From assembly GCA_021613375.1 (NCBI GenBank), contig JAJQXZ010000045.1, positions 18,211 through 82,210 on the forward strand: a DNA stretch of 64,000 bases. The letters run 5' to 3'. A program made the position numbers and the translations under genes. Origin of the DNA: Megaleporinus macrocephalus. Lineage: Eukaryota > Chordata > Actinopteri > Characiformes > Anostomidae. Positions 1 through 64,000 of the stretch are shown here, piece after piece. The notes beneath the pieces were generated by a model. It ran no database searches, had not been told where the DNA came from, and was given only the letters and a program-made list of their open reading frames with translations. Each line of letters begins with the position of its first letter. Position 1 is the stretch's first letter.

Positions 1-328
1 GTTTAGTGTTTAATGTGGAATCTGGGTTAGGTTATCACAGCAGGTACAGACTGACGATCAGCTGATATCTTCTCTACTGATGTTCAGATTTTACCAGACA
101 GCTACCTTTAGACGTACGTCCTACAGGCTCAGTATTATGTTTTATTAGGTTTTAATAAGGAAAAGCTTGGGTGGGTTCAGTATGTGTGCTGGTCATTGAG
201 TGACAGGCAGAACCAGAAACTGCTCCAGCTGCAGGTTCTGGGAAACGCGACACACACGCTCGCCAGAGCTCCTGAATCCAGATCAGTCTCGCACTCCGAC
301 CGTTAGGGGGATACCTTCAAAAACTGAG
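1..328 (+). other. possible non-coding first exon and promoter
   Basis: This stretch has no long reading frame. It ends at position 328 in a good splice donor (GAG followed by GTAAGAAG). The block around 230-320 is richer in CG than what follows, which would suit a 5' untranslated exon. The next plus-strand coding sequence is the SAMD3-like pseudogene at 3.75 kb, but nothing ties the two together. This is inference only. Confidence 0.2.
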
Positions 329-345
329 GTAAGAAGACTTTGATC

Positions 346-720
346 TCTTTAGATATAATGATTCTCTTATAATGTAAACATGGCTTGCCAGCTAATTGAT
401 TTCTAAATACAATCTACAACGAATTTGCAGGTGTGTTTGATTTGGTTGTTTGTAACTCAGTAACTTTAGAACTAATTCGTAAGCTGCCTAGCTAGCTAGC
501 TAGGGTCAGATTCCAAGCTTAGCAGGGTAAGATAAATCGGGAGGTGAATCTAACCAGCATAGTTGACTAACTTGTTAAGAAACATTGTCCTTAGTGCAGT
601 AAGCTAAATCAGCTAGGGCTACCACGATAGTCTGTTAGCTAGCTACGTGGTTATGTTAGCTAGTAGCTAATCTCATTTTCTTCAGGTAAAACTAAACTAG
701 CTAGCCACCCAGCTAACAAA
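346..720. other. no gene seen; TAGC-rich stretch
   Basis: No coding signal was seen. Runs of GCTAGCTAGCTAG occur around 485-505 and again near 630-710, forming a low-complexity self-complementary sequence. Confidence 0.5.
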
Positions 721-721
721 A

Positions 722-930
722 AAAGGTCCCCAGGACGTCCCCTGAACCAACACGGCGGACGTCCCCTGAACGTCGTTTTGTAGGGTCGCCAAAATGTCAC
801 AGGGGACGTTCTTATAGGACGTTCGTAGGACTACAAGAAACCTCCAGGGGACTATGAGGAGACGTTCATGGAAAGTCCTTTAAACGTCTCTTTCGACGTT
901 CTTGGGACGTCTGTAGGACCATCACAGCCT
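722..930. repeat. interspersed repeat built on GGACGT/ACGTCC motifs
   Basis: About ten copies of GGACGTYC or its complement occur in 200 bp, for example near 733, 757, 806, 817, 871 and 905, mixed with CCCCTGAAC and CAGGGGAC. The abundance and symmetry suggest a degenerate fish DNA-transposon or satellite fragment. I cannot name the family from sequence alone. Confidence 0.45.
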
Positions 931-3740
931 TATTTGTAGTTTATTTGTATAATGATATGCGGTGATTTGAAATGCATGCATAACGTCTAATACAATGCAC
1001 TACCGGCGCTGGGCTCGCCGCACATTTCACTCCCACCGCACGGAAACTTAAATCATCAAAGCGTGCTCACTGTTTATGTTCTGAACTGGACGCCAACTGT
1101 TTCGCCTCTTCCAGTAACTAAAACACAGATCACCTTTCACAAGTACGTTATCTCATTCTTAAGAATGTTCTTTAATTTCCGAGAGCTTTCTAAAACAATT
1201 CTTAACCAAAGTACTAGGTAAACTTACTTGAGGATCCTGACCCATTTGTAATTCACTACGTGCTTCTTTATTTGCCGTCAGAAACAACAATTTTTAACCA
1301 GCTTAAATACCTTAGAACTGAGTGTATTTATTAAAAGCCTGAATACACAGACATCATAATTTTCATCCTCTGGTACCCAATAAAGAACTTCAGAAGAGCA
1401 AAAAAGAAAGCACTCACTGGCTGCTGCAATATAATGTACATTTACCTTCATTTCAAATCTCAATATAATGTCATGCACCCCACATAGCAAAAGTGATTTA
1501 GCCCAGATCCAGTACAACTCATCCAGAAGTTCTGGCCCGGGCCCGTACAGATCCCTATTACACTTTATATATTAACACATATATACTTTTCATATAAATT
1601 AAAACGAGAATGTTATGTTTCAATTAATTACATTTAAGCATATACTAAACAAATAATTCATAAGCAACAGCCTTTAACGTTTTTATTCCACACAATATTA
1701 ACAAACAGCTATTTCCTACATTGATCAGAGCGTTCTTGGACACTGAGACTTGACACGAAGCATCATTTCTTATAGGAGCAGCCTAAAAAGGAAACACAAA
1801 AGACAGTTTATTTGTAAACCAGCATAAATTAAGTGCCATAAATACACAGTCCCTGCTAACTACAGTTGTGACAGTTAGTGAACTATTAGATGCTATCTAG
1901 ATATCCGCCTGAATGGCTTATAAAATATGCTCTTCGGTCAAAAGAATAAAGATTTTTTCAGTTTTATGGCCCATGTTCAGATTGTACTTAATTATGATGT
2001 ATCAAAATGAAACAACTTCATTTAAAGTAATTTTATTTCTATTGGGACAGCTGACAAGCAGGTGTTATAAAATAAATAACAAATAAGACAAAAGTATATG
2101 ACAGGGTATGTATATTAGCAAATATAAAGTTTCACATACACCCATCAATAAACAACTTTACAAATAATGTTCTGAGATGCCCATAATTGTACACATTGTA
2201 CACTCTTTATTCAAGTATGACAGTTTAAATATAGTTTTCCATTCAGTACACAGTACTGTACATAATACACATACAAGTCATGTATTTATTCAGTATTTTA
2301 TCATCCAACATTCCAACATGCATTAGATAAATCCAAACCTGTAAAACATAATTTACTGAACTAAGTGTAACTCACCTTGTCTAGTTGATGCAACAGGGCT
2401 GATCAGATGGTCCAATGAAAGAGTCTGTGCACAGGTCACAGGTCACCTGAAGAGGGACTGAATACCAAACACATTTTAACATTATACCATAAAATAAATT
2501 GTTTCATAACTCACTTCATTTTACACAAGAGTTGCATTAACGAAGCAGAACCAGTTAAAGTGAGCAGCACTAAAGTAGACTTGCATGTCATTAGATCTTT
2601 GTCTACAGAACTAGACTGTAGTTATAACCTACAAAATATAAACATAATCTGTTTTATGTAACATAACACATTAGATTAATCCAAAGCTTTAAAAAAAACT
2701 AATTTAATGAACTGACTTAAATGTAACCCACCTTGAATGGAAGCAACAGGGCTGACTTTCAGGTGTTCATCTAGGAGGTCCTAGTAAAAAGGTGCATATC
2801 ATTAGCACAGAGTAGTAACTGTGTTTCCAACGCTTTGTTCATTCATGTCAGACTCAGTTCAATGATCACTACATTCTCCCAATGCACAGCTTTATATTAT
2901 CAAAATATCCTAATTATCACTTCAATGCTCAATCCTTTTTTAATTCCTATATTCCACGAGTGACTCTGTCTAGAGGGCTAGACAGTAACTGCAGCGTTGT
3001 TTAAGGTTGAACGGCAAAATTTAAAAAATAAGTTGCCGATATTTTAGCGTGTGGTCAGATGATAAATCTCTGCTAAACATTAAACATGACTCTTGATTCG
3101 TTGTAGGAATACGTTGTTGTTTTTAAAACATAGCAGTGCGTTTGAGAAGTTGACGTTATCAGCATTTGTTCGGCTTGGTAGCTAGCTACCGTTAGCTAAC
3201 TAGCATTGCTGGCTGTGAAGCTGATTGCCTATGAAGAGCTTGGAGATGTAGGAGCATAAGACGCAAATACATCGCCAGCACTATCCAACATCTGCAAAGC
3301 ATCATGGTCAAAATTCAGTGGCGCGTGAATTCTTCAGTAAATATAATTTTTCTGTGAATCATAATACAGTAATTTTGAGCGGGATTTATTCAGCAATTTA
3401 AACAGAAATCCACTTTTGCTAATGGTAGGCAATGTAACGGCCAGAAATGTGTATACTGTCTCTTTAAGGGAGCAAGTGGAGTGAGCGCGCAGAGAGAGAT
3501 TTTGGGTATGCTTTTTGTTGTACACTGACTCAGACCACTGGACCCTGCTCTTTGTTTTGTCTTTATTTTGGTTTATGTAAGTAACGCCTTCAGTGAGCTT
3601 CGGATAACTAAACCAGTTCATGTATGAACGTTCAAGTACTGCTGGAGCCCAGCTTTATTTTTGGTCAGCAGCAAATAAAACGAATAGTGGAATACCACCA
3701 GCGCGAGTACGAGTCAGTGATTTACTTCTCCTCTGTGTGC
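931..3740. other. no gene recognised; short duplication inside
   Basis: AT-rich DNA without convincing coding content. Two stretches of about 80 bp near 2330-2395 and 2670-2760 resemble each other (CATTAGAT.AATCCAAA, then TGAACT..AAGTGTAAC.CACCTT, then GCAACAGGGCTGA). On the minus strand each ends in a splice-donor-like AAG/GTGRGTTAC, so they could be duplicated exons of an unrecognised minus-strand gene. Their reading frames do not join, so I do not call a gene. The block 3430-3600 holds a CTCTTTAAGGGAGCAAGTGGAG motif that may belong to another repeat. Confidence 0.4.
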
Positions 3741-3750
3741 TTCGTGTTTC

Positions 3751-4981
3751 ATGACATTACTATATGAGCCACAGCGTCGTGACATAAATGCCGCTCCTTC
3801 ACCAAGTATGTCAGATTTCCAGAAGAAGTGGCCATTTCTCTTCATGCAGAAGTTTTTACTACAGCACTTTTGCACATTGACAGGAATTGAACTAGAATTA
3901 AAACTACGAGAATCACTTGCTGGAAAGGGGAAAAGAGTTCTGCAGTATTTCAATAACCAGCTTTTGAAATGGAAAAAGGAAGTGAAGACAGTCCTTTATG
4001 GCCTTGAGAGACAGAGGGACTCTGGACTCTGGACTCGCTGCAATGTTAGTCATGATTGCTTACTTCAAAGAAAATGAAGATGCCCTTTTCCTCTTGGTTG
4101 ATGTAAGTAATTTTTTTTGTACAATATTGCCATACTCAGATTTATTGCCTTGAATATGAAAATGGTAATTGTGATTTCTAACAGTGTTGCCTATGTATTT
4201 TGTGTTGCAGGAGACTTCCACCCAAGCAGATGTTGAGGCCCAGATTGCACTGCCTAGCACCCCAAGGCTTGTCATGCTTGGTAAGATCCCAGTACAGGAC
4301 AGTACACAGCACACATCTTTACTTCACATATGATGCCTGTTTGTATCAAATAGCCATTGTGTGCTGGCAGCTGGATTCGAGAGATCATGAGACCACATGA
4401 AAACTCATATTGTAAAATTATTGGTCAAAAGCATCAGTGAGCAGATGCAAAATTCATGCACTTGTCTTTGTTCAGGAAGTCCTGAGTACATATAAATAAA
4501 TATAGAAATATGAAAAATATGACCAGCTAACTCTGGATTTTCATTTTAGTTGCACTTAAGATTAATGTGTTGTAAAATACAAGTTTCATAAATATCAATT
4601 GTTAAGTCAACAGTTGCAAGAGGTGCTGTAAATTGTTTAGTGATGTACCAACATTTAAGGTGTGACCTTATGTTGTTTATGCAATATCTGTCAATATTGC
4701 ATGCCACATTTAAGAGGTTTTATGTTATTCTGCTTTCTGTGTAAAAGTATAAAACCTATCAGGTTGAGTGATGAGCAGTGCCAACTTATTTTTCAGGCGA
4801 GTCCATTCTGGAAGCAATCAAAATGGATGCTGTCCATTGAGGGCAAAATAGTCCTCCAACTGAGTGATCATTTAGATTTTGCTTCTGCTCTGGCTGTTTT
4901 CTTAGGGTCATACTATGTGTTCAACATTGAATATCCAGCAGAGGCAGCACTTTTTTTCACTCTGAATGAGACCAATATGTG
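3751..4981 (+). pseudogene. SAMD3-like gene fragment, frameshifted
   Basis: The translation resembles the C-terminal region of the teleost 'sterile alpha motif domain-containing protein 3-like' family, recognised by a WPFLF...QHF..LTGI block, a WMLSIEG block and an LGSYYVFNIEY block. Three exons are visible: about 3751-4102, 4211-4280 and 4797-4981, with GTAAG donors and CAG acceptors in agreeing phases (0, then 1). Two frame breaks spoil it, one near 4035 between YGLERQRDSG and the continuation LAAMLVMIAYFK, and one near 4822 inside the last exon. The usual continuation after NIEY is lost and a stop falls at 4981. No SAM domain is visible upstream. The family's function is unclear. This copy is most likely dead, a relic or part of an expanded, possibly mobile family. 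Confidence 0.65.
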
Positions 4982-6140
4982 ATTACTTGTTATGTAAGCA
5001 CCTACTCAACTAGTTTCTACTTAATGTAAATAATTTTTACTTTTATTACTTAATTTCTTTGCCTCATCATTTTAAAATGATTTTTTAATTGCTCTTCCTC
5101 ACACAGCCAATCATGTGCTCAATGAAATCATTTTGATCCATTTTTTGGAAATATTTTGACATATGCTTGATCTTCATTACAACAGTGCTGAATGTTGTTG
5201 CACAACAACTTGAAGTTAAATTCTTACCCACAGTGTTTGCTGCTCCATGTGAGTGTAATACATTCACCAAATTTGAACCGCTAACTCTTTCCCTGTCTGT
5301 ACGCACTTCATTCATTTTGGAGCAGTAGACTTCACTTGAAGCTCTTGTTTTCATAAAAGAGAAGAAGGTAATGGAACAAATGTGGTGGATGTATTACACT
5401 TGTATTAAAACTCTGTTGGTAAGAATCTTAGCTATTACTTTGACCAAGTTTTTCTCTTCGGTTGGAGTAATGTTATGTCTGTTGCATTGACAGATTTTTT
5501 GTTGGGATAAATCCAGAGCACAGTAAATGTGCTTCCAAGTTCCAGGAGAGCAGAAAGACTGGCAAGATGGTCCAGCGAAAGAATGAATCCCTTAATCTGC
5601 ATGTGGCATCATTCATCAGGGGCTTCATTGCGTATGACTGGCAGAACTGAGAGCAGGTGAGACTGTTAATTAGGTACTTGCACAAGATAGTACTGTGTAA
5701 CTTCTGCTTTAAGCAGGGTGTGCGTAACAACATCCACCTGTGTATAAAGCCCTCTTTGGACAAACAATCATTGAGACTTGCAGTATTTTTTATCCTATAC
5801 ACACTCACCACTGATGCTGATTTTTACCTTGAATACTTTCAATAAAGACTTTAGAGTTCAAGCTAAATTTTATTTATAGCCCTTAATCACTGTTTGGCAG
5901 GGTGGTGGGACAAATGCCCTTTGTGTGTACCGTTGTGCTATGCTACTACCCTTCTATGTAGTGTTGTTAGTGGTAAAAACATTTTGTGGTATTTCTAATA
6001 AGAGGTAAAGAATCAACAAAAATTGTCATAGAGCCACCAGTTTTTCCTATGAATTTTTACACAAATAACTAATTACTCTTCTTCTTTTGTCTGCAATTAA
6101 GAAAAATTCCCACATGATTCCCAGCTCAGAAAGAAGGCAT
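4982..6140. other. no gene seen
   Basis: AT-rich sequence. Open frames of 60-110 codons occur on both strands but show no recognisable domain, compositional bias or splice logic. Confidence 0.5.
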
Positions 6141-6289
6141 TTAATTTTTTTTTTTATTCTAAAGCGTTTTGTGTTTTTATACAGTTCCACATTTAATATT
6201 GCACCTTGTATGTATTTAAATGTTCAAATGCTCTAAAATGTTTTAAAATATTCAAAGCAATACAATAAATGAAGTTTTGTGGGACAACA

Positions 6290-6625
6290 ATGTCGTCTTC
6301 ATTTTACAGTATATAATCCTTTTTACAGTAATTAATTTACAGTATTAAAATGAATGCAGTAATTTTTAAGCTTTTACAGTAGTTTAATATTTGCTGTAAT
6401 AGAAAATACAGCACCCTATTACTGTGATAACAATTACAGTATTGTGATTATTGCTGTAATAACAGTTACAGTACTGTGATGAATACTGTAATAATTACAG
6501 TATTTTGTAAGTACTGTGATTAAATGTACAGTATGCATACTGTAAAATTTATTACAGCAATTTACTAGCTAATTGCTGCCAGCAAGTTACTGTACATTTC
6601 ACAGTGATCTTTTTACAGTGTACAC
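6290..6625. repeat. MITE-like repeat of ACAGTA/TACTGTAA words
   Basis: The words TTACAGTA, TACTGTAA and ACAGTATT recur about every 15-30 bp in both orientations, ending in TTTTACAGTGTAC at 6610-6622. The dense, self-complementary arrangement is typical of an AT-rich non-autonomous DNA transposon in fish. I see no transposase. Confidence 0.5.
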
Positions 6626-7795
6626 TACAAGAGAATATCAAGAGTTATGAGTTGCAAATAGCCCAGTTTGTGAGGTTAACCACTTTCAGACCGAGGACAG
6701 ATAAGTCATTTGAACAAAGACATGAGGAGCACCACCATGACGACCCACATGCTTTTGGAGGATGTAGAGTAGAGGCATGCTATCTCCGTTCCCTCTGGAC
6801 TATATGCATCTTGTCTGTTTTGGGGGTTGTATGAAAGTTGTTGCTAATTTGGTTTAGAGGCCCTTTAACAACTAGGTTACCCTCTACGAATGTTCACTGG
6901 ATTTCAGACAGTCTGAGAGAAATGCACTTCCATGTGCCAGTGGAATTTGCCAGATGACAGAGGTCACTAAGTGAAACTGACCGTTGGAAAGCAACAGAAT
7001 TCAGGAAATTTCTGCTGTACAGTGGTCCTGTAGTTTAGGCCTCTTTGATTGATGATAACATGTACAACAACTCCATGCTTCCTTCTGTTGGCATCTCTAT
7101 TCTTATAAGCCCACATCTGTCTTCAACACATGCGATGTATGCACAGACACTACTGGAGAGCTTTGTCTGTCAGTTTGGTGAAATATATGAATCTTTTTTT
7201 TTCTTACAGGCTTTTCTTATCTGTTTGTTTCTTCTTATTGTGCATTCTTATTATATTTTCTTATTTACCCTATGCTTTCATTTTAGGACTAAGCAATAGA
7301 AATGACAAAATTGAAATTGAAATGATTGCAATTTCTCTTGTTGTACTGTAAGCACATACATGGGATACACATCTGTTACAGAATACTACTCTATTTAGGG
7401 TAAAAACCTACAAATAATAAAAAGTTCTGTAAACAGAACTTCAAAGTAGGGAGAAACTTCTCTACATTCAACTTATTTTGTGCTAAGATTTCTGAATTCA
7501 TGTGAACAAAAATATTTGTGCAATCTTCAAAAATACAAAATAAAAGATAAATCATGCAAAATAATTACTTCTCTAAGTTTTACTAAAACTCGGTAAACAA
7601 AAGAAAAACCTCTAGGTATACAAAAATCATTCAACTTGCACACTAAATGTATTGACACATCTAAATGATGAACATTGAATGGGTATTTTGAAGATCCACC
7701 TTGCTGGAGTAGACTGTAGCTCATCTGCTTATGCAAAATTGTGTTTGTGTCGTATCAGTAGACAGTTTCTCTGCACAGAGCTACTCTTGACTGTA
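6626..7795. other. no gene seen
   Basis: Two overlapping open frames at 7045-7351 are rich in F, L and Y codons because the DNA is T-rich. I see no domain in them and do not call a gene. Confidence 0.5.
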
Positions 7796-7803
7796 TATTT
7801 GTG

Positions 7804-7905
7804 CATGGTGGACCACTCTCAGTCCAGCAGTGACCCTGACATGTATAAAAGCACCAGCAGCTCTGCTGTGTCTGACATACTAATACCAACACTCACAGTG
7901 TGATT
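7804..7905. mobile_element. fragment of otophysan CAGTGACACTGAC MITE
   Basis: The sequence GTGGACCACTCTCAG, then CAGCAGTGACCCTGACATG, then CAGCAGCTCTGCTGTGTCTGA matches in order the arm of a palindromic MITE that also occurs at 10.70-10.81 kb and 21.38-21.51 kb here. This copy is diverged and truncated. Confidence 0.6.
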
Positions 7906-7924
7906 GCAGCTCTGTGGTAAGAAC

Positions 7925-8165
7925 AGTTGTTGACGTGTTTTAAGAGACGCCCAAGTGGACCATCACGGTGGTTCTTTCCAAGCCAGTAGGTCCACTCGAT
8001 GACTGATAGGTGCTCCTTCAGCAGTTTTTCTGTTCTTTTTCCCCCTAGTCTCCAGATCTGGTTCACACTGAAATGTGTGTACCCTGCATTATGGAGTGAA
8101 CCCATATAAGCCCTCCACTGATTGCTGATAATTGTTGATCCTCTAAGCACATGCCTTCTTATTAC
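7925..8165 (-). pseudogene. Merlin/ISXO2-like transposase fragment
   Basis: The minus-strand translation contains GSTIISNQWRAYMG, then GYTHFSVN, then KLLKEHLSVIEWTYWLGK and LGRLLKHV. These match in order the better-preserved transposase exon at 20.22-20.70 kb in this window (TSIITDEWRAYRG, KLLKEYLKIIEW, LGRLLHDI). The block between them that carries HTQHLE in the other copy, including the presumed third catalytic acid, is deleted. The second catalytic Asp of TDEW has become Asn (SNQW). This copy must be inactive. No inverted termini were found around it. Confidence 0.65.
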
Positions 8166-8490
8166 TGGAAGTTAATGTGTCGTGATGTTTTTTCCACCAA
8201 TGAGAGAATGGCACGTCTTCTCTCGTCTCTCACACCCAGTAATCCAAAAACCCACTTTCTTCTTTTTCAGGTCTGTTCAAATCTACCTCGACCATATTAT
8301 GAAAAATAGATAATATTTATCATAACATTTTCAACAGTACTTATTCATAGTCATGTGAAAACATTATACAGTTCATGAAAGTCTTTTGAAAATATTAACT
8401 GAATCAATATTTGATATATCAGATTGATGTAATATATTTAAACACAAACAACTGAAGAAATGTATTTAAACATCTTCTGTAAGTTATATT
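8166..8490. other. no gene seen
   Basis: AT-rich DNA with no recognised feature. Confidence 0.5.
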
Positions 8491-8493
8491 TTA

Positions 8494-8760
8494 CAACCCC
8501 ATTCCCCAAAAAGTTGGGGTTCTGTGTGAAATGTACATAAATGTAAATGTAAACAGAATGCAATGACTGGAATTCTCATAGACCCATATTTTATTCACAG
8601 TAGAACACTGAACAGACATCAGCTTCTGAATGTAAGACATTTTAATAAAAAAACAGTAACCCGTTTAGAACATCTCAAAAATGTTGAGAAAAGTACAAAA
8701 GAACAAAAGGCTGGAAAAGTAGGGGGTAATAATAAAAACAGCTGGAGGAGTTTGTAACTG
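8494..8760. repeat. fish ACAACCCCATTCC interspersed repeat
   Basis: It begins with ACAACCCCATTCCCCAAAAA and continues GTTGGGGTTCTGTG...GGAATGCAATGA, the signature of an abundant teleost DNA-transposon-derived repeat. Later parts (CATTTTAATAAA, CATCTCAAAAATGTTGAGA) also fit. It is non-coding. Confidence 0.55.
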
Positions 8761-8789
8761 ACTATAACCCATGACTGGTTATAAAAGAG

Positions 8790-8980
8790 ACACAGAGGTG
8801 CTTTCACACCTATCTCGTATAGTCCGTCCCAAAAAAAGCAGGTGTGAAAGATTCCGCAACTTTGGTTCTGGACCAAAGGAGCAAAATTGGGTCTGACCAA
8901 AAGAGGTGGTCTTGATCCAGACCTACTGCACCAAGGTTTGGTTCATTTGCAGTGTGAAAGTACTTTTCTGGATGGTTAAG
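8790..8980. repeat. palindromic MITE-like repeat
   Basis: The arms GCTTTCACACCTATC (about 8800) and GGTTCATTTGCAGTGTGAAAGTAC (about 8940) are imperfect inverted partners around a core with GGTTCTGGACCAAAGGAGC. This is typical of fish hAT-type MITEs. Family assignment is a guess. Confidence 0.45.
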
Positions 8981-10695
8981 GCTTTTGGATTAACTACTAG
9001 AAGTTAAGGCAGACTATTGTTACTGATTTAATGAAAATAAAGAAATAAGCCGGTGTTGTGCTAAAATCTGACTCCCCGTCACATGGACACGTTTCAGGCA
9101 GCAGTATGGGCTTAACAAATGATGCTCGTGATTCCTGTTTCTACTGTACCTGCAGATTAATCCTTATTCATACACAGAAATAAAAGGAATGCAGGGTAAT
9201 CTGTTACACTAATTCTGCTATGGGAGTTGTGTTCTGGCAGGGAGGTAGAATTTGGCACACCTGGACTGAAAACAAAGCGAAATCAGAAACACACATTCTA
9301 CAGAATCACTGTGAAATTTAGGGAGAGACAGCCCACACTGGTCATGCCAACAGAACAAAGTTTTTCAGTCCACTTGTTAAAAGAACATTTCTTAATATAG
9401 GCCAAACTTTATTTGAAATATATTCTATAAACTTCTGATGATATGTACTGTAGACGGTGTGGAAGATTGGTGAGACTATCTTTGTGTCTGAAAGACTCTA
9501 CCTCTCAAAAATGTTCTGTAATACCCGCTCATGTGAGTTAGTCTCAAATTGCTCAGAATAAGGATCTATGACATTTTCAACCATTGCATTCTGTTTTTAT
9601 TTACATTTATTTGACATCCTGTTAAAGAAAGACGATCCCAGAATGTTCACTGAAATAACTTAAAATCTACAAAATAAATAATAAATGTAAAAATGACTGA
9701 AAATGAAAATCAGACATTGCAAACAGTGATAAACAGTGGATCTTACCTTGCGTTTATGGCAGAAGCTACCTTCATCTATTATCACAAACTTCTCCTCTTT
9801 CTCTTCATTGCACTCCTGCAGATCATTCACAGTTTTTACTCATTTTTAACAGCGTACGTGTGCTTCCAGAAACACGCTCTTGGATTAGATCAATCTGACG
9901 TAGCCTTAATCCCAGTGATTAAATTACAGTGTCAGTGATGTACAGCACACATGTTACCTATACTTTAGTGCAAACTGGACATTCTCGTAACTACAAAAAT
10001 CTTTAGCATGTGTGAGTGGATAAGCATGTGGTAGAGTTATAAGCCAGGGCCTTTCAATGCTTCACATCCAAGAATAAAAAAAATGTATGTGATTGTTTTC
10101 TATGACAAGAGGGTACTTGTTACATGTCATATATGTGCTGCTCTCACTAAGACAAATTCTTTGTGTCTGATTATGATTCTGGGGGTCAGGGAGGTAAGGA
10201 TGTTGTATGATCACCACCCAACCTCCACTCACACCTGGTATTAGGCATGGTGCAAACAGGTGTATGCTTGTCTGGTCCAAGAGTCCAATTCTATTGAGTT
10301 CTCTACAGGAACTAGACCAGCTGTATATATATTGATTTAAAAAATTAAAAATATATTAAATGTATTGATGGACATATCCGAACATATCCTGAATATTTGA
10401 ACTGATAACACACCTGTATATACATTTAATCCAACTTTGTAGACAGATCTTGCTCCTTTCAAATATGGATCCTGATTGGATAGACTTTTTGACAGTTTTA
10501 CCCCTATGAGTCTTATACCGACACTCCCTGGGGGGAGAAAAAAAGCATAACATAATATACTGGTTATATCACTCTGGTTTATATTATTGTTTATAGATAA
10601 TTGCAGATGAAGTTCACTTTACAGAAGATCAGCTGTACAGCTGTGCAAATAAGCATAGTGCAAGTGAGCAAATTGTAAAATCCAGTCAGTAATTA
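8981..10695. other. no gene seen
   Basis: No coding, RNA or repeat feature could be supported. Open frames of 60-80 codons are of the size expected by chance. Confidence 0.5.
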
Positions 10696-10696
10696 A

Positions 10697-10815
10697 TTTG
10701 CATAGTGGACCATTTTCATCCTAGCAGTGACACTGACACTGTAGTGCATGTGAAGTTTATCAGACACAGTGTTGTTCTTTGAATTCTTTTACACGTCAGT
10801 GTCACTGCTAGAATG
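10697..10815. mobile_element. fragment of otophysan CAGTGACACTGAC MITE
   Basis: CAGTGACACTGACACTG at about 10725 and CACGTCAGTGTCACTGCTAG at about 10792 are inverted partners. The intervening TCAGACACAGTGTTG is the body of the same MITE family as at 7.8 and 21.4 kb. Confidence 0.6.
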
Positions 10816-10984
10816 AGCTCCGACAACTTTAACAAGATCCTGAATAACTTTAATTCATAGTTAGTTTGATCTGCACGCTTCACTCCAGACAGCTTCTCAA
10901 ACCTTATACATCATCCAGCAGCTTCACTCAGCTTCACACTGAAGAGACTGAAGAGAGAAGCAGTTCCACCTTCATCACCATCAC

Positions 10985-11275
10985 AACCTCAACAGTAACC
11001 TGTAAGTAGCAGCCATGCTGTGTGAGTGTATCAGTGTCTGCTGGTTGAAGCAGATCATCTTAAACTGAGAGTTTCACAGTGAGTAACAACTTTATTTACT
11101 TTGTGTTGATGTGGAGATTGAAAGCAAGCAGCCAGTACAGGTAACCTTACATACTAGCAAGTCTCGACTAACTTCAATCAATAAATCAATAGTGTTTATC
11201 AATAATCAAATCATAGGGTGTAAATGAACGTGGAACAGCTAAATGTATCTTACAGCACCTTTAAGCAGTTTAGCT
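10985..11275 (+). repeat. dispersed repeat, copy 1 (inverted copy at 36.34-36.61 kb)
   Basis: About 280 bp here is a close reverse complement of 36340-36612, including GTAGCAGCCATGCTGTGTGA, GATGTGGAGATTGAAAGCAA and TACAGCACCTTTAAG. It lies 5' of the intact PIM-like gene here but 3' of the dead copy there. It is therefore not simply collinear with the inverted PIM duplication and is better read as a separate dispersed element. Confidence 0.75.
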
Positions 11276-11413
11276 CCGCCCCTTCCCACTGAAGTTATAA
11301 GCACTGTTTCAGGCTGTTTTCAGTGAGAGGAGGCTGAAAATAATCATATAAAATTAATGTTGACACAATATTATACGTTTGTAGTACAAGAGCAAAATAT
11401 TTTAAGTAATAAC

Positions 11414-11441
11414 TATTATTATTATTATTATTATTATTATA
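11414..11441. repeat. (ATT)n microsatellite
   Basis: A run of ATT triplets in AT-rich DNA. Confidence 0.9.
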
Positions 11442-12702
11442 GTTATTTGTGTTACATTAGAGAAAACTGAACATGTAAAGTTCTTAATCTGGACTATAAA
11501 TGTTTATTTGTACATTTGAATAAAAAAGAAGCACAACAGCAGACCACTTTCTAAAAGGTGGGCTGTCAGATCTGTACATTCTACACGTTCACATCATAAC
11601 CAGTACAGGTAGTACACAGGTATGATACTACTGTTGCTCAGCAACAGGGAGACATGCAGACGTCAACAACAAACTTCCAAAAATTAACTAAGTCCCACTT
11701 TTATACCTCCCCAAATCTCACTCTCTCCATTCCCATGATGACCGTTGTCCATTATGACATCATCACCAGATCACTGTATATAGGAGAGCAGCAGTGAACG
11801 TGAGGACAGTTGACGTTCAGGCTCTTCTACGAGAAACTTTCATCTCACACTCTTGGTTGTACCTGTTGAACACCTGTAGAAGAAGCATGTCTCCGTATTT
11901 CCTGCGTTCCAGGAACGTCCTGAGTGAGTTTCTCTGAGCTGTATTTGATCTCACACACTTCTTCTCCATAATTAACTTTCTGTACTGATAAGAAAAAGAA
12001 GTGATCACAGCGGAGGAAGCACCAACACATCATGTAGCTGTTCAGCTCATTTCAAACACAATCATGAAGCAGATTGAAGTCAGTAAGCAGCCAGGAGGAG
12101 AAACATGTGCTCCTGTCTTCTAGTTCTGAGTGAAATCTAGAAAAAGAGCTGTAAGACTTTTCTTTTCAATCATTAATATAAGAAGAAGATAGGAGCAGAA
12201 AGGTGGAGTAGAATTCTGTAGTTAAGAGAGAAATGTGTCATAGCTGGAGCTCCTGAACTGCTAGACCTGAATCTCAAATCAGTCCCTGCTTCCTATATAG
12301 AGTGTGTAGGTAGAAGCTGCAGATACACATCATGATACGCGCTTAGGATCCAGTATGTTGTGATCTGTTGTGATTCTGTCTGCAAGACCATATATCCAGA
12401 TTTTCTACACCTCCTTTTAGGAAAACTGTCACAGTATAAAAACACACCCCCACATGACTGCTGTCACAACACCACCTCATATCTCCACAATTATAACTTT
12501 ACAGGAGAATGAAAAACATTCTGTACTTTTAATGGAAGTCAAGGTAACCAGACGTCTTCACTGGCTATTCTTGTCCTTTAATCATGAAATGAATACACAG
12601 CATAAAGAACAACAGTCGTTTACAAACTACATCAAAAACTGAAACACACTGTTTGAAGACGTGTTGTGTGAAGATAGAGTTTCAGATCTTTTTACTCTGC
12701 AG
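11442..12702 (+). other. upstream region of the PIM-like gene
   Basis: The first exon and start codon of the kinase gene should lie here but could not be placed. The coding exon beginning at 12703 needs one base from an upstream exon. A TATA-like TATAAAAA sits at 12435-12442. Short frames at 12454-12642 and minus-strand frames at 11.82-12.03 kb have no support. Confidence 0.35.
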
Positions 12703-14741
12703 GAGAAAACTCAGACAACACAGCCCCCCAAGTGGACGAGAGGAACAACAGCAGCGTCCAGAGGGGGAAGAGAAAGACCAGCAGCTGCAGCAGCCAGCCA
12801 CCCAGAAAGAGAAGGAGGACAGAGGAGGAGAAGGAGAGAGAGGAGGAAGAGCAGCAGGTTGTAACAACCTCTGCTGAGAGTGAGGACCAGGAAAGGAGCT
12901 CCTGCGAGTCGGCACGCTCTGTGTCCAGTGAGGATGTTTCATCTGAGGAGCAGAGCAGTGCCACCGTCAGTGAAGCTGAGGAGTCGACTCTCTCTGAAGA
13001 TACGCTGGAGGAGAAGTACGTGCAGCAGGAACATCTGGGTGGAGGAGGATTTGGTTCTGTGTACGCTGGCTACCGTAGAGACGACCTGCTACCGGTAATT
13101 AACACACACACACACACACACTTCTACAACTGTTTATCAACACTGAGAGAAACAAAGACCACCTCAATACGGGGGCAGTAGAAAGCAGTGGTCAGTCATT
13201 GGTTCAGAATCATTCAGCAGTAATGAGTTTAATCCAGATTTACTTTATCTTGCAGGTGGCTATCAAACACATCCCCATTCACAAAGTGGAAAGAACTACT
13301 TTGGTGAGTGTGAACACACACACACACACACACACACTATTCTGTTATCAGTAGTGTGGAGCTTGTGTAGATATGAAAATGATTAAGATTGTATGGGAGG
13401 AACAAAAGATAAAAAAATGAACAACAGGGTAGGAGTGTGCTGAAGTCTGGAGGAGCACTATGTGGAACAGTGTGTTCTGTTATAGGTTGAGGATGGAGTA
13501 GAGGAGGATTGGCCACTGGAAGTGGTTCTGATGGCGATGGCGGATGAGGCTGGAGGGGCTTCTGTGGCTCTGCTGGACTGGTGCGAGCTGGAGGACGAGC
13601 TGGTCATAGTGATGGAGCGGCCGGTGCCCTCCATGGACCTGTTCAAGTACCTCGATTGTAAAGGAGGTTGCTTGGAGGAGGAGGAAGCCAAGGTGAGAGA
13701 CAGTGCTGCTGAAAAACACTCCCTCACCTACTGAGCCTGGATTTCCCCCTTTAACCCCAAACAGAGTACAAGTATGTATGTAAAAGTTAGTTTAAGCAGC
13801 CAATACACACAGTACAGAAGTCCATCATGCAGGAATACAGTAAGGAGCTTTATACACAGTGAGCAGATCTAATCTATATAGAAATATCAGATCATATATT
13901 TATAAACATAGTAAACAATCAGTTTTCTCTGAGAACTCTTTCTCTTTATGAGCTCCTGCATGTCTCTCCACTGTAGCTTCATCCTCTCTTTCATACTGTA
14001 GGTCATCCTGAGGCAGCTGGTGGAGGGGATGATTGCCATCCACTCTAAAGGGGTCTTGCACCGCGACATTAAACCAGGAAACATCCTGGTACAGATGGAC
14101 CCTGAGGGTCCTCGTGTGCGAGTGCTGGACTTTGGCTGTGGCTGCTTCTTGAAGGAAGACCCCCACAGCAGCTACTGTGGATTCGGAGGTTTGATTCTCA
14201 TAAAGCAGCTATTTAAATCTAGTACATTAGTCATAACGGACCAATAATGATGTAGTTATCATGTTAGACCCTCTAAACGTCCACACGTGTCCACTCACTG
14301 TGATTGTTGTACTTTAAAGGAACACTGTACTACAGTCCTCCTGAGTGGTTCCTGCAGGGGTCCATCCAGGCTGATCCGTCCACAGTGTGGCAGATCGGAG
14401 TCGTGCTGTACAACATGCTCACTGGATTGGTGCCCTTTAGGTCCTCCAGAGGAATCATTTATGATTATTTCTACAGACCAGCTTACCTGTCCCCAGGTAA
14501 GTGTCCACTCACAACGGTCTGCTGAGTCATACTTGTTCAAAAGCACCTTCACCCAGAGAGGACTCTCTCTCTCTTTCTCACACACACACACACACACACA
14601 CACAAAATAACACACAGTTTTGACCAAACCTGTTTCTGTGTCTCTGCAGAGGCTGGGGGTCTGCTAAAGAGCTGTCTGGACAAGCAGCCTCAGAGAAGGC
14701 CCTCTCTCCGTGACATCCTGCAGCACCCCTGGTTGCAGTGA
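12703..14741 (+). CDS. PIM-like serine/threonine protein kinase (5' exon missing)
   Basis: Six coding exons join without a phase conflict: 12703-13094, 13256-13303, 13486-13692, 14002-14188, 14320-14496 and 14650-14741, ending HPWLQ and TGA. The first part is a basic then acidic, Ser/Glu-rich leader of about 100 residues. The kinase domain then shows a glycine loop ([12 protein letters not shown], about 13037-13070), the ATP-binding lysine in VAIK (13256-13267), the hinge [13 protein letters not shown], the catalytic loop HRDIKPGN (14059), DFG (14128) and the activation end YYSPPEW. The SPPEW motif and the short compact domain are PIM hallmarks. PIM kinases are constitutively active cytosolic or nuclear kinases, and teleosts carry large expansions of PIM-like genes. 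Every catalytic residue is present, so activity is plausible. The start exon was not found. (CA)n tracts lie in introns 1, 2 and 5. Confidence 0.9.
13316..13338. repeat. (CA)n microsatellite in intron 2 of the PIM-like gene
   Basis: This run immediately follows the exon 2 donor. Its counterpart in the inverted copy is the (GT)n at 40632-40664, exactly where that copy stops and the SET-recombinase element begins. Confidence 0.9.
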
Positions 14742-14950
14742 CCACTGCCAACCAGCTGATTCAATTCCTCCTTTTTATTTTCCTTAAATTACATTTACTT
14801 AATACCTTCATTGTGTTTCTTTTTTCATTCAGTGTCCTTAATTTGTTACTGTTGATTTATTACTCGTATTTCAATACTCATAGTCTTTTATTTAGTATCA
14901 TTATTTTATTAACTTTAAAGTAACATAAAGTAGTCATTTTTAATCCAGAT
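14742..14950 (+). other. 3' untranslated and flanking region of the PIM-like gene
   Basis: T-rich sequence following the stop codon, conserved in the inverted copy (38000-38170). No canonical AATAAA was found close to the stop. Confidence 0.5.
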
Positions 14951-16912
14951 GACGTCTAGGTCCATCTTGGGTTGAGGGTCCCAGGCTGGACATAAGCATG
15001 CTGCCCTTAGATACTTCCGGGTGGTATTGTCATGGCCCGGTCATCGACCTACCCCCCTCTGCACCAGAGTCAATCAAGGGAACTTCATAGACCAGGGTCA
15101 ACCAGTGCACCTGGCCACTGGGGGCCCCTCATGCTGAGTTGGTGGTGCTGTAGCTAACACGCATCCCCCAGCTCTCAGATCTCACCGGGGTCCCAGAGGA
15201 GTACCACGACCTGGAGGCAAGGTTTAGCTGTAACAAAGCCTACATACTGCCTCCATACAGGGAGTTCAACTGTGCTATCAATGATTGTTCTCCCTGTCTG
15301 CCCCTGAAAAGGTGGCCATGGAGGAGTATGTTCGGGAGGCGCTGGCCAACGGCTTTATTAAACCTTCAACCTCCCCTGCATCGACTATAGGGGCCCTAAT
15401 AACATCACAATAAAGAACCGATACCCCTTGCTGTTGATGAATCGCATTTGAGGCGCTGCAGCAGGCATCCATTTTTACCAAGCTGGACCTGCGCAGTGCC
15501 TACAATCTTATCTGTATCCGGCGAGGGAAGACGGCTTTCATTACCCCCTCGAGTCACTATGAATATCGTGTGATGCCATTCGTGAATGACCCGTAATCTT
15601 CTAATGGTTTATCTATGAGGTCCTAAGGGAGGCCGTGGACCTATGCCTACGTGTACCTGGACGACATTCTAATATTTAATCGTAACAGGGAAGAGCACTA
15701 TGAGAAGTCAGCGTTCCACGTATCCTTTTTGGGGTTCATTGTCTCCAAGGGGACCTTGGCCATGTACCCGACTAAAATCCAAGTGGTCCGGGACTGGCTC
15801 CACCCATCCTCCCTGAAGGCGGGCCAATGCTTCCTGGGGTTTGCTATAGATGGAGAAGTTGTCCGCACCCACTTAGGGGCCTGTCAAATTTGCACTCGCA
15901 ACAAGGCCCCATGTGCTAAACCGGCCAGATTCTTCCATCCTCGTTCCACGTTTCGCTGGACTTTTGTGATGGGCCCGGCAACCTCCCAGGATAACACGGC
16001 CATTCGGGTCTTGGTTGACTATTTCTTGGAGGCCTGCAAGCTAGTGGATCTTCCTGGGCTTTCCTCCGCTAAGCGTATGGTGGAGCTTCTTATGGAGCAT
16101 GTTATACATGTCATGGGATGCCCATGACATGTATAACTGGTGGCTTCCACCCCCAGTCCAACGATCAGAGGGAGCAGGTCAACCAAGACCAGGGACAGAC
16201 CCTGCACTGTTTGGTGGCAGGCAACCTCTCCTCCTGAGCCAGGCACCTGCTGTGGCACTTCTTGGGTATGTCTCCTTTCGAGTGCCAGTTTGGGTACCAA
16301 TGGTGGTGCAGGCTAGCCTGGCGCCAGGCTGTTTTAGCCGCCTCAGGAACACACAAGCGGTCGGTGGACCACAGAACACGGGGAACTCCCACCTACCATC
16401 GGGGGCAGCGGGTCTGGTTATCCACCAAAGATTTCCCGCAGCACATCAGCTCAAAGAAGCTGGCCACCCGGTATGTAGGGCCATTTAAGGTGGACCACAG
16501 GATTAATCCAGTGTCCTACGGGTTGATTCTACCCAAATCCATGCGAATCCACCCTGTTTTCCACGTGTCCCGCTTAACGCCATTCACGAGACCGCTCTTC
16601 CCGCCCTCCTCCTCCGTACTCCATCCAGGGTGTGGTGTGCACCATCCGCCAGATTCTGGACTTTCAGCAGGTGCAAAGTAGGATCCAGTACCTGGTAGAT
16701 TGGGAAGGTTATGGTCCCGAAGAAAGGTGCTGGGTTCCAGCCTAGCACATCCTGGACCCCAAAATCATTTGGGTATTCCGGTGCAATCGTGCAGCCAATC
16801 TACTGGCTTTGGGAGCCACCCCTAGGGTCCTGTAAGGGTTCAGATGCCACTGCTTGCCACCATCAGAGGGCAGCCACCGGGTTGTCCTGCCGAGAAAGCC
16901 TCAGGTCTAACA
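14951..16912 (+). mobile_element. Ty3/gypsy chromovirus pol remnant
   Basis: Broken frames in gypsy order are visible. A reverse-transcriptase start ([19 protein letters not shown], about 15303) is followed by the [11 protein letters not shown] block (about 15473) and a catalytic YLDD (15654-15665) leading to FLGFIVS. An integrase zinc-finger and core region follows (CQICTRN, about 15885; YFLEACKLVDLP, about 16020). Next comes the integrase C-terminal region with YVGPFKV and HPVFHVS (about 16465-16570), then a chromodomain-like tail with [15 protein letters not shown] (about 16689). RNase H and much of the integrase core are deleted, and there are several stops and frame changes. No LTR, gag or protease was found. 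The element cannot move. Its outer ends are fixed by comparison with the uninterrupted copy near 37.8 kb. Confidence 0.85.
16101..16137. repeat. perfect 17-bp inverted repeat (hairpin)
   Basis: GTTATACATGTCATGGG, a 3-base loop ATG, then CCCATGACATGTATAAC form a perfect stem inside the decayed integrase region. It probably arose by a local inverted duplication during decay. Confidence 0.9.
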
Positions 16913-17289
16913 CCCAAAGATCCCAAATAGTTTTTGTAAAGAAAACATATCATCAAAACTTCTTATAAACTACATCCAGGTCCTTATTAAGATCAGGTGT
17001 GTGGATGTGGTTTAGGATGCAGTGTGACTATAAAATCAAACAGATCTGCAGATGGTCACTTTACACAACAGGGTCTATAGACACAGGAAGGTGTTCTAAG
17101 CTGGAGGTGCAGAAAATATGATGCGGTTGTTGATGTCAACCAGAGTGAGTTATTAGGAAATATTAGCGTTATGAAACTTTATTATGACGTTAGATTATTA
17201 TTTTTTTGTGTGAAAACAACATAAGGCTGCTTTTGGGACTCAGCACTGATCTAAAACACCACATACACTTTCTGTTTCTCTCTGAGGTT

Positions 17290-17375
17290 TTCTTCTTAAG
17301 TTATTATACACTATACAAGCCAATGGACTCTCAAGCAGTGAAGACATGTTCTCTGAAGTGACCAATCATGAGGAA
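17290..17375 (+). mobile_element. Tc1-type transposase scrap
   Basis: The sequence AATGGACTCTCAAGCAGTGA followed by GACATGTTCTCTGAAGTGAC is a diverged version of the conserved TGGACTCTAGAGCAGTGGAG stretch of Tc1 transposases. The same stretch sits in the inverted copy near 36.99 kb. Confidence 0.6.
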
Positions 17376-17425
17376 CCTGATATTACATGGGCCCAAAAAA
17401 CTGAAGGTAAGCAGAAGACTGTGTA

Positions 17426-19263
17426 ACCTGTTCTTCAGCTCTTCTGCTATAGTGGGAGCTCGGGCTATCTAAAGGGAACAGAGTAGGTTCGCTCAGGGAG
17501 CAGCAATAAGTAAAACAGAAGGAAATGAGAGCAGATAAAATGATGTACCCTGTATTAATATTGAAGTGTCTACTTCAGAGCACTAATAGGGTCCATATAG
17601 GTAAGTGGAACGAGAACATAAATACATCAAACTAACAACACAATTAGGACCTTCACAGAATCTGTTACCCTCAACTTCATAGAACCACCTTCTCCAGTTG
17701 ATTTATTCCCCTCTACTCTGTTCACTTGCTTTGTTAATCACTTTTGGTTAAGTTATTCAATGCTCAGGAGTTTATCTGTTTTACTGTTTAATCATCTAAT
17801 TAGCACTGTTGTTTATTTTTACTTTTAGGATTTTAATTACTCCGTAGCTTCTCCTTTTTTCTCTATTTTCAGTTAGGTTTGAGGATTTTATCTGCAAGGT
17901 AAGTATAGGTGGGTGAAAAGGTAAGTACACACTACTGTTATTTATGTTTTCTTTTCTTGTTTTAGCTTCACTCAGTGCTCCACTTTGAATAATAGAGAAT
18001 TATCTCGTTCCTTTAACAGAACCAATGCAGAGACTTAACAACAAACAAACAGATACAGCTTAACAATAAAATCCAGTGCAGAATGTAACTCTCATAATTC
18101 AACAGACCTGGTCATTCACAGTCAACCATGTGCTACCAGAACACTTGAAGCAGTTTTATTTCTCAGGTCTGGAGCAATAACAGACTCGCTATATCCAAGT
18201 TCACATTTGACGAGGTGACACTGCAATGTAATCCTATTATTATTGGACAGCGTGAATTGGAGTTCTCTCATAATGAGATGATAGAGATGTCATATTGAAC
18301 TAATTTAAACAAACACGTCTGTAGCTACATCAGTGATATGTGCAGTGATTATTATAAACATGCCTAAACTGTTGTTGGTTGTTTTGAATAAAAATATTTT
18401 TTATGGTTAATTGGGGTTGTAATATACAATACAAAATATACAATACAAATACAAATAAAACATAATACCACAGAAAAAATCATAGAATGTAAAACAATTA
18501 AACATTGCCATTAAATTCTTCATTTTTTAAAGGAGCTACTAAACACTAATTTACACTGCATCAAAACTATTTACATTATGTTGTCACAACATTTTTTTCT
18601 ACTTATCATAGTGTTTTTATTTGTTTTTGCAAGATTCGCAAATGTAGTCTTTGTCCTATGCAGGCTTTTTTACACAGCTCTAGTGGTACCACCTTGAGCA
18701 AAGCTCACAGACAATCTAAATGTTTAAATACAGACATAATCGTTATCATCGCTGGTTGTTAGTATATTCGAGTAATAGCTAAATAATATGTAAGATCTGA
18801 ATTCAGTTTTAAATCAAACCACAGAAAGAATAAAATAGAGTAATTACCCAGTAATTACCCAGTAATGAGTAATTACCCAGTCACTGTCGTCTTCTGTACT
18901 TACTTTACCTGTCCCCACAGAAGTAACACAGATCACTCAGGACTTCTAGTAAAACATCATTCCATGTGAAATCATTAACACTGATGTTGTCAATGCTGAT
19001 CAACACTGTTACTTCAGAATAAGAGTAGATAGAACTTGTTTCAGATGCTAATAACTGCTATTCTATAATATGCTGTTTAAACTTACCACTCTTCTAAAGG
19101 AGCATTGTAGCAATTTCCCTCCTTATGTCCTCCATACCTTGAACACTTGTAGAAAAGCAAACAGGCCGATCTTTCAGGATGCATTCAGCAAACTCTAAAA
19201 ATATAAACATTTTTCTTTTACTGTGACTAAAAAATGTTGGAGTCTCCTCATGCTTTATAATAT
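17426..19263. other. no gene seen
   Basis: AT-rich non-coding sequence. A short direct repeat of TAATTACCCAG occurs three times at 18839-18880. Confidence 0.5.
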
Positions 19264-19440
19264 ATCTATAATGCATTATAAGTCATTTATAAACATCTGT
19301 AAAGCATTCATTAGGCTTTATAATGTTTGACATAAGTATTTATAACTGTTTATAAGTGTTTATAATTACATACCTAACATGTTATAAGAGCACATTATAA
19401 AGCTTTATAACACTGTAATGCTATAAAGTGCTATAATACC

Positions 19441-19445
<5 letters not shown>
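19264..19445 (+). repeat. left terminal inverted repeat
   Basis: Matches the reverse complement of 27142-27335 at most positions. It is rich in ATTATAA and TTATAAG words. Confidence 0.85.

Positions 19446-19529
<84 letters not shown>
19446..19529. repeat. (TA)n tract of the left arm
   Basis: About 42 TA dinucleotides between the outer and inner parts of the left inverted repeat. The right arm has a matching tract at 27066-27141. Confidence 0.95.
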
Positions 19530-19531
<2 letters not shown>

Positions 19532-19700
19532 AATATTGGTGAGACCAACATCATGAAGCTCAATAACAACTGCTTTGTTTATTCTCATAATGCTTTATAA
19601 AGATTAACAGTGAGAACCCCAAACTCACTAGCATACTCTCTAATGCTCATCAGTATCTTTAAAAAAATGACTTTATAAGTGTGCATTTAATGAACATTTA

Positions 19701-19855
19701 TAAGCGGTCCTAACAGACTGTAGGTAAAGTGATGTCATTGATCAGCTCTATATGAACTTATAACAACTTATAACTCATTATAAGCGCTCCTAACAGACTG
19801 TAGGTAAAGTGATGTCATTGATCAGCTCTATATGAACCTATAACAACATATAAAG
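19701..19855 (+). repeat. two 80-bp subterminal repeats (left)
   Basis: The unit starts TAAGCGSTCCTAACAGACTG and continues TAGGTAAAGTGATGTCATTG and ATCAGCTCTATATGAAC. Units begin at 19701 and 19781. They are inverted relative to three units at 26641-26880. Confidence 0.9.
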
Positions 19856-20219
19856 AAGAGTACAAGAAGCACAAGTTTGTACGTTGAACATGGGTTTATT
19901 TATTGTCAAATGTACATAGTTAATAAAAACAACCTGTATGTAAAAACATCTACGTTATGTATATTTTCAATAGTTAATCTAAGATACATTTGATATAACA
20001 AACATTTTGACAAACTTAAATACATTTTGAATGTAAAAAAATCAAATACAGTTTGATACTTTAGGACAATTTGCCTATAAAACAATTTTAAAAACCATAA
20101 TACATGCCAATATCAATCCATGGACAGTTTATCTACCTTGTATTTTATCAGTAAAAAAGCTAGACAGACATCAGGTGTTCAGGGCCACAAAATTCAGAAT
20201 GCTGATCAAAACTACTTTA
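19856..20219. other. non-coding spacer between left arm and transposase
   Basis: AT-rich DNA, presumably the 3' flank of the minus-strand transposase gene. No separate feature was seen. Confidence 0.5.
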
Positions 20220-20695
20220 TTAATAATGATTTTTATACAGTTTTCTAATGTCATGGAGCAGTCTTCCAAGTATGCCCCATTTGTGCTTTTTGGCCAACCA
20301 GTGTTCCCACTCTATGATCTTTAGATATTCTTTCAGAAGTTTCGTGTTTCGGTTAGCTCTGTGTCGCCACACATCAACCTTGAATTTTTGCCATGCACGC
20401 TCCAGGTGCTGGGTGTGGGCCCTGGTAAGTGGATGCACAAAATATCTCTTGTGGCAAACTGTATAGTGATCATAGCCGAAATCTGACAGACCTCTATACG
20501 CTCGCCACTCATCAGTTATAATACTGGTTCCTCTTCTCACATGGCACCTCTCAATAGGTAGCAGCTGCTCACTTGACCTGCTGGAGACAATTTTCAGTAT
20601 GGGCTTCCGGGTGGTAGCACTCACTTCTAGAATTCCTAGTACCCACTTCTTGCTCCGTCGCCAGGCAGAGCCTACACGTCCACGGTTATACTGTA
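20220..20695 (-). CDS. ISXO2/Merlin-like DDE transposase, C-terminal exon
   Basis: The minus-strand exon begins after an acceptor (TTTTACAG) at about 20696 and reads through to a stop at 20220. It starts YNRGRVGSAWRRSKKWVLGI, then has SSRSSEQLLPIE, GTSIITDEWRAYRGL (second catalytic Asp in TDEW), YFVHPLTRAHTQHLERAW (probable third catalytic acid, Glu of HLE), and the tail KLLKEYLKIIEW with GILGRLLHDI. This order matches the ISXO2-like domain (IS1595/IS1016 in bacteria, Merlin in eukaryotes), which cuts and pastes DNA between terminal inverted repeats. The exon is free of stops. The N-terminal exons, with the first catalytic Asp, should lie at 20.7-21.7 kb but were not found, and MITE and LINE-tail insertions there suggest loss. 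Activity is doubtful. Confidence 0.75.
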
Positions 20696-20862
20696 AAACG
20701 TATGTAAAATATATTGTTCAATGTAAAATGTTCAATATGCACTGCTATAAACTGTTATGCATTATGCAAGACAACACTGAACAAAGGATAAATATTAGTG
20801 GTGTCAATCGATTAAAAAAATAACCCAGAAGAGATCTTAAATAGGTATCCTCTGTACAACAA

Positions 20863-20912
20863 ACCCAGTTGTAAAAAGCACTATACAAATAAATTTGACT
20901 TGACTCATGCAG
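20863..20912. mobile_element. 3' tail of a LINE or SINE
   Basis: GTTGTAAAAAGCACTATACA followed by AATAAATTTGACTTGACT is the standard tail of a common fish retroposon. Only the tail is recognisable. Confidence 0.5.
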
Positions 20913-21379
20913 ACCATGCAGAGAATATAGGCAAATGACACTGGCACAAAAAATTGTCAATATTTAAAAAAGAACATTTTAATATAAATGCGCTTTTCTC
21001 TATATATTTTTATTGCAGTTGGCATACACTTAGGACACATTCAATTATCAATAATAACTATTATTATGGATCTCATATGTGTGCTAATTTAATGCATTAT
21101 TGTTTACTTACTGAGGTAACTTCATTCATAGAAAGCTAATGAAAATGGGCTCCAAGCACCTAAAGTTAAAGCACATTTTATGTTTATGCATTTTTTAAAA
21201 TATGTTATACTCAACAAATAAATAGTACTTGTGCACTAAAATAACATTTACACCCTCCTTTACACCTCCTTGTTTCTACACTCACTGTCCTGGTATCACC
21301 TTCATGTACCATATAGGAGAACTTTGTAGTTGTACAGTTACAGACTGTAGTACACCTGTTTCTCTGTATACCCTGTTCA

Positions 21380-21520
21380 TCATTGGTCAGGACCCCCACA
21401 GACCAGTATTATGTGGGTGGATCATTCTCAGCACTGCAGTGATGCTGACATGGTGGTGGTGTGTTAGTGTGTGTTGCGCTGGTGTGAGTGGATCAGACAC
21501 AGCAGTCACTGCATCTTCTC
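21380..21520. mobile_element. otophysan CAGTGACACTGAC MITE arm
   Basis: GTCAGGACCCCCACAGACCA followed by GGGTGGATCATTCTCAGCAC, TGCAGTGATGCTGACATGGT, GGTGGTGTGTTAGTGTGTGT and GTGAGTGGATCAGACACAGC is one nearly complete arm of a palindromic MITE. It lies inside the Merlin-like unit, between the transposase exon and the CCDC106-like gene. Confidence 0.7.
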
Positions 21521-21689
21521 AATGTGGATGTCATCTTTGTGTGAGTTCTGCTACTGCCTGCAACTCCATCCTCCAGAAGATCCATCTGTCTCAGTCTCAG
21601 TCCCTGTGAAAATCTTTAACATTTTACATTGTGCTATTTGTAGCACAATGGTTATTATAGCTATATGGTTATTATAGCTGCTGCTCACT

Positions 21690-21817
21690 AGTATTAACTG
21701 TCCGGAAATCACTCCGTCCCGCGTATAACATGAACAGACTACGTGATACAGCAACGCACTGTACAACGTAATTTCAGGCGTGAAGAGTAAAGGAGACCTT
21801 TTTACTGCTACAAAGAG
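21690..21817 (+). promoter_or_regulatory. probable promoter and first exon of the CCDC106-like gene
   Basis: This is a locally CG-richer block (ACTCCGTCCCGCG, CTACGTGATA) in AT-rich DNA, ending in a strong splice donor (AAAGAG followed by GTAAGTC) at 21817. Downstream the first coding exon starts at 22180 after TTCTCCTAG. The coding exon opens in frame without a clear ATG, so the start codon may lie in this region or in an exon I could not see. Confidence 0.4.
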
Positions 21818-22179
21818 GTAAGTCAAGAATACAGCGACAATTGTCATTTTATTGTGCCACGTAAACTATGCAAACATAAAAACTCCTGTTATATAATCGT
21901 AACGGTAGCTGAGTCAACATAAGCAGGTTTAAGTGCGTCAGTTAAGCTTGCTTGGCATACCCCATTGCGCTGCTAGTCACACTGATCCTTACCTAGGCAG
22001 ATAGCAATAGATAGCATAAGTTTGGTCAGTTGTACACATGGAAATGTAGCTGTCCATGAAACAGACCAACACAGCATTCATTGAAATGTATTTAAACATG
22101 GAACAACCGAAACAGCTGTTTTATTAGCTACTAATTGCAGAGTTTAGTGTTAGCTTATGATTTAACTTTATTCTCCTAG

Positions 22180-25100
22180 ATAGATACTCGTGGACGGGAG
22201 TCAAAGAAGCCTATCTCCAGCGAAACATCTGATGCAGGATCATGTACTTCTGACGTGACTTCATGCAAAAGATCTGGTATTCAGTCACCACAGCAGTGTA
22301 AAGCAGGTACTGTTGGTTTTACATGTGCTGTGTAATACATGTTTTACTACAATGCCTATTTTTTTAATGTTTGTGCAGAATTCAGTGTTTCTTAATCCTC
22401 TCTGGTGACTCACAGAGCTGCACAGTTTTAACTACTCCTCAAAGTCATCTTATTCGTCCTTTATTTTTTATTAATAAGTAAATAATAAAAGTAATCTAGG
22501 CCTTTTAAACTTCCAATTCAACAATTTTTAAGATAACCAGTTTGCTCCTTGAGGTGCAGAAAATTGTTCCAATTTCAAATTATGTTTAATTTAAACTGAA
22601 ATGCTGGTGAGATTTAATAAGGTCATGTAGGTTCAACCGTGAATTCCTTGCTGAAAAATAAGCAGACCCGACCTACCTATAAAAAGGGCTTTTTCTGTTT
22701 TTCTATGATGAACACTAAAGCTGTATCTAATAATGTCTAGTGGACAACCTGCAACATATGATATGATGCCATGAGCACATTAAAATGTGTGTTCACCTTA
22801 ATCCATATCTGTTCCTTATTTGACCTCACCTTGAAATGATTTGTGATTTTCAGTTAAGCCATATAAGCCAGTGCAGTGCAGTTATTTGTAATATGACATT
22901 TTTAACCACACCCAACCAATTAGATTCTAATAAACTAATAAAATAACTAATAAACGTGTGTTTCCTTTCTGCACTTAGTATCTGTAATATTATTGATTGT
23001 AACTGTATACTGCAAGCCATTAGCTGTTGTTGCAGTGCCTGTCATAACATGTATATATTTGCTGCTTTTACAAAACTCAGAATTACACAATGTAATTGGG
23101 TAAACCACATAACCATGTAAGGGGTGCAAAACAAACTAAAATAAGTTTAGGACCAACAAATCCTTTGTCTTGGTGTAATCCACTGGATTACTTTGCAGTT
23201 GATACATATAGTACATCAAAATCAACATGTTATACATGTAGATTTTTTTGTTAAACAAGTAAAAGGTTGTGGTGAATACCTACAACTTTAATATTCTTTG
23301 TCATTTATTACAGTATCACCAACTGCATAATTTACAAGTTGCAAAGACGCTTCTTGAAGCTGAAAAGGAGAAAGTTAGAAGTCTTCAGGACACAATAAAA
23401 CATCTTCAAGCAGACAAGGATCAACTTTCCCGAATGACTGGTAAATGGAAGTGTTAGCTAAACAAGTTAAGGATCTTTTAAATATTGTAATATTTGATAA
23501 TAAAGTTGTAATTTGATCAAAATAAGTTTCCTTAATCATGATGTTCCCATAACTGAATATGCTAAACTGCTTGACATAAAATGTGTATTTACTGTGTAAC
23601 TGTGTATTTTTCTGTTCTTGTATAGCTTCATCTTCTAGCCATTCTAGGTCATCAAGCATGTCAGGATCCTCTACAGGTGCTCCAGAAGGAAAAGGTAACT
23701 AGCTAATCAACTTCCTCTAAAATCTTTACCTTTTGCCTTTATTCACAAATGTGTATAATACAATTAATAAATGTCACTTGAATGACAGTCATAAAACTTT
23801 AGTTGTTGCCCAAGAAGTCACTTTAATCACACATTCTTATGGGTTTGGTGTGCACAGAAAAAAAAATGTATCTGCAGTACAGTTAGTATCTGCAATATGA
23901 TGAGATTTAACTGTAGACCAAGCTGCAGCCCATCAGCTGTTGTTAATGTATTTGTCACTACAGGTACATATCATGTTCTTACAAAACTAAAAATTATACA
24001 GTGCTAATTTCTACAGGTCTTCCCATATTGAAGGTGGATCTGTGTGCTAAGTCAGCTTTGCTATATGTAGACAAATTAATTATGAATCATTAATACATTT
24101 ATTTTATCTACCAACTAACTTTGTTACTTTGTACATAACAATAAATATTTTTTTTCATATCTCCCTTAATGAAAATACACCTATGTGGGCTACAGATGTA
24201 AAACCACCTTGATGAAGTGATGCTTAATGCATGGCTTGTTCACATAAAGTTGTATTAAAATAATTAAAATTATTAGGTACAATAATTTCTTAATCTTATA
24301 AGATTTTAGGTAAAGTAATAGAATTAGATCCAATTGCAAATTGTTGCTGTTTTTGTTTTATAAATCCTAAAAATGTGTAAAGGAGAGAAAAAAACAATCA
24401 ATCTATCAACATTTTGAAAATGGGGTAAGGGCACCACTATCATTAAGTATTAAAGTAAATCCTCCTTCACAGTAATGCTAAATAGCAGTGACATTTGTTT
24501 CAGGACAATCACTTAGTTTACCCTGAAAGAGTTAAAAGTCTATCAAAATGAGCATGTTGTAATTTTTAAAACAGGATATCCTGTAAAAACTGGGCATATT
24601 CCTGTAATTACAGCAACTGTAACAACAACTGATAGACTGCAGTATACAGTTACAATTTGCACAGATGCTAACTGTAATGCAGAAACACGTCCATTTACAA
24701 ATATCTGTTGCAGTGTACAGTGCAAGCTATAATACACTCACATACCAAAAATCATGGCATAGCAGTATGTATATGAAGTGGCAATTTCTCAGGGTAGTTT
24801 GTAAACACCCACATATGTATAGTATTTTGTTCTGTGAGTAAGGCTAAATGCATGGCAAGGCAATGCACATCGTATACACATATTTAACCACAACTAGCTT
24901 GCACAATGGCATGTTGACAACTAGGTTCCATGGTTTCATGGGCTCTGTGGTAAAACAAAGACACACAAATTTACTTATCAGTTTGAATGTAAGATTCAGT
25001 TTTGCCACAGACCTGACATTATATATTGGTCCAGCATGAAAAACTCCCAAATAATGTTCTTGCAAAAAAAGTGGTATATACTTTATAAATCCATAACCAA

Positions 25101-26303
25101 TGTGCACATTTGACATAAAGTACACTGAAAGCAACAATTTTTAGTGTAATTGACCTAATTATATAATAATTAAATGTGATTTGTTCTACCTAGGAAAGAA
25201 GGCCTTTGAAACAGAGGAGGAAGATTCCAGGGATGAGGTAGCAGGTAAGATGAAATCTATTTCTCACTCAATAATACATGTAGAATATATCACAAGAAGC
25301 AATAAATGTTTTTCTTTTTTGTAAAAAACTTATTTAAGCTGTCATGTGTGAATGAAACAATAGCCAAGAAAAGTTCCAATTTTATCATAAATAGTCAATC
25401 AGATGAGATAAAAAAAAAGTACACTTAAAAAAAAGTAATTATGCAGTACTAATAATATACACATGCTTGGTATGACCATTCAACTGTGGTTCAACTTGGT
25501 TAAATAATTTCAGTATGTCTGGCTGTACTTTTCAAGCATTTTCAGTAGATTTTAACAGTACCATGGTAATATTGATAATTGATCATTTTGGTCAGTTATA
25601 TAGTGGTCTTGCATTTTTATACCCTTACATTTCTAACTATCAAAAACAATTATACTGCTTACTAACAGTATTATTATTTTCTTATTTAATTTAAATTAAG
25701 TATGGATTAAAATGAATTTGGAATAATCTAATTAAATTCAAATGACTAGTAAATCCAAATGTCCTGTTTTACCAAGTTCTCTCCACAGAATCATCAACTA
25801 TTGATGATTCAGATGATGAGGAGATAAAGCCTCCCTCAAAAGGAAAGAAAGCAAGATCAACAAAGCAAGATGACCTGGGTCAAAGTCGAGGTAATAAATA
25901 ATAGTGATAATAATATAATTTTTGCAGTGGTTCTGTAGCATATGTGAATAAAGATATTCTTTTTTTTTAAATAATGTGTTACAAGCGTGCCCTACATGCC
26001 TTTAACCAAGGTGGCTCGATGAAGAAGGCTTTCCAAAAAGTGGGGGTGGATCGCCATACCATCTCCAGGACATCACCAATTACTGAGCTTGCAATAGCAG
26101 CACCTGGTGTCTTTCAGGTCCTTCCTCCATGGAATTCCCAAGTAGAGAAATTGTCCACATTTGTGGATAGATGTCGTGAGGCCACAACTGACGAAATCAA
26201 GGAAAAAATCATGCAAATGAAGGCTTGTGGGGAACTGTTACCCACTGAGGTGAAAAAAAAGTTCAGCAGTAAAGACATTCCAATGATTGTTCTTTTAGAA
26301 TGA
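22180..26303 (+). CDS. CCDC106-like coiled-coil protein
   Basis: Exons 22180-22306, 23339-23440, 23626-23694, 25194-25244 and 25789-25890 all join in phase 1. They encode a Ser/Thr-rich start, a coiled coil (VAKTLLEAEKEKVRSLQDTI, KHLQADKDQLSRM), a Ser-rich and an acidic linker, and a basic stretch (KPPSKGKKARSTK). The last exon, about 25975-26303, encodes the diagnostic C-terminal block with YKRALHAFNQGGSMKKAF, VGVDRHTISRTSPITELAIA and AP. This is the CCDC106 family; mammalian CCDC106 is nuclear and reported to bind p53, and fish have many paralogues. The last exon would need a TG-start after an AG acceptor, but the sequence reads ATAA there, so its acceptor looks mutated. The start is unresolved. 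It lies divergent to the transposase inside the same inverted repeats. Confidence 0.7.
22307..25193. other. introns of the CCDC106-like gene
   Basis: AT-rich introns of up to 1.5 kb. Diverged copies of one short sequence (CTGTAACTGTATACTGCAAG and AGCTGTTGTT) occur near 22985, 23890 and, inverted, 24600-24720, so an unclassified repeat lives in these introns. Confidence 0.4.
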
Positions 26304-26640
26304 GCAGTTGTTTCTAGATTTGCTTAAATTGTTGAAAACCTTTTCTTAAGTAAATGGCACTGAAACTGTTTAATATTGTTTTGAATGACAAAGTTTTTGT
26401 TATATTAAGAAAAAAAATGTTTAGGATTAACCCTCAGAAATTATGATATAATGGAAAATCTAATTTATATTCATTAAAAATGGAGGGATAAAAGCAATTA
26501 TATCAATGTATAAAAGTCAGTGCCAGTTTGATGTAAATCATGTTTAATGTAAATCATCAATAAATGATGACCTGTTCACCGTACAAACTTGTGATTCCTT
26601 TATTTATTTGTTTAAGCATTCTTATTTATGGTAATCCTAC

Positions 26641-26880
26641 TTTACCTACAGTCTGTAAGGAGCGCTTATAATGAGTTATAAGTTGTTATAAGTTCATATA
26701 GAGCTGATCAGTAACGTCACTTTACCTACAGTCTGTTAGGTGCGCTTATAATGAGTTACAAGTTGTTATAAGTTCATATAGAGCTGATCAGTAACGTCAC
26801 TTTACCTACAGTCTGTTAGGTGCGCTTATAATGAGTTACAAGTTGTTATAAGTTCATATAGAGCTGACCAATAACATCAC
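26641..26880 (-). repeat. three 80-bp subterminal repeats (right)
   Basis: Units start TTTACCTACAGTCTGTWAGG at 26641, 26721 and 26801 and are almost identical. They are the inverted counterpart of the two left units. A (TTATAAGGAGCGCTT) remnant follows. Confidence 0.95.
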
Positions 26881-27063
26881 TTTATAAGGAGCGCTTCACT
26901 TCACTTTATAAGGAGCGCTTATACATGTTCATTAAATGTTAAGCGCACTTATAAAGTCATTTTTTTAAAGATACTGATGAGCATTAAAGAATCATTATAA
27001 AGCATTATGAGAATAAACAAAGCAGTTGTTATTAAGCTTTATGATGTTGGTCTCACCAATATT

Positions 27064-27065
<2 letters not shown>

Positions 27066-27141
<76 letters not shown>
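27066..27141. repeat. (TA)n tract of the right arm
   Basis: About 38 TA dinucleotides at the position equivalent to the left tract. Confidence 0.95.
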
Positions 27142-27143
<2 letters not shown>

Positions 27144-27357
27144 TAGGGCATTATAGCACTTTATAGCATTATAGTGTTATAAAGCCTTGTAATGTGCTCT
27201 TGTAACGTGTTATGTATGTAATTATAAACACTTATAAACTTACTTATAAAGTTATAAATGCTTATGTCAAACATTATAAAGCCTTATGAATGCTTTATAT
27301 ATGTTTATAAATGCACTTATAATGCGTTATAGATACCGGATTCATAGAAAGTGTTAC
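27142..27357 (-). repeat. right terminal inverted repeat
   Basis: Reverse complement of the left arm, with an extra outer tip GGTAACACTTTCTATGAATCC (read inward on the minus strand). The DNA immediately outside is gypsy integrase sequence. Confidence 0.8.
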
Positions 27358-27359
27358 CA

Positions 27360-27650
27360 AAAAATCTAGTGAAACATTCCCTTCTGCATTAATCCTGTTA
27401 CACTGGCATGAACGGCAGGACTGAGAGACATCTGCCCTCATAGCTGGCCAAAAGAAATGACCAGAAACCTCATGGTCATGGGCCACACTAAACACATGCT
27501 GTCTGTAGGATCTGGAAACCAAAACTTGGAATACTGAACTCCACTCATGCTCAGAGTTTACAGGAGTCCACTTACACATTAGCACATCGTCATCAAAGAA
27601 GTAAGCAATGGGATGCTGATCCAAGTCAGACTTATCAACAACAGCCAAAA
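27360..27650 (-). pseudogene. gypsy integrase N-terminal region, truncated
   Basis: The minus-strand frame contains VNSEHEWSSVFQVLVSRSYR, then HDHEVSGHFFWPAMRADVSQ and CRSCQCN. It is an integrase zinc-binding (HHCC) domain with a short internal deletion between SGH and FFWP. It ends abruptly at the terminus of the neighbouring transposon arm, so the catalytic core is lost. Confidence 0.75.
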
Positions 27651-28260
27651 TACACCTAGATAGAGTTACATCACTTTTCTGGGCAGCAGCAAGCTGCTAC
27701 AACCACCTCCTTCATCTGAACTTATTTCAAACTGAGGGGCAACAGGGGGAAAATCACTAGATTCAGAACTAGAGCCATCATCACACATAAATGAATCAGA
27801 GAGGTCAACAACATTTTCTAGTTTGCGAGCTTTTTTTGCAAGTCATTACCCAAAATAAAAAAAACACCCTTCACTGGCAACTGTGAACGGACTGGCACTT
27901 TTACAAAACCAGACAATACATTAGATACAAGGTGTACTGAATGTAACGACACTTTAACCACACTAAGTTCAATTCCTTGAACTAGAACATCAGACCCACA
28001 GCTAGACTGAGCAGAAAAAGGAAGAACGCTCTCCAAAATGAAGGACTATGCCGCCCCAGTGTCTCTCAAAATACAAACAGGTTTTCTATCAGAGTCTGCA
28101 TCAGAAAATGAGACAGACCCATCAAAAACAATGGGCTCAAAAGTGGAGTCAATGGATGAGCAAGAAGGCAAACTAGCACACGGTAATAAAGGGGTTTGAA
28201 TCAGTCCAACACTTTTGGGGCGAGTGATGTGTATTTTGCTGGTTTTTATGTTTTAAAGTA
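27651..28260 (-). pseudogene. gypsy protease/linker region
   Basis: The frame around 27818-28036 encodes CGSDVLVQGIELSVVKVSLH, then FVKVPVRSQLPVKGVFFILG and NDL, the segment between retropepsin and integrase of Gmr1-like and related fish gypsy elements. The upstream part (28040-28200) shows a likely retropepsin region with frame breaks. No reverse transcriptase lies between this and the integrase. Confidence 0.6.
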
Positions 28261-29530
28261 GGACAAGCAGCAATCAAATGTCCACTTTCACAGCAATCAA
28301 AACACTCACGGGTCTCACTCGATGTATCGGGTGAGTTTACAGAAACTTTCGGGACAGAAGATCGAGATGAAGAATGCCTTGTGCTATAGCTGCGCTCAGG
28401 GGAATCACGATGTCGCGACGAAAAATCTTGTGTGTGAGCACAAACTCTTCAGCCAGAACAGCAGCTTCAGCGAGCGACGAGACTTTCTGTTCATTTAAAT
28501 AGACTACGATTCTTTCAGTAATACAATTCTTAAATTCCTCCAAAAGGATGAGTTCTTTTAACTGCTCCAGTGTATTTACTTTACAAGCTGAGCACCACTT
28601 GTCAAACAGAGCGGGTTTGTCACGACCAAATTCAACAAACGTTTGGCTGGCGGTTACCAAATCTCTGTCGGTGAGCTTCAGGGACTAACTCATATGCACG
28701 TAGCACAGCCGCTTTAATGGCGTCATAATCAAAACCTTGTTCTAACGACAGAGCCGAACATACTTCCTGTGCTTTGCCTACCAGCTTACATTGTAACAGT
28801 AAAGACCAAACATGTTTAGGCCACTGAAGCGTAGCCGCAATGCGCTCAAACACTGGGAAATAAGTATCCACCTCGCTTTCTCTGAACATAGGGACTAAAA
28901 CAGTATGCCTGCTGACATCAAACTCAGAAGTTGCAGACTGAGAGTGCCGTAGCGAAGACACGGAAAAAGAGGAGGACTCACCCTTGGGTGCAGTAGGAGA
29001 GAGCACAGGAGCAGCGGTAAGCAGATGAGGGCTGGTAGGGCGAGCAGGCCTGCTTCGTTCCAGTTCAACCTCCAGCTGCTTTATTCGGACATCTCTTTGT
29101 GTCTCGATCTCCAGCGCTCGGAGGTGTAGCTACTGAGTTTCATGCTGCTGTTCGCTCAACTCCAGCTCTAACTCCTTCAAACGTACAGCCAGCATAGGAT
29201 CGTTTAGAGTGGAGCTAGGACCAGCGGGATCTATACGCGCCGGAACCTTGGTTTCGGGTTCAACGTCGGGTTCCCCCGCAGAAGAACCGCCAGAATCCCC
29301 CCAGCTGAGATGCAACACCCGTGGACTCGTCACCGTCCGGTAAGATCTGTTGCTCAACAAACTGCGTACAGAACCCATTTAATCTCCCGTTTCACCAGAC
29401 TACGCGGCACCGATATATCAAAAAAGCCTGCTATAAGTAATAGATCTTCTTTACGACAACGTTCAAACTGTTCTAACGTGAGGAAAATAGTAAACTTATC
29501 CAACTCGAATTTAGCCATAATCAACAATAA
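28261..29530 (-). pseudogene. gypsy gag with SCAN-like capsid domain and zinc knuckle
   Basis: The minus-strand frame starts near 29521 with MAKFELDKF. A stretch rich in Glu/Leu (MLAVRLKELELELSEQQHET) follows, ended by a stop at about 29130. The SCAN-like capsid helices come next (ESEVDTYFPVFERIAATLQW; YELVPEAHRQRFGN), then after a frameshift near 28660 the second half (DKWCSACKV; EEFKNCI; AAVLAEEFVLTHK). A CCHC-like knuckle (CFDCCESGH) lies about 28280-28310. There are at least one stop and two frame breaks, so no functional Gag can be made. Confidence 0.75.
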
Positions 29531-29562
29531 GAACACCCCCACCACAAAGAGCAAAACCTACA

Positions 29563-30190
29563 ACTCATCATACGCCTTCTGCTTTGCCTTTGCTACCTCT
29601 CTTTTTGCCCTACATTGCATCTCCTTATATTCCTGTCTTCTCTCGTCAGTCCCGTCACTGTCCCATTTCTTCTTGCCTAACCTCTTCCTCTGAATAGCTT
29701 CCTGCACTTCACTATTCCACCACCAGGTTTCCTTATCATCTTTTCTCTGTCCAGATGACACACCAAGTACCTTTCTACCTGTCTCTCTAATCACTGTTGC
29801 TGTAGTAGCCCAGTCATCTGGGAGCTTGTTCTTACCACCCAGAGCCTTTAACAGATCCTCTCTGAACTCTTTGCCACATTCTTTCTTCTCCAGTTTCCAT
29901 TATTTGGTCTTCTTCTCTGATTAGACTGTTTTCCTTTTTTTCACAACAACAGTGCTCTTTGGCCGTGCTCAACCTTACAGTCCCCAACCTTCGTCAGGTT
30001 TCCTCTTCTACGCAGATTGTAATGTAATCTACTTGTGAACTCCTCCACTTTTATAGGTCACCCTATGTTCCTCCCTTTTTTGGAAATAAGTGTTGACTGC
30101 AGCCATTTCCATCCTCTTGGCAAAATCCACCACCATCTGTCCTTCCTGATTCCTTTCCTTGACACCAAACCTACCCATCACTTCCTCATA
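29563..30190 (-). mobile_element. RTE-like LINE fragment
   Basis: Minus-strand translation shows the C-terminal part of an AP-endonuclease domain (GRFGVKERNQEGQMVVDFAK, then VNTYFQKREEHRVTYKSGG) followed, after a gap with frame breaks, by ETWWWNSEVQEAIQRKRLGK and AKREVAKAKQKAYDEL. This is the endonuclease-to-RT linker typical of fish RTE-type LINEs. The reverse transcriptase is missing. It abuts the gypsy gag on one side and a Tc1 element on the other. Confidence 0.75.
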
Positions 30191-31062
30191 GTTTTTCACA
30201 ATTTCTGACATTTAATCCTAGTCCACAATTCTTCTCTTAGGTCAGTTAGTACCCCTACCATATTCTAAGAATGTGTAATGTCAGAATAATACTAGAGACA
30301 ATGATTTATTTCAGCTTTTATTTCTTTCATCATATTCTCAGTGGCTCAGACGTTTACATACACATGATTAGTATTTGGTATCATTGCCTTTAAATTGTTT
30401 AACTTGGGTCAAACATTTCAGATAGCCTTCCACAAACTTCTCACAATAAGTAGCTGGAATTTTGTTCCATTCCTCCTGACAGAACTGGTGTAACTGAAGT
30501 CAGATTCATAGGCATCCTTGCTCACTCAGTTCTGCTCATAGATTTCTTTGGGATTGAGGTCAGGGCTTTGTGATGGTCACTCCATTACCATCTCTTTGTT
30601 GACCTTCACAAAATAGATAGCATCATGTGGAAATAATGAAGCAACATCTCAAGGTGTCAGCCAGGAAGTTAAAGCTTGGGTGAAAATGGGTGTTTCATGG
30701 ACAGTGACTTTAAGGATACATCCAAAGGTGTAACAGAATGACTTAAAACAGTTCTGTTAGGAGGAATGGAACAAAATTCCAGCTACTTATTGTGTTAAAC
30801 AAGTTATACAATTTAAAGGCAATGATAACAAATAACAATCATGTGTATGTAAATGTCTGAGCCACTGGGAATGTGATGAAAGAAGTAAAATCTGAAATAA
30901 ATCATTGTCTGTTGCATTATTCTGACATTAAGCATTCTTAGAATATAGTAGTGGTACTAACTGACCTAAGAGAGGGAATGTGGACTAGGATTAAATGTCA
31001 GGAATTGTGAAAAATTAGTTCAAATGAATGTGGATCATATGTATGTAAACTTAAGACATAAA
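30191..31062. mobile_element. Tc1/mariner element with ~300-bp inverted repeats, non-autonomous
   Basis: The left arm (30191-30495) and right arm (30745-31062) are inverted copies, sharing TTCACAATTYCTGACATTTA, AGGTCAGTTAGTAC, GGCTCAGACRTTTACATACA and GAATTTTGTTCCATTCCTCC. The short centre (TTGGGATTGAGGTCAGGGCT) matches Sleeping Beauty-like Tc1 elements. No transposase frame survives. Confidence 0.85.
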
Positions 31063-31164
31063 CTTGAAAATGTGGGACTTATTTTGCACTGTTTAAAATG
31101 CATTTGAACATGCATGGCATTGTTTTGGTCTCCAGTGCCAATGTGAAGGGTGACTACAGACTAC

Positions 31165-31500
31165 AGTGTAAGAAAAAGTATGAACTCTTTGAAATGACCT
31201 GCTTTTCTGCATTCATGATCATAAAACCTGATCTGATCTACATCTAAGTCCCAAGTGTAGACAAACTCAATGTACTTAACCAAATACCACACAAACAATT
31301 CTAATATTTCATGTCTGTATCAGACACATCCATTAAACATTCACAGCGCTGGTGGAAAAAGTAAGTGAACCCTTGGATTTAATAACTGGTTGAACCTCCT
31401 TTGGCAGCAATAACCTCCAACAAGCGTTTCCAGTAGCTGCTGATCAGACCTGCACAACGTTCAGGAGGAATTCTGGACTTCCTTACAGAACTGCTTCAGC
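31165..31500. mobile_element. second Tc1-type fragment
   Basis: GGTGGAAAAAGTAAGTGAAC, then TGGTTGAACCTCCTTTGGCA and GATCAGACCTGCACAACGTT, in this order, belong to another Tc1-like fish transposon. Only one end is present. Confidence 0.65.
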
Positions 31501-32144
31501 TTTTTAAGTGATGATAAAAACATTGAGAACTGTTCTGGTTCTGTAAAGGAGCTTTTTAAAAGGGTTCTGTTCCTCATAGAACTATTGTTTGGTACAATAC
31601 AGAATGAATTATGGGAAGAGTGTACCTCTGACCTGTGGACTCCCAGTGGCTCTCAGAAAAAAACATTATAAAAATAATGTCTATTTATTTTTTTTATAAT
31701 TATCAACCAATATTTCTCATTACTGGCTTTAATGTTTCATATGTTTCCTACATGTAGCTGTTTAGTACTGAGGGACTGAACTATACAGAAGTGTAGAATC
31801 AGTATTAGTGTAGATTTGTACTGTGAGGGTGATAAAAGTGTGAGTTCAGCTCTTTATCTTACAGTTATTAAGTTTCTGATTCATATTATGTGTTAATATT
31901 GGGGGACGTGAGTAATTAAACAGTAGCTTCACTGTAGTTACTACATGAAGAACACTTGACTGTAGCTTCTCCTTCATTTATCAACAGTGAGCAGAATAGA
32001 ATGTTGGTGGACCCATGAGCTCTGATTACATGATGGACTACAGGCTACGTGGTGATGTCATAAAGTTGAAGATGTGTGTAAATTCTATGTGTGGTGACGT
32101 TTTCTCTTAGTCTGTGTTAGACAGCGAAGACTACAGTCACAAAT
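31501..32144 (+). other. upstream region of the 32-kb gene
   Basis: Non-coding sequence before the start codon at 32145. No clear TATA box was found within 100 bp. A transcript leader could start anywhere here. Confidence 0.4.
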
Positions 32145-33580
32145 ATGAGCTGCTTTTGTTTTTGGAGGTGTGGAGTCAACACCAACGACTCAGACACAGA
32201 CGACAGGAGTGATCAACAGGAGGAACAACAGAAAAAGAGAAAGACAGGAAAGAAGTGGAGAGGAGGAAAATGGTGGAAGAAAGAAAAGGAGAACAGCATG
32301 GAAAGTGTTTCGGCTGAAACATTTGAACGCACCACAACTCCACTGGAGAACTTGGAGTCCCAGATGGAGGAGGACTTCCAAAACAAGCTTCATGGTGAGT
32401 AACTGAGTAGATAGTGAGACTAATAATAATAATTCTTAGTAGATACTAAATAATTCATAGTGGTTAATGCATAATTCATAAGAAAGCCAAATATCTCATA
32501 GCAGATAGTCAGTTAATAATAGAAGGGACTGAAAATGTATAATACAGGGAGAATACTTCATGTTAATTCAAGTGTAATTCATAGCAGTTATTAAATATTC
32601 AAAAAACTTATATGTGATTATTTCTTCATTTTAAATCAGAAGTCGAGCTGCTGGAGGTCGTCACTGCGGAAGCTGACGCCGTCCGAGAGCTGATCAACAT
32701 CGACGAGATCCAGACTCTGGGTGAGAAAAAGAAAACAATACCAGACGAGATCACAATAATGTAGATACATTTTTACTGTCTGTTCATTCATAAAGCTTTA
32801 TTAAACTATAGCTGTTATTATTTCTCATATTAAACTGTTCACACCACACGGTTATGTATTCAAATAAGAATCATTTGTAGCATCACAGCAAACAGTGAGA
32901 CAGAGAAAGACATTGTCTCTCTTCATAACTTGCACATTCATTCACTTCTTCATTAATATTGAGAAGTAATGTTTATTTAATGTTTTGAAAATGTTTTTTT
33001 ACAGATGAGAATCAGCCAATGAGGATGGCGGAGGAAGCAGAAGCAGTGCTAGACCTGGACGACAGGGGTCTCTGTGGTGACCGTCCTCTCAGTAAGTGAT
33101 GGAGATGGTCAGTGGAAATATTAGGATTGAACTCAGATGAAAAAGCTGATCATATTTATTGATGTGAAAACAGAGAACTGGATGAAGCACATCAGGATGG
33201 CTGAAGATGATAAGGAAGCCATCCAGATGATTCCAATCCGGGAGGACAGAGACGAGGACACTACAGAGACCCCTCTGGGTAAGTAAAGGAAATTAGAAGA
33301 TATCATGATGAGGAGGTAGCTGGAGAAACTGCTGATATTAAGTTCATGTAAAAGCAGGTGTTCAGCTTAATAGGAGTGATTTTGTCTTCTAATTGAAACA
33401 GATGTCCAAAAGAACGACACGCCCGAGGAGGAGCCTATAAAGAACAGACAAACGAAAAGAGGAACGAGAGGAAAGGGGCAAAATGGTCCAAAATTAATTC
33501 CACCAGAGACCCCAACCCAGAGACCACAAACCAAACTGGATAGAGACCAACTGAAACTGATGAAGACGAACAACAGCTGA
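32145..33580 (+). CDS. five-exon gene of unknown function, charged small protein
   Basis: Exons 32145-32394, 32640-32720, 33005-33091, 33174-33278 and 33402-33580 join to 233 residues. Every internal junction is phase 1, with good GT and AG sites, which strongly supports a real gene. It starts MSCFCFWRC, a Cys-rich N-terminus that could be lipid-modified (inference), followed by Asp- and Lys-rich segments. The three middle exons are short, acidic and partly alike (PMRMAEEAEAVLDLDD and KHIRMAEDDKEAIQMI), suggesting exon duplication. The last exon is basic and Pro/Gln-rich and ends in NNS just before a minisatellite. I recognise no domain. The neighbouring PIM-like genes also start with a Lys/Glu-rich leader, so it may be a rebuilt relative of that leader, but that is weak. 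Confidence 0.65.
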
Positions 33581-34350
33581 TAGAGACAAACAACACCTGA
33601 TAGAGACAAACACCCGATGGAAACAAACACCCGATAAAGACAAACACCACCTAATAGAGACAAACAACACCTGATAGAGACAAACAACACCTGATAGAGA
33701 CAAACACCCGATGGAGACAAACACCCGATGAAGACAAACACCTGATAGAGACAAAAACCCGATGAAGACAAACACCCGATGAAGACAAACACTACCTGAT
33801 AGAGACAAACACCTGATGTAAACAAACACCCGATGAAGACAAACACCTGATGAAGACAAACACCTGATGAAGACAAACACCACCTGATAAAGACAAACAC
33901 CACCTGATAAAGACAAACAACACCCGATGGAGACAAACACCTGATAGAGAAAAACACCCAATGAAGACAACCACCACCTGATAAAGACAAACAACACCCG
34001 ATGGAGACAAACACCCGATGAAGACAAACACCTATTGAAGACAAACACTACCTGATAAAGACAAACAACACCAGATAGAGACGAAACACCCGATGAAGAC
34101 AAACACCCGATGAAGACAAACACCTGATGGAGACAAACACCCGATGAAGACAAACACCCATTAAAGACAAACACCACCTGATAAAGACAAACACCCGATG
34201 GAGACAAACACCCGATGTAGACAAACACCTGATAGAGACAAACACCCGATGAAGACAAACACCACCTGATAGAGACAAACACCCGATGGAGACAAACACC
34301 TGATGTAGACAAACACCCGATAAAGACAAACACACGGTGAAGACGAACAC
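33581..34350. repeat. minisatellite of GAYRRAGACAAACACC units
   Basis: About 40 imperfect units of 17-24 bp built from AAAGACAAACAC, GATGAAGACAAACACCCGAT and TGATAGAGACAAACACC. One strand is almost free of T runs and strongly purine/C biased. It begins at the stop codon of the preceding gene. The array contains frequent stops on the plus strand. Confidence 0.95.
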
Positions 34351-34844
34351 CTGAAACAACAAGCACAAAAAACACAAACACAAAAAAATGACACACTCAC
34401 ACATAACTGCATGAAAAAAGAAAAAAAGAATAAAATATTAAAATATTAATCTTATGAAATATTAATTAAAATCTCTTGCAGCGTCTTTGTTCTTCATTAT
34501 TACTGTAATGCAGATACTTTACTGAATAACTGGGTGAAAGATACACGGTGTGGGCTAAAGACCCCCAAAAGACCACCTATATCTAAGTAAATGTGTAATA
34601 AGCCCCCTTACAGTTTTATTTCAGGAGAAATATGAATTTTAATAACTAATAATCTCAGAAACTACAGAAAAGGGTTTAAGAGGTTCTACAGTAAATCAGA
34701 CTTTCAGGTGGAACAGTGGTGGTTAGAACAGCGAGGGTTCATGGAGTTCCAGCATGTGTTGTAGCAGTGATGTGAGACTGATAGCATTAGCTTAGCTAGC
34801 GTTAGCTCCACACTGTAATTTTAGTGTACACTGTTGTAGCGGAG
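34351..34844. other. no gene seen
   Basis: AT-rich non-coding sequence with no recognisable repeat or frame. Confidence 0.5.
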
Positions 34845-35045
34845 GGTCACACAGGCCCCTACAGGAGCTTTTAGGACGTCCCGTTCTAAATCCATAGGTG
34901 TTCATATGGAGCAGTTCCACCCTTTTGCAGCTAGAACAGCTTCCACACTTCTGGAACGGCTTTGGAAATTTCTGCTCGTTCATCCAAAAGGAGGTGTGGA
35001 CTTGTCGGTAGGTGGGCGATAAGGACTGTGTAACGAGACCACTGC
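34845..35045. mobile_element. Tc1-type MITE fragment
   Basis: ATAGGTGTTCATATGGAGCA, then CCACCCTTTTGCAGCTAGAA and CAGCTTCCACACTTCTGGAA are conserved words of a very common fish Tc1-like element. Confidence 0.6.
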
Positions 35046-35600
35046 TCATAATTTACTGATCATATCAACATTATTTGCTCCATAACTGATTCTTACAAGG
35101 TTCCCGGTGAACTTCTAACTGATGTAGTTTCACCATCACTACACAATAAAAGTACTGAGATTCACTACACAGTGTTCAGTACCTACACTATGAAGGATTA
35201 GATTCTCCATTACTATTAATTATAGATACAGTTCTCCTCAGCACCACATCATACTGTACTGACTGGAGTTCTTCATGGTGTTGTTTCAATCAGCAGCTTT
35301 AAAAGGTTAATGAACATCTTCATATTTGGTGATGAACAAATTTGCACATCAGTCTACAAACAGCACAACTGCTAAACTACTCCAGTGTTCAGTAGACCAG
35401 CCTGCTGACCTCTCGTCTTAGCATAGAACACATCATGGGTTCTGCAGGAGCATGTGTGCCAGTGTTGGCTCTTCTCTTATTCGGGGGTCCTGTTGAGTGA
35501 AGGGTCGGTCGAACAGACGGCCCACAGAAACATATGGCTGTGTATGTGTCCCACCTCCAAATTTACTTCTGAATATTATTACTACATGATTAAGTAGCTG
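35046..35600. other. no gene seen
   Basis: Unremarkable non-coding sequence. The block 35400-35560 (GGGTTCTGCAGGAGCATG) may be degraded LINE sequence preceding the recognisable part. Confidence 0.4.
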
Positions 35601-35609
35601 CTAATCACC

Positions 35610-36250
35610 AGGTTTTTATGTGTCTGCATATGCTGATGATGTGGTTACTGGGATAACTGGGACAGAGATGTTCATGTTCTAAATGGAATTATCAGTGATT
35701 TTAGTCATGTCTCCTCAGCCAGAGTGAACTGGAAAAGCACAGGCTGATACTGGGGGACTGTGGAGGTGGGGAGCCAACTTTGCCAACTTTGGTTTAGATA
35801 AGAGAGGGTTTTAAATATTTGGGGGGAGTTAGGTGAACAGAGAATAGTTCAGTGGAATTGGGATGGGATCACACAAGCTGTGTGAGACAGGTTAAGAAAG
35901 TGGGAGTGGCTTGCACATAAGATGTCTTTTAGAGGCAAGACTTTAATAGTTAACAATTTGATAGCTTCGTCCCTCTGCCATCGGCTGGCTGTCCTTGAAC
36001 CTCCCCAATTCAGGTGATTCTTGTTGATTGTGTTTGGAATAAACTTCACTGGGTTCAGGGAAGTGTTTTATACTTGCCTAGAGAGGAAGGGGGACAGGGT
36101 CTTATACAGCTGGACAGCAGGAAGGTAACATGTAGACTGCAGTTTATACAGAGACTCCTGTACGGCTCTATAGAAGCCCTGTGGAGACGGGTGGCAAGCT
36201 CCATTCTGCTCAGCTGTCACTCACGCATGGGACGTCCTAAGTCCTGACAA
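35610..36250 (+). mobile_element. L1/Tx1-type LINE ORF2 remnant
   Basis: A reverse-transcriptase catalytic YADD (35629-35640) is followed, through several stops and frame changes, by the C-terminal ORF2 block: NLPNSG at about 35998, then WNKLHWVQGSVLYLPREEGG, QGLIQLDSRK and LQFIQRLLYG (36044-36170). The order and wording are typical of fish L1/Tx1-group LINEs. It is dead and truncated at both ends. Confidence 0.75.
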
Positions 36251-36339
36251 AGAGGATTAAGGAGTCTGGACTGGTCATGCTAAGGCACATGGTGATGACT
36301 GCTGGGGTTATTTTGGACAATGCAGTAGCTTTAAACTAC

Positions 36340-36612
36340 TTAAAGGTGCTGTAGGATACATTCAGCTTTTCACGTCCATTTACACCCTATGATTTGATTA
36401 TCGATGAACACTATTGATTTATTGATTTAAGTTAGTCGAGACTTGCTAGTATGTAACGTTACCTGTACTGGCTGCTTGCTTTCAATCTCCACATCAACAC
36501 AAAGTAAATAAAGTTGTTACTCACTGTGAAACTCTCAGTTTAAGATGATCTGCTTCAACCAGCAGACACTGATACACTCACACAGCATGGCTGCTACTTA
36601 CAGGTTACTTCA
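36340..36612 (-). repeat. dispersed repeat, copy 2 (inverted copy of 10.99-11.28 kb)
   Basis: Reverse complement of 10985-11275 with few differences. It lies 3' of the dead PIM-like copy. Confidence 0.8.
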
Positions 36613-36899
36613 CTTTTACTGAGGTAGCAGTCACACTTCAACTAACCACTAACATTAACACACATAGAAAAAAGTATTATTGTTCCTCTCTGCTGTTTAT
36701 GATCAGCTCCTCTCTCTCTGTAGTTCGCTCTGCTCTTAGCTCAGCTCTTCTACTGAGCACATTCTAATAAAATAGAGACAGGTCCAGTTTAAGACTAGGA
36801 TCATTGTGAAAACAGTCTAAACAAGTGATGCAATTGTGCTAGGATATAAAAGAAGGGTCCAGGAGAGTCCTTTATGAGTTAGGATGGGCCGAGGCTTGC
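36613..36899. other. no gene seen
   Basis: Non-coding spacer between the dispersed repeat and the duplicated segment. Confidence 0.4.
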
Positions 36900-36944
36900 T
36901 ACTATGGCCAAAACACACTTCTGCTTACCTTCAGTTTTTTGGGC

Positions 36945-37195
36945 CCATGTAATATCAGGTTCCTCATGATTGGTCACTCCAGAAAACACGTCTCCACTGC
37001 TCTAGAGTCCAGTGGCAGCATGCTTTACACCGCTGCATCCCATGCTTGGCATTGGTCTTGGTGAGGTAAGGCTTGGATGCTGCTGCTTGGTGATGGAAAC
37101 CCTTTCCATGAAGCTCTTTACACACTGTTCTTGAGCTGGTCTGAAGGCCACATGAAGTTTGGCGGTTTGTAGCAATTTTTAATGTAAGCAAGGTT
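36945..37195 (-). mobile_element. Tc1 transposase fragment
   Basis: The minus-strand frame has VCKELHGKGFHHQAAASKPY, then CKACCHWTLEQWRRVFWSDQ, the middle of a Tc1 transposase from the end of the DNA-binding region to the second catalytic Asp (WSDQ, usually WSDE). A deletion removes the rest; the flanking CATGGGCCCAAAAAACTGAA is shared with 17.4 kb. Confidence 0.8.
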
Positions 37196-37259
37196 TGAGA
37201 TGTACATTTACAGTCTTCTCAAAAGTATTTCATGGGACCCCTAGACTGTTATTATGGTA

Positions 37260-37700
37260 CCCACTTTGGAGAAACCTTGCCAATGATTGACATGCAAGGG
37301 CACTCCATCATGTTTTCTCACCTGGAAGGGCATCTAGCCAGGTACACGTTTATCCCATTCTGAGAGCACATATAGACCACCACATCACATTTAATCCACT
37401 GACAGGACCACCATTTAGAACCATCTCATTCTCACCCATGTACATTCAGTAGACTGCATCACATTTTACCCACTAGAGGGGCTCTTCTCAATTAGAGGGG
37501 CACCTACACAGGTACTGCATCATGTACCATTGTAGGACAACACTGTAGTGTACTGCATCACGTTCTACCCACTGGAGGGGCTCTTCTTAATTACTGCAAA
37601 GGGCACCCTTTTGTACACTGTCTAGTAGGGGTGCAGTAGAGGACACCTAATGATGCACCCTTCTCTATTGGAAAGGTAACCCTATAAGACCACTCATATA
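37260..37700. repeat. low-copy internal repeats
   Basis: The 39-bp word TGCATCACRTTYTACCCACT followed by RGAGGGGCTCTTCT occurs at about 37456 and 37555, with diverged half-copies around. It is non-coding and unclassified. Confidence 0.5.
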
Positions 37701-38247
37701 GACAGATGATCAATCAATCAATCTGTCACGCTGTATCCTAAACCACATCCACACACCTTTGTGATCCTAATAAAGACCTGGATGTGGTTTATAAGAAGTT
37801 TTGATAATAGATTCTTTACAAAAACTATTTGGAATATTTGGGTGTCTATTGAGTTCTAGTCTTGCTTAACAACATCAGCTTCATCACTCCAGTTCTAAAC
37901 TAAAAAAGGAAAAATGTGTTCTCCTAACATGTTCTAGCTGATCTACTACATCTGGATTAAACATCACTACTTTATGTTACTTTAAAGTTAATAAAATAAT
38001 GGTACTCAAGAGAAGGAACTAAGTTATGAGTATTGAAATACGAGTAATGAATCAAGAGTAACAAATTAAAGGCACTGGATGAAAAAAGAAACACAATGAA
38101 GGTGTTAAAAATGGATGTATTTAATGAAGGGAAATAAAAAGGAGGAATTAAATCAGCTGGTTGGCAGTGGTCACTGCAGCCAGGGGTGCTGCAAGATGTC
38201 ACAGAGAGAGGGTCTTCTCTGAGGCCGCTTGTCCAGACAGCTCTTTA

Positions 38248-38936
38248 TTCAAGTTTCAAGTTTCAAGTTTATTTGTTATTTGCACATCATGTCAGGACAT
38301 AACATGCATTGAAATGCTTGAGGTGAGGCTCAGATAAACTCTACAGCAGGGCAGCATTATAAATGTAAAACAGTGCAAACTTACAATAAATAAACAATAT
38401 TAAAGTAAAAATAAGCTAGAAAATATACATATAGTTATAACTGAAATATATAAAGGACTATACAAAACATACACAAGATATAAACATAAGATATACAGGA
38501 GGACATCTGTGAAAAATGTTGCATAGGCAGGTTCTAAGTAGATATATCTATCTATTTAAAGTGACTTAGTGATATTGTCCATAGCAGCGATATCAGAATA
38601 AATAATATAAAGTGAACAATGTAGCAGTGGCCGAGTGAACGGTATTGGGGTCTTTCAGCCTCACAGTATGTTCAGAAGCCTGAGAGCCTGTGGGTAGAAG
38701 CTGTTCAGTAGGCGGATTGTTTTGGCCTGGATGCTGTGGAATCTCCTGCCTGATGGCAGTATAGTGAACAGGCCGTGTGCTGGGTGACCTCTGTCTAACC
38801 TGATCTTTTGGATTTTCCTCAGGCACCGGGACTGGTAGATGTCCTGTAAGGCTGGTAGTTTGTTCCTCAGGCAGCGGGACTGATAGATGTCCTGTAAGGC
38901 TGGTAGTTTGTTGCCTATGATGTATTCTGCTGTCCT
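38248..38936 (-). mobile_element. 5'-truncated CR1/L2/Rex-type LINE inserted in exon 6
   Basis: The minus strand encodes the C-terminal end of LINE ORF2: LPALQDIYQSRCLR (twice, as a 48-bp tandem duplication), then HPAHGLFTILPSGRRFHSIQ and LLNSFYPQALRLLN, then a stop, a 3' untranslated region of about 400 bp and a short tail of (ACTTGAA)n. Comparison with the intact PIM-like exon fixes the insertion between GGTCTG and TAAAGAG. Confidence 0.85.
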
Positions 38937-38999
38937 CAGACCCTCAGCCTCTGCAGAGACACAGAAACAGGTTTGGTCAGAACTGTGTGTTTCTTTGTG

Positions 39000-39367
<368 letters not shown>

Positions 39368-40631
39368 TTAAGCACTCCTCTCTGGGTGAAGGTGCTTCTG
39401 AACAAGTACATGAACAAGTGTGACTCTGCAGAATGTTGTGTGTGGACACTTACCTGGGGACAGGTGAGCTGGTCTGTAGAAATCATTGGAAACGATTTCT
39501 GTGGAGAACCTAAAGGGCACCAATCCAGTGAGCATGTTGTACAGCACGACTCTGATCTGCCACACTGTGGACGGCTCAGCCTGGATGGACCCCTGCAGGA
39601 ACCACTCAGGAGGACTGTAGTACAGTGTTCCTTTAAAGTACAACAATCACAGTGAGTGGACACGTGTGGACGTTTAGAGGGTCTAACATGATAACTACAT
39701 CATTAGTGGTCCGTTATGACTAATGTACTAGATTTAAATAGCTGCTTTATGAGAATCAAACCTCCGAATCCACAGTAGCTGCTGTGGGGGTCTTCCTTCA
39801 AGAAGCAGCCACAGCCGAAGTCCAGCACGAGGACCCTCAGGGTCCATCTGTACCAGGATGTTTTCTGGTTTTAAGTCGAGGTGCAGGACCCCTTTAGAGT
39901 GGATGGAGATCATTCCCTCCACCAGCTGCCTCAGGATGACCTACAGTATGAAAGAGAGGATGAAGCTACAGTGGAGAGACATGCAGGAGCTCATAAAGAG
40001 AAAGAGTCAGAGAAAACTGATTGTTTACTATGTTTATAAATATATGATCTGATATTTCTATATAGATTAGATCTGATCACTGTGTATAAAGCTCCTTACT
40101 GTATTCCTGCATGATGGACTTCTGTACTGTGTGTATTGGCTGCTTAAACTAACTGCAGGTGTCACTTGTACATACATACTTGTAGTCTGTTTGGGGTTAA
40201 AGGGGGAAACTGTGTTTGTGGATCTGAAATGAAATCCAGGCTCAGTAGGTGAGGGAGTGTTTTTCAGACCTTGGCTTCCTCCTCCTAACCCTCCTCCAAG
40301 CAACCTCCTTTGCTATCGAGGTACTTGAACAGGTCCATGGAGGTCACTGGCCGCTCCATCACTATGACCAGCTCGTCCTCCAGCTCGTAATTGTCCAGCA
40401 GTGCAACAGAAACCCCTTCAGCCTCACCCACCATCTCCATCAGCACCATTTCCAGTGGCCAATCCTTCTCTTCTCCATCCACAACCTATAACAGAACACA
40501 CTGTTCCACATAGTGCTCCTCCAGACTTCAGCACACTCCTACCCTGTTGTTATTTTTTATACTTTGTTCCTCCCATACAATCTTATTCAGTTTCATCTCT
40601 ACACAAGCTCCACACTACTGATAACAGAATA

Positions 40632-40664
40632 GTGTGTGTGTGTGTGTGTGTGTGGGTGTGTGTG
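40632..40664. repeat. (GT)n microsatellite at the left border of the SET-recombinase element
   Basis: This corresponds to the (CA)n of intron 2 in the intact PIM-like gene. The next base starts TTCTTGTAATTA of the element. Confidence 0.9.
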
Positions 40665-40692
40665 TTCTTGTAATTACCCTTTCATGGGGACA
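40665..40692 (+). repeat. left 28-bp inverted terminal repeat
   Basis: TTCTTGTAATTA, a 7-base variable middle, then ATGGGGACA. It pairs with 53292-53319. Confidence 0.8.
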
Positions 40693-40934
40693 TTGTCATG
40701 TTTACACACCAACCGTATGGGGTCACAAAACCTTATGGGGACCATGGACCCCCTGAAGCAGGTTCAGGACGCTGTAACTAAGTGCCTCTGGATTTTTTTT
40801 AAATTGGCCCACCATGACGGATTGGACCAGAAGTGTGTGTGTGAAGCCGTGCTCCGCAGCAGCCCTGTAGGCCGGAGCGCGAATTGCAAGCTTCAGAGCC
40901 ACACCCGCGCGCCTAACACACTCTGCAAGTCTAA

Positions 40935-41015
40935 TTTATGCAAATGAGCCCTGAGGGGACCCGTGCGCAAGCGCAGTAGTAGTTTGTGGCTCTCGCTTTA
41001 GGGAACATTCTCCAA
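40935..41015 (+). promoter_or_regulatory. probable promoter with octamer and NRF1-type sites
   Basis: An octamer ATGCAAAT lies at 40938-40945 and an NRF1-like palindrome TGCGCAAGCGCA at 40964-40975. About 40 bp later comes a splice donor (CTCCAA followed by GTAAGT, exon end 41015). This CG-richer block inside the element fits a housekeeping or germline promoter for the gene downstream. Confidence 0.5.
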
Positions 41016-41424
41016 GTAAGTTTCCACCATGTGTTTAATAAACTTTAGTGATTTCCCAATGCTTCTAACATCTTTATATCTTTATAAAACTATTATTGAG
41101 TTCATTACAAAATTTACCACGTTGTCGCTCGTGGATAAGCGAGGTTTGGGAGGTTGGTCATACTAAGCTTTCAGTAAGTTAATATAAGTACTTTTGTGTG
41201 TGTGTCTAATATTTTCTACAAAAAGTGAGTTTCAGTCAGAGGTATGTGGTGTTTCAGAGAACGTGGATGCATGTTTGCGTTTGTAAAATGTATTTACATT
41301 ATATTTAAAAGGCTAAAATCAGTGAACGCAGCTAAACTATACAGTCATGCTGTTTAAAGCTTAAAATGGTGGGTGTAGTTTTTGGAGCTGCTCTCACGGA
41401 CCGTAAACACTGATACAGGAACCT

Positions 41425-41521
41425 GAAGAACTACAATTCCCATCACCGCCATAGAGTCCTCCTGGGTGTTGCGCAGGTGCCTCGGCTAATTAGTGTTTTC
41501 TTTCTCGGAGCGCAGTGAAAG
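41425..41521 (+). promoter_or_regulatory. second promoter-like block with ACTACAATTCCCA motif and donor
   Basis: ACTACAATTCCCAT at 41430-41443 matches the core of the ZNF143/THAP11 promoter motif. A donor follows at 41521 (AAAG followed by GTAAGAA). It may be an alternative first exon of the SET-recombinase gene. Confidence 0.45.
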
Positions 41522-42102
41522 GTAAGAAACACTCAAACTATTCTAACACTTTACTATTTACTCTTCTCTGATTTTATTTATGTGTTTAAAACGATTATAA
41601 AGGAGGTTCTGTACTAGTGGAGTGTTAGCTCATCATAAACAGCAGGACATTCACTTCACCTGGTTTCTCTATAAACACTTAGACTGAGCTGGACAGACAG
41701 CGGCTGAGTTTAAACATCTGGAGAATAAAGTTACTGAGATTAAACCAGTGTGTTGTATCTGAGTGCTGCTAACTGGCGCTAGCTAATTAAAACTCCAACA
41801 CCAGTGTAAACACGGAGCGGTTTGTGTTTAAAACGAGTTTTAACAGCTCCAAACTAAATTTATTACAAGTTCAGATTTACCGGTGTGATTGGTAACTATT
41901 AAAAGTCATATTTAGACGTTCAGCAGACACAGTCCTGCTACTGAAGCAATGCTAACCGTTAGCGTCCGATTGATCTACTCAGAACGAACTTTTTCTGAGT
42001 GACTTGTTAAAACAGGCAGCAGACAGTGACGTAGAGATACAGGATCATCACTGTAGAGCTAGATTACTTCACTCTGCTGACAGTGAAGCTTTAAATCTGA
42101 GA
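41522..42102. other. first intron sequence
   Basis: Non-coding DNA between the putative first exon and the minisatellite. No feature was seen. Confidence 0.4.
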
Positions 42103-42596
42103 GAACTGAGAGAACCAGAACAGCCAGTGTACCGTTTAACTGAGAGAACCAGAACAGACAGTGTACCGTTTAACTGAGAGAACCAGAACGGTCAGTGTAC
42201 CGTTTAACTGAGAGAACCAGAACGGCCAGTGTACCGTTTAACTGAGAGAACCAGAACGGCCAGTGTACCGTTTAACTGAGAGAACCAGAACGGCCAGTGT
42301 ACCGTTTAACTGAGAGAACCAGAACGGCCAGTGTACCGTTTAACTGAGAGAACCAGAACGGCCAGTGTACCGTTTAACTGAGAGAACCAGAACAGACAGT
42401 GTACCGTTTAACTGAGAGAACCAGAACGGCCAGTGTACCGTTTAACTGAGAGAACCAGAACGGCCAGTGTACCGTTTAACTGAGAGAACCAGAACGGTCA
42501 GTGTACCGTTTAACTGAGAGAACCAGAACAGTCAGTGTACCGTTTAACTGAGAGAACCAGAACAGACAGTGTACCGTTTAACTGAGAGAACCTACA
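42103..42596. repeat. 34-bp minisatellite, about 14 copies
   Basis: The unit ACTGAGAGAACCAGAACGGC continued by CAGTGTACCGTTTA is repeated head to tail with no spacers. Variants differ at ACGGCC, ACAGAC and ACGGTC. It sits in the first intron of the SET-recombinase gene. Confidence 0.97.
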
Positions 42597-42666
42597 GAAG
42601 GAATACTCTGTATACTTTTTTTAATCTATCACTGAATGTGTGAATCTAATGTTTCCTTCAGTCGTC

Positions 42667-42708
<42 letters not shown>

Positions 42709-42741
42709 GTAATAATAATAATAATAATAGTAATAATAATA
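42667..42741. repeat. (AAT)n microsatellite
   Basis: About 25 AAT triplets with a few AGT interruptions. Confidence 0.97.
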
Positions 42742-43130
42742 AGGGAGATGTTTTCTGTTTAAAAAGCTGAAGTTTACTTTAAAGCTCTACCTTTTGTTAG
42801 CGTTTTAAAGAAATAGTATTAGAGGAGGAACTTTAGTAGATTGGCATGTCATGTAAGACAGCAGGTACATATTTATATGTATATTTGTGCATAAGATAAT
42901 CTTTATGTAAACAACCAGGGATCTATTTAATGCGTGAGCTCTGTATTTAAAGATGTAGTGGTGGTAATACTAATTGGTAATATTAATTACTAAGTGGTAA
43001 TATTAATTACTAATCAGTTTCACTGTTGCTTTTTCCATATAGTATTGCATTCTAATATTTATGTTTAGAATCTCTGTAATTAATATTATGTTATTTTACT
43101 TGGTTTAGATTTCACAGTAAGATCACATGA

Positions 43131-46100
43131 ATGACAGGAAAAATGCCTCGAAGAGTGAGCCCACTTCAAGATGCCATACATCATGTGATTGTAAAGAGTG
43201 ACAAAACAACAAAGCTTGAAGTGAAGTACATCAATCCCATGAAAGGTAGGATTCGGTTTATGGTTTATACATATAATAATTTGTCATTTCAAATCGGGAT
43301 TATCAACAACATAAGTCTATTCTGTATTTTGTCGGAACACCAGGTTCTCCAGGTTAGAGGTAGTCTAGCTGGTGTAGGTAGTCTCAGTCACTTTAGTATG
43401 TTTTGTTCTGCAAAAATCAAAAAAGGAAAAAGGGGAAACTTTGTGATGAAGCTAGTTTTACAGTGTGTAGTAGAGAGAACTAACAGACAGGTTCCTAAAT
43501 GGTCATTATGTAATGATCTAGATGTTGATTAAAAAGCTGAATATCAGCGTCAAAATGTATGTCTAGCACCATTTGTGATGGAATGTAAAAGACAAGAAGC
43601 CGGCTAATAGGAAGCTGAACTTTAGCATAATAAAAATAAACAGTAACAATCCTATCTGAAGTTTTATGTATGCAGCTACTGATCGCTACCGGATTATTTG
43701 TCATCAATGCAGGACTTTTCACCAGATTTGACCAAAAGTCACAAGAAGTAAATGATCCATCATAATAATAATGCATGTTTCTTACTCTAAATTAGGAGTG
43801 TTTAATTAGAGTCAGTAAGGTCCAGTTAGAGGAGATCTCCTCAGGCCGGTCCAGACAGTCATCATCTCTAACGTGTGTTCTGATTCAGTGGTGTATCCTG
43901 TTTACTGAAGTAGTCTAGTATCAGCATCTTATACCATCAGCTACTGAAACACCAACACACCACACATACTGTTCAGTATATTTCAGTATATTTACTGTTT
44001 AAATACTGAACTGAATTAATTATTTATAAACTAATAATAAATGTTTCTCACTTTAATAAAAACAAGAGCTACATAAAAAAAATAAATAAAAAAAAAACAC
44101 AGAATGATTTTAGTCTCTGTACCTTGCCTGTGTACGCGGATCCGGATCCAGACTGCGGTCCGCCTATTAGTGACCCCTGCTCTAAATACTCCTTCAGGAA
44201 AGAAATGTCGTTTGCAAACAGTGACTTTTCAGTTGGAAATCCTCATTAATGTAGTGAACGACAAAACTTGTCTATGGTTCCGCTGTCCGGCTGGACCACA
44301 TGTCTGTTGTAGCGGCATATTAGTCCACTTGCGACAGCTCGTACAACTCTTACACTTGTTGTACAACTCTGGGACGGCAGTTTATAAATGTAAAATATGT
44401 GTGTGACCGTGTTACTTATAGCATTCCAGATCTGGCGTTGCACCAGTCATGCAGAGCTTCATGATGGCGCTTTAAATGGTAAAACAGATTAGTCACATTG
44501 ACTCGTCTAGTGCAAGAACTGCAAGACACTTGACAAATTACATGCTTTTGGTCAACATCATCCTTTCTTTAGCCGAAATATTTCAGCTTCAGCTGTTGAC
44601 CTGTAAGAATGAGTGGATGTCTTACTTTCTAGTACACGTCACTCACTGCAAACCACAAAAAACATCAACTCCGTGAATCCACTACTGGTGCAAAATAAGT
44701 TACAATTGGGCAGTTGTAATCTTCCGCTGGCAGGTATTTTATGTAAAATAAGAACAGTGTGAATCTATTTCTTGTGTCAAGCAGCAAAAACTGTTTGCTT
44801 TATTTGCCTTAAGCGACATCCCATGTCCTGCAATGTGATTATTGAGCATGTGCACATCATGATGACGATAGGATACATCTTGCAGCCCTAGTTTCTTGTT
44901 AGAAAAGTTTTAGAAATTACATAATGACATCCAGTTAGTAGTTCATACACAAAAAGCATCTGGAGAAGACTATTTCAAGTGGTTTTATGGTTATGATCAA
45001 ACAAGTTATATTAATTGTTTAAATTACAATTTAAATTTTCTTGTTCTAAAGTAGCAAAATAGAAACTGCTTCTTTCACCTGTGCTTGGGATATTCTGGGA
45101 TAGTCAGTTGTGTTAATGTTTATTTTTAATCTGTTGGTTTATTAGTGTTTTTAAGTGGAACAATATCTTAATTTAAATATTTATCAAGCAATAGATTAAT
45201 TAAACTTTAGAGTTGAAAGTACATTGTTGATCCTTATTTACAAAGTAACTGAGCAGTGTTTTTTAATTTTTTGCAGGTTGTGGTGTCTTTGCTCTGGCAC
45301 CATTTTACAAGGGAGATTTTGTGGTTGAGTACAGGGGAGATAGGATTGATTTAAGGCAATCTCAGCGAAGAAGGCGACTCTACCACAGTCTTTGCACTGT
45401 GTTCATGTTTGACTTCAAATGGAAGGGGAAAATGTGGTGGTAAGTTATTAGTTTCATTAGTAGATTTCAAATCGACTGAACCCATGTTATATATAAAACT
45501 ACCACAAAAAGTAAGGAAATTTGTGCTTGGTAGATGATTTCTTAGTTGATGTTTCTTGGCAATAAATCTTATACCTTTGGAAAGCCTGTTAACTTCCATT
45601 TTAAATGGTGCCACATTTGTAAGGAACATGCATTTGTGGGATGAGAAGTAGAGCTAAGTATGTGGGTTGCATCAATGAAAAAATTGCCAAATCTTCTCTG
45701 CCATTGCCAAACAGCTTATTTTGCTGTTGCTATTGACACTTGTTTGGAGCTTCTGGTACCCCCAGGTACCTGATGATGCATTTTAGTACCATAGGCTGTC
45801 TTCTACAGATTTGCAGTCAAGGTTTGCAGGTTGATATGGCCGAGGCTCTCTGCCCCGACAGTCCGGAACAGACTGCATGCAGCCAATCTCCAGTCTCATC
45901 GGGCTACCAGGAGGCTGCTCTTCACCATCAGGCCTGTTTGGGCTGGTGTCAGCAACATGTGCACTGAAGTCTGAACATATGGAGGAACATTTTGTTCAGC
46001 GATGAGTTCAAATGGAAGTTGGATTATAGGGTCAAAGTTTGGAAAAGACGCGAAGAACACTATGCTTGTTGCTGCACCGATAGAGTAACATATTTTGGTG

Positions 46101-49100
46101 GAGGCAGCATGATGGTGTGGGACGGCATCACTCTCACTGGAAAAACAAGGCTTGTCATCATTGGAGGCAATCTCCGTTAAGATAAAAATCTGCAACCAGT
46201 GGCAATCCCAATCCCAATTGTTTCTTAGCTGTTTGGCAGAGAGGATTTAGCAACTTTCATGGTTGCAACCCACAAATGCATATTCCTTACAAATGTGGCA
46301 CCATTCAAAAGGGAAATTACAGACTTTCCAACAATAGCCTTTTTTACAACAAAGAAATAATCTACCAAACACAAATTTCCTTACTTTTTGTGCTGTGTTT
46401 ATATACATGTTTCTTTTTTACAAAGTATTGATGCTGCAAAAGAAGACGGCTCATTTGGGAGGTTGGTCAATGATGACCACAGACATCCGAAGATAAAGAT
46501 GAAGATGATTGAGGTAGATGGAAGGCTACATCTCTGTCTCTTTGCCATAGAAGACATAAAAGAAAAAGATGAAATTACCTATGATTATGGAGGGAATGAC
46601 TGGCCATGGCGAAAGAAGGTATGTAGTTATGTATAAAAACGTTGCAATGTTTTGTTCTTTAACTAACTAAAAAATGTTTAAAGTGATTAAAAGTAAAGAA
46701 CAGCACTACCCCTTGATGTTTTTAGGATACAGTTTCTATGAACACCGAAGATGGTGAGCAACCTTCCCAGTCTGGACCAGTACAGCCTAATGGTTCCTCA
46801 GCAAGTAATCAGGTAAGTCTATTACAGTCTAACACAAGTGTTTCTTACACTCCATTTGAAATTTAGCTTACTGTATGACCTACTTATCAGTGTAAACTTA
46901 CAAATTCCAAGTTTTGTACTATTACGATGTGAGATATGAGAATATCAAAGTTCCAAAACATTATTTTTTGTGTGTTTTCTTTATTGTATTTGTTGACCTC
47001 ACGGAGTCCCCACAACACAGGTTTTAGTCAGATGTGTGTAAACGAGATCTATGCTGGACAGATGCTCTCAGTTAGGATAGTGTCCCCACGGGTCACAGGG
47101 TATTAAAATGTGTTAAGTGTCCTCATGAAGTATGTTTAAGCATTAACGTACTGAAACACTGACCTTTTGAGTACTCTGATTGAGGGGTGTCAACTGTATA
47201 AAAAAATACACATGTATTTCAGTGCATGCTAATTATTTGTAATTATTTGTAATTGACTAAATATGCCATGTTATATAACAGATTATTGAGGATATGGTTT
47301 CTGAGATGAACACCAAAGATGATGAGCAACCTTCCCAGTCTGGACCAGTACTGCCTACTGGTTCCTCAGCAATGAATCAGGTAAGTCTATCACAGTCTTT
47401 CACAAGTGTTTCTTACACTCCAGTTGAAATTTAGCTTACTTTATCAGTGTAAACTTACAAATTCCAAGTTTTGTACTATTACAATGTGAGATATGAGAAT
47501 ATCAAAGTGGAAAAGCATTTCTTGAGCAAAGTTTGAAGTTCCAAAACATTATTTTTTGTGTGTTTTCTTTATTGTTGACCTCACGGAGTCCCCACAACAC
47601 AGGTTTTAGTCAGATGTGTGTAAATGAGATATATTCTGGACAGATGCTCTCAGTTAGGATAGTGTCCCCACGAGTCACAGGGTATTAAAATGTGTTACGT
47701 AAAAGACATAAAGGGAAGATTTGAGAGAGCTCTAAAATTCAATGGGGATCAAAATTAGGTTTCTAAATTTGAGGTTAAATTACTGCTAATTTAAGAGATT
47801 TTGGGATATAGCCACATCTAATTTGACAGGTCTGGTAGGTTAGCAATAAAGGTGCTAGGTCTGAGATCTGAGACTGTTGAGGTTTGAGGAGGAACCGTTA
47901 CATGATCTACATGATATTATTGCTAAAGTATTTACTCACTCACACTGTGTGTGATAGGACGCCACCTGTGCAACAAGTCCAGTCGTGAAATTTCCTCAAT
48001 ACTAAATATTCCCCAGTCGACTGTCAGTGGTGTTATAACAAAGTCTAAGCGATTGGTTGCCTGGTCGCTCCTGGTCCTGTCTAAATTCTGGATAGATTTA
48101 TAATATAACATTTGTGCTACTATGAACAGGATTTGTTTTTATGTTGAAGAGTTCATTGAAAGACACTGATGAAGAGGATGTACATGTACCAAGATTACGG
48201 AGAACTAAAAGTGTTGCAGTAAGTGTTTCCTATCAATTCTAAAAGAGACAAAACAATTCATAAATTGAAACCTTTACATTTAAAAATGTAATAGTTATTT
48301 TATAGATTTTTTTAGATTAGAGGTTTATTTCCTGAAGAGTCAGATGAGCTGTTTGATTCCACCCCAGACAGTGAGGAGGAGTACATTCCTAACTCTAGAG
48401 ACAAAGAGAGTAGTTCAGACAGTAGTATCTCCCTTAAACCCCTGAAACGGAGCCTTCAGTCTCTCATAGATGAAGCCTTCCCTTGTAATCCTGTCCCTGA
48501 TAGCACATCATCAGGTGTCATGAATGTAACAGAGGCAAGAGAGCATGAAGTCAGCTTAAGCAACAAGAAGGGACAATATTTGTTAATGCTGTCAAAAGAA
48601 AATGTGATGGTCGTAGAGTATATGACAAGTTTGCACATAATGCCTCTGTGCTTAAAACAGGAAAGGGAGAACTGGTTCCACCGAAGAAAGCAGAAGGCAC
48701 TGACTTCATGCATTGTGCATACTGCCAAGGGTTATTTACCAGGAGTGTTCTTTGGCGACACATGAAGGTCTGTAAACTAGGCCCTGAAGATTGTGATCCA
48801 AAACCTGGAAAAAAACGCGTTCAGTCTCTCTGTGCGTTCACACAGCCTGTACCATCACACATAAGCAGAGCACTTTGGAAGACTTTAAGTCTCATTAATG
48901 CAGATGAAATCACAGCTACTGTCAGAAATGATAGCTGCAGCATTCAGCTGGGAGAGCATTTGCTTAATAAACGTGGATCAACTGCCAAGAATGAGGCATG
49001 CGTACGACAGAAGTTGCGAGAACTAGGAAAACTACTGATCACTGGCAAAAAAGTTGCATCTCTGAAGACAATGGAAGATTTGATAGATCCACAAAACTAC

Positions 49101-52100
49101 ATCAAAATGATTCAAGCTGTCAGACACACATGTGGATATGATAGTGATTCCAACACATACAAATATCCTTCTCTAGCAAAGAAACTTGGAATAAGCCTAA
49201 TGAAGCTCAGCAAACTTGTAAAAGCCAAAGCTTTGATTGCAAAAGACCACTGTTCAGCACAGAAGCTCAGTCATTTTCAGGAAATACATAAAGAACGGTG
49301 GTGTGAATTGATCTCTGCAACAGCAGCACAAAATCTTGAGGAGTCGAAGTGGAATGCCCCCACAATGTTGCCTTTTACGGAAGATGTGCAAAAACTTCAT
49401 ACATTCCTCAATAAAATGCAAGATGAATGCATCAGGCAGTTATCAACAGAGCCGATGACTAAGTACTGGTCAGAGCTTGCAATGGTTGCTTTGACTCAGA
49501 TCATCCTCTTTAACCGCCGCAGAGAGGGAGAGGTATCAAGTATGCTTCCTTCTGCATTCTTATCCAGGGACACCAGTGATCCACATGGTGATATAGATTA
49601 TGCCCTCTCAGAAGTTGAGAAGAAACTGTGCAGTCACTTTTCCAGAATTGTGATCAGAGGAAAAAGAGGAAGACCAGTTCCTATTCTGCTGACTCCCAAA
49701 ATGCTGAATGCGTTAGAGTTGCTGGTGAAGAACAGGGAGACTTGTGGTGAGCTGAAAGACAATGTATATCTGTTTGCTCGGCCATCAGCAATGTCACATT
49801 ACAGAGGCTTAGATTGTATCCGCAGCTTTGCAAAGTCTTGTGATGCACGTAATCCTGATGCACTGACGTCCACAAAACTGAGGAAGCATGCTGCCACTCT
49901 TTCTACTGTTCTAAACCTGAAGGACACAGACATGGATCAGTTAGCAAACTTCCTGGGGCATGACATAAGAATTCACAGGGAATACTACCGGCTTCCTGAA
50001 AAGACCCTCCAGCTTGCAAAAGTCAGCAAAGTTCTTATGGCCCTAGAACAAGGGAGACTTGGGGACTTCAAAGGCAAGAATTTGGATGAGATCAATATTG
50101 GTCCAGATGGTAAATAACTCTTTTTCATTTTTTATGCAGTCAATAATTCACTCTTCTACACAACACACATCAGTGTAAATGTTTTAATGTTGCGATCTGT
50201 GAGATTTATTTATTGATTTACTCTTCAATAAATTTTGCAGAGGAGATTGAGCTAATGGATGATGATGAAGAACAAAATGAGGAAGAAACACATGAAGAAC
50301 TTGAAGGTATGTAATTTTAGATTTTGATTATCTCAGCAAAATAGTGTGGCATTTCATTGACTAGTTAAACAACTGTTCTTGATTAATGGGATTAATGAGT
50401 GAATCTGATGTATCTTTGGTGTGTACAGCACATAAATAGCAATTAAAGTCATTATATACTGGCATGATGCAAACTGTTCCAGTGATACTCTTCTTTTTAT
50501 TTGTGGGTGTTCAGCTCTTTACCTAGAGAGCTGGTACCCAGACCATTTTGATTATTCCCCAAACTCAAGCACTGTTGACATCTGTTGAAAAAATAAGCTC
50601 ATCAAATATACAGAATACCTTTGCCCTATGCAGTTTATTGTTATGAATGTTTTAATATTTTTTAAAGATTTAATACTTTAATACATTTTTAAACAAACAT
50701 ATAGGTAACTCCTATTGTAGAGCATGTTTTTTAATTTAATGTAATGCTGATTGATAAATTTTTCACCAGAAGCAACACAGGAGGAATCACCAGAAGCAAT
50801 GCAGTTATCACCGCTTGACACTACAGTTATGTCCCTGCCAGAGAGGAAGAATTCCAGTCAGAGACCTTCCGTTCAAGGTAATACTATAAGTTAATCTGTC
50901 ATTAACTTAATCTGCCAGGCAGTACAAAGTAAGGTTAAGGTTACATAGTTTAATTTATTGTTGTAGGTATGGAACATTGAAACAAATTTGCCCTCATTCA
51001 TTGTGTTTTTTAAATATATTTTATGTATTGTCTTATTTGCTGCCCCCTTGGCCCCATTTGTTAATAGAAATGGACCACCATAGGACCACCTTTGACAATG
51101 AAACCTGTATGTTGTGCTGGGGTGGTGGGTTTTTTTATACACTTTGGGACACTGCAAGCATGAGTGGACCATCCTCTCAAAAAGTATCTAAGAGTGTCTC
51201 TGTGGTCTGGTTAGAAACTGATAAAGCGTTGCAGTGTGGCGAAGACACACTGTCTATCAACAGATAAGCTGTTAAAGTGCTATAGTATAAGTACAATCTC
51301 TAATTGTTCAACAACTGAAATGAAGGGTGTACACAACAACATTACTGTGCCTGATGCATGTTTACATGCCAATATCCTTGTTATGACAATAGCCAATTTA
51401 AGTTGAAAGGATAGCTACACAAAAAAACATGCATTAACATTGTGACTGAGAAATCTAAATCACTAGTAGCAACAATATCAGAACCAGTGAGAATATAGTG
51501 TTTTATTTTAAGCTTTGTTCACCTGGTGGCATGACAACCAACTGCTTGTGAATGTACCAAGGTATTAAAAAATTTAGCACTTTTTTGTTTGACACAAAAT
51601 TAAACAAAAGGATTTTTTTACACAAAATTAGAGCATTAGAACATAACTGAATTAAAGCAAAAACATGTTGACATATTTGCTAGCACATTTTTCACTGTCT
51701 TTGCTTAAAGGGTCCATGTCTTACATTGTTCTTGAGGTCTATTCATGATTTCCATTATTTTTATTTTTACCAGAATTGATCAACATTTTGTTAAATAGGA
51801 TTTTATGCATCTAAGATTAAAATATGATATCTGTTAAGATTTGATGTCATGTTTTGTGTCTCATTTAGAAGGCACTCAAAACTTTAGTGTAAATAGGTGG
51901 GACTAAACTGCCATAGGCTGTTTCCTGTAACAAAGAAATTGTGAATTAAAAACTGTCTATTTTTGTAGTATATTTTTCATATATTACCTTGAATACATAA
52001 TTTTAATATGGGCCATTTATTCCCCAATAATTTTTTGTGGTCAATCAATAAATAAGCTTGTCAGTAATTGCACATCTATATAGTGCATCTGTAATGTAAA

Positions 52101-52625
52101 TTTGGCACAAGTTGCTAAACTTGCAAGTTGTTATAAAAATAGAAGAAATTTCTCTGTTGCACTTACACTGACACATTTTGTTCCCTTGTCATTTCATTAG
52201 CTTTTTGCGAGTGATGGTTGTGAACAGCTCTAAGCTTGCATCTACATCAAGTAGAATGCCAGTGTAATGCCAACACTACGTTTTTTTTTTTATTATGTCT
52301 TATAAGTTGTACGTCATAATTGAAATAACTGAAGAGGTTCCTAATTTACTTTATAATTATACCTAATTAGTGTTTATATTGATGTTTTTCACATTTAGGT
52401 AAAACCTCAACACCAAAAAGAAGAAAAGCTTGGGAAGCAAAAGAGATCCAGGCTGTAGAAAGACACCTGAAAAACTTCATTACTTCATGTCGTGTCCCGG
52501 GAAAGGCTGCTTGTGAACAGTGCATAAGAGCTGAGCCTTCAACACTTAAACACAGAGACTGGCAGAGCGTCAAATTCTATGTTCACAATCGCATTGTGGC
52601 TTACAAAAGAGACATAACCCAGTAA
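43131..52625 (+). CDS. KMT5A-like SET domain fused to Crypton-like tyrosine recombinase
   Basis: Coding exons: 43131-43245, 45277-45439, 46426-46618, 46726-46812, 47282-47380, 48150-48218, 48316-50109, 50241-50306, 50770-50877 and 52399-52625, about 970 codons, with every splice phase agreeing. The ATG at 43131 follows an acceptor. Residues about 25-155 are a SET domain (KGCGVFALAPFYKGDFVVEY, WCIDA across a junction, FGRLVNDDH, EITYDYGGND) closest to KMT5A/SET8, the H4K20 monomethylase; the usual NHS of the AdoMet site reads NDD. An acidic linker and a Cys/His pair (CAYCQGLF...HMKVC) follow. The recombinase shows NRRREGEV, KLRKHAATLS, FLGHD and HREYYRLP, supplying Arg, Arg, His and Tyr. A basic C-terminal block ends in VHNRIVAYKRDITQ. 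Between 48545 and 48560 the frame must shift by one base. If expressed it would act in the nucleus. Confidence 0.75.
43246..45276. other. intron 1 of the SET-recombinase coding region
   Basis: 2.0 kb without coding support. Open frames at 43.5-44.7 kb are chance frames. The stretch at 43800-44160 carries GATCCGGATCCAGACTGCGG and may be an old hAT scrap. Confidence 0.4.
45503..46392 (+). mobile_element. Tc1/mariner relic nested in an intron
   Basis: Perfect 22-bp termini CACAAAAAGTAAGGAAATTT plus GT (left 45503, right 46392) bound an 890-bp unit. A broken transposase frame reads FSDEFKWKLDYRVKVWKRRE, then YFGGGSMMVWDGITLTG (about 46000-46140), including the second catalytic Asp of SDE. It has stops upstream and cannot be active. 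It lies wholly within the intron between the two SET-domain exons. Confidence 0.85.
46736..47700 (+). repeat. tandem duplication of an exon with its flanks
   Basis: About 0.57-kb period. Exon 46726-46812 (EDGEQPSQSGPVQPNGSSAS) and exon 47282-47380 (DDEQPSQSGPVLPTGSSAM) are copies, and the following introns share ACAAGTGTTTCTTACACTCC, TGACCTCACGGAGTCCCCAC and CACAGGGTATTAAAATGTGT. Both copies keep open frames and splice sites. Confidence 0.9.
47938..48064. mobile_element. Tc1-type fragment
   Basis: GGACGCCACCTGTGCAACAA, then GTCCAGTCGTGAAATTTCCT and CAGTCGACTGTCAGTGGTGT are consecutive pieces of a common fish Tc1 transposase. It is intronic. Confidence 0.75.
50878..52398. other. last intron of the SET-recombinase gene
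   Basis: 1.5 kb of AT-rich DNA. The frame at 50977-51267 has no domain or splice support. Confidence 0.5.
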
Positions 52626-53291
52626 TTGTAATTTAGTTTTCTGTAACTTTTGGATTAAAAAATCTAATTCTTTGCCTCGTCAAAAAAAAAAGTCTTTGGC
52701 AGTGTTCGCAATCAGGTTGTGGTTTGGAAAACCAAGCTGATAAGTTTGAATGTTTTCTTTTATTTTAAACTTAAGAGATGTTTATGTTGTTTATGTTGAA
52801 TTTAATTGTTTCTGGTACAGTGCAACAAAAACTGCTAATTTTTTTTTTACAAAAATGTAAACAAATATTTTGTTTCATATACTAGGTTTTCTAATTGTGA
52901 TTAGAGTTATTTAACTAAAATAAAAAAGAAGCAATTACTTTAACCTTGATGTCTTGTGTATTAACCTACAGAAAGAAAGTTACATTTGTAAATCCATGTT
53001 TTTAAATGGTGTCCCCATGATGTTCTCTAACTAACTGATTGGTGTGTATGCAAATTAGGTTCCTAGTGTTGTCCCCATTATGTTATATACTTTAGCTAAT
53101 TTCTGTATTATGCAAATTTTATCCAAAGTCCCCATTTGGCGTGATCATACCACACTGGGAAATTTATTTGCTTAAATCAAAAATCTGAGATGATTTTTAT
53201 GTTCCCTAATTTTAATTATGCATACATGATTTTTTTCACGTCTGTAGGACTACAGGAAAGTGGTGTCCCCGAACAGCATGTGCCTGACTAG
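52626..53291. other. 3' flank with GTCCCC subterminal repeats
   Basis: After the stop come AT-rich sequence and four GTCCCC motifs (about 53011, 53073, 53128, 53264), most followed by ATNATG or ATTTGG. Their spacing and orientation mirror TGGGGAC copies near the left end. No AATAAA close to the stop was confirmed. Confidence 0.6.
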
Positions 53292-53318
53292 TGTCCCCAT
53301 CAAGAGTTAATTACAAGA

Positions 53319-53319
<1 letters not shown>
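53292..53319 (-). repeat. right 28-bp inverted terminal repeat
   Basis: TGTCCCCAT, variable middle, TAATTACAAGAA; partner of 40665-40692. Confidence 0.8.
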
Positions 53320-53379
<60 letters not shown>

Positions 53380-53392
53380 TGTGTATTTGGTG
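53320..53392. repeat. (GT)n microsatellite at the right border
   Basis: About 35 GT dinucleotides with one GTAT interruption. What follows (TTTGGTGAAACATGGGTATT) is not the missing 5' half of the PIM-like copy. Confidence 0.95.
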
Positions 53393-53624
53393 AAACATGG
53401 GTATTGTCACCTACAAAGTGGTGAGGACGTCTGGGTTCATTCATTAATTCTTTGATGTTAGAATGTCCCCACAGCACAGACAGACTAGCCGACTTCAACA
53501 TCAACAGTGTATTGTTTGTTGGGAGACAGGGGCGCATCGTAGTGACATGGGTAATGCGATGGCCAATCACATACTATTGATTTCAACAGGAAAATAGTAT
53601 GGGGGTGTGTCCTGTGTGGTTAAA

Positions 53625-53893
53625 GGGGCAGTCATGGCCTGAAGGATAGGGATCCAGTCTTGTGACCGGAAGGTCGCCGTTTCAATCCCTGGGAACCCCC
53701 AGGCCACGACTGAGGTGCCCTTGAGCAAGGCACCTGACCCCTACTGCTGCCCACCGCTCCGGGCACGTGTGCTCACTGCCCCCTAGTGTGTTCACTAGTG
53801 TGTGTATATGTGGGTGTTTTACTGCACGGATGGGTTAAATGCGAAGGGCAAATTCCGCTGTGTGCAAATCACATGTGACTTACAGGTATCTTT
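53625..53893 (+). mobile_element. tRNA-derived SINE
   Basis: The head carries A-box-like TGGCCTGAAGGATAGGGA and B-box-like GGTCGCCGTTTCAATCCC, then a body with GAGGTGCCCTTGAGCAAGGC, CACTGCCCCCTAGTGTGTTC and CGGATGGGTTAAATGCGAAG. This body is widespread in otophysan fishes. The pol III boxes are recognisable, but it is not a tRNA gene. Confidence 0.85.
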
Positions 53894-53959
53894 AAATATA
53901 TTTTCTGTAGTGAGAAGCCAACTGTTTAACATGTTTAATTAACAGAATTTAGATTTTAG

Positions 53960-55067
53960 ATGCATCGGAAATTGAAACCCCCCAGACTATCAGGATCAGG
54001 ATCCAGGGTTTGTCCCAACTTTGTAAGTTTGTCAGATTTTTTATTATTTAATTATTGCTTTGTTAATTGTAATTGTTTACGTTTATCAAAAATAAATCCT
54101 ACATTTTCAGTAGTTACAGAAACTGTCAACACAACAGTGTGTGAGAATCCTCTTGGTAAGTCCTGTTAGTGTTATAGATAGTCTTTCTAGTTGTTGGTGT
54201 ATAATTCTAATTGTGTAATTTCTGGAGCAGGTTTGACACATCTGGTCAAAACCTCGGTCTTTTAACACCACTGGGGTTTGATGGTACAACAGGCACAAGT
54301 TTTGCGTGGAAAGCGTTCCAGAAAACGACCCAGTGCTAATGACAAGTCTGTTTCTCGTGGGAAGTTGGACGATAGCCAGAAATGTGGAGGTAAGAAAACA
54401 TGCGTTATCTATTCACAATTTTTTTTCTTAAACTGATTATAGATTTGCATACCAGTGAATGTGCTGTGTTTGATGGCGTGAAGCAATCTGTGACAGCGCC
54501 GGTGGTTGGTGATATTGTCTGGACTGACGAGTTGCTGAACACGTGGAATGAGAACAGCTTTACGGAAAAGGTGCATGAAACGCTGGACGCCCGACTGCCT
54601 AATACTGACCTAGACGTTATACTGGAAAAACTAAGAGACTTTGATGGGAGAATTTAAGACTGAATCAGGAACATGAACGTCTGGTGAGCTGTAATTATCT
54701 TTCTAATGACATAGACGAACTAAGAACAGTGTTGAAACAGCAGTCTGAAGAGATCACAAAAAATAGAATTGAACTGCTATTGATCATAGACGTGAAAAAA
54801 AACATTCAGAAACTAACTGATCACATTCAGAAACTAACTGATGACATTCAGATACTAACTGACCACATTCAGAAACTAACTGATGACATTCAGATACTAA
54901 CTGAGCACATTCAGATACTAACTGAGCACATTCAGAAACTAACTGATCACATTCAGAAACTAACTGATCACATTCAGATACTAACTGATCACATTCAGAA
55001 ACTAACTGATCACATTCAGATACTAACTGATCACATTCAGAAAGTATGTGAACAAAATCGAGTGTAA
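53960..55067 (+). CDS. small multi-exon gene ending in an Ile/Leu heptad coiled coil
   Basis: Exons 53960-54022, 54120-54155, 54293-54389 and 54443-54657 join in phase (0, 0, 1). They give a basic start (MHRKLKPPRLSGSGSR), a basic region (LRGKRSRKRPSANDK) and a mixed domain (VGDIVWTDELLNTWNENSF). A stop ends this frame at 54657, but one base away another frame runs from about 54645 to 55067 (LNQEHERLVSCNYLSNDIDE) without interruption, so a single frameshift probably separates two halves of one protein. The tail is 12 near-identical heptads of the form IQKLTDH or IQILTDH, with Ile at position a and Leu at d, which favours a parallel coiled coil. I recognise no family. It could belong to the decayed Polinton-like element downstream. 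Confidence 0.5.
54802..55055 (+). repeat. 21-bp coding repeat, about 12 units
   Basis: ACATTCAGAAACTAACTGATC and variants (GATACTAACTGAGC) in tandem. Each unit is exactly one coiled-coil heptad, so copy-number change keeps the frame. Confidence 0.97.
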
Positions 55068-55577
55068 ACAGCTGTAAAAATATCCAGGTATGAATCCACA
55101 TGATACAGGCGATGCGTGAAGAACATGAGTCACATTTTAGATTTTTAACAGATGTGATGTTTAAACTCAACTGTGTTTTACTGAATCGTCTGTTGCAGGA
55201 TTGTCTAAAAAGTAGTTTATACTCACATATCCTTATTTCATCATGTTAAAGAAACTAACTCCACAGTACAGTTTAGTTCATAGTAAATAAATATTGTTAA
55301 AAAGCAAAATAACAAACATACAAAACGGGGCTAAAAGGTGTCGACAGACAGACAACAGGCCGGGTGTTAAAACACAAATGATGTTTAGAGATCAGTTACA
55401 ATATTTAAATAATGAGTATGATTTGTCTATTAATGAACTACAAGACTCAGTACAGAGTCCTCCAGCAACGTGACCTAGATGTGATGATAATTACCACCAG
55501 ATGGTGGATGTAATGTACAGTGATGTCGTAGCTGAAGCTTGCGGGTGTGTCTGAAGTGTTTACTGTTTTGTGTAAAG
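55068..55577. other. spacer before the retroviral gag; no 5' LTR found
   Basis: A short frame (ENDELQDSVQ region, about 55385-55475) ends before the gag start. No copy of the LTR at 59.85 kb was found here, so the provirus is truncated at its 5' side or the LTR is unrecognisable. Confidence 0.45.
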
Positions 55578-56853
55578 ATGTTTACGTCTAAGGTTAAAGT
55601 GCCAACAGCTTTTGTAGACAGAGCTTCATTCGAGGCTGGTCTTACAAAGATGTTAGATAAATTATGCTCCAAGCGGAAAGCTAAACCCTGTAAGAAATTT
55701 AACATCCCAGAAGACTTAGAAGCAGTGTTTTACCATCTTACCCAAGTGTATGAAGAAGAAAGACCTTGAGGGTTCTGTTCAGGTGTTCAGACAGTGGCAC
55801 TGCATGTTAATGACTGAACATAAAGAGAAAAGTGCGCGACTAATACAGGAGTGTGCCGTCCATAAGCGTTCAGCCATTAATGCGCAAAACACGTGTGAAC
55901 AGACACAACATTCCCTCAAATCACTACAGGAAAAAATAGAGCAGCTAGAAAAGGAGAAAAGAGAACTTCTGGAATCTGCAAGGCCTAAAGCAGAAGAGCA
56001 GTCTAGCTCAGATGTCAGTGACAGCAATGAGGTCGTAACACTGCTACACACAGCCCCAGTAGTGGTCCAACAGGTGAGATCCACAGAAGGGGAGGTGGAA
56101 ACCTCCATCAAGCACAGCCCACTGGATCCAGAACAGATAGACCGCATGTCAGAATTCAAACATCCGAAGGAAATGGGACTTTGTTCTTTTTTGTCACTGA
56201 TGACTCGTAAAATCAAGCTGTATTCGTTCCACCCACTGGACGTCATTTCAGTGTGCTCGCAAATACTCACGCCAACTGAGGTTGAGACCATGGAAGAGTA
56301 TTATGAGGCCCAGGTAGAGAAGTTGAATTCTCTGAGAGCTGTACAGGATTGTAATATGGGGTTGTTGACAGTACTTCTGAACAGTTTAGGGTCTACTGTG
56401 TGCTGGCAGAAGGTTGTGGAGTGTCATCAGAGGAAGAATGAATCTGTGAGCCGTTACACACAGAGGTTTGCTGAGGTGTTTCTGTTGCATGGGGGAAGGT
56501 CAGAGTTTGAGTCAGTAGCAGACATGCTGAAGTCGAGGGTGTCTGTGGCCCAATGGGTGGATGTATTGACACAGGACATGAGAACAGTTTTACTTCTATT
56601 GAAGTCTAATTGGAGAACTAGCACGCTCGCTGAACTGAATAAATGCTTGACCTCCTATCAGAAAGATGCCCATGTCAACGTCCATGTCTCCTCAATTTTG
56701 CAAACTGTGTTTCAGCAAACAAGCAGTCAGGACACACAGAGTGACCAGGAGTATATGGGTCACTTCTGTGAGGAACCAGCATACTGGGCACGTAGTTGTA
56801 AAAAGAAATGTGATGAGAACATAAACACAAGCCCAGTTCTCAGATACATCTAA
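55578..56853 (+). pseudogene. endogenous retrovirus gag-like gene, frameshifted
   Basis: An ATG at 55578 opens a frame that ends at 55769; a second frame from about 55750 runs to 56853. The second carries a coiled-coil stretch (SLQEKIEQLEKEKRELLESA), a Ser/Glu-rich linker, a capsid-like helical region (LYSFHPLDVISVCSQILTPT; KNESVSRYTQRFAEVFLLHG) and a degenerate zinc knuckle at the end (FCEEPAYWARSCKKK). The order coiled coil, capsid, Cys/His box is Gag-like, and env plus an LTR follow on the same strand. The frame break and eroded knuckle argue against function. Genus cannot be assigned. Confidence 0.6.
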
Positions 56854-58109
56854 ACTGGAGATGTTAGGTGAGGGTGTTTACAGCTGATCCTTCAGACATA
56901 TGATGACAGAGTGTATGTGAGAACCACTGGGAAGAACATGCATGTGATTAATTGACACATGAGCAAGCTATTGTACATATGTAGGTGTCACTACCTGTGC
57001 TCCTGTTGTCTTGTCGCAAGCGCTTACAGTGTGTTGTTCACATGCAGTTAATGCTTTATTGTTTGTGGCTCGGATCAGGACAGTTACGCCCAAGGAAGGG
57101 GTAATTGGCTTGCAACACTCACAGACCCTAACATTTGCCTTCTAGGAGCTCAGATCATCAATTCCTCATCATTAATGATGACAGCAATGTTTGAGACTTG
57201 TATGAGGGTTAGGGTGATCATGACTGTGTGGTGATTTTATCCCACACATCACTTTTAGGTATTCTGAGATGCCTTAGGAAAATCCTGACTTAATTGTATT
57301 TACAGAGGCTTCAGAACAGGTGACAAACGGCTGTAAATGCGTTGGGTGAACCGTCTGGTCACCACATGCTATCACAGTAGCTTAACTTCACTTCTCAGAC
57401 CACTTCTCAGCTCAAGAAGCAGAATAGGTGTCATTCCTAAAGCTTATGGGTTAGCATCTGGTTTCACAGTTACAGTTTACACAGACTCTTTGCAAAGTGG
57501 GGTGTCTAGAGTGGATGCATCACTGGAGTTATGTAGCATCGGAGCCACACCCACACGCAAAGTAGGTTTAAGTCCATAGAAAATCATTACAGGACGTGCT
57601 ATGGCTCAACAGGGAACCATAGACCTTAGGCACGGCAAGGTGTCAAAAAGGGTTTGATGGAACCTCTTAAAGGGGGACATTCATTTGTGTTTTTAATCAT
57701 AGATGCAGCAGTATTATGTCAAGGTCAGAAAACTTGGACATGTGTTACGTTGCAAAGTAGTGTTACCGCCTTACTAGGGATAGATGGGTAAACTAGCTGG
57801 AAGAGCTTTGGGCAGATCTGTTAGCATTTACGCTGCAGGGGCTAAACCCAAAGTGAAGACTTCCCTACCCCCACACTTCCAGCTGGTATCATAGGACCCT
57901 GTGTTAGGTAGGGCAAGATGCGGTAACCCTCTATGCAAGAATAAATGTTAGACATTTTGTAACAAGGCCAAACACAACATACAAGATACTGCCAAAGTTT
58001 GTTTGTCTTCTAGGTGAAATGGAAGACAACAGTGGATGAACTGTCTCAAGGGGAGGTGTGGACGCATTCATCATACCAGTCCTGAAGAGACAATCCAAAC
58101 ACAGGCAGG
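56854..58109 (+). pseudogene. remnants of retroviral pol
   Basis: Only scraps remain. A frame around 57430-57490 has GLASGFTVTVYTDS, resembling an RNase H YTDS motif. Around 57080 GLATLTDPN-like residues, in broken frames, may be protease or RT relics. Most of pol is deleted, and stop codons are dense. Confidence 0.4.
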
Positions 58110-59715
58110 ATGACCGGAAGGAACATGGAACTATTGCTATCTCTACTAGCAATATGGACTTCCTGTCTTTCAGTGCCCATCACAGATGTGGGCAGCGACA
58201 ATGTATTTCAGACATTATTCAACTTAACCCGACAGACATTATTCCCAGAACAAAATGTCTGTATCCCTCATCCAGTCAGTGTATCTGCAGGAATAGCATG
58301 TACTGCACATGCTATGTCCGATTGTGATACATGTGCCTGGTTACATACAGATATGCCTTCATTTAATATTAGTTTATGTCACAACATCACACAACCTAAA
58401 ACCACACAGTGCTGTACACTGGGTATGTCAAAATGTGATCAATTATATGCTCCAGCACATAATATCACTGACATCAGTTCACCATTCAGGTCTCCTTGGT
58501 ATGTAGAAAATCATGCTAATTCTCTCACCATTTGTAGGAGAAATACCAAAAGCATTATGTAGGTTTATAGTACAACTCAAACAAATAAGCAACAGTCACC
58601 AAAATCAATCACCTGTCATCACAACTGAAACAATAACTGATGGTCTTCATGGTAGTGGTCTTTGGATGAACTGGCTAGGGGTTAATACGTTTTGCCGCAT
58701 TCCTGCGCCCACAGGAACCTACTGGTTATGCAGAAGTACTGCATTCAGTGAACTGCCAGCCAGATTTAACAGCCACTGTACATTAGTTTACATACTACCA
58801 GCGATGAGATCTCAAACACTTACAGCCAAAAATGACAGTTCAGAAATTCACATAATCCTTATGCACAGAACTGCAAATACAATTAATGTTGACATTTCCT
58901 TAGAGGTCCTAAAGACATGCGGTCCTAAGAATTGTCAAGCCCATGATTGTACATGGTACAAAAATAGTGAGGTGTTCGCCAATACCAAACATTCAATACC
59001 TTTAAATGCTAAACTTCTCACAAATGGTACTCTAATTCTTATGCCACCTAATAAAGGGAAACAAGCAGTCTTCGGTCACCTTTCAAACACTAACCAAACG
59101 ATCACTCCTGAAAGAGTATCTTTTATTGCTCCGGTTTTAAAGATAGATGCTACCTTTACATTCAGGGGAAAACATTATGTCCAATTAAATATCAAGTTCA
59201 CTCGCAGACAAAAGGTTTCAGCCATCCTCTTAGTGCCACTAGTATTAGGCAGTGATCCAAATCCTTGCATTAGATATTTCACATGTAGCCAAACATTTTG
59301 GAGTAGATTCTTAGGAGAACGTATTCCCAATTATGGGGTAATAATCATATATGAGTTCCTGTGATATATGAGTTAAAACTCATGGGGTTAATTGTTGTTC
59401 TGATGTGTTAGATCCGACTAAAGCTATAGGTGAATATCTTAATGTAATGGAGGATTTGCAAGGCTGTCTTAACCATGTAGATGACACAAACTCAAATTTC
59501 TTAGCCTTTAGGTTTAGTACATGGGGATGTATTGCCACGGAGTGATACTAATCTTTATCACAAGCAGTGTAATTATCTTTATAATGTATAGTATACCACG
59601 CTGTTGCTGTATTTGGATCGTCAAAGACAAGAAACGCTTACATATTGCACAAATTAAAACAGACGCAACCACATTACAACCCATGCAAGCAACAACGACA
59701 ATGAATTACATTTAA
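58110..59715 (+). pseudogene. retroviral env-like gene, broken
   Basis: The ATG at 58110 starts a hydrophobic signal-like segment (LLLSLLAIWTSCLS) and a Cys-rich extracellular region with several N-x-S/T sites, ending at 58562. An overlapping frame from 58513 continues with more Cys and glycosylation motifs and ends at 59364. Further broken frames carry a membrane segment and short tail (IFITSSVIIFIMYSIPRCCC, about 59550-59610). At least two frame breaks and a stop separate surface, transmembrane and tail parts. Position just before the LTR and the overall plan fit Env. Confidence 0.6.
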
Positions 59716-59853
59716 TGCAACCTATTCACCAAGTATTCCAATATATGCATGTTTGTGTGTTTTGCTTTGTAACTAGATTAGTAGTTTCTTTTCTTTCCTT
59801 ATTGTTGTTTGTTTTTCCTCATTTGTGCGTTTGTTTAACGTACAGAGGAGGAT
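59716..59853 (+). other. polypurine tract region before the LTR
   Basis: T-rich sequence ending in ACAGAGGAGGAT at 59842-59853, a plausible polypurine tract for plus-strand priming, immediately 5' of the LTR. Confidence 0.55.
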
Positions 59854-60268
59854 TGTTGGATTTTATTTTAAAAACAAACACACTATAGCATCTGTTTGGA
59901 ACGTATGGAAGGACAGGTGGCCAGGAGAGTGCGAGAACATCCTGGTTTTGTTAGTCTTCAGCAATGGGGGTCCTTTATGACAGGCAATTTGAGGCTCGGG
60001 AATCAGACCCTGCGACACTTCAGGGCTTGAGAACCGCTCCGCCCAGAGACAGCCCGGAGCCGGAGGAGGTTACGACATGGCCAGGAGGAGCTCATGTGAC
60101 CCGAGGACAATGGAAGGCCGGCCCTATAAAAAGACTATACAACTGATCAGCTTCAGATCAGGGTGTAATGACGCAGAGTAAAGACGGGCCCGCAATGTCA
60201 AATTAAACAAGCTTAAACTCTGCCTGGTCTCCCTCTTCATTCTGACGGCGAAAGACGAAGTTACAACA
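59854..60268 (+). repeat. retroviral 3' LTR (415 bp)
   Basis: Begins TGTTGGATTT and ends GTTACAACA, so it has the canonical TG...CA ends and short inverted termini (TGTTG, CAACA). A TATA box TATAAAAA lies at 60125 and a polyadenylation signal ATTAAA at 60202-60207, with a GT/T-rich stretch after. Only one LTR was found, so no date can be derived from LTR divergence. Confidence 0.8.
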
Positions 60269-60420
60269 ATAAGAACTGATTGAATCTTTTTTGCCCAACA
60301 AACATCTCAAATAACAATTTTGCAATCTGTCTCATGCATTTTCTGAACCCACATGTTCTGCATAACAGATTAGAACCAGTAGCTGAACAGATACAGACAA
60401 ACACTGGCTACACATCATAG

Positions 60421-62690
60421 AGTGGGATATAGTGACATTGGATGTTTTGAATACAAGTTTGGTGTAAAAATTGTTTTGTTCCACAAGAGTGCTTCAGGTA
60501 GATTAGAAAACTATCAAACAAAAGACAAACCACACACCAAGACCGTGTTTCTTGATGGTCATTATTACATGGCGAAATATTTGAAAGTGTTCATGGGTGG
60601 GCCGTATGTTTGAGAGTTTTGTTACAAGGGCTACACTAGCGCCAGAGATCACAGCTGTAAACACTGTTGTGATGTGTTGTGTCACACGAAACCCAGATGT
60701 GGCAAATATTGTGACGACTGTTCACTACTGCAAATCTGACTCTACTGTTATGAGCAGCATAAGAAACAGAAACGACAGCCTATCACAGGGGAGATGGTTC
60801 CTCATGTGAACTAACCAAGTACTGTAAAAACATGTGGGCATCTTTATCACGTTAGTTTAACCAAACCCGAACCCACAAGTGTCTATCAGAGCGTTACATG
60901 CAATGTGGTGAAGAACTAATATCAGATACCACACATGAACTACATACAACCTATAAAATTAAAAGAACCAAGCGAGGCTTATATTTTTTTCGATTTTGAG
61001 ACATGAATTGTAAATAGTAAGCATGAAGCCAACCTTCTCTGCGCAATCACATTTGATGGTAGAGAGTTCACAGCAGAGGGGTCTCGCTGCGTAGAACAAC
61101 TCGTCAAAGAGTTTAGACGACCAAAATATCGGGGGTACATGGTTAGCACACAGTGCAGCTGGTTTCTTGTAATTTCTTGTTATTGGAATATTTCTCCAAA
61201 GTGGGTATCACAGTCAAAATTACAATGATTGCAATGTTTGACGAAACCTTCAGACAACGCTACATAGACTCGTACTAGTTTATCCCAATGTGTTTAGCCA
61301 AAACAGCATCTGCATTAAATCTGTCGTGTTCAGAGAAAGAGCATTTCAGACAAATTTAATCTGAAACTAAATGAAGACTATGTAGGTCCATACCCAGATA
61401 AACATTATTACTGCTATGATACAATGAATGACAAAGACCAGTTTGATGAATGGTACATGGTCTTGGGTGAGGTGTTTGACTTTAGAAGGGAGTTGTATGT
61501 TTACAGCAGGAAGGATGTTGTTTTACTACGAGAGGCTTTCATTAAGTATCGTGACGAGTTCATTCAGTGTACAAAGCTAGACCCATTCAATTCTACAACA
61601 CTGACATCATGCTGCATGACTGTGTACGAGACACATTTTCTCCTAAAGACACACCAGCACTGAGACAACAACACATACATTAATCAGAACAAGACCTTTT
61701 CAAATGTTTCCACTGAATGGCTTGAGTATGTTAAGAGTAGAAGAGGTGTTGATGTTCACCACGCACTAACTCATGGAGAGATGAAGTTTGGTGTGTATGA
61801 CGTAGATGGGATTTATACAAAGGATGGTGTGAGAAAAGCCTTAGAATTTAATGGTTGTATGCATCACAGACATGAATGTCGTTACAATCCAAACCAGCTT
61901 CACTCCATGTCTAAGGTGTTGTATGGTGAGTTGCGGAAACAGTGTGACATCAAGTTGGAGATGCTTGTTGGAGAATATGGTCTGAATGTTGAAGGAATGT
62001 GGGAATGTCAGTGGGCAGATGCTAAGAAGGGTTGATTCGGTCGTTGCTGCGTTCGTGTTAACATACAAAGCGCCGAATAGGTTAAAATCAAGAGATGCCC
62101 TCTTTGGTGGTAGAACTAATGCATATAAACTCTACTATAAATCAAAGGATGGTGAGAGAATCAGATATTTGGACTTAACTAGTTTGTACTTATTCTGTCT
62201 GGCTAGGAAGAAATACCCAGTAGGACATCCTCAAATAGTTTTCAAAAATTTCAGACCCCTCGAGGAACCCTATGGACTTGTCAAGACCACCGTACATCCA
62301 CCTAGAAAACTGCTACACCCTGTTTTACCTTATCACTGTAATGGTAGATTAATGATTCTCCTCTGTCGTACATGTGCAGAGCTGGAAAACCAACAACAGC
62401 AGTGTGATCATAATGATGATGACAGATCCATCACAGGGACGTGGGTCAGTACTGAAATATTAAAGGCTGTTGAGAAAGGGTACTTGGGGGGCTAAAATCC
62501 AGGACGTGTGGCATTTCTTAGACAGTTCAGAATCATTGTTCTGTGTTACAGTAAAGCAGGAAGCAAACGCTTATCCAGCACACGCTGTTTCAGAAAAAGA
62601 GAGAGGAAAACATCAGGGATTATTATGAAAAGAAAATATCCAACTGAATCACGAGTATCTCTCAGACCATTTGTGGAAATGACCTGGATG
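60421..62690 (+). pseudogene. Polinton/adintovirus-type protein-primed DNA polymerase B, decayed
   Basis: Frames in order: an upstream block (HTKTVFLDGHYYMAKYLKVF, about 60535), an exonuclease motif FFDFET near 60988 with a stop right after it, then YSRKDVVLLREAFIKYRDEF and KLDPFNSTTLTSCCM (about 61500-61620), EFNGCMHHRHECRYNPNQLH (about 61850), [14 protein letters not shown] (about 62100) and the polymerase A motif YLDLTSLY (62166-62189), followed by [15 protein letters not shown] and [15 protein letters not shown]. This is the order of Maverick/Polinton and adintovirus PolB. At least four stops or frame shifts occur; the palm continues for about 200 bp after motif A before an insertion, and the remaining catalytic motif is lost. 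Confidence 0.8.
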
Positions 62691-63330
62691 TGTCAGGAGG
62701 GGAGTGGGGGAAGGGGGTGGACCCAAGTGCAGAGTTTTTTAGTTAGTTTTTCTGTTTGAGTTTGTTTTTTGTGAGGGGTGGAGTTTCAGGAGAAAAGATG
62801 AATGCTTGTGTACTAGTCACCCTAGGTGGGATTCAAACCACCACCTATGATCACAGCATGTAATACGCCTCTCCTGCGCCACCAAGGAACAGAACAGGAG
62901 GCACCTTAGATACGCCCAAGGCAGTGTGAGGGAAAAAGGCAGGAAAACAACAAACAAAGGAAATGCAAGAGTACAGCGTTTCAAACTAAAGAATCAACAT
63001 AAACCCCAAGAACAATAAATCCCCCAAACTGAATCCCTCAGAACAATAAACCCCCCCCCCCAAACTTTCTCTTTTTCTGTTTCAGACTTTCTCTGTTTTC
63101 CACAGACTTCTTTTACTGACTTCTCCTGAATACCCACCTCTACTGATCACCCCTCTACAAAGGTGTGATGCTGGATGGTGTTTGTGGCTGACTTAAGTAG
63201 GAGCAGCACAGGTGTGTCCAGTCAGCGCTGATTGCTACTGAGAAGTCTGGGAATTGGAGTTTTCTCTCCTTTTCCTACCAGACCTCCCTCTGCGCTGACT
63301 CCGCCCTCTGCTGGTGCCTGGGCCATGACA
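62691..63330. mobile_element. 640-bp TG...CA insertion inside the polymerase remnant
   Basis: It starts TGTCAGGAGG and ends GGCCATGACA, with inverted TGTCA/TGACA ends, and is flanked by GGATG (62686-62690) and GGACG (63331-63335), a likely 5-bp target-site duplication with one mismatch. It has no coding capacity. It looks like a solo LTR or a small non-autonomous LTR element. A tRNA-like segment lies within it. Confidence 0.6.
62812..62886 (-). other. tRNA-like (SINE-head) segment
   Basis: On the minus strand CTTGGTGGCGCAGGAGAGGC and then GGTGGTTTGAATCCCACCTA resemble A- and B-box tRNA regions. No full cloverleaf could be drawn, so this is a tRNA-derived relic and not a gene. Confidence 0.45.
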
Positions 63331-63905
63331 GGACGTGTCCATTCAAAACAAGAAAGCTAAACTTTACACCTCGGTTTAGCAGAGATATTTAAACATTGCT
63401 AAACAGGGTGATAGGGAGACCACCACTTTCACATTAACCTCCCACCTACAGATAATGTTAATAAGCAGACAAATGTTCAGACTGATGAAAATAATGATTT
63501 AATCAGAGACATTCTTAGAAATGTTCCTCACGGTGTAAGAGGAATGTTTAATACATCTTAGATTAAATATCTAAATCACATGACGTGTCTTCTTGGAGTG
63601 AATCTGGAGAATTGATCTTAAATAGCAGATGTGTCTCCGGATCACATATTCTGGACTTGGTAAGTGTCACTGCTAGACACAGGGTTAGTGATGATCTCAG
63701 ATCTCAGTGGTGGAATGAGTTTCTAGATGTTTCTGCTGTTCTAAATATACCTCTGTCCACCAAACCCAACAAACATGTTAGAGAGAAAATTCATTTGTTC
63801 AAAACCAGAAAGTCTGTTGATTATGTTACGCCGACTAAACACCAGTTAAGAGAGTTGAAAGTCGGGAGTTTATCTCACCTGATCTCGACAGAAGCAGATG
63901 GTTAG
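63331..63905 (+). pseudogene. continuation of Polinton-like region, unknown ORF
   Basis: After the insertion a broken frame resumes, and 63585-63905 encodes WSESGELILNSRCVSGSHIL, DLVSVTARHR and FLDVSAVLNIPLSTKPNKHV before a stop. The GELILN...GSHILDLV pattern suggests an element-encoded protein of the neighbouring large DNA transposon, but I cannot name it. Confidence 0.35.
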
Positions 63906-64000
63906 ATTTCTAATGTTGTGTTTGTTTGTTGTGTTATGTTTACATGTATCTAGTTCTTTTATCAGGACTATATAAATATGTGTCTCACAATGTTTGAAAA
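63906..64000. other. window end, nothing seen
   Basis: T-rich non-coding sequence. Confidence 0.5.

Follow-up and report, generated by a model that had tools for sequence, protein, structure and literature searches.

A probable Crypton-like DNA transposon of fishes, with copies at GT microsatellites and a predicted protein that combines a tyrosine recombinase with a KMT5A-type SET domain

In SETMAR, a SET domain is located N-terminal to a transposition enzyme, an order shared by the element described here; SETMAR differs in being one domesticated gene, of primates, whose transposase is a mariner (DDE) enzyme. For tyrosine recombinases, the typical recognition site consists of 11–13-bp inverted repeats flanking a 6–8-bp segment, and the recombinases of CryptonA match DUF3504, both according to the available part of PMC3212892. 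Furthermore, microsatellite-specific CryptonV families are on record, as stated in the accessible text of PMC8869645 with reference to Repbase (Kapitonov and Jurka, 2012).

Here, we analysed a stretch of 64,000 nucleotides of Megaleporinus macrocephalus DNA (the window), in which a preliminary description had placed an element with inverted ends abutting (GT)n. Both ends were recovered where it had placed them (40665–40692 and 53292–53319), giving an element length of 12,655 bp; the outer 12 bp form a perfect inverted repeat, and 24 of 28 positions are identical when the ends are compared inward. The features of the window copy are as follows:

40632..40664, + strand: left (GT)n target tract (TRF gives the end as 40665)
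40665..40692, + strand: left inverted end (no mismatch to the right end in the outer 12 bp; 8 pattern matches in the assembly)
42104..42592, + strand: 34-bp tandem array, 14.4 units in the window copy
43143..43245, + strand: exon A, with start codon, N-terminus and start of SET (0 of 103 bases differ from the C5 copy)
45277..45439, + strand: exon B, first half of SET (exon model)
46426..46618, + strand: exon C, second half of SET (exon model, Pfam match)
46726..46812, + strand: linker exon C1 (exon model)
48150..48218, + strand: linker exon Cs (exon model)
48316..50109, + strand: exon D, zinc-finger-like motifs and predicted tyrosine recombinase (shortened and frameshifted in the window copy)
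52399..52625, + strand: exon E3, conserved C-terminal region and stop codon (exon model)
53292..53319, - strand: right inverted end (sequence comparison with the left end)
53320..53384, + strand: right (TG)n target tract (tandem-repeat detection)

Copies on C1 (18,360 bp) and C5 (16,549 bp) likewise carry both ends, which are identical at 26 of 28 positions when compared inward. The outermost base reads T..A in the window and G..C in C1 and C5; this change is paired on both arms and leaves them matched. The 34-bp tandem array is far longer in these two copies, and such differences partly explain the length range of 12.7–18.4 kb. Any direct repeats at the element ends are indistinguishable from the GT tract. 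The mirrored repeats described earlier inside the ends are present, with GGGGAC at 40686, 40737 and 40955 on the left side and GTCCCC at 53011, 53071, 53128, 53265 and 53293 on the right, but neither motif is confined to them: GTCCCC recurs at four interior sites (47006–47664) and GGGGAC at 50061, and both are found outside the element as well (raw counts of 16 and 12 in the window). The intron before exon C contains a Tc1/mariner-like fragment (45737–46246; resemblance by eye). Similar frames occur in the C1 and C5 copies, and the fragment therefore predates the spread of these copies.

A search of the 1.28-Gb assembly with the left 136 bp, which yields lower bounds, gave nine matching places: the window, its duplicate on C23, C27, C14, C5, C1, C16, C21 and, matching in part, C23 at 11.9 Mb (C23b). 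The window spans positions 18211–82210 of scaffold C37 (82 kb). Its element and C23:8.18 Mb show 100% identity across 12,801 bp; this scaffold is probably a haplotig of that region, and the two were counted as one locus. In every left-end place, homology begins at the same base, adjoining a GT-rich tract, in the stretches fetched. A pattern made of 33 left-end bases, with no more than 3 mismatches allowed, matched eight times in 1.28 Gb (reversed control: 0), each time at a place already known from the 136-bp search. Copies with the same two ends, which the preliminary description had proposed to look for, were found at four independent loci (window, C1, C5 and C23b) with lengths from about 5 to 18.4 kb, the shortest being C23b, a diverged derivative of ~5 kb with a mutated right end and most of the interior missing. 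C16 and C21 align over the left part only, and their right ends were not found in the stretches compared, of which that of C16 contains 998 N; the right-end region of C27 reads N in the assembly. C10 has a right end against TGTGTG and no left-end match in the 136-bp search.

All nine independent loci with an end sit at GT-rich tracts, those of C27 and C21 being imperfect GT/GA repeats; perfect tracts of at least (GT)5 account for 0.36% of the sequence in a 210-kb sample that includes element sites. Orientation is uniform in the nine loci by hand count, the strand that runs from SET to recombinase reading GT. The flanks, compared on the left for seven loci and on the right for four with C23b left out, are unalike apart from scattered repeats shared by C5 and C14. 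As far as examined, the gene thus occurs at many places with the ends rather than at one conserved place without them, and the left end, the one counted genome-wide, was found only together with the element rather than mostly alone. In agreement with the earlier suggestion of a mobile element, we regard it, on the sequence of its copies, as real and mobile.

Within the window, positions 13315–14579 and 39351–40654 are inverted duplicates (88.7%) that contain fragments of kinase-like exons, resembling pim by eye. In both, the homology ends at a GT tract, which for 39351–40654 is on the element side. Considered as a candidate empty site, this duplicate did not reveal one: the left flank matches 13315–14579 up to the GT tract, and the right flank is discontinuous with it.

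Joined in matching phases at canonical splice sites, the 12 exons of the C5 copy encode a predicted protein of 1117 aa with zero stops, in the order SET, linker exons, two CxxC..H zinc-finger-like motifs (no Pfam match), recombinase and C-terminal helices. The C1 copy yields 1048 aa without internal stop, exon E2 and perhaps one repeat exon having been missed by the search patterns. The models for C27 and C14 are without exons A, E2 and E3, and their joined exons are not open throughout; exon D by itself is open over 682 codons in C27 and contains stops in C14. The preliminary description had proposed a single gene combining a tyrosine recombinase with a KMT5A-type SET domain, and the in-phase exon model of C5, together with the fold matches below, supports this prediction. 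The impression of a self-contained element given there is not supported for the window copy, which is broken: exon D measures 1794 bp instead of 2041 and is out of frame. In exon C, furthermore, Asn-Cys of the C5 copy is replaced by Lys-Ile. Between the window and C5 copies, divergence is 1.5% in the SET exons and 1.9% in the recombinase exon vs. 4.9% in non-coding sequence. The copies contain introns, and besides the recombinase no frame in C1 or C5 exceeds 160 codons; like Cryptons, the element is predicted to lack a reverse transcriptase and to move at the DNA level.

Behind linker exon C1, the C5 and C1 copies carry a related exon that is repeated in tandem and in phase. The repeated unit comprises the linker exon and an intron of ~500 bp, and its number varies by copy (window 46721–47700; C1, C5). 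The medaka protein P0033 carries a linker of its own, repeated many times.

Structure and conservation were analysed with 33 aligned proteins, chosen for spread from 120 listed relatives and all with SET. The SET domain of the C5 protein matches Pfam PF00856 with an E value of 9.6e-19 (window exon C: 5.8e-8), and this match is present in 33/33 aligned proteins, all of which had been preselected for SET. Foldseek ranked KMT5A first, the nearest solved SET domain, and the SET chain of SETMAR is among the structure matches. An N-D pair replaces the usual N-H of the AdoMet motif in 33/33 proteins; invariance extends to both Tyr of YDYG and to the residues of the RG and EY motifs. The predicted structure is good for the recombinase core alone. 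Residues 524–912 match XerH, XerA, topoisomerase IB and Cre (VIA-align), with a large rmsd over two domains and 3–4 Å for the catalytic part alone. Many aligned stretches end at Y891, near the position of the catalytic Tyr in Cre, lambda Int and topoisomerase IB. The recombinase R, K, R and H are invariant and the Y is conserved in 32/33, with Thr in place of the His of HxxR. Pfam Phage_integrase matches weakly (E 0.057 in the window; 2/33 proteins, best 0.12). No match under the name DUF3504 was listed for the C5 protein up to E 10 or among the 25 of 34 families listed for the 33 members, in both cases after filters that drop weak matches. On its modelled fold and conserved residues, the element probably encodes a tyrosine recombinase, as Cryptons do.

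At least 274 of 7983 candidate proteins scored are related, the candidate words being drawn from the first 500 residues, SET included. Among the 120 matches listed, which derive from many teleosts and one frog (Ranitomeya) and are nearly all named “uncharacterized” or “hypothetical,” 116 have SET. With the recombinase alone as query, at least 1092 proteins were found in a candidate set that holds proteins up to ~1190 aa, with SET in 41 of the 120 matches listed. Proteins from different fishes share this domain order and the linker motif; several homologues without PF00856 resemble partial models. Alosa sapidissima has five loci, on contigs that all differ in length, which are 80.9–99.7% identical pairwise over aligned stretches and differ in their repeat exons, with a sixth locus at 41–49% identity. 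The M. macrocephalus genome itself contains at least 33 recombinase loci (68 rows grouped by hand). For at least 16 of these, SET is matched no more than 13 kb upstream in the same orientation, including diverged families on C2, C4, C9 and C11; the 17 others, an open one on C3 among them, are without a nearby SET match.

KMT5A-like SET exons also cluster at C25:8.30–8.83 Mb, with seven open frames of 184 aa, and at C23:8.08–8.71 Mb, in both cases mostly without a recombinase match nearby. The gibel carp microchromosome gene setdm could be a relative of the element's SET, as could SET genes on zebrafish chromosome 4 (going by the accessible part of PMC11075544).

We assign a probability of about 0.78 to the reading as a Crypton-like DNA transposon that would encode a single spliced SET-recombinase protein, pass through a circle intermediate and target GT repeats. 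Since fused database records are predictions by name and our evidence comes from DNA and predicted proteins, some of which begin in the linker without SET, the two domains could also be separate, co-travelling transcription units whose fusion is a gene-prediction artefact. This is unlikely in view of the 12 in-phase, stop-free exons with canonical splice sites in C5 and of the order and linker motif repeated in the proteins of different fishes. Less probable still is a family of host SET-recombinase genes that multiplied through segmental duplication, with no transposon: SET clusters that lack a recombinase (on C25 and C23), one C4 region holding five copies and the duplicated segments of the window are in its favour, but close copies on different chromosomes have exact ends at GT tracts in common and not their flanks, and the close Alosa loci (80.9–99.7%) are spread over contigs of five lengths. 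We give equally little credence to ends derived from a DDE-type or non-autonomous transposon with the gene as passenger. TIRs are usual for DDE elements and a Tc1-like remnant, so classed by eye, lies in an intron at 45.7–46.2 kb; against this, the longest C1/C5 frame besides that of 682 codons has 160 codons and lies in this very remnant, the left end was found with this element only, and a tyrosine recombinase fits arms, GT target and single orientation.

A more serious alternative, although clearly short of even odds, concerns the SET domain, which may be catalytically dead and act as a nucleosome- or protein-binding module. The invariant N-D (33/33) where N-H is usual raises real doubt, whereas the invariant YDYG Tyr pair, RG and EY residues and the constraint on the SET exons speak for function as an enzyme. 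We favour a predicted active lysine methyltransferase tethered to element DNA.

For the Crypton-like transposon with a fused protein, we infer the following course. The recombinase would pair both inverted ends and excise the element as a circle, whose junction would read arm–(TG)n spacer–arm, the arm being GTCTTGTAATTA, with T as its first base in the window. The enzyme would then recombine this junction with a (GT)n microsatellite that offers homology to the spacer, and integration would leave one arm per end, read as a TIR, with GT on either side. Since 11–13-bp arms around a spacer are the usual recombinase site, such TIRs require no new chemistry, and spacer homology with (GT)n would explain insertion in GT repeats, the single orientation and arms that appear as “TIRs”; we propose that orientation is fixed because the GT spacer is non-palindromic. 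The zinc-finger-like motifs may bind the subterminal GTCCCC repeats. SET most likely methylates lysines of histones or of the recombinase at the element or target, which would maintain element expression or keep the site open.

If true, this would be a mobile element whose recombination enzyme includes a chromatin writer. It would offer a concrete, testable model of how a eukaryotic tyrosine recombinase targets microsatellites, and stray KMT5A-like SET genes in fishes may have come from it. The window copy is broken, yet the genome contains another whose gene is unbroken (C5), and many fishes have predicted proteins with this fusion. The full proposal, namely widespread autonomous vertebrate transposons with a fused histone methyltransferase, in which GT serves as attachment site and spacer, the ends as arms and SET as a marker of chromatin at element or target, is tentative, and we hold it at slightly less than even odds.

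Compared with described systems, KMT5A/SETD8 has the nearest solved SET domain, from which that of the element differs by N-D for N-H and by its fusion to a recombinase. CryptonA and CryptonI of animals are also DNA transposons with a tyrosine recombinase; unlike the element, they are reported without terminal repeats and without the C-terminal domain (available part of PMC3212892). Where Cryptons are defined by short direct repeats at the ends and no TIRs, we found 12-bp perfect inverted ends, and on sequence grounds the element would be Crypton-like with this one defining statement departed from. Oomycete CryptonS and CryptonF with a C48 peptidase provide a precedent for an extra enzymatic domain in a Crypton, differing in the nature of this domain (peptidase, not SET) and in short direct repeats at their ends (same part of PMC3212892). 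The literature searched, which did not extend to Repbase and most subscription papers, held no description of a SET-recombinase transposon. CryptonV elements, compared here by description and not by sequence, are likewise tyrosine-recombinase DNA transposons with some microsatellite-specific families, as is the element with insertions at such repeats in 9/9 independent loci (imperfect tracts at C27 and C21); the accessible text of PMC8869645 makes no mention of SET, and the title it cites names cnidarians. Of the “new design” proposed earlier, the TIRs fit ordinary recombinase arms and microsatellite-targeting Cryptons were already known; what appears new, within the literature searched, is the SET fusion.
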